This document shows, piece by piece, positions 1-24,928 of a stretch of DNA of 24,928 nucleotides (position 1 is its first letter; each line of letters begins with the position of its first letter). The translations under genes and the position numbers were made by a program. This DNA comes from a virus, in IMG/VR virus record IMGVR_UViG_3300032092_001756, positions 1 through 24,928 of that record. One strand, given 5' to 3'. The notes beneath the pieces are model-generated. The model saw only the letters and a list, made by a program, of their open reading frames with translations, did not search any database and had not been told where the DNA came from.

Positions 1-507
1 GATTATCCCGTTAATCGTATACTTGATGTTTTACTTACCGACAAGATCGTTGGAGTCGCTAGCGGAAGAGCCGAATTTGGTCCTAGGGCATTGGGGAACA
101 GAAGCCTACTCGCCGATCCGAGGGGAACAGAAATAAAGGATAAAGTAAATGAAATTAAACGTAGACAAAAATTCAGACCATTTGCGCCAATCATTTTGGA
201 GGAGTATGCTGATACTTACTTTGATATGCCTCGTGGTTTCAGTAATAGTAGGTATATGCAAGTCATCAGTCGTTGTAGGGTACCTGACTTATTTCCTGCT
301 GTCATTCATATCGACAGGACTAGTCGTGTGCAGACAGTACCAAAAGATGGTTCGGGAATCAGAGAGCTATTAGAAAAATGGTATGTACTAACCGGTTGCC
401 CAATGTTACTTAACACTAGCTTAAACGTTAGGGGAGAGCCAATGGTCAATGACCGTATTGATGCAGATAGATTTGAAAACTTATATGGCGTTAAAGTACT
501 GTCATAA
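1..507 (+). CDS. Carbamoyltransferase (NodU/CmcH family), C-terminal part, 5' end outside window
   Basis: The frame is open from base 1, so the gene begins upstream; 168 codons are visible. The motif EFGPRALGNRSLLADPR (about codons 25-41), followed by KFRPFAPIILEE, is the signature of the C-terminal YrdC-like domain of NodU/CmcH/TobZ carbamoyltransferases. These enzymes move a carbamoyl group from carbamoyl phosphate, via an adenylate, to a hydroxyl of a sugar or antibiotic. The later segment GCPMLLNTSLNVRGEPM also matches the family. The N-terminal Kae1-like domain cannot be seen. The next gene starts 8 bases downstream, so the two are probably co-transcribed. In a phage the target could be a modified nucleotide or a surface glycan; nothing here decides which. 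Confidence 0.9.
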   Translation, partial: DYPVNRILDVLLTDKIVGVASGRAEFGPRALGNRSLLADPRGTEIKDKVNEIKRRQKFRPFAPIILEEYADTYFDMPRGFSNSRYMQVISRCRVPDLFPAVIHIDRTSRVQTVPKDGSGIRELLEKWYVLTGCPMLLNTSLNVRGEPMVNDRIDADRFENLYGVKVLS

Positions 508-515
508 GTATATGA

Positions 516-3500
516 ATGCTACGAGATGTATTTTACTTTGGCAATAAGCCAAATAGTCACCCAAGAGAACAATATGCAAATGACTTAGCACACGCTAGGT
601 CATTGTCCACTACAGAACACTTTTGGGTAATCACAGAGCATTGTGACTACAAGAACTTTGATTGGGACTGGGACTTTGATTTCTTGCCTGACGAAGATGT
701 TTGGACTAAAGACTTTAACAATGTATGGCCTAGCGAGTTTGACAAAGATAGTGGCACTTGGCTATGCACAGAGCTAGATGTTGATACCTTTATCTATCGT
801 ACAGATGTACAGCCAATCAAATTAAAAAATCAATCTTGGAAATTTCATTCTCCCGTTGATTTGTCTAGTATTGATCTTTCATGGACACCTGAACCAACCG
901 AACCACCATACATATATACGTGGGGCAACAAATATATACCAGCAGAAATAGAACCAACACTAGAGTATTATGTAGATGGAGCAGTTGATAGAAAGTACAT
1001 GGGTAATGTACGGGTGTTCCCTCAACTCAGCAGATGGACAGAACATGTTAAAGTAGATGAAAACAATTTTGATATGTGCTGGAGACCTGATCCACGTGAG
1101 CCAGCATTCATATATGTATGGGGAAACAAATATGAACCCGCAGAAATTAAGCCCACGCTAGAATATGTTGTACCAGGCGCCATCAATAAAAAATATATGG
1201 GTGTTGTATTAGTTGAACCAGAACTTGATAGATGGGTCGAGCACATTAAAGTATCGGTTGAGTTTGATAAATCATGGAGGCCAGATCCTAGAGAGCCCGC
1301 ATTCATATATGTGTGGGGTAATAAGTATGATCCGGCAGAAGTCAAACCTACATTAGAATATATAGTACCCGGTGCTATTGATAAGAAGTACATGGGTATT
1401 GTAGAACTAGAACCTGAATGGGATCGATGGAAAGAACATATATTAGTAGATAGAACTACATTTGACTTTAGTTGGAGACCAGACCCTAACTTACATGAAC
1501 CACCTTATATCTATGTATGGGGTAACAAATTTCACCCTGCTGAACAAAAATCAACATTAGAATATATTGTGCCGGGTGCTACTGAAAAGAAGTACATGGG
1601 TATTGTAGACTTAGCACCTGAATGGGATCGATGGAATATGTTAATTCCCATTGACATGGATAGCTTTGACTTTAGATGGAGACCTGATCCTAATCTACAT
1701 GAGCCACCACTGATATATGTATTTGGAAACAAGTGGCATGATAGCAAGACTGAACCCACAATAGAATATGTTGCTCCCGGCGCTGTTGTTAAGAAGTACA
1801 TGGATCACCCTGTTGCTATACCTAAAAGTGATATGTCATTGTGGACTGTCAATAACAAAGAAGACTTAGATACATTTGATTTTAGTTGGAGACCTAACCC
1901 ACACAGCCCATTACAACTATATCAATGGGTTGATAACGGTCCTAGATACAATCAACCAAATGCTACTGAAGTTGTATTGATGGAGTATGTAGATGACAAT
2001 AGAAAAGTGTTTGTTAATCGTTATCAAATTAAAACTACACTAGAAGAATTAATAGAAGAACATATTGACGAAGTGTTTTGGGCATTGAATCCTGACTTGG
2101 CATATGACAGATTTGATTTTAATTGGAGACCTACAAACGAAAACTTCCGTCATATTAACGTATTTGGTAATGAGTATAGCAAGAACACACAAACATACTA
2201 CATCAATGGACCTATGTATAAACTAGGTCACCGTGAATATAATTATATTGAACAAGATTTTGATATTGAATCTAATTTAAGTATGTTCTATATCGACAGA
2301 GGTCGTGGAGCTGATAGATATGAAGCATTGAAACTACGTTATCCTCAACTACAAAAAACTAGATATCTTAACAGTTGGGTAGAGACTATTCAACGTTGCT
2401 GTAATAAGAGTGAAACGAAACTCTTTTGGGTATTGAACAGTGAACTAGATTACAGTGAGTTTATGTTTGACTTCTATCCTAGCCCATGGCAGATGGATAT
2501 GGTTCATGTATTCGGAACACAATGGAGTCATTGGGGTAATACTTATCTAGTGAATAAAGAAACGTTTGAAGAATCAACAAAATATATCAAGGTCATTGAG
2601 CATTTGAATATTCTAAACTTTGTTAAGAACAAACGTGCTAAAGCAGTTGAGACATTGTATGATATTGTTTATATTGACCACGGCAACATAGAACATACAA
2701 CAGGTACAGTGGTCAAGTATGAAGAAAGTTATTTGAAGACATTCAAAAACATGTTAGCAATACTACCAACCAAGAAAGAACATTATGTTTGGGTATGTAG
2801 TACAATTTGTGATTATGATAATTTTGATTTTACATATATTTGTGATCCTTATGCCAAAGATCAATTACATGTATTTCCTAGCGACAAGCAAAAGTTTGGT
2901 GATACGTTTTTAGTTGACGTAAACAAATTAAGAACATTGATTGATAGTATGGATGTGTTAGAAGACTATGTAAAAATAAACTACAATCAACATCAATCTA
3001 CTAAACGATTACCTGCACCCGTTTTTATAAATGAAAGTGATACACATGTCTCTATTAACAATTTTGATTTTAATTGGCCTTATGCTACGATACTCTCGGC
3101 AGACAACAAAGAAATAAAAGTAATTGACAATGAACCTATGAGTTTATGGTCAACTGAAACAAAGAATATTGTTGTTCATAGTGCAGGTGGAACGTGTGTT
3201 ACTATACCACGTGAAGCCAAAGACTATGTAAAAAAAGAGTTATACGATTATCCATATATCAAACATGTAGCTAAGCCTGTACATAGTAATCCTTTAGATA
3301 TTGTATTCTTTAGTAACGGTGAAGCTGGTGCTGATGAAAACTATGAGCATTTATTATTTGCTACAGCTGGATTATCTAATAGAGTTATTAGAGTTGACGG
3401 CATTAATGGTCGTGTTGCAAGTCAACATGCGGCTGCAAATGCAAGTAACACATCGTGGTACTTCTTAGTCAATGCTAAACTTAAAGTTAATAAAAAGTTT

Positions 3501-3971
3501 GATTGGGATTGGCAACCGGACAGATTACAGATACCAAAACATTATATCTTTACTGCAACCAATCCAGTCAATCATTTAGAGTATGGTCATCAAGCTATTG
3601 TTGCTAACAATAAGAAGTTGACATTGAATACTGTGGTAAAAGGATTAGACTTTACTATGGACAGTGAACACGAAGTTGTACAAATTAATAGTGGAATAGG
3701 TATGTACAATACCAGTATATGGGATACGTGGCGAACAGCCTTCCGTGAAGTATTGAAGTTAAAATATTATACTGAACACAATGATGATTTAGAAGCTAAA
3801 TTTAGATTAAGTTCATGGCTAAATTTAGGTGACGGGAAGTTTGGTGAATACAGTACTATAGCGGCATTGGATGCATGCCGCTATTATGAGACGGTTAACG
3901 GAGATTTGAACAAATTAAGGTTAAGTTATGACTGGGATTGGTTAAAAACGTACTTTGAGGATAAAATGTAA
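516..3971 (+). CDS. Very large modular repeat protein (1151 aa), possibly glycosyltransferase-like
   Basis: No function is recognised with certainty. From about residue 119 the protein holds a run of 65-70 residue modules (starts near 119, 185, 250, 319, 384, then more divergent at 454 and 533). Each has the pattern FDFxWRPDP, then IYVWGNK, PAE, TLEY, VPGA, KKYMG, and DRWxEH. The rest repeats a looser unit: 'FWVLN...LDY..FDF.W.P...HVFG' recurs near residues 35, 515, 640 and 770. A segment near 925 (LDIVFFSNGEAGADENYE) and a matching IVYIDHG segment near 715 open longer modules that resemble nucleotide-sugar-transferase folds, with acidic FDWDW patches in place of DxD. That fold guess is inference. 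It follows the carbamoyltransferase by 8 bases. It has no signal peptide or membrane segment. The start lacks a clear Shine-Dalgarno site. Confidence 0.8.
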   Translation: MLRDVFYFGNKPNSHPREQYANDLAHARSLSTTEHFWVITEHCDYKNFDWDWDFDFLPDEDVWTKDFNNVWPSEFDKDSGTWLCTELDVDTFIYRTDVQPIKLKNQSWKFHSPVDLSSIDLSWTPEPTEPPYIYTWGNKYIPAEIEPTLEYYVDGAVDRKYMGNVRVFPQLSRWTEHVKVDENNFDMCWRPDPREPAFIYVWGNKYEPAEIKPTLEYVVPGAINKKYMGVVLVEPELDRWVEHIKVSVEFDKSWRPDPREPAFIYVWGNKYDPAEVKPTLEYIVPGAIDKKYMGIVELEPEWDRWKEHILVDRTTFDFSWRPDPNLHEPPYIYVWGNKFHPAEQKSTLEYIVPGATEKKYMGIVDLAPEWDRWNMLIPIDMDSFDFRWRPDPNLHEPPLIYVFGNKWHDSKTEPTIEYVAPGAVVKKYMDHPVAIPKSDMSLWTVNNKEDLDTFDFSWRPNPHSPLQLYQWVDNGPRYNQPNATEVVLMEYVDDNRKVFVNRYQIKTTLEELIEEHIDEVFWALNPDLAYDRFDFNWRPTNENFRHINVFGNEYSKNTQTYYINGPMYKLGHREYNYIEQDFDIESNLSMFYIDRGRGADRYEALKLRYPQLQKTRYLNSWVETIQRCCNKSETKLFWVLNSELDYSEFMFDFYPSPWQMDMVHVFGTQWSHWGNTYLVNKETFEESTKYIKVIEHLNILNFVKNKRAKAVETLYDIVYIDHGNIEHTTGTVVKYEESYLKTFKNMLAILPTKKEHYVWVCSTICDYDNFDFTYICDPYAKDQLHVFPSDKQKFGDTFLVDVNKLRTLIDSMDVLEDYVKINYNQHQSTKRLPAPVFINESDTHVSINNFDFNWPYATILSADNKEIKVIDNEPMSLWSTETKNIVVHSAGGTCVTIPREAKDYVKKELYDYPYIKHVAKPVHSNPLDIVFFSNGEAGADENYEHLLFATAGLSNRVIRVDGINGRVASQHAAANASNTSWYFLVNAKLKVNKKFDWDWQPDRLQIPKHYIFTATNPVNHLEYGHQAIVANNKKLTLNTVVKGLDFTMDSEHEVVQINSGIGMYNTSIWDTWRTAFREVLKLKYYTEHNDDLEAKFRLSSWLNLGDGKFGEYSTIAALDACRYYETVNGDLNKLRLSYDWDWLKTYFEDKM
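870..2111 (+). repeat. Tandem diverged repeats inside the 1151-aa gene
   Basis: At least five consecutive units of about 195-210 bases encode FDFxWRPDP...KKYMG modules, with two weaker ones after them. Some stretches are nearly identical at the DNA level. For example, AAGAAGTACATGGGTATTGT occurs at 1383 and again at 1587, exactly 204 bases (68 codons) apart, and CTGAATGGGATCGATGGA follows in both. All units stay in frame. The high DNA identity of units three and four suggests fairly recent duplication or gene conversion. Confidence 0.85.
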
Positions 3972-3985
3972 TAGTTTTGTAATGC

Positions 3986-4009
3986 GCTAATATAATATTA
4001 GCATAAATA
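3986..4009 (+). promoter_or_regulatory. Inverted repeat plus ATAAATA late-promoter-like motif
   Basis: Between the repeat gene and the solute-binding protein is an 8-bp perfect inverted repeat, GCTAATAT-A-ATATTAGC (3986-4002). ATAAATA at 4003-4009 follows at once and resembles the T4 late promoter TATAAATA. A TATAAT hexamer (3991-3996) lies inside the repeat but has no good -35 box. The gene starts at 4017, so a start from ATAAATA would leave almost no leader. An operator-like role is possible. The evidence is motif similarity only. Confidence 0.35.
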
Positions 4010-4016
4010 CATTACT

Positions 4017-4835
4017 ATGAAAAAACTACTAATATCCCTATTTGTACTTGTTACTTCATTAGCATCTGCACAGATGCCGACTTCAACAGTACCACTACCC
4101 GCAGATATTGCCGCAATTAAGAAAGCAAACGTTCTTATTGTGGCAATGACCAAAAAAGATGTCCCGCCTTTCTTCTCCGGAGAAGGTGATAATATTCGAG
4201 GTCTTGACGTTGAGATTGCCAAACGAATTGGTGTATTACTTGGCGTCCCTGTACAGTTCAGACGAGATGCAGAAAGTTTTGCTGAAGTTGTTGAACAAGT
4301 GCGTGACGGCAGAGCAGACATTGCAGTTAGTAAACTATCAGTAACTGGTCCACGTTTACAAGTTGTTAAGTTCAGCGCACCCTATGTTAAATTAAGACAG
4401 AGTTTAGTTATTAATCGTTTATGGTTAAGTCAGAACAGTCAAGGTAAAGAAGTATATCAAGTTATCCGTGACTTCAATGGTAAGATAAGTTTTATCCGTA
4501 ACTCAAGTTATGATACATTCGCCCGTATTAACTTCCCCAATGCAACATTCCTTCCGGAAGACAAATGGGATGTGATTATCGACAAAGTTACACGTGGTGA
4601 CATTGCTGCCGCATATCGTGACGAATTTGAAATCAAGAAAATTGCTTTTGAAAAGCCTGATGCAGCCATTACTACAAAGAGTATTACAATCTCTGACAGT
4701 GTAGATAACATTGCAGTGGCAGTGAATCCAAAATCAATTCAACTATTGAGTATGGTTGATTATGTGATTAAAAATGAATTCAGCAACATTGACACTAAAA
4801 AGTTAATGGACAGATACAAATCAGAAAAGAAATAA
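4017..4835 (+). CDS. Secreted amino-acid-type solute-binding protein (SBP_bac_3 family)
   Basis: The 272-residue protein starts with a signal peptide (MKKLLISLFVLVTSLASA, cleavage near residue 18-19). A family 3 periplasmic binding protein follows: 'NVLIVAMTKKDVPPF', 'GLDVEIAKRIGVLLG', 'DGRADIAVSKLSVTGPR', then 'VKFSAPYV'. Such proteins capture polar amino acids in the periplasm, usually for ABC transporters. No ABC permease or ATPase is nearby. Instead a cation:dicarboxylate symporter gene starts 9 bases downstream. As I recall, fusions of this receptor type to that symporter class occur in bacteria, so the pair may be a split version of one system; this is inference. The length is normal for the family and the gene looks intact. 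Confidence 0.85.
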   Translation: MKKLLISLFVLVTSLASAQMPTSTVPLPADIAAIKKANVLIVAMTKKDVPPFFSGEGDNIRGLDVEIAKRIGVLLGVPVQFRRDAESFAEVVEQVRDGRADIAVSKLSVTGPRLQVVKFSAPYVKLRQSLVINRLWLSQNSQGKEVYQVIRDFNGKISFIRNSSYDTFARINFPNATFLPEDKWDVIIDKVTRGDIAAAYRDEFEIKKIAFEKPDAAITTKSITISDSVDNIAVAVNPKSIQLLSMVDYVIKNEFSNIDTKKLMDRYKSEKK

Positions 4836-4844
4836 GGACACATC

Positions 4845-6122
4845 ATGACAACAGCACATTTAAAAAGTTTCCTGATTAGTCCTTGGACTATCTTAGGATC
4901 AATTATAGTAGGTATCCTAAGCGGAGTATATATTCCTGAGTTTAGTATTAGCCTTGACAGTATTGGTAGTATCTATATTAGTTTGTTAAAGGTAGTTGTA
5001 TTACCATTCTTATTAGCAACTATCCTAGTTGGTATCATTGGCTTGCTACAAAAAGAAGGCAGTCAAACATTAATTCGTAAAATCATCATTGGCTTTGTCA
5101 GCAGTATGTTTATTGCCGCGGTCATAGGAGTAGGTACTGTAATGGTCACCGGTACAGAAATGACACCTGAGAAGAAAACACAGCTTGGTGTACTAGTCAA
5201 CGACAAAGACAGCGGCACTGATTTAAACATCACGCTTAAAGAACCAATGCCGCAGGCAGCAGAAGTTAGTGCTGGTAAGATGGCAGAGAAGTTTATTCCA
5301 GAAAATATCTTTAACACACTAAACAATGGTGAGAGTTTGAAGATTGTGATCTTTTGTTTGATCTTTGGTGTTGCCCTTGGACACTTGAAGACAGAAGGTC
5401 AACGCATGTTGGTTGAAGTACTAAAGAGTATTCAACAAGCAAGTATTAGCATCTTTAAGTTCTTAAACTATTTCTTGCCCATTGCACTATTAGCAATGAT
5501 TTCATCACAAGTTGGTAAAGTAGGCGTGGGAATCTTTATGACCATGTTTGACTTTGTGTTCCAACAGTTTATTGGCGGGATGCTAGTTATTGCGCTAGGT
5601 ACAGTTGTAATCTGGATGCGCAGTGGATTGAGTCTAATGACTGTTATCCGTGAAACTAAAGAGACATTGATTGTTGCTGTTAGTTCACGTAGTTCATTGG
5701 CTTGTATCCCATATGCACAAGAAGCACTACACAGACTACACTTTGACAAAGGCGGAGTTGAACTAACTGTTCCACTAAGTTTCACTGTTAACCGTATCGG
5801 TAGTATCGTTTACTATGCTATTGCTACTGTATTCATTGCCAACATCTATGATGCTCCATTAGGTCTAACGGGACTAGCAGTTGTATTGTTTGGTAGTATC
5901 TTAGCAGGTTTAGCAAGTGCAGGTACAACGGGCATCCTTACAGTTGCTACGGTAGCAGTTGTTTGTGACTTGTTAAAACTTCCAAGTGAAGCGGTATTAG
6001 TATTACTAATTGCAGTTGATCCATTAATGGATATGATTCGTACTGCAAGTCACGTACACGGTAACGTGGCAGTTACAGCGTTTGTCTGCGATAAAGAGGT
6101 AGTACCGGATGGACAAACTTAA
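4845..6122 (+). CDS. Cation:dicarboxylate/amino-acid symporter (DAACS/SDF family)
   Basis: This is a 425-residue polytopic membrane protein. The N-terminus (ISPWTILGSIIVGILSGVYIP...LLKVVVLPFLLATILVGI) is the usual start of glutamate/dicarboxylate symporters. The serine-rich hairpin appears as VSSRSSLACIPYAQEAL (about residues 283-299). The substrate-binding end is present as 'GLASAGTTGILTVA' and 'VDPLMDMIRTASHVHGN', which aligns with the D..D(M).RT..NV.GD motif of the family. The hairpin is of the RSSLA..P type rather than the SSSxTLP type of GltP, suggesting a divergent subgroup. AAGGA lies upstream of the start. The next gene overlaps its 3' end by 14 bases. The protein would sit in the inner membrane and import acidic amino acids or dicarboxylates with Na+ or H+. 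Confidence 0.88.
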   Translation: MTTAHLKSFLISPWTILGSIIVGILSGVYIPEFSISLDSIGSIYISLLKVVVLPFLLATILVGIIGLLQKEGSQTLIRKIIIGFVSSMFIAAVIGVGTVMVTGTEMTPEKKTQLGVLVNDKDSGTDLNITLKEPMPQAAEVSAGKMAEKFIPENIFNTLNNGESLKIVIFCLIFGVALGHLKTEGQRMLVEVLKSIQQASISIFKFLNYFLPIALLAMISSQVGKVGVGIFMTMFDFVFQQFIGGMLVIALGTVVIWMRSGLSLMTVIRETKETLIVAVSSRSSLACIPYAQEALHRLHFDKGGVELTVPLSFTVNRIGSIVYYAIATVFIANIYDAPLGLTGLAVVLFGSILAGLASAGTTGILTVATVAVVCDLLKLPSEAVLVLLIAVDPLMDMIRTASHVHGNVAVTAFVCDKEVVPDGQT

Positions 6123-6711
6123 AGATTTTTTCTTTGGGTTACTAACTTACATAGGCGAAAGTCCATTTCGCCTATTCACCGTAGTCTTTCTTTGCCTATT
6201 CATTTTTTTAGGATGGGTAGCCTACAGCGAAAAAGATGCCTTTATGGCAAGCTATCGTGCTCAACAAGCCATGCCAAAGATGAATGGCAAGTATGAAGAA
6301 GCATACAAGTTCCTATTAAAGCACACAGAAATAGAACTAGTGTCTATCATGGAAGTTAATACTCTATCAAACACAAGAAAGATTGCGTTCTTATCTACAC
6401 GCAATGGTGGAAAGATTACAGAACATAATGGATTAGACGTTGGACTGTTTAGTAAAAACTACGACAATAATAATGATGTTATCAGTCTAATGTCTGGTAA
6501 GATTCCATGTAGCCCGTATCTTAAACCGCAAAGTCTTATTGGCTTTGTCTACAAAGACAACGGTGTTAACTATATGTGTCGTATTAGTGTACCAGCTGAA
6601 CCTGGTGTGTTTATAGGACAGATAAGTGTTGGTTGGAAAGAACAACCCGCTGATTTAGAAGCCGCACACACGGCATTAGTCATTGCTTCGGCATTACTAT
6701 TTAAAAAATAA
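6109..6711 (+). CDS. Probable holin, T4 gpT-like
   Basis: The 200-residue protein has a short cytoplasmic tail, one membrane segment (about residues 22-39, FTVVFLCLFIFLGWVAY) and a periplasmic domain of about 160 residues. That is the layout of T4 holin T (218 aa). Detail resemblances are an N-terminal amphipathic 'FFFGLLTYIGES', a Y...(D)xF..Y stretch just after the membrane segment, and a C-terminus 'VNYMCRIS...GVFIGQISVGW' matching the T4 pattern 'INYMYSCPY...IYAGTITMYW'. I made this match from memory, so it needs a profile search. The gene overlaps the symporter by 14 bases, so translation is probably coupled. The alternative is a membrane-anchored sensor domain tied to the solute-uptake genes. 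Confidence 0.55.
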   Translation: MDKLKDFFFGLLTYIGESPFRLFTVVFLCLFIFLGWVAYSEKDAFMASYRAQQAMPKMNGKYEEAYKFLLKHTEIELVSIMEVNTLSNTRKIAFLSTRNGGKITEHNGLDVGLFSKNYDNNNDVISLMSGKIPCSPYLKPQSLIGFVYKDNGVNYMCRISVPAEPGVFIGQISVGWKEQPADLEAAHTALVIASALLFKK

Positions 6712-6720
6712 GGGAAAATA

Positions 6721-8856
6721 ATGGCTATCAATCAGATTTTTAACTTAAAGAATACCACCATAGCGTCATGGCGTCAAGGTGATCGAGACAACAAATACCC
6801 CCAGTGGTTGCTTGACAATGGCGTATGGATCAGTAATAACGCCTGGGCATTTGATGTTACTGCCACGGTGTACTTTCCATCTGATGGTTATTACAACTTC
6901 AAGTATACTGCTGACAATTATGCCAGATTTATCATTGACGGGTTCGAACTTCCTGAAAGCAACAACTTTACAAAAATATTCAGTGAAATAGTATGGGTCA
7001 CGGCCGGCAACCACACTATCCGTTGTAAAGCCAGTGACAAAGGCAACACCAACAGAAGTTGTGCTATGATTATTGATGATGACACACAGTTGGTTCGTGT
7101 TTGGAACTTGATGACCAATGGCTCTACAAACTGGCAAAACAATCCAGTCAAAATAGAGCGCCGTCCCACTCAAAGCAATTACTGTAAACTGATGAATGAC
7201 TTTGGTGTTTGGCCCAGTACAGGCGAAACTTTTGACAACACTTGGATGGTTGACTTTCCAGTTGATGCCTACTATAACTTTAGAGGCTCAGTGGATGATT
7301 CAGGTCAGGCCTGGATAGATGGTCAACAGTTGGCCGACATTGGTGGACATTCTAAAGAATACAACTCTACTAAGTTTATCACCGCTGGTAGAAAGGCTCT
7401 GCGTGTCACAGGAAAAAACAACAAAGGTCACAAAGCGGCCGCATTTGTGATCGAAGGCTCTATTAAAGATTTAGTAACCGCCAAAGCCAGTGCTAATTCA
7501 GCCAAGGCAGCAGAAAACAAAGCCGCCGCCGATCTAGCAGAAGCACAAGGAAAATTTGTTGAAGCCAAATGGATAGTTGTTCCTGTTGAAAGTGTGACAC
7601 TAAAGACTGACTTTCCCGGAGGTTTTAGTGCGTCAGCAACTGCTGAAGCCAAAGCAAGTGCCGAAGCAGGTGCAGGCGCCGGTTATACCAGTACTGGTGC
7701 TCAAGCACATATAGGCGCTAGCGCAGGAGTAGGTGTTAGTGCAGGAGCCAGTGTTGGAAATGAATATGTAGGTTGTGATGTTCGTGTTTGGGTAAGCGTA
7801 GAAGCCGTAGCTGAAACACATGCAAGTGCTGGCCTTGATGGTTATAACGCTTATGTAACCGCAGGCGTAAATTGTACTGTTCGTGCTGAAGCAGGCGCCG
7901 AAATTGGTATTCATGCTGGCCCGGCCGGTGCTGATGCCAATGGATGTGTTTATGCTGAATCTGGTGTCAAAGCAGAAGTGGTAGTTGAAGTTGGAATGAA
8001 CGGGTACCAACTTGAAGGCGGCATGAGCATAGGTACTTGCGTGGGAGTACAAGGCGAAGGTACTGTGACATTCAGTGGTGCCAGTGGAACAGCAGGTGCA
8101 GGTGCTAATTATGGAGAAGATCACTTTGAATTAGGAGCAGGCGCACAATCACAATTTAAAGACGGACACTTACGTTTAGGCATAAGTGGAGAAGCGGCCG
8201 CATTTGTCGGACTTGAAGTTGATTTGTCTACTGACATTGACACAAACAAGTGTATCAAAGATGCTGTGACTGTTTACCAAACAAGCAAAAATCTCTACGA
8301 ACACCGCAAGCAGATTTACAACAATGCCGTATCTCTGTCTAACCAAGCACAGTCTCAATTAACTAACCTAATAGGTAGCAGAGCCAACGACACTGCAAAA
8401 ACATTCGTTGATGCTGGTTATCAAATTGAAAACGGCATTGTCAAAACAGGTGGCAAGATAGCTGATTCTTGTACAGACGCAGCCGGTAAGGCAGTGAAGT
8501 TTGTTTCAGGTGGAAAGAAAATTGTGTGTACAATGATGAATGATGAATATGGGTTTGGAAGTTATCGCAATGCCATATGGTTGCATCATAGTGCCAACAT
8601 GCCAGAAGCTGATGTTTATCAACGCGGATATCACACCTTGTTCTTGCCATTAGTAGCTTATGCTAAAGGCACCGGAGTAACTAATCATTGGGTTAAGAAA
8701 GCATTAGAGCATATTGCCCGTCATAGAACTAGAGACATTTATTTAGAAATAAAAGGTCGTCAGAGAAGCCCACTAGGACGAGCATACCGTGCAGTATTAG
8801 AGCCGTTATGCTATGTCGTAGGGAAAATTACTAAAGAACAACATAATAAAATTTAA
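6721..8856 (+). CDS. Ala/Gly-rich probable virion or surface protein with two N-terminal beta domains
   Basis: The 711 residues show four zones. Two related domains of about 115 residues come first (near 1-125 and 130-250); both carry a 'GVW' ... 'W.(V/F)DFP.D.YYNF' ... 'DG..L' ... 'TAG...(I/L)R..' ... 'A.(M/F)(I)I..' pattern, resembling PA14/jelly-roll carbohydrate-binding folds. A short Ala-rich coiled segment follows (250-285). Next is an Ala/Gly/Val-rich stretch of alternating hydrophobic residues (about 300-505), probably a repetitive beta structure. A basic C-terminal module (about 604-711) contains YGFGSYRNAIW, GYH.LF.PL and LEHIARHRTRDIY; I recall similar tails in phage structural proteins but cannot name the family. 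GGGAAA precedes the start. No signal peptide is seen. A fibre or capsid-decorating role is inference. Confidence 0.7.
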   Translation: MAINQIFNLKNTTIASWRQGDRDNKYPQWLLDNGVWISNNAWAFDVTATVYFPSDGYYNFKYTADNYARFIIDGFELPESNNFTKIFSEIVWVTAGNHTIRCKASDKGNTNRSCAMIIDDDTQLVRVWNLMTNGSTNWQNNPVKIERRPTQSNYCKLMNDFGVWPSTGETFDNTWMVDFPVDAYYNFRGSVDDSGQAWIDGQQLADIGGHSKEYNSTKFITAGRKALRVTGKNNKGHKAAAFVIEGSIKDLVTAKASANSAKAAENKAAADLAEAQGKFVEAKWIVVPVESVTLKTDFPGGFSASATAEAKASAEAGAGAGYTSTGAQAHIGASAGVGVSAGASVGNEYVGCDVRVWVSVEAVAETHASAGLDGYNAYVTAGVNCTVRAEAGAEIGIHAGPAGADANGCVYAESGVKAEVVVEVGMNGYQLEGGMSIGTCVGVQGEGTVTFSGASGTAGAGANYGEDHFELGAGAQSQFKDGHLRLGISGEAAAFVGLEVDLSTDIDTNKCIKDAVTVYQTSKNLYEHRKQIYNNAVSLSNQAQSQLTNLIGSRANDTAKTFVDAGYQIENGIVKTGGKIADSCTDAAGKAVKFVSGGKKIVCTMMNDEYGFGSYRNAIWLHHSANMPEADVYQRGYHTLFLPLVAYAKGTGVTNHWVKKALEHIARHRTRDIYLEIKGRQRSPLGRAYRAVLEPLCYVVGKITKEQHNKI

Positions 8857-8919
8857 ATGAGACTCCCTGCTTTTATATCCGTTGGCATTTTGATAATCGT
8901 CCTATTGATTGTGTTATGA
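8857..8919 (+). CDS. Tiny hydrophobic peptide (20 aa), possibly translation-coupling ORF
   Basis: An ATG follows directly after the stop of the 711-aa gene (TAAATG) and opens a 20-codon frame, MRLPAFISVGILIIVLLIVL. Nearly all of it could span a membrane. Its TGA overlaps the racemase ATG as ATGA. Neither this ORF nor the racemase has a Shine-Dalgarno site, so ribosome hand-over through this ORF would explain racemase translation. It may be a real small membrane peptide or only a coupling device. Its length makes chance possible. Confidence 0.35.
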   Translation: MRLPAFISVGILIIVLLIVL

Positions 8920-9608
8920 AACGTCTAGGTATACTTGGTGGCATGGGCCCGGCAGCTACTGCTGAATTTTACAGAAGACTAGTTGAGCAGACACCTGCAT
9001 CATACGATCAGGCCCATATACCCGTGATTATTTGGGCCGACCCTACAGTGCCCGATCGTAGTACCAGCTTGATGAATAGAAATGATCTTCCGTGGGAAAA
9101 ACTTAAAGCAGGTATATTAGGTCTTAAAAATGCAGGGTGCGACCGCATAGTAATACCATGTAACACAGCACATTTTTGGTACGATAGGATGAGTAAATTG
9201 GGAGTACCAATCATACATATTGTAGGTAGTGTAGCAGAAGAATTAAGGTTTTTGAAAATATACAGTGGTGCTATCGGGATCATAGGTACAAAAGCTACTA
9301 TGAGTTTGGGATTATATCAAAGTTATTTGAATGATCTCGGTTGGTCATGTATAACTCCTAGTACATATGAAATGGACACCTATGTGCAACCAGCAATTGA
9401 ATTAATAAAGTCAAATGATATTGAAGCCGCACATGACCTTTTAATGATTGCAATAGACAAGTTAATGTCGTACGGTGTAAAAGCTATAGTATTGGGTTGT
9501 ACAGAGATACCCCTAGCAATCAAAGAAACTCAATATAAAAATATTCCATTAATCAACAGCATTGATAGTTTGGTTAAGTTAGCCATAAAAGAGTTTGACA
9601 GACCGTAA
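8916..9608 (+). CDS. Aspartate/glutamate racemase family protein (PLP-independent)
   Basis: The 230-residue protein begins MKRLGILGGMGPAATAEFY, the standard start of aspartate racemases. The two catalytic cysteines are in place: C82 in IPCNTAH and C195 in LGCTEIP. The family interconverts L- and D-aspartate or glutamate by two-base proton transfer in the cytoplasm. Length and motifs indicate an active enzyme. Its start overlaps the preceding 20-codon ORF by 4 bases. The tmRNA promoter begins inside its last codons. In a phage, D-amino acids could affect peptidoglycan precursors or D-Asp metabolism. The nearby acidic-amino-acid-type receptor and symporter make a shared substrate plausible (inference). 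Confidence 0.92.
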   Translation: MKRLGILGGMGPAATAEFYRRLVEQTPASYDQAHIPVIIWADPTVPDRSTSLMNRNDLPWEKLKAGILGLKNAGCDRIVIPCNTAHFWYDRMSKLGVPIIHIVGSVAEELRFLKIYSGAIGIIGTKATMSLGLYQSYLNDLGWSCITPSTYEMDTYVQPAIELIKSNDIEAAHDLLMIAIDKLMSYGVKAIVLGCTEIPLAIKETQYKNIPLINSIDSLVKLAIKEFDRP

Positions 9609-9623
9609 GAATAAATATATAAT
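9595..9623 (+). promoter_or_regulatory. Perfect-consensus sigma70 promoter of the tmRNA gene
   Basis: TTGACA (9595-9600) and TATAAT (9618-9623) are separated by exactly 17 bases. Transcription should start near 9630, just ahead of the tmRNA acceptor piece. The -35 box lies inside the end of the racemase gene. Host RNA polymerase should read it without phage factors. Confidence 0.9.
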
Positions 9624-9694
9624 GTAAGTTATTGCTGTATGAAGCAAAGAGAAAAGTGTTCTGGACGGGGGTGCGAATCCCCCCAGGTCCACCA
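9624..9694 (+). ncRNA. ssrA: Permuted tmRNA, acceptor piece (3' domain, encoded first)
   Basis: This is the tRNA-like 3' part of a two-piece tmRNA. The T arm is GGGGG (9667-9671), loop TGCGAAT (9672-9678), CCCCC (9679-9683). The acceptor strand CAGGTCC (9684-9690) and an encoded ACCA end (9691-9694) follow. CAGGTCC pairs over 7 bp with GGGCCTG at 9810-9816, the start of the coding piece, with a G3-U70 wobble, the alanine identity element. GGAC directly before the T stem matches bacterial tmRNAs. Upstream, GCTGT (9634-9638) and TGTT (9657-9660) can pair with ACAGC (9852-9856) and AACA (9835-9838), consistent with helix P2. T-loop position 55 is G instead of U. The mature 5' end is not known; it lies after the promoter. 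Confidence 0.9.
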
Positions 9695-9708
9695 TAATAG
9701 GATTTAAC

Positions 9709-9822
9709 ATGGATGAAACGTATTCACTTTGGAAGTTTGTTAATGTAGATTGTGTCAACTACATTTGTATTAACAATTATTCCAAAAGACATGCTAGACG
9801 TATTATGATGGGCCTGACCTAG
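9709..9822 (+). CDS. Small ORF (37 aa) inside the tmRNA intervening segment
   Basis: ATG at 9709 has AGGA (9699-9702) six bases upstream and opens 37 codons (MDETYSLWKFVNV..., ending RRIMMGLT). Its TAG at 9820-9822 falls within the first bases of the tmRNA coding piece. The protein is unrecognised, with a basic end (SKRHARR). It sits between the two tmRNA pieces, where permuted genes normally have only a discarded spacer. It may be chance: the frame is short and it shares sequence with a stem-loop. Confidence 0.3.
   Translation: MDETYSLWKFVNVDCVNYICINNYSKRHARRIMMGLT
9737..9776 (+). other. Stem-loop in the tmRNA intervening segment
   Basis: TTGTTAATGTAG (9737-9748) pairs with CTAC (9759-9762) and, across a 6-base bulge, with ATTAACAA (9769-9776), closing a 10-base loop. 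An alternative register pairs AATGTAG directly with CTACATT. It lies centrally in the 115-base spacer (9695-9809) that must be removed to make the two mature pieces, so it could guide RNase processing. That role is inferred. Confidence 0.5.
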
Positions 9823-9991
9823 ATTCGACAGGGCAACAAGTAAATTAGTGGACAGCTCGGCAAAGCAGAAGCCGTAGGATTGGGGTCTCCCGATTGTAGA
9901 AGCAAAAAAAGTAAACGCAAACGACTCACAGTTCGCATTAGCTGCCTAAACTCAGCTTAGGGTAAGACATACCTCGTAACAGAAACTCACT
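9810..9991 (+). ncRNA. ssrA: Permuted tmRNA, coding piece with tag ANDSQFALAA
   Basis: The piece starts with GGGCCTGA and a D-loop-like AGATTCGACAGGG, matching the 5' end of standard tmRNA. The tag frame begins at a GCA resume codon (9917-9919) preceded by the typical AAAAAGTAAAC and reads ANDSQFALAA, stop TAA (9947-9949). The LAA end is the ClpXP degradation signal. Pseudoknot-like pairing lies before the tag: CGGC/GCCG (9858-9861 with 9871-9874) and ATTGGG/CCCGAT (9879-9884 with 9889-9894). A hairpin AGCTG/CAGCT (9940-9944 with 9953-9957) covers the stop codon as helix P5 does. The product frees stalled ribosomes and marks the truncated peptide, needing host SmpB and AlaRS. No T arm or CCA follows; these lie upstream at 9667-9694. 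The exact 3' end is uncertain. Confidence 0.92.
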
Positions 9992-10014
9992 AAAGGCTCT
10001 TCGGAGCCTTTTTT
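9992..10014 (+). terminator. Rho-independent terminator of the tmRNA gene
   Basis: AAAGGCTC (9992-9999), a TTCG tetraloop, and GAGCCTTT (10004-10011) form an 8-bp hairpin that runs into a T tract ending at 10014. Together with the promoter at 9595 it bounds an independent tmRNA transcription unit of about 385 bases. Confidence 0.93.
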
Positions 10015-10052
10015 AACGGATATATTGTCATATATTTGTCATCATATTCTAA

Positions 10053-10059
10053 ATAAATA
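10053..10059 (+). promoter_or_regulatory. ATAAATA late-promoter-like motif before the LpxH-like gene
   Basis: ATAAATA lies between the tmRNA terminator and the next gene, where a new transcript must begin. It resembles the T4 late promoter core. The ATG at 10064 is so close that an RNA made from it would be leaderless or nearly so. Motif evidence only. Confidence 0.3.
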
Positions 10060-10063
10060 CAAG

Positions 10064-10945
10064 ATGAAAACATACCGCTCAATCTTTGTTAGTGATGTGC
10101 ATCTTGGAACCAAAGACAGTCAAGCGGATAAGTTAAACAATTTTCTCAAACATAACTCATGTGATACATTGTATCTAGTGGGTGATATAATAGATGCATG
10201 GAAGATACAACAAAATCGTTGGCGTTGGAAACAAAGTCATACCAATGTTGTTCGTAGAGTATTAGGTCATGCCAAACGTGGAACTAGAGTAGTATTCATA
10301 GCAGGCAATCATGATGAATTTCTAAGACCAATGATACCATATGGATTTAGTTTTGGTTTAATAGAAATACACAATCAAATAGAGCACATAGGTGCAGATG
10401 GCAAACATTATTTAGTTACACATGGAGATTTGTTTGACGGTATTACACGACTAGCACCCTGGCTTAGTTTTTTAGGAGATAGGGCATATGATTTCATCTT
10501 GGGACTTAATACTAAATTTAATTGGTTGCGTCATCGCATGGGTTTTGGTTATTGGAGTCTTAGCCAGTATCTTAAGCAAAGGGTCAAAAAGGCAGTTGAC
10601 TTTATCTTCCAGTTTGAACGCAACCTCGTTGCTTACTGCAAAAAACGTGGATTTGACGGTGTGGTCTGCGGTCACATTCACCACGCTGAAATAAAAATCA
10701 TAGACGGCATAGTATATATGAATGATGGGGATTGGGTAGAGTCATGCACAGCACTCGTGGAACATCATGACGGACGATGGGAAATCATAACTTGGACTAA
10801 GGAGAAAGATAATGTGGATACTAATACTGATAGCAGTTCACGTGAACAATCCTCAGGACGTTCCGGGAAGAATAGAACTAACATTCAAAGATCAAGTAAG
10901 TTGCGAAATGACCCTGGCTTCAATGAAGTGGCAACTAAAATTTAA
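10064..10945 (+). CDS. LpxH-like UDP-2,3-diacylglucosamine diphosphatase family metallophosphoesterase
   Basis: The 293 residues contain every metal-binding motif of calcineurin-like phosphoesterases: DVHLG (11-15), GDIID (40-44), GNHDEF (81-86), THGD and GHIHH (203-207). The intervening text (RWRWKQSH, 'FLGDRAYDFILGLN', 'YWSLSQYLK', MNDGDWVESCTALVEHHDGRWEII) follows the LpxH-related family (COG2908). In bacteria this family cleaves UDP-diacylglucosamine in lipid A synthesis. I chose the ATG at 10064 because homology starts there; a TTG at 10025 in the same frame is less likely. Family similarity stops near residue 246. The remaining polar tail of about 47 residues overlaps another ORF in a different frame. 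With the glycosyltransferase downstream, a role in altering the host surface is plausible. Confidence 0.88.
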   Translation: MKTYRSIFVSDVHLGTKDSQADKLNNFLKHNSCDTLYLVGDIIDAWKIQQNRWRWKQSHTNVVRRVLGHAKRGTRVVFIAGNHDEFLRPMIPYGFSFGLIEIHNQIEHIGADGKHYLVTHGDLFDGITRLAPWLSFLGDRAYDFILGLNTKFNWLRHRMGFGYWSLSQYLKQRVKKAVDFIFQFERNLVAYCKKRGFDGVVCGHIHHAEIKIIDGIVYMNDGDWVESCTALVEHHDGRWEIITWTKEKDNVDTNTDSSSREQSSGRSGKNRTNIQRSSKLRNDPGFNEVATKI

Positions 10946-10982
10946 TAATTTTAAGGTAGAAGGCGTATGCAAAAAACAATAA
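10812..10982 (+). CDS. Small secreted or membrane protein (56 aa) overlapping two genes
   Basis: A 56-codon frame opens at ATG 10812 behind a strong Shine-Dalgarno sequence, AAGGAG (10799-10804). It overlaps the last 134 bases of the LpxH-like gene and the first 16 of the glycosyltransferase gene, in different frames. The product begins MWILILIAVHVNNPQ, like a short signal or anchor segment. It then has a 'DQVSCEMTLASMKWQLKFNNFKVEGVCKKQ'-type region whose two cysteines (31 and 53) could form a disulfide. I recall similar small phage proteins with this spacing but no assigned function. The Shine-Dalgarno site and the loss of family similarity in the LpxH-like tail here support it as a true gene. 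Confidence 0.6.
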   Translation: MWILILIAVHVNNPQDVPGRIELTFKDQVSCEMTLASMKWQLKFNNFKVEGVCKKQ

Positions 10983-11683
10983 GTGATAAAATTACTATAG
11001 TAGTGCCCTGTAAGAATGAAGAAAACTATATTCACTATCTACTAGACGCATTGCGTGGACAAGATATAAGCGACACTAGAATTATCATTGCTGATTGTTC
11101 AACTGACAATACTAGACAGGTCATAAAAGATAACAGTACAGGATTGAATGTTGAAATTATCGATGGTGGTCCTGTTTCACTTGCCAAGAACAATGGAGCA
11201 CGTCTAGTCACTACCCCATATATCTTATTCATTGATGCCGATGTTCGGTTCTTTAAGAATACTGTTATTCAAGATGCTGTTGACAAGATAGAATCCATGA
11301 ATTTGGATCTTATTGGATTGAATATAAAATGCTATGATAAGGACATACGAGCAAAGATTGGGTTCACTGCATTTAACTTAATCAATCACACATTAAAATT
11401 TGTTAGTCCGTTTGCTGTTGGTGCATTTATGTTAACTCGAAAAGATAAGTTTGAAGAATACGGCGGGTTCCCTGAAAACTTTTCAACAAGTGAAGACTAC
11501 TTTTTGTCCAGAAGATATAGTCCTAAAAAGTTTAGAATAATTAAACATCATTTTGGCCAAGACAGCCGCAGATTCAAGAAGATGGGTTACATGGGCATGG
11601 CCAAGTACCTGGTCAAGAACTTTGTTAATCGCAACAACCGAGCATATTGGGATAGTTTAGATTCTTCTAAATATTGGAGCTAG
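10967..11683 (+). CDS. Family 2 glycosyltransferase (GT-A fold)
   Basis: The 238-residue protein has the GT2 signature: ITIVVPCKNEENYIHYLLDAL at the N-terminus, IIIADCSTDNT, the metal/nucleotide motif DAD (90-92, in LFIDADVRF), and an acceptor-side acidic motif SEDYFLSRRY. Family members transfer a sugar from a nucleotide-sugar to a glycan or lipid. No membrane helices are evident beyond a weak hydrophobic patch near 145-155, so it is cytoplasmic or membrane-associated. It overlaps the 56-codon ORF by 16 bases and follows the LpxH-like gene closely. Candidate targets are LPS, virion proteins or modified phage DNA bases; the sequence does not decide. Confidence 0.9.
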   Translation: MQKTISDKITIVVPCKNEENYIHYLLDALRGQDISDTRIIIADCSTDNTRQVIKDNSTGLNVEIIDGGPVSLAKNNGARLVTTPYILFIDADVRFFKNTVIQDAVDKIESMNLDLIGLNIKCYDKDIRAKIGFTAFNLINHTLKFVSPFAVGAFMLTRKDKFEEYGGFPENFSTSEDYFLSRRYSPKKFRIIKHHFGQDSRRFKKMGYMGMAKYLVKNFVNRNNRAYWDSLDSSKYWS

Positions 11684-11746
11684 TATTTTACCCTTTTCTA
11701 TATCTTTTCCTTGACACGTGTATTATAATAATGAATAGGAGAATAT

Positions 11747-12196
11747 ATGTCACAGACACTAAAAAACTTAGAGTACGCACTTGCGGGTGAGAGCATGGCT
11801 CACATCAAGTATCGTTACTTTGCAAAACTTGCCCGAGCAGAGGGCTTTGAAGATGTTGCAAAACATTTTGAACATACAGCCGACCAAGAGATATTACATG
11901 CTTGGGGTCACTTAGAATTACTAATTGGTAAGCCAACTACAAAAGAATGCTTGGAAAAAGCAATTCAAGGTGAGACGGAAGAATTCACAAACATGTATCC
12001 TAACATGGAAGCCGATGCTATGATGGAAGGTGCTAATGAAGTGGCACAAGAAATGCGCGGGCAGATTGCTGAAAGTAAAGAACATGCTGAACAATTCGCA
12101 GCCGTGCTAGCAAAAGCACAGAAACGTTTTTCTGCATTGAAGCGAGTTGAAGAACGTCACGCTAATGCTTATAAACAAGTATTGGAGAATCTATAA
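11747..12196 (+). CDS. Rubrerythrin family di-iron protein
   Basis: The 149-residue helical protein carries the iron ligands of a ferritin-like four-helix bundle: E in ALAGESMAHIKY (about 15), E..H in EHTADQEILHAWGH (about 42-52), E in the third helix (NEVAQEMRGQIAESKEHAEQF) and E..H in RVEERHANAY. Rubrerythrins reduce hydrogen peroxide to water using electrons from rubredoxin. The usual C-terminal rubredoxin domain is absent here but is encoded by the next gene, whose ATG overlaps this stop (TAATG). A Shine-Dalgarno site (TAGGAG) precedes the start. The protein is cytoplasmic and would protect the infected cell from peroxide. Confidence 0.92.
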   Translation: MSQTLKNLEYALAGESMAHIKYRYFAKLARAEGFEDVAKHFEHTADQEILHAWGHLELLIGKPTTKECLEKAIQGETEEFTNMYPNMEADAMMEGANEVAQEMRGQIAESKEHAEQFAAVLAKAQKRFSALKRVEERHANAYKQVLENL

Positions 12197-12324
12197 TGGA
12201 ACATGTATGCGTAATCTGTGGTCATATCCACGATGAAGAACTAGAAGGTGTGTGGGAGGATCTTCCTGAAGACTTCCCTTGCCCAGAATGCGGTGGCTTT
12301 AAAGCTGACTACGAAGCAATCTAA
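12196..12324 (+). CDS. Rubredoxin-like iron protein (42 aa)
   Basis: The frame starts at the A of the rubrerythrin stop (TAATG) and encodes 42 residues. It has the rubredoxin pattern: CVIC (cysteines 5 and 8), a Gly-His-Ile pair of positions, 'WEDLPEDFPCPECG' (cysteines 29 and 32), and an acidic end. The four cysteines would bind one iron and carry single electrons. It is shorter than free rubredoxins (about 52 aa) because the loop between the knuckles is trimmed, as in the rubredoxin domain fused to rubrerythrin. One-base overlap implies translational coupling and roughly matched amounts, so the pair is a split version of classical rubrerythrin. Confidence 0.9.
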   Translation: MEHVCVICGHIHDEELEGVWEDLPEDFPCPECGGFKADYEAI

Positions 12325-12328
12325 GTTG

Positions 12329-13498
12329 ATGCTGAACAGTCCAATTAATACAAATTTTGGTTATTACTTATGCAACGGAGTATCATTCCAGTCAAAGATT
12401 GATGCTCTATTGTATTCTACTACAATTCAAAAACCAGTTGAATGGATCTTCCACCAAGACACCTTTTTAAAATATCCATGGCATATTGAACCATCTGAAA
12501 CACTTGACCAATTGTATGATCGTAGGTCACGTGAATTGCGTGAAAAATACGATTATGTAATTCTTAGCTACAGTGGTGGTGCTGACACTAATAATATATT
12601 AGAAAGTTTCATTAGACAGAACCTGCACATTGATGAAATTATCATCAATCACATGTCAAGTATAACAAAAAAAACTACGATCCTAGATCCAAACGTTAAG
12701 GCTAGTTGGAATTTTGCAGCCGAACATGAGTTGCAAGCAATACCTAGATTAAAATATATCCGCGACAAACTTCCTAAAACTAAAATAACAGAACTAGATG
12801 TAAGTGATATGGTGATAAATTCCATGAAGGAATTCGATGATGCTGATTGGGTATTACATCGTAATGGTCAATTGACAATTGGGCAACTGTTCAGATATAA
12901 CTATTTTCACTTTCGAGAAATTAAAAAGCAATTTGACAAAAATTTGAAGATAGGTATTATTGTAGGTGTAGACAAACCAAAAACTAAGATAAAATCAGAT
13001 AACAAGTTTTACATTTATTTTAACGACCTGACCACTAACATTGCAACTATAAACGACTTCAACGATGAATATACAAATACTACTGTAGAGTTGTTTTACT
13101 GGAGCATCGATTGCTTAGACTTGTTATGTAAACAAGCACATGTTATTAAAAAATGGTTAGAGAAAGCACCGGGAAGACAATACTATTGGAAAAATCCAGA
13201 TGCCAATGTTGTGCGATTATTTCATGAAAGGTGGTTAAGACCTTTAATATATACAACCTGGGATAACAACTGGTTCCAAGCAGACAAAGCCACTCAGTGG
13301 ATAAACTGTGAATTTGATTCGTGGTTTATGACTGATGATTCATTTGTTAGGGAAAGAGAATTGTGGAAAAGAGGAATTGATTTTTTAGAAAAAAATCTTT
13401 CTGATTTTGTAATTTACAAAAATGATAAACCAGAATACTTAAAACAATTTATACACGAATACTGTATTGGTACTATCAACAGTAAAATAATTATTTGA
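12329..13498 (+). CDS. PP-loop ATP pyrophosphatase-like protein
   Basis: This is a 389-residue protein. The PP-loop SGGADT (82-87, in VILSYSGGADTNNILE) identifies the adenine nucleotide alpha-hydrolase superfamily, whose members adenylate a substrate (asparagine synthase, QueC, tRNA thiolases, PAPS reductase). 'DEIIINH' after the next helix fits the fold. The rest (Trp/Tyr/Asn-rich, 'WLEKAPGRQYYWKNPD', C-terminal helices) matches no member I can name. I chose ATG 12329, 4 bases after the rubredoxin stop, over an in-frame ATG at 12248 that would run through the rubredoxin gene. No strong Shine-Dalgarno site is seen. Substrate unknown; base modification or an amide-forming reaction are both possible. 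Confidence 0.75.
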   Translation: MLNSPINTNFGYYLCNGVSFQSKIDALLYSTTIQKPVEWIFHQDTFLKYPWHIEPSETLDQLYDRRSRELREKYDYVILSYSGGADTNNILESFIRQNLHIDEIIINHMSSITKKTTILDPNVKASWNFAAEHELQAIPRLKYIRDKLPKTKITELDVSDMVINSMKEFDDADWVLHRNGQLTIGQLFRYNYFHFREIKKQFDKNLKIGIIVGVDKPKTKIKSDNKFYIYFNDLTTNIATINDFNDEYTNTTVELFYWSIDCLDLLCKQAHVIKKWLEKAPGRQYYWKNPDANVVRLFHERWLRPLIYTTWDNNWFQADKATQWINCEFDSWFMTDDSFVRERELWKRGIDFLEKNLSDFVIYKNDKPEYLKQFIHEYCIGTINSKIII

Positions 13499-13536
13499 AG
13501 TCGTCCTTTATTAAATAATTTAAAGAAAACGCTGAA

Positions 13537-14454
13537 ATGATACACACAATTAAAACACTATTTACAGCCGCGGCATTGACCATGTCCGGTTTAGCAGTTG
13601 CGACAGAGACAATTTCTATTGCATGGGGATTCAATATAGCTTCTAATCAAGCAACTACCTTACGACTTATCGCAGACGATGCAAACAAAACACAATCAAA
13701 ATACAATTTTATAATAGAAGCTAAACCGGGTGCGGGTGGTAGCATTGCCGCAAATCATATATTGCGTAATCCAAATACGACCCTAGTTGGAATGAGTTCT
13801 AGCTTTTTTATTAGACCCTCAATTGAAACAGTAGGAGTACATGATTTAGATAAGTTCAAGCCTATCTTAGTTCAAGGAACAGGAGCACCTCTATTCGTAG
13901 TAAGCAAAAAATATAAAAACATTAATGACTTATTAAAACTAGAAAATCCCAATGTAGGTATTAGTGGTGTAGGTAGTATATCTGATATGGTAGCAAATAC
14001 TCTTAAAGAAAAAAATCCTAACTTGAATATAGTTAATTTTAAGGGAATGATCGATGCCGCAGTTTCAGCCGCAGGTGGACACGTAGATGCGGCAATCACT
14101 ATTGTAGATGATGCTAAACCCATGATAGATGCTAAGGAGCTTAATGTCATCGGGTACACTGGCACTATAGACCTTAAAGAATATCCTGGCTTGCAACTAA
14201 CTAAATTTGGAATACAAGGTTCTGATAAGCTAGTTGCAAATTATGCTATTTTTGCATCCAATGACATGCCCAATGAAAAGTATATAGAAATTCATAACAT
14301 ATTGACTAAGTCCTCGAAGTCTGAAGTAGTACTAGCATCGTATAAAAAGGATTTAATTATTCCTTCTAATATAATATTGGAAAAATCTATAGATTGGTAT
14401 ACTTCTGAGCGACAGTACTGGAAAAACACCACAAGCAGATTAATTAAAAGATAA
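13537..14454 (+). CDS. Bug/TctC-type periplasmic solute-binding protein
   Basis: The 305-residue protein has a signal peptide (cleavage near AVA|TE, residue 22). Bug (tripartite tricarboxylate transporter receptor) features follow: KPGAGGSIAANHIL near residue 65, corresponding to the family's RPGAGG motif, then 'KPILVQGTGAPLFVVSKK', 'GISGVGSISDMVANTL', AAGGHVDAAI and 'IGYTG' toward the C-terminus. Bug proteins bind carboxylic or amino acids in the periplasm and are greatly expanded in Burkholderiales. The membrane partners TctA and TctB are not in the window. It is the second receptor without its own permease here; it could feed a host transporter or act as a scavenger or sensor. No strong Shine-Dalgarno site is seen. 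Confidence 0.85.
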   Translation: MIHTIKTLFTAAALTMSGLAVATETISIAWGFNIASNQATTLRLIADDANKTQSKYNFIIEAKPGAGGSIAANHILRNPNTTLVGMSSSFFIRPSIETVGVHDLDKFKPILVQGTGAPLFVVSKKYKNINDLLKLENPNVGISGVGSISDMVANTLKEKNPNLNIVNFKGMIDAAVSAAGGHVDAAITIVDDAKPMIDAKELNVIGYTGTIDLKEYPGLQLTKFGIQGSDKLVANYAIFASNDMPNEKYIEIHNILTKSSKSEVVLASYKKDLIIPSNIILEKSIDWYTSERQYWKNTTSRLIKR

Positions 14455-14467
14455 ACGAGGAATAAAC

Positions 14468-14770
14468 ATGAGCACAGAAGAAGACAAATTCAAACACTCT
14501 AAACGTCTACAAAAGGAAGAAAACGCTGTAAAAAAGCAAACCAAAATTGCCAAGGCACATGGTCTCACGGACAAAGACAAAGCAATTAAAGAACCGCATA
14601 GGTTAGCAAAACATCATGCTATGGATTGTGGTCAACCCGGTTGTGTGATGTGCGGTAATCCTCGCAAAACGCACAAAGATACACTAACTGCACAAGAGAA
14701 ACGAATGTTTCAGGATACTGAAAAGATTACAGATAAACATAGTAACGGTCTACCCAAATTTCTTGAATAA
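14468..14770 (+). CDS. Small basic protein with CxxxxCxxC zinc-type motif
   Basis: The 100-residue, highly charged protein is rich in Lys and His. Near residues 54-66 lies DCGQPGCVMCGNPRK, a cysteine cluster with a following Arg/Lys that could bind zinc together with the nearby HH pair. I recall 'C..C.NPRK' proteins in phages and bacteria but no firm function. The Shine-Dalgarno site is GAGGAA. It stands 13 bases after the Bug-type gene, probably in the same transcript. The C-terminal part (LTAQEKRMFQDTEK) looks helical. Confidence 0.7.
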   Translation: MSTEEDKFKHSKRLQKEENAVKKQTKIAKAHGLTDKDKAIKEPHRLAKHHAMDCGQPGCVMCGNPRKTHKDTLTAQEKRMFQDTEKITDKHSNGLPKFLE

Positions 14771-14806
14771 TATGGGTAAACCCAAGGTACTTTAGCCCCT
14801 CTTCTG

Positions 14807-14815
14807 TGCTATAAT
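14807..14815 (+). promoter_or_regulatory. Extended -10 element (TGCTATAAT)
   Basis: TGC-TATAAT gives an extended -10 box; no good -35 hexamer lies 16-18 bases upstream. Initiation would fall at about 14821-14822, on the ATG of the next gene. The same TGCTATAmT core recurs in both promoters before moxR. Confidence 0.55.
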
Positions 14816-14820
14816 GTAAC

Positions 14821-15075
14821 ATGGAAATACAAAACTCGCTTGATTGGCAAAAAATTAACAGTGACCTAACCAGTCAACTATCCGGCGTTGGTTATAATCC
14901 GGACTTACACAAGATGTTAGCAAACATCACTAAAATGGTATCTGAATTGAGTAGTTTAGAAGTAGAAGCAAGACGAAAGAAGTCTACTCATATGACTCAG
15001 GAAAAGGTGAACACCATCAACAAAGCCATCAATCATTTGGAAAAACTGATATTGATGGCTACTCTAATGCGTTGA
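14821..15075 (+). CDS. Small helical protein of unknown function (84 aa)
   Basis: The product is not recognised. It is mostly helical (MLANITKMVSELSSLEVEARRK, INKAINHLEKLILMATLM) and probably forms a short coiled coil. There is no signal or membrane segment. No Shine-Dalgarno sequence precedes ATG 14821. The extended -10 box ends 6 bases before it, so the mRNA may be leaderless. It is followed by a spacer of 174 bases holding the moxR promoters, so it likely forms its own short unit. Confidence 0.6.
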   Translation: MEIQNSLDWQKINSDLTSQLSGVGYNPDLHKMLANITKMVSELSSLEVEARRKKSTHMTQEKVNTINKAINHLEKLILMATLMR

Positions 15076-15095
15076 TAGCTATGGCTTTCAACAGG

Positions 15096-15124
15096 TTGAC
15101 ATTAAATACACATTATGCTATACT
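15096..15124 (+). promoter_or_regulatory. Sigma70 promoter upstream of moxR (distal)
   Basis: TTGACA (15096-15101), 17 bases, TATACT (15119-15124) with the TGC extension. Initiation is expected near 15131, giving a leader of about 120 bases before the moxR ATG at 15250. Confidence 0.85.
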
Positions 15125-15184
15125 TACAGTCTGGCAAATCAAAAAGCATTCAAAAACGACTTGCCCAAAAGTAAAAAGCAAAGG

Positions 15185-15213
15185 TTGACGATAAATCACT
15201 TTACTGCTATACT
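15185..15213 (+). promoter_or_regulatory. Sigma70 promoter upstream of moxR (proximal)
   Basis: TTGACG (15185-15190), 17 bases, TATACT (15208-15213), again with the TGC extension. Initiation is expected near 15220, about 30 bases before ATG 15250, leaving room for the AAGGAAG ribosome site (15239-15245). Confidence 0.85.
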
Positions 15214-15249
15214 ATGTGTTCAGTTAGTTCATTTTTTTAAGGAAGCAAT

Positions 15250-16347
15250 ATGGCATCGCAAGTCTCTGACAATCATACAATCACCAGTGTACAGACACGT
15301 AAATCTATTCTTAAAGCGTTTAAAATTAAACGTCCCGTTTTTCTATGGGGACCTCCCGGTATCGGCAAATCAGAAGTGGTTGCTGAAATTGCAGAAGAAC
15401 TCAAGGGCGCAGTTATTGACTTGCGCATGGCACAAATGGAACCCACTGACATTCGTGGTATTCCCTACTTCAACAAAGACAACGGTAAAATGGACTGGGC
15501 TCCCCCGATCGATTTGCCTGATGAAGAATTTGCAAGCAAATACCCAGTTGTTGTATTGTTCTTAGATGAAATGAATTCTGCACCTCCTGCAGTACAGGCA
15601 GCAGGTTATCAACTAATTCTTAATCGCCGAGTTGGCAAATACTTCTTGCCGGACAATGTTGTAATTGTTGCGGCAGGTAATCGTGATAGTGACAAAGGTG
15701 TTACCTATCGTATGCCAATGCCCCTTGCTAATCGTTTTATTCACTTAGAAATGCGCCCTGACTTTACATCATGGCAACAATGGGCTGTGAACAAGGGCAT
15801 TCACAAAGACGTTGTAGGTTACTTGTCGTTTGCTAAACAAGATATCTATGACTTTGATTCTAAATCTAGTTCACGTGCGTTTGCAACACCTCGTTCATGG
15901 TGTTTCGTTTCTGACTTGTTGAGTGATGAAGACACTGACACTGATACACAATTCAACTTGATTGCAGGTGCAGTAGGTGAAGGTCTTGCTGTTAAGTTTA
16001 TGGCTCACCGTAAGATTGCAGGTCGTATGCCTGAGCCAAGCGAAATTTTGTCAGGCAAAGTTAAAGATTTGTCAGTGAAAGAAATTTCAGCAATGTATGC
16101 TTTGACAATTGGTATGTGCTACGAATTGAAAGATGCAGTTCAAAAGAAAACTAGTAGCAAAGACTTTCACGTTATGGCTCAGAATTTCTTTGACTATATG
16201 ATGAATAACTTTGAAACTGAATTGGTTGTTATGGGTGCAAAGATTGCATTGAAGACTTATGAGTTACCAATCGAACCAACTCAGTTGAAGAATTTTGATG
16301 AATTCCACAAGAAATACGGCAAGTACATTGTGGAAGCTGGTAACTAA
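15250..16347 (+). CDS. MoxR-like AAA+ ATPase
   Basis: The 365-residue protein has Walker A GPPGIGKS (34-41), Walker B VVLFLDE (101-107), and a sensor-1 style AAGNR followed by RMPMPLANRFIHLEM, with the arginine finger expected in this area. These are the marks of MoxR-type ATPases, which act as chaperones and work with a VWA-domain partner. That partner (16614-17894) is next but one. The gene has two sigma70-type promoters, a strong ribosome site and its own terminator, so it can be made early and separately from the partner. The cytoplasmic target, perhaps a metal-dependent or multi-subunit enzyme of host or phage, is unknown. Confidence 0.92.
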   Translation: MASQVSDNHTITSVQTRKSILKAFKIKRPVFLWGPPGIGKSEVVAEIAEELKGAVIDLRMAQMEPTDIRGIPYFNKDNGKMDWAPPIDLPDEEFASKYPVVVLFLDEMNSAPPAVQAAGYQLILNRRVGKYFLPDNVVIVAAGNRDSDKGVTYRMPMPLANRFIHLEMRPDFTSWQQWAVNKGIHKDVVGYLSFAKQDIYDFDSKSSSRAFATPRSWCFVSDLLSDEDTDTDTQFNLIAGAVGEGLAVKFMAHRKIAGRMPEPSEILSGKVKDLSVKEISAMYALTIGMCYELKDAVQKKTSSKDFHVMAQNFFDYMMNNFETELVVMGAKIALKTYELPIEPTQLKNFDEFHKKYGKYIVEAGN

Positions 16348-16364
16348 TTAGTTACTAGTTTTAC

Positions 16365-16397
16365 AGGGTGAGTGTAGTAATATGCTCACCCTTTTTT
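16365..16397 (+). terminator. Rho-independent terminator after moxR
   Basis: AGGGTGAG (16365-16372) pairs with CTCACCCT (16385-16392) around a 12-base loop, followed by a six-T tract. It lies 17 bases after the moxR stop. Confidence 0.9.
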
Positions 16398-16410
16398 AAT
16401 AAGGATTATT

Positions 16411-16563
16411 ATGACCGGTAAGAAATATTTTTATGCAATTGGGCAAAGTGCCCGAGCCCGTGGATTGTCAAAGTCACAGGCCGAAACCTTATATAGTATT
16501 GAATCCGCATCTCCTTATGCACGGATTGCATTTGATGCAGGTTATCGTGGATTGTCTTATTGA
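16411..16563 (+). CDS. Small hypothetical protein (50 aa)
   Basis: ATG 16411 has AAGGA (16401-16405) at a good distance. The 50 residues (MTGKKYFYAI GQSARARGLS start) show two similar parts, 'AIGQSARARGLS' and 'AFDAGYRGLS', possibly two short helices of a compact fold. No family is recognised. It lies between the moxR terminator and the promoter of the VWA gene, whose -35 box overlaps its stop codon. It depends on read-through or an unseen promoter. Confidence 0.55.
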   Translation: MTGKKYFYAIGQSARARGLSKSQAETLYSIESASPYARIAFDAGYRGLSY

Positions 16564-16588
16564 CATTAAATTAAATATGTGTTACAAT
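16560..16588 (+). promoter_or_regulatory. Sigma70 promoter of the metallopeptidase/VWA gene
   Basis: TTGACA (16560-16565), 17 bases, TACAAT (16583-16588), with a TGT extension. Initiation near 16595 leaves a leader of about 19 bases with AAAGGA (16603-16608) before ATG 16614. Confidence 0.88.
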
Positions 16589-16613
16589 AATACATAAACA
16601 ACAAAGGACTATT

Positions 16614-17894
16614 ATGAGTGCAGTACTAAATCCCACAAAAAAAACACGAAGCAAAAAATATGAGGACCTTATCGGACCTACAGATAATAAAATCGATGCA
16701 CTAGCACGTGAACGTTTAGTTACTGCACGTATCGGTTTGTTGCTACGTCATTCATTCTTTGGTAATCTTGCTACTCGCATGAAATTGATTAACGCTGATG
16801 AATGGTGTGGTACAGCGGCTACTGATGGTCAAAAGTTCTATTACAATAGCCGTTTCATTATGAAATTGAAACCAAAAGAAGTTGAATTCTTAGTTGGTCA
16901 TGAAGTATTGCACGTAGTGTACGATCACATGGGTCGTAGGAATGATCGTGATCCGCAAATCTGGAACATTGCAGATGACTATGCAGTTAATGCTGATTTG
17001 AAACGACACAAAGTAGGTGAGTTCATTACTACTGTGCCTTGCTTGTACGAAACCAAGTATGATGGTAAGCCTGCTGAAGAAATCTATGATGACTTGATGA
17101 AAAACGTCAAGAAAATTTCTATGGATGATTTGATTGACCAATTGCTTGACGATCACATGGATGGTGATGGTGAAGAAGGTGAAGGCGAAGAAGGAGACAA
17201 AGACGGCAAAGGTAAAGGTCGTCCTAAATTGTCACAGGAAGAAAAGGACCGTATTCGTCAGGAAGTTAAGCAAGCTATTATATCTGCCGCACAAAGTGCA
17301 GAGGCAGGTACATTGCCTAAAGGTGTTGAACGATTGATTCGTGACACTACTAACCCTGTTATGCCTTGGCGTGAATTGATTCAGACTAATCTGACAAGTT
17401 GTATTCGTACAGACTATAGCTGGGCACGTCCTTCACGTAGAAGCTGGCACATGGATGCTATCATGCCCGGTATGACCCCCGGTGAAGAAATCGATGTAGT
17501 AGTTACACTTGATATGTCAGGTTCTATCAGCAACAAGCAAGCACAGGCGTTCTTAGGTGAAGTCGGTGGCATGATGAGTTCGTTTGACGGTTACAAAGTA
17601 CATATTTTCTGTTTTGATACTCGTACATATAACCCACAAGACTTCTCAAGTGAGAACATGGACCTAATTGAGAACTACGAACCTCAAGGTGGTGGAGGCA
17701 CGGATTTTGATTGTATCTTTGAATACTTGAAAGAAAATGCTATTGAGCCGAAACGTTTGATTGTATTCACTGATGGATACCCTTGCGGTTCATGGGGTGA
17801 TCCAGAGTATTGCGATACAACATGGATTATTCATGGTGATCCTAATCCGAATCCCCCATTCGGAACATTTGCAATTTATGATGAGGCAAAATAA
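16614..17894 (+). CDS. VWA-domain protein with putative metallopeptidase (DUF2201-type), MoxR partner
   Basis: The 426-residue protein has two domains. The N-terminal part holds a zinc-peptidase motif HEVLH (96-100) followed by YDHMGRR and WNIADDYAVN. A strongly acidic/Gly/Lys linker (about 180-203) comes next. The C-terminal VWA-like domain has a MIDAS motif DMSGS (300-304), FDTRTYN, GGGGTDF and IVFTDG. This layout matches the VWA-like metallopeptidase proteins that sit beside MoxR ATPases in bacteria and phages. The ATPase probably remodels substrates handed over by the VWA protein; peptidase activity is not shown. Its own consensus promoter suggests regulation apart from moxR. The following membrane peptide overlaps its stop. 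Confidence 0.9.
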   Translation: MSAVLNPTKKTRSKKYEDLIGPTDNKIDALARERLVTARIGLLLRHSFFGNLATRMKLINADEWCGTAATDGQKFYYNSRFIMKLKPKEVEFLVGHEVLHVVYDHMGRRNDRDPQIWNIADDYAVNADLKRHKVGEFITTVPCLYETKYDGKPAEEIYDDLMKNVKKISMDDLIDQLLDDHMDGDGEEGEGEEGDKDGKGKGRPKLSQEEKDRIRQEVKQAIISAAQSAEAGTLPKGVERLIRDTTNPVMPWRELIQTNLTSCIRTDYSWARPSRRSWHMDAIMPGMTPGEEIDVVVTLDMSGSISNKQAQAFLGEVGGMMSSFDGYKVHIFCFDTRTYNPQDFSSENMDLIENYEPQGGGGTDFDCIFEYLKENAIEPKRLIVFTDGYPCGSWGDPEYCDTTWIIHGDPNPNPPFGTFAIYDEAK

Positions 17895-18016
17895 TGATTC
17901 AATTATTTGAAATGTTAGGATATGCATTTATTGCAATAGTACTATTTGGAATAGGCTATGCGTTTGTTAAAATTTTTGCTTCTGGACTATCTGCATTAAT
18001 AAAGCACGATGACTGA
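17894..18016 (+). CDS. Small single-span membrane protein (40 aa)
   Basis: ATG 17894 overlaps the stop of the VWA gene by one base (TAATG), and the stop lies 8 bases into the next gene. The 40 residues have a hydrophobic centre (YAFIAIVLFGIGYAFV, about 10-25) and a polar end (KHDD), fitting one membrane helix. The tight junctions on both sides favour a translated gene. Function unknown. Confidence 0.55.
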   Translation: MIQLFEMLGYAFIAIVLFGIGYAFVKIFASGLSALIKHDD

Positions 18017-18245
18017 TATATACGAATCTCCTGATAAAGGTGAGACAGTATATGTTCGTAAATCAGGTTCAAGTGAACGTACTTTGCATAGTCAGAGTGC
18101 TAGACAGTCTGACCTTTTAAAAAACTTGAAAGAGGATCAGCTTTGGGGAAATATCAGGCGTGCCGCAAAAACAAATGTTGCACTAGCCGATGCATTGAAT
18201 AAGGCTAAGATGATTTATGCGCTCATCAAAAAAGAAAACAACTAG
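18009..18245 (+). CDS. Small conserved-type phage protein (78 aa)
   Basis: The protein starts MTDIYESPDKGETVYVRKSG, a beginning I associate with small phage proteins of unknown role, and continues with a charged helical region (LLKNLKEDQLWGNIRRAAKTN, ALADALNKAKMIYALIKK). It is cytoplasmic. It overlaps the membrane peptide by 8 bases and the next ORF by 29, typical of a packed phage operon. No function can be assigned. Confidence 0.7.
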   Translation: MTDIYESPDKGETVYVRKSGSSERTLHSQSARQSDLLKNLKEDQLWGNIRRAAKTNVALADALNKAKMIYALIKKENN

Positions 18246-18588
18246 ATTTATAGCAATGTGGGACATGACCGGACTTGAATGTCTAATCAATGTTACTGCT
18301 ATTCAAAAAGAACATGAGAAATGGGAAAAAGAAAATATTTTTCGTATTCTTAAAGATCAGATCAGAGAAGTTAAACCGCCGAGTGTTCCTTTAGATAAGA
18401 TGATACTAAGGGCACGGGTTAATAGCCAACGCCACTATGAAATTTATACATTTGACTCAGAGTTGTCGGAAAAGTGTATTAAAGAGACATTCGAAAGTGA
18501 TCCTCAAGTAATAGTGGATGCAATTCGTAATGTAGGCCATGAATTGTATAGTGACAGAGTAGTAAAGAAAACACAGGTGATTGTATGA
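18217..18588 (+). CDS. Phage protein of unknown function (123 aa)
   Basis: The frame opens at ATG 18217 inside the previous gene. The segment RFIAMWDMTGLECLINVT near the start looks like the conserved core of a phage family; since it includes residues before the ATG at 18256, the upstream start is preferred. The middle is charged and helical (EHEKWEKENIFRILKDQI). The C-terminal half (LRARVNSQRHYEIYTFDSE) looks like alternating beta and alpha structure. It ends in a 4-base overlap with the next gene. No catalytic motif is visible. Confidence 0.7.
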   Translation: MRSSKKKTTRFIAMWDMTGLECLINVTAIQKEHEKWEKENIFRILKDQIREVKPPSVPLDKMILRARVNSQRHYEIYTFDSELSEKCIKETFESDPQVIVDAIRNVGHELYSDRVVKKTQVIV

Positions 18589-18995
18589 TGTATATTGGAA
18601 CAAGTTTAGGTAGATGTTTGCGTAGTATCCTGACAGGCGAAGTGTCCGAGGATGACGTTTTATTAATTATTACTCGCACCATGAGTCCTAATTTAGAAGA
18701 ATTTATGGTTGTCGTAAAACAATACTATGATGAAGGTAATTATTCTTCATATCAACCACAAGACTATGATCTTTCAGTTAAGTCTTGGGAAGAGGTAGAA
18801 ACACTTGCAAAACGTTTATACACTACCGGAAGGATTCATCAACCTAGAAACTTTGTGTCTTTGGGCGATCGGTTTATTCACCCGGATCTAAGTAGTGATA
18901 TTTGGGTAGAAGTATCTCCTAAAAGTCGCAACAGTACACCCGCGGTAGTGCAAGCATATGAACATTATAAAATGTTGGATGCACTTACACAATGA
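18585..18995 (+). CDS. Phage protein of unknown function (136 aa)
   Basis: The protein begins MMYIGTSLGRCLRSILTGEVSEDDVLLIITRT. I recall this 'LG(R)CL(R/K)DI..G.V..DDV..I..(R/G)T' pattern in small T4-like phage proteins, function unknown. A helical WEEVETLAKRLYTTGRI segment and 'PDLSSDIWVEVSP' follow. Both ends overlap neighbours by 4 bases (ATGA), so it belongs to a translationally coupled chain from 18009 to 19243. It is cytoplasmic, without cofactor motifs. Confidence 0.7.
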   Translation: MMYIGTSLGRCLRSILTGEVSEDDVLLIITRTMSPNLEEFMVVVKQYYDEGNYSSYQPQDYDLSVKSWEEVETLAKRLYTTGRIHQPRNFVSLGDRFIHPDLSSDIWVEVSPKSRNSTPAVVQAYEHYKMLDALTQ

Positions 18996-19243
18996 TTGTT
19001 AACCCACAACTGTGGTATGGTACACGTGAGTTAAAATTAACTCCTCCCCATTTTCTAAGGTGCTCTGCTCCCTTAACAGAAGCCTCTATGGAATGGGTAA
19101 TTACTAAACTTAAAGGAAGATATACAAAAGAGGATCTGTGGGATGATGACAGTGATTTGTTTTTCGTAGACGCCCAATGTATATCCTTTGAAGATCCAGC
19201 AGAAGCAATGCTGTACGAATTGAGATGGTCGGGTACAAAATAA
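18992..19243 (+). CDS. Small phage protein of unknown function (83 aa)
   Basis: Not recognised. The 83 residues start four bases inside the preceding gene. They include MEWVITKLKGRYTKEDLWDDDSDLFFVD and FEDPAEAMLYELRW, suggesting a small alpha/beta fold. Two separate cysteines do not form a metal motif. It closes the coupled chain; a 51-base spacer follows. Confidence 0.65.
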   Translation: MIVNPQLWYGTRELKLTPPHFLRCSAPLTEASMEWVITKLKGRYTKEDLWDDDSDLFFVDAQCISFEDPAEAMLYELRWSGTK

Positions 19244-19294
19244 ATTTAGCACCGGCAAAAACACGTTAAATATTTAAAACCTAAGGAGATTAGT

Positions 19295-19975
19295 ATGAGT
19301 TTTTTAAGACACGTAGGGAAAATTGGTGACCGAAAAGTTGCTATCGTATTTAGAGAAGTACCAAATGAGTCACACATGTGCTTAGTTGTATTCACTGATA
19401 CATTGAACAGACACATTCACGACCCAATGATGAAATGCATTGAAAGTGATATTGGCCAGAGTAGTCAAAATCTAGCTGACGCATTGAATCGCACACATAC
19501 GCAAGATGGTAAATACATCCTGCAAGTATTGCATGGTCAAGGTATGTTAAAGAAAGTGCAGACTGAAACAGTAGTTGTAACACCTAACGCTAGTACTAGA
19601 ATTAAATTAAGTGAATTAAATAAAATTCTAGATGAGATGGAACAAGGTGAAGCGGCAGTAAAACGTCTTGCTGAGATTGACGGTAACCGTGGAATGCAGA
19701 GTACTGAGTCTCTTGCAAAAAATATGCGTGACCGTAATACTCCACCAGTAGTAGAAGCCGCTGATGGATTGTTAAGTGATAATTTACTAGCAAAGAATTT
19801 ACGCAATCAAGCCTCTAAGATGGAAGCAGAAGCTAAGTTGTTGTTGACTGAGAGTCAACGTTTACAGCAAGAAGCATCTAGCTTAGATGGTATAGCAGTA
19901 CAATATGCATCTGCTGATGCAACACCAGTCGCTAAAAAACGAGGCCGCCCAGCTAAAGTTAAAACACTTGCGTAA
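19295..19975 (+). CDS. Phage protein with C-terminal AT-hook-like tail (226 aa)
   Basis: A strong ribosome site (TAAGGAG) precedes the start. The N-terminal 95 residues (FLRHVGKIGDRKVAIVFREVP, MCLVVFTDTLN, YILQVLHGQGMLKKV) look like a beta-rich fold. A long helical region follows (120-205, LNKILDEMEQGEAAVKRLAEI; ASKMEAEAKLLLTESQRLQQEA), probably a coiled coil. The end reads KKRGRPAKVK, an AT-hook (GRP) that would insert in the minor groove of AT-rich DNA. A DNA-binding or nucleoid-like role is therefore reasonable but inferred. The family itself is not recognised. Confidence 0.7.
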   Translation: MSFLRHVGKIGDRKVAIVFREVPNESHMCLVVFTDTLNRHIHDPMMKCIESDIGQSSQNLADALNRTHTQDGKYILQVLHGQGMLKKVQTETVVVTPNASTRIKLSELNKILDEMEQGEAAVKRLAEIDGNRGMQSTESLAKNMRDRNTPPVVEAADGLLSDNLLAKNLRNQASKMEAEAKLLLTESQRLQQEASSLDGIAVQYASADATPVAKKRGRPAKVKTLA

Positions 19976-19982
19976 GTAAAGA

Positions 19983-20279
19983 ATGACCCCAGACTACATT
20001 AAAAAATGGGAACATATTCTTGAGGATGTTGATAAAGTTAAAGTACCGGTACAATTCATTCGTAAAATCGTGGTGAGGATGACAGGTAAAAAACAACATA
20101 CAATCAATATTCAATCTTTAATGAAACAAGGATTAGACCCTCATGAGGTGGAGGAAGTTATTTCACGTAAGTTAAATGAACTTGATCCACTCATTACCAG
20201 TTTTGAATTTGTGCTCAACGTTGAGACTATTGCAGAAACTGTGCAACCTGAAACAGATAAGCTATTAGGTAAACTATGA
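19983..20279 (+). CDS. Phage protein of unknown function (98 aa)
   Basis: The 98-residue charged protein starts MTPDYIKKWEHILEDVDKVKVP and contains 'FIRKIVVRMTGKKQHTINIQSL' and GLDPHEVEEVISRKLNEL, a basic patch followed by acidic helices. It begins 7 bases after the AT-hook gene and overlaps thyA by 4 bases, so the three are probably co-expressed. No known domain is visible. Confidence 0.7.
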   Translation: MTPDYIKKWEHILEDVDKVKVPVQFIRKIVVRMTGKKQHTINIQSLMKQGLDPHEVEEVISRKLNELDPLITSFEFVLNVETIAETVQPETDKLLGKL

Positions 20280-21175
20280 AACAGTATTTGGATTTGTTGC
20301 AAGACATATTGGATAATGGAGAAGAAAAAGATGACAGAACTGGCATTGGCACGTTTAGTGTTTTTGGCCGTAGTATGCGCTTTGATTTGCGCGGGGGTTT
20401 TCCAGCAGTTACAACGAAAAAATTAGCATGGAAAGCATGTGTAGGTGAACTACTTTGGTTTATTGAGGGTAGTAGTGACGAACGTAGGTTAGCAGAAATT
20501 ACTCATGGCACTAGAGAAGATGTAGTAACTATTTGGACGCCAAACGCATTGTCTCCTTATTGGAAACACAAAGCAAAATTTGAAGGTGATCTAGGTCGTG
20601 TATACGGAGTACAATGGCGTCATTGGAATAATTATCGTATAGAAAAAGATATGGGTCCAGCACACAAGGGCGGAACACGACTTGCAGTAGATAGGACAGA
20701 AATAGATCAATTGGCAAAACTCATCGAAGGACTGAAACAAGATCCTAATGGGCGCAGACACATTCTAAGTGCCTGGAACGTGAGCGAGTTAGACCAGATG
20801 GCATTGCCACCTTGTCATGTTATGAGTCAATTCTATGTCAACAAAAATAAAGAACTATCTTGTCATATGTACCAGCGTAGTGTGGATGTGTTTCTTGGTT
20901 TACCTTTTAACATTGCTAGCTATGCGCTACTCACTCATTTGATTGCGCATCACTGTGATTTAAAAGTGGGTGAGTTGATTATCAGCACGGGCGATACACA
21001 CATCTATAAAGACCACGTTGAACAAGTTAAAGAACAGCTACAACGTGAGCCACACCCATTGCCTACATTAATGTTAAACGCACAAAAGAATAACATCTTT
21101 GAAATGACAATGCAAGATATACATTTAGAGAACTATCAAAGTCATGGACCAATTAGAGCAAATATGGCAGTCTGA
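20276..21175 (+). CDS. thyA: Thymidylate synthase ThyA
   Basis: The 299-residue enzyme is full length. Family motifs are all present: DRTGIGTFSVFGRSMRFDL (phosphate-binding Arg), KACVGELLWFIEGSS, RVYGVQWRHW, the catalytic cysteine C180 in ALPPCH, YQRSVDVFLGLPFNIASY (dUMP binding) and GDTHIYKDH. It methylates dUMP to dTMP with methylenetetrahydrofolate, feeding phage DNA synthesis in the cytoplasm. The first codons overlap the preceding gene by 4 bases. The last 32 bases overlap the next ORF, so the chain is translationally linked. Confidence 0.97.
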   Translation: MKQYLDLLQDILDNGEEKDDRTGIGTFSVFGRSMRFDLRGGFPAVTTKKLAWKACVGELLWFIEGSSDERRLAEITHGTREDVVTIWTPNALSPYWKHKAKFEGDLGRVYGVQWRHWNNYRIEKDMGPAHKGGTRLAVDRTEIDQLAKLIEGLKQDPNGRRHILSAWNVSELDQMALPPCHVMSQFYVNKNKELSCHMYQRSVDVFLGLPFNIASYALLTHLIAHHCDLKVGELIISTGDTHIYKDHVEQVKEQLQREPHPLPTLMLNAQKNNIFEMTMQDIHLENYQSHGPIRANMAV

Positions 21176-21431
21176 TACAGAGGATCAACAATCTATCACT
21201 TATACAGTTAAAGTTCTTAGTGTAGGTGATGTAGAAGATCCTGACCTATATGTTGGACAGCATATATGGGAGTGGCAAGAAACAGATGAAGGCAAGTGGA
21301 TAATGAAACACTCGAACCCAACTCCTAGCTGGCATCGTAGCGTTGACCGTATCACTTATGGATACAAATATGATATTAAGGCATATCTTACTCCAAAACA
21401 ACTAACATATTTTAAGTTGAAATTCGAATGA
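21144..21431 (+). CDS. Phage protein of unknown function (95 aa)
   Basis: The ATG at 21144 lies 32 bases inside thyA; no other near start exists in this frame, since the next Met is about 50 codons on. The acidic, aromatic protein contains 'YTVKVLSVGDVEDPDLYVGQHIWEWQ' and 'RITYGYKYDIKAYLTPKQLTYFKLKF', probably a small beta fold. Its stop overlaps the epimerase start by 4 bases (ATGA). Unrecognised. Confidence 0.65.
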   Translation: MDQLEQIWQSDTEDQQSITYTVKVLSVGDVEDPDLYVGQHIWEWQETDEGKWIMKHSNPTPSWHRSVDRITYGYKYDIKAYLTPKQLTYFKLKFE

Positions 21432-22390
21432 ACATTTTAGTAACAGGTGGTCTAGGTCTTATCGGACACAACGTAGTTAAACGATTGCAGGATCAAGGGC
21501 ATTTAGTATCTATCATGGATACTAAAACAACCTATGGTATTATCCCGCATGCCGAAATTGATTACTTAATGACTGAACGTAGGAAAAAGATTGATGCTGA
21601 TAGCTATATCTATGACCGTGATATTTGTGACATAGACGATGTTGATTACGTGTTTAATATTGAACAGCCTGAGATTGTAATTCATATGGCTAGCTTTCCA
21701 AGACAGAAAGTAGTTAACGCAAACCCCTCAAAGGGAAGTCGTGTTATGAGTGAGGGGTTACTTAACTTACTTGAAGCAAGTACAAAGTACAAAGTACGTA
21801 AATTCATTTATATCAGTAGTTCAATGGTATACGGTGACTTCAAAGATGATGTTACTGAAGATGCCGTATGCAAACCGCAAGGTCAGTATGGTATTATGAA
21901 ACTAGCAGGGGAATGGCTAGTTAAAGACTATGCACGTAAAGACAATATGGTTTATACCATCATTCGTCCTAGTGCTGTGTACGGACCACTAGATGTAGAA
22001 GATAGAGTTATTTCTAAATTTATGCTTACTGCAATAAAAGGTGGTATATTGAATGTTAATGGAGCAAGCGAGACATTGGACTTCACCTATGTAGATGATG
22101 CGGCAGACGGTATTGTTGCGGCATCATTGAGTGACAATACAGAAAATAAGACTTATAATATAACAAAGAGTCATAGCTACAGTTTGCTAGATGCGGCAAA
22201 TCTAGCAGTTAATATTGCTGGGTCAGGGACAGTAAATGTTCGTGACAAAGACCCGGACTTCCCTACTAGGGGAGCATTGAATATTAATGCCGCAAGAAAA
22301 GACTTTGGGTTTGACCCTAAAGTTGACGTAGAAGAAGGTTTCCGTAATTATTACGAATGGTTATCTAATTCTACATATTTTACTAAATAA
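21428..22390 (+). CDS. NAD-dependent epimerase/dehydratase (extended SDR)
   Basis: The 320-residue Rossmann protein has the cofactor motif GGLGLIG (7-13), VIHMASFPRQK, the catalytic serine region YISSSMVYGD, the pair Y154/K158 in QYGIMK, and IIRPSAVYGP. These define extended SDR nucleotide-sugar epimerases and dehydratases (the UDP-glucose 4-epimerase type). It would supply modified nucleotide sugars in the cytoplasm, which suits the GT2 and carbamoyltransferase in this window. The substrate is not determinable from sequence. The start overlaps the preceding gene by 4 bases. Confidence 0.93.
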   Translation: MNILVTGGLGLIGHNVVKRLQDQGHLVSIMDTKTTYGIIPHAEIDYLMTERRKKIDADSYIYDRDICDIDDVDYVFNIEQPEIVIHMASFPRQKVVNANPSKGSRVMSEGLLNLLEASTKYKVRKFIYISSSMVYGDFKDDVTEDAVCKPQGQYGIMKLAGEWLVKDYARKDNMVYTIIRPSAVYGPLDVEDRVISKFMLTAIKGGILNVNGASETLDFTYVDDAADGIVAASLSDNTENKTYNITKSHSYSLLDAANLAVNIAGSGTVNVRDKDPDFPTRGALNINAARKDFGFDPKVDVEEGFRNYYEWLSNSTYFTK

Positions 22391-22394
22391 CATT

Positions 22395-22871
22395 ATGTGG
22401 ATAATATCTATTTTGCCCGAATGGGCCTTTCATCTAATTCTCTCAGTGGGAATCATAGGCACGGTTGCTGGATTTGTTTTGGGAATGATTCCCTTAGTCA
22501 AACAATATAAAATACCGATCCAAGTCATTAGTTTACTAGTACTTTCTTTGGGGTTATACCTAGAGGGCGGATTAGCAGACTACAAAACATGGGAAGCTAG
22601 AGTTAAAGAGATGGAAGCTAAAGTCGCCGTAGCTGAAGAAAAAGCTAAAACGGTGAACGTAGAAGTACAAGAAAAGATTGTTACAAAGACCAAAGTCATC
22701 AGAGAAAAAGGTAAAGATATAATCAAGTACATTGATAAAGAAGTCATTAAGACTGAAGAAGTTATCAAGTATATTGAAATGTGTCCTGTACCTAAAGCAA
22801 TTATTGATATACATAATGATGCCGCAATATCAATATTAAACAAAGCCGCTGAACCAAAGGAAAAGAAATGA
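22395..22871 (+). CDS. Two-span membrane protein with coiled coil, probable inner spanin or Rz-like
   Basis: The 158-residue protein has two hydrophobic segments (about 10-33 and 41-57). A long Glu/Lys/Val coiled coil follows (about 65-130, KEMEAKVAVAEEKAKTVNVE and later repeats), then a short end with one cysteine (MCPVPKAI). It overlaps the following lipoprotein gene by 4 bases. An inner-membrane coiled-coil protein next to a small lipoprotein is the layout of phage spanin pairs, which fuse inner and outer membranes at lysis. Classical i-spanins have one membrane span, so the two spans are a caveat. Confidence 0.6.
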   Translation: MWIISILPEWAFHLILSVGIIGTVAGFVLGMIPLVKQYKIPIQVISLLVLSLGLYLEGGLADYKTWEARVKEMEAKVAVAEEKAKTVNVEVQEKIVTKTKVIREKGKDIIKYIDKEVIKTEEVIKYIEMCPVPKAIIDIHNDAAISILNKAAEPKEKK

Positions 22872-23134
22872 AAGCATTGATATTATCATTAGCAATCGTT
22901 CTTGTAGGATGTAGTACTACTGTTCCTGTAGCTAGAAAGTTCCCCGAAGCTCCTGAAGTACTAAAACAGAAATGTGAAAGTCTTAAACTAATAGAAGGTG
23001 ATAAAGTAGCTATAACAGAAATGTTAAAAGTTATTGTACACAACTATTCATTGTACCATGAATGCGCTACTAAAGTAGAGGGTTGGCAAGAATGGTATGA
23101 AACACAAAAGAAAATCTTTAACGAAGTAAAATGA
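22868..23134 (+). CDS. Small lipoprotein, probable outer spanin (Rz1-like)
   Basis: The 88-residue protein has a lipoprotein signal with lipobox LVGC (Cys 15). Two further cysteines are in EVLKQKCESLKL and YHECATKVEGW. The arrangement (lipobox, P..PE.L...C..L, then a YHECA.KVEGWQEWY helix) resembles o-spanin proteins of Rz/Rz1-type cassettes. The product would be anchored in the outer membrane and meet the preceding coiled-coil protein in the periplasm. Starts and stops overlap neighbours by 4 bases on both sides. Confidence 0.65.
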   Translation: MKALILSLAIVLVGCSTTVPVARKFPEAPEVLKQKCESLKLIEGDKVAITEMLKVIVHNYSLYHECATKVEGWQEWYETQKKIFNEVK

Positions 23135-23388
23135 AATACATTATACTACTCGCAACATTTTTAATTGCGGGATGCGCTAATAAAGATTATTCAGTGTATG
23201 TGGAAGCACAGAAAGCTATATCCAGAGACATTACTGTCACAGAAACCACTCGTATGTTAGCTATATCGGAGATGTTAAAAAGTCCCGATCCTAGTGTTAG
23301 ACAGAACGGGACTTTATTACTTCAACAAATGCAACAGTCTAGGCAGTCTGTTGTAATTGAGTTACCTAAGAATATATTTGGATTTTAA
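23131..23388 (+). CDS. Second small lipoprotein (85 aa), unknown function
   Basis: A lipoprotein signal ends in lipobox IAGC (Cys 15), followed by a short helical region (YVEAQKAISRDITVTETTRM) and 'NGTLLLQQMQQSRQSVVIEL'. It closes the membrane/lipoprotein cassette and overlaps the previous gene by 4 bases. Its end overlaps the convergent nuclease gene by 4 bases. It may help lysis or superinfection exclusion; neither is shown. Confidence 0.7.
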   Translation: MKYIILLATFLIAGCANKDYSVYVEAQKAISRDITVTETTRMLAISEMLKSPDPSVRQNGTLLLQQMQQSRQSVVIELPKNIFGF

Positions 23389-23825
23389 TTACACCAAGAA
23401 GTCTTAGCTTCACCGTAATATTCACGTGCAAAACCCTGCTGGATAAGCATACCTCTTAGACTTTTCCCGTCTAAAATAACGTCACCCAAAACACGACCAC
23501 CGTACTTATCCCAGTCCATTAGTATAATTTGCTTCTTTTGTGCATTAGCAATTTGTTGTTTTGTGAATGCAGTAGCAGCCTCTCCACGCTGGGCTTCACT
23601 TGGACATTGTGCTCTATGACCCTTTTCAGGAGTATCAACACCAAATACACGAATACTTAGTTCGGGTTTTAGTGGCGCCGGCAAGAATGGTGCTTGAAAT
23701 GCAATTGTATCACCATCAATAACTCTGGTAATCAATGCATCATATGTGACACCTGCTTTTTGTTTTTGAGCAAACGCTGTGGTTGCCAAAGTGGATAATA
23801 GTAGTATACATAGTATCTTGTTCAT
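23385..23825 (-). CDS. Secreted thermonuclease-like protein (SNase family)
   Basis: This is the only minus-strand gene found. The 146-residue product has a signal peptide (MNKILCILLLSTLATTAFA, cleavage near residue 19). A staphylococcal-nuclease domain follows: VIDGDT with D37 and D39, IRVFGVDTPE with R59 and D64, a Glu-containing QRGEAATAFTK, and DKYGGRVLGDV with the second arginine. These match the Ca2+-binding and catalytic positions of micrococcal nuclease. Two C-terminal-half cysteines (CPSE and SWCN) could form a disulfide in the periplasm. AAGGA precedes the start. Possible roles are destroying competing DNA in the periplasm or nucleotide salvage. Confidence 0.92.
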   Translation of the reverse strand: MNKILCILLLSTLATTAFAQKQKAGVTYDALITRVIDGDTIAFQAPFLPAPLKPELSIRVFGVDTPEKGHRAQCPSEAQRGEAATAFTKQQIANAQKKQIILMDWDKYGGRVLGDVILDGKSLRGMLIQQGFAREYYGEAKTSWCN

Positions 23826-23844
23826 AACTGTTCCTTAAATATAC

Positions 23845-23854
23845 ATATATTTAG
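23845..23854 (-). promoter_or_regulatory. CTAAATATAT late-promoter-like motif for the nuclease gene
   Basis: On the minus strand CTAAATATAT precedes the nuclease start by about 20 bases, with AAGGA in between. It resembles the T4-like late consensus (NATAAATA). The placement is good, but the region is AT-rich, so chance is possible. Confidence 0.35.
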
Positions 23855-23886
23855 TCTGATACAATATTAAAACGGTAATACTAACG

Positions 23887-23893
23887 ATAAATA
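23887..23893 (+). promoter_or_regulatory. ATAAATA late-promoter-like motif before the fibre-like gene
   Basis: ATAAATA lies 21 bases before ATG 23915, in the divergent region between the nuclease and fibre-like genes. Initiation near 23900 would leave a short leader. A structural gene is an expected target of a T4-type late promoter. An overlapping TATAAT (23892-23897) has no -35 box. Confidence 0.45.
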
Positions 23894-23914
23894 TAATACA
23901 ATCGGAATATTCAT

Positions 23915-24754
23915 ATGGCAACATCTCCAGGTATTATAGAAGTTATAGATATTGGTCAATTACCCAACGACGGTACGGGTGACCCGTTACGTGTTGCGTT
24001 TGACAAAATTAATAACAATTTTGCTAGTATCCCTTTATTAAATCAAGGTGGACCTAACGGGGCATTGCAGTTTAACAATGCTGGATTTAGTGGTGGTATT
24101 GCTAATTTAGTTTTGGATGTACCAAACAACAAAATTAATATTGGTGCTAACATTATCCCTATTGCAACTAATACTGTTAATATTGGTAGTAGCCCCTTAC
24201 GAATAGCAAATGTTTGGTTGAGTAAAAACGATTCGCTACATATAGGTAACGTTGGTATAAGCGAAAACTTTGATGTACTGAGTTTTTATCAAAATGCTAA
24301 CAGATTTATTGCGGCAGATTTGCAAGTGGGAAACATATATGCTACTGGTGACTTGATTGCTATTGGTAATGTCACATCTACGGGTAATATTGCTGTTAAT
24401 GGTGGTATCGGCCTTAATGGCGGTATCTCTATCAATTCAGCTAATGTCATAACGCCTGACAATACTGCAAATCAAGTTATATATGAATTACCACAAAACA
24501 CTTGTACTACTGTTCGTTTTCAAGTAACCTCTAAGGTACTAGATAACAATGATGCACAGACAGCTACAATTACTGTAACTAAACGTAATGATGGCATAAG
24601 AGCCGAACATAGTGTATACGGTACAGTATTTACAGGCAATGCAGTTACTAGGTACAATGTTGATGTTGCATACGGAAATATTAGACTTATGGTATCACCA
24701 CTTATAAATGCGAATGTAATGCATTTATTTTCTTACCAGGCAGACAGAGAATAA
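23915..24754 (+). CDS. T4-like fibre or virion protein (279 aa)
   Basis: The N-terminus contains DGTGDPLRVAFDKINNNFASI (about residues 19-39), a motif I know from tail-fibre-like and virion proteins of T4-like cyano- and pelagiphages. The middle is rich in Asn, Gly, Ile and Val with repeating 'NIG'/'NVG'/'GNI' steps, likely a trimeric beta structure. The last 90 residues (RFQVTSKVLDNNDAQTATITVTKRNDG, 'GNIRLMVSPLINANVMHLFSYQADRE') form a beta-rich tail domain. No signal peptide. Its stop overlaps the next ATG (TAATG). Confidence 0.75.
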   Translation: MATSPGIIEVIDIGQLPNDGTGDPLRVAFDKINNNFASIPLLNQGGPNGALQFNNAGFSGGIANLVLDVPNNKINIGANIIPIATNTVNIGSSPLRIANVWLSKNDSLHIGNVGISENFDVLSFYQNANRFIAADLQVGNIYATGDLIAIGNVTSTGNIAVNGGIGLNGGISINSANVITPDNTANQVIYELPQNTCTTVRFQVTSKVLDNNDAQTATITVTKRNDGIRAEHSVYGTVFTGNAVTRYNVDVAYGNIRLMVSPLINANVMHLFSYQADRE

Positions 24755-24928
24755 TGAGAGCGCACGAATTCATATCAGAGTCGAGCCAACAGAAAATCTC
24801 AAAAAGACAAGTTCAATCAACTGCTGGGTTGAATACTTACGGTGACAGTGAACATGTAAGCGGTGATTATACTTCCTACCGTTTGGGTATGGCAGTAGCA
24901 GGAGCGAACGGAAAAGACCCACTCGTTA
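24754..24928 (+). CDS. Phage protein, 5' part only (runs off window)
   Basis: The frame opens at ATG 24754, overlapping the previous stop by one base, and stays open for 58 codons to the end of the window. It begins MRAHEFISESSQQKISKRQ and continues with 'YGDSEHVSGDYTSYRLGMAVAGANGKDPL'. The MRAxEF(I)xE start is frequent in small virion-related proteins of T4-like marine phages (from memory). Function unknown; incomplete. Confidence 0.7.
   Translation, partial: MRAHEFISESSQQKISKRQVQSTAGLNTYGDSEHVSGDYTSYRLGMAVAGANGKDPLV

Follow-up and report, generated by a model that had tools for sequence, protein, structure and literature searches.

The DNA analysed here (24,928 nucleotides of the IMG/VR virus record IMGVR_UViG_3300032092_001756, referred to as the window) encodes a circularly permuted two-piece tmRNA, whose most unusual feature, overlooked by an initial annotation of the same DNA, is a 115-nt intervening sequence (IVS) that holds an open reading frame (ORF) and turns up again within diverged tmRNA genes. 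Very probably, the phages in question make their two-piece tmRNA from a σ70-dependent precursor and keep, between the two pieces, an exchangeable IVS cassette that either does or does not contain a small gene. Phage-borne two-piece tmRNAs are already known, and it is the IVS cassette with its small genes that appears to be the new part.

The identity of the RNA gene itself is supported by several lines of evidence. ARAGORN called a permuted tmRNA at 9602–10040 with the tag ANDSQFALAA*, and cmscan found full-length matches to two covariance models, i.e. RF04321 (tmRNA_permuted; 119.7 bits, E 3.3e-23, 9633–9949, model positions 1–213 of 213, cut-off 47) and RF01850 (beta_tmRNA; 104.2 bits, 9581–10015, model positions 1–331 of 331, cut-off 84). 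Both pieces are aligned by RF04321, with the 3′ piece encoded upstream of the 5′ piece. The reading as a permuted two-piece tmRNA in the initial annotation is thus borne out by ARAGORN and by scores above both cut-offs, and its coordinates proved correct wherever they were checked by direct reading. A chance origin of the tmRNA was ruled out by ARAGORN, by the RF04321 and RF01850 scores and by sister viral records, 39 of 40 of which also score above the RF04321 cut-off.

All features of the gene lie on the plus strand. Upstream is a σ70 promoter (9595–9623) that can be read directly and is conserved in relatives, with TTGACA at 9595–9600 and TATAAT at 9618–9623 separated by 17 bp. The predicted 3′ or acceptor piece (9633–9694) includes a helix strand and the T arm (9667–9683), as delimited by both model alignments, and ends with the directly readable 3′ acceptor strand CAGGTCC (9684–9690) and ACCA (9691–9694). 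It is followed by the IVS (9695–9809), which by homology is absent from the mature tmRNA and whose assignment is supported by its recurrence in diverged flanks and by its fold. The predicted 5′ piece, which RF04321 aligns through the tag stop codon (9810–9949) and which includes the mRNA-like domain, begins with the 5′ acceptor strand GGGCCTG (9810–9816, direct reading) and the D-like domain (9817–9829). The two acceptor strands, CAGGTCC and GGGCCTG, pair directly in 7/7 positions and include the alanine determinant G3–U70, just as had been claimed before. The same holds for the tag and the resume codon: ARAGORN and direct reading agree on a frame with the resume codon GCA at 9917–9919, the tag ANDSQFALAA at 9917–9946 and the stop codon TAA at 9947–9949. 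The beta model spans the pseudoknot and P5-like region, but several of the pairs it places around the 3′ hairpin are non-standard, and its match also includes the previously noted terminator, which was read as an intrinsic hairpin (AAAGGCTC-TTCG-GAGCCTTT) plus T run at about 9992–10012.

This tmRNA belongs to a large viral family. An exact 28-base piece of its 5′ part is present in 40 IMG/VR contigs, and with two further patterns at least 178 permuted viral units were extracted, with the family being larger still. Extraction required at least six acceptor pairs, and every unit turned out to have seven; all 139 distinct viral units among the matches listed are paired in 7/7 positions. Among these 139 units, pair 4 (4–69) occurs as C–G, G–C or G–U and pair 5 (5–68) as C–G, G–C or A–U, i.e. 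the complementarity is maintained by compensatory changes, as the initial annotation had anticipated for related phages, and G3–U70 is invariant, with U70 being fixed in one search pattern. The specific acceptor GGGCCTG/CAGGTCC is found in 111 of the 178 viral units among the matches listed versus none of 103 cellular units (28 permuted and 75 standard), and also in 56 of 97 viral units from a scan without selection for that acceptor. The claim that the unit has its own TTGACA-17-TATAAT promoter gains from recurrence in these relatives: of 133 distinct regions upstream of viral units, 41 have TTGACA and TATAAT elements with no more than one mismatch (1 of 133 in single-letter shuffles), mostly at a similar distance from the T arm (−68/−45). 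In a phylogenetic tree, the viral units group in a separate radiation beside three betaproteobacterial cells with small genomes (support 72/93).

The window most likely represents a piece of a T4-like jumbo phage from freshwater, with relatives of about 350 kb, because it shares a MoxR-type ATPase gene (15250–16347), the tmRNA and the spacing of the two with records that carry a T4-type Gp23 capsid gene. Among 16 other viral records with this ATPase, its identity is 72–88%, with 85% in the 352-kb record G040; a Gp23 gene is present in four records of 342–352 kb and one of 99 kb. The distance between tmRNA and ATPase is about 5.6 kb in the window, about 4.7 kb in G040 and about 4–13 kb in most ATPase-sharing viral records. 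In this indirect manner, the phage origin assumed by the initial annotation is supported. A mis-binned fragment of a bacterial chromosome might be suspected from the host-like transporter, racemase and solute-binding protein genes and from the missing Gp23 gene, which does not occur within the window. This origin is extremely improbable, however, as the ATPase recurs in the 16 viral records, of which the four of 342–352 kb have Gp23 plus the same kind of tmRNA, and as none of 399 genomes of the order Burkholderiales contains the phage 5′ motif, even when two mismatches are tolerated. Bacterial DNA was rejected on the basis of the genes and the gene order common to the Gp23-bearing jumbo contigs. 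The host-like genes near the tmRNA (solute-binding protein, dicarboxylate symporter and Asp/Glu racemase; 4017–6122 and 8916–9608) are an unusual phage cargo, and a 1151-aa protein with repeated WRPDP motifs (516–3971) has no match in Pfam or PHROGs.

As for potential hosts, 17 of the 399 Burkholderiales genomes contain a clear permuted tmRNA (>100 bits), and a degenerate ANDSQFALAA pattern, with serine represented by TCN only, was matched exactly nowhere in the GTDB collection. SmpB is absent from 41 viral records, most of which are fragments, and therefore host SmpB would be used. Permuted tmRNAs are also found in the Xanthomonas phages X1 and Rb1, the Stenotrophomonas phage QDWS359 and the Acinetobacter phage BUCT628. 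These gammaproteobacterial hosts themselves have a one-piece tmRNA. No tmRNA feature is annotated at the permuted loci of X1, Rb1, QDWS359, QDWS595, BUCT-ZZ01 and BUCT628 (L364, L365, L366, L415, L416 and L417), and an alphaproteobacterial query for further isolated phages gave short partial matches only.

It is in the IVS that these viral genes differ most visibly from cellular ones. With the betaproteobacterial RF01850 tmRNA, the window shares the order of the pieces, the T arm, the acceptor stem, G3–U70 and a tag of the type AND..ALAA. Yet, betaproteobacterial IVSs are about 2–40 nt long, whereas the distinct viral IVSs among the matches listed have a median length of 88 nt and range from 20 to 382 nt. 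In 47 measured alpha- and betaproteobacterial loci, the IVS has 5–75 nt, with one of 115 nt, and in other betaproteobacterial cells it has 2–33 nt. Nearly all viral IVS ends pair with each other and lengthen the acceptor helix: the mean contiguous run is 9.4 pairs versus 5.0 when ends were re-paired at random across units, with 5.67 being the highest mean in 2000 shuffles. In the 139 distinct units among the matches listed, positions of this terminal stem vary between A–U, U–A, G–C, C–G and G–U, and 119 of the 139 distinct IVSs have TGAT directly before G1. The IVS hairpin is probably old, with its loop enlarged in the phages, since the short cellular IVSs have the same form, i.e. a stem often followed by TGAT before G1; the TGAT-ended hairpin also occurs in some betaproteobacterial cells (L345, L330). 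The cores of coding IVSs are more stable than shuffled sequences (mean z −1.9), with a mean of −0.3 for non-coding ones. In a cyanobacterial-type permuted tmRNA, the IVS contains a complete tRNA-Asn gene (L120, 6920–6992).

In the window, the terminal stem is formed by UAAUA (9695–9699) and UAUUA (9801–9805), which can be read directly and is followed by the conserved TGAT (9806–9809) before G1; the segment 9684–9816 folds with −43.3 kcal/mol (z −5.2), including this stem. A Shine–Dalgarno sequence (AGGA, 9699–9702) precedes a putative 37-aa ORF (9709–9822; MDETYSLWKFVNVDCVNYICINNYSKRHARRIMMGLT), whose stop codon TAG (9820–9822) already lies within the 5′ piece. A DNA pattern search found the same 115-nt IVS in seven other contigs with seven different sample ids (97% identity in L042 and L407–L411, 96% in L182), and the tmRNA flanks are only 56–63% (L042) or 58–78% (L182) identical to those of the window.

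Such mismatch between the histories of the IVS and its surroundings is common in this phage group. Among the matches listed, 43 pairs of units combine IVSs at least 85% identical with flanks of less than 75% identity, and in 154 pairs unrelated IVSs lie next to 5′ pieces that match by 90% or more, with both counts being inflated by near-copies and not representing numbers of independent events. Aligned cases of exchange are L071 with L089 and L192 with L207, and L005, L012 and L039 combine one identical tmRNA with three unrelated IVSs. Judged by these comparisons, the IVS is an exchangeable cassette in the present phage group. For single contigs, assembly chimaeras at the conserved acceptor/T-arm stretch could be conceived, but the recurrence of the main combinations in several samples argues against such an origin for these. 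In swapped pairs, the shared tract usually extends at least about 36 nt upstream (T arm, acceptor), while its downstream reach varies between 0 and several tens of nucleotides.

Alternatively, the IVS could be a selfish element with an insertion mechanism of its own, i.e. a stem-loop that targets the acceptor stem via terminal inverted repeats. It is indeed placed exactly between ACCA and G1, terminal stem and acceptor together do form inverted repeats, and L057 and L184 share just the acceptor strands and the IVS, with T arm and D domain being different. However, neither a recombinase nor a homing endonuclease or reverse transcriptase was seen in the cassettes scanned (with Pfam finding no mobility-enzyme domain in ten IVS ORFs), equally placed cassettes have no common sequence beyond their paired ends, and recombination could rely on the conserved flanks, which measure about 36 nt on the upstream side and at most about 33 nt on the downstream side. 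A selfish element therefore seems unlikely, and we favour exchange of the IVS as a cassette.

What do these cassettes contain? Among the matches listed, 43 of 89 distinct IVSs of at least 75 nt have an ORF led by a Shine–Dalgarno sequence and covering more than 75% of the IVS, versus 2.8 expected from dinucleotide shuffles in which Shine–Dalgarno sequence and start codon were kept. By eye, about 26 unrelated ORF families were counted among these matches; many of their products are single-pass membrane peptides, and across unrelated ORFs the start codon is located 8–14 nt past ACCA. In most families dN/dS is about 0.04–0.3 with differences found mainly at third positions (2/1/20 differences at the three codon positions for L173/L206 and 13/11/35 for L058/L102), which indicates that purifying selection acts on most of the testable families; a few pairs have higher values (0.8 for L137/L159, 0.6 for L115/L065) and some related pairs are too alike for dN/dS to be read. 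Pfam domains were found in two IVS frames, i.e. the Oxidored-like domain PF09791 in the L032 type (E 1.3e-12) and PF03692, a CxxCxxCC metal-binding type, in L102 (E 1e-5), and the ORF of L034 is GNAT-looking by eye only, without Pfam support. The case for coding is strongest for the L102 and L159/L173 types. The PF09791 type (seven units: L016, L032, L063, L072, L107, L139 and L150) has no start codon inside the IVS, with its frame being open from an ATG within the tmRNA 3′ piece.

These data bear on the more conventional notion of an ordinary phage two-piece tmRNA with a long and functionless IVS, where the AT-rich DNA would leave reading frames open by chance. An ORF is missing from half of the long IVSs, the IVSs of isolated phages resemble non-coding hairpins, and the ORF of the window, with three known variants and a shuffle frequency of 0.056, would by itself be marginal. 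Yet, chance is a quite unlikely explanation for 43 ORFs versus 2.8 expected, for low dN/dS values and differences concentrated at third positions in most families, for known Pfam domains and for the narrow range of start codon positions. Small genes in many of the cassettes thus remain our preferred reading, with the ORF of the window likely to be coding only by analogy to the others. Upon inspection, the IVSs of all six isolated phages with a permuted tmRNA appear to be non-coding hairpins, which may mean that coding cassettes are confined to the present phage lineage; moreover, four IVS proteins searched against isolated phages gave no match.

From these features we infer how such a gene might operate. 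A single precursor transcribed from its own σ70 promoter would comprise 3′ piece, IVS and 5′ piece. Cleavage by tRNA-processing enzymes of the host, immediately past CCA and immediately ahead of G1, would release the IVS and leave the two pieces paired via the acceptor stem and neighbouring helices. Together with host SmpB, this tmRNA would rescue stalled ribosomes and add the degradation tag ANDSQFALAA, with the conserved LAA end being compatible with the targeting to ClpXP that the initial annotation had considered. The paired IVS ends would extend the acceptor helix around an interior that is non-coding in some cassettes and in others holds a small gene, whose Shine–Dalgarno sequence and start codon lie about 8–14 nt past CCA. 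Cassettes would move between diverged tmRNA genes, most likely via homologous recombination with the conserved T-arm/acceptor and acceptor/D-domain sequences as recombination sites. Their small genes would profit from the strong promoter and be read from either the precursor or the excised RNA.

A more far-reaching and tentative idea is that the IVS represents a dedicated expression slot, where tmRNA maturation frees a hairpin-capped mini-mRNA with a ribosome-binding site at its 5′ end, and that the products of several families are tagged by their own tmRNA. A point against our preferred reading, like the missing start codon of the PF09791 type, is that several ORF families extend across G1, where cleavage ahead of translation would deprive them of their stop codon. 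In the window as well as in four other families, the stop codon is located in the 5′ piece and a cut before G1 would thus leave an mRNA without a stop codon. Such a mini-mRNA would be a tmRNA substrate and its product would be tagged, which suggests a potential feedback loop with the excised message being targeted by the very tmRNA it was released from. Coupling of tmRNA maturation and mRNA release in phages thereby becomes testable. In more general terms, what is discarded from a circularly permuted RNA gene can be used as a modular site for other genes, where unrelated small genes may be kept at one exact place by their RNA-processing context. The cassettes also amount to a catalogue of small phage proteins whose location inside an RNA gene may hide them from ordinary gene callers.

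Previous work puts these findings into perspective. Two-piece tmRNAs have been reported for phage Melnitz, with 53 in phage genomes (PMC9004378), which takes away the novelty implied by the initial annotation; a database contains 79 phage tmRNA sequences (PMC11915505), and tmRNA is known in huge phages (PMC7162821). The tmRNAs of Melnitz and other aquatic phages (PMC9004378) are likewise described as phage-encoded and circularly permuted with a control region of their own. The Melnitz type, though, is reported to have alphaproteobacterial affinity and a link to a glutamine riboswitch, whereas the window scores best with the beta model, and neither IVS protein genes nor cassette exchange are mentioned in the passages on which this comparison is based. 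Permuted tmRNAs with a tRNA-Ala gene or a repeat in the IVS (PMC11915505) also have extra content, but are isolated single cases, in contrast to the present phages, where the slot recurs, is exchangeable and often holds a small protein gene. A search of the open literature, with subscription papers mostly outside its reach, yielded no report of IVS protein genes or cassette exchange.

Finally, the lineage offers natural experiments on tmRNA itself, namely tags of increased length and the apparent exchange of a tertiary contact that links two separate RNAs. Among the matches listed, the viral tags are mostly 10 aa long, occur in 65 distinct nucleotide forms with synonymous change and mostly end with ALAA. 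These tags also speak to the question of whether the phage RNA might be a decoy or inhibitor of host tmRNA/SmpB rather than a working tmRNA. Inhibition of tmRNA has been reported for a DS6A-type RNA that resembles tmRNA but has no tag (PMC11915505; PMC4131195), and the absence of SmpB from the 41 viral records would also fit. We regard a decoy as highly unlikely, however, because it would not need the conserved reading frame, resume codon and AA end, which are maintained with synonymous change across the 65 distinct 10-aa tag sequences. Besides these 10-aa tags, about twenty units have tags of 23–32 aa (e.g. ANADTFDFSAMSFTGNTVSGKSKVALAA), with ARAGORN frames in agreement where scanned; they include L003, L011, L016, L043, L052, L065, L071, L080, L099, L118, L124, L128, L129, L135 and L136 and appear in at least two places in the tree, and in three on the best tree. 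Often an extended tag consists of an extension before a normal tag, as in L128 (ANDNAFDFTAMSFTGNTV-ANDSKFALAA), and this extension often resembles an amphipathic strand ahead of the normal degradation tag.

The tertiary contact concerns the T loop and the D-like domain, which reside on different pieces. All 90 distinct units with a T-loop GCGAN have AGNNTCGAC, and all 58 with TCGAN have GNNTTCGAC, both counted with kinship being ignored. The respective letters are G/A in the window and most of its relatives versus U/G in betaproteobacterial tmRNA, and T loop and D-like domain seem to change together across the two pieces as if a G18–U55 contact had been replaced by A18–G55.
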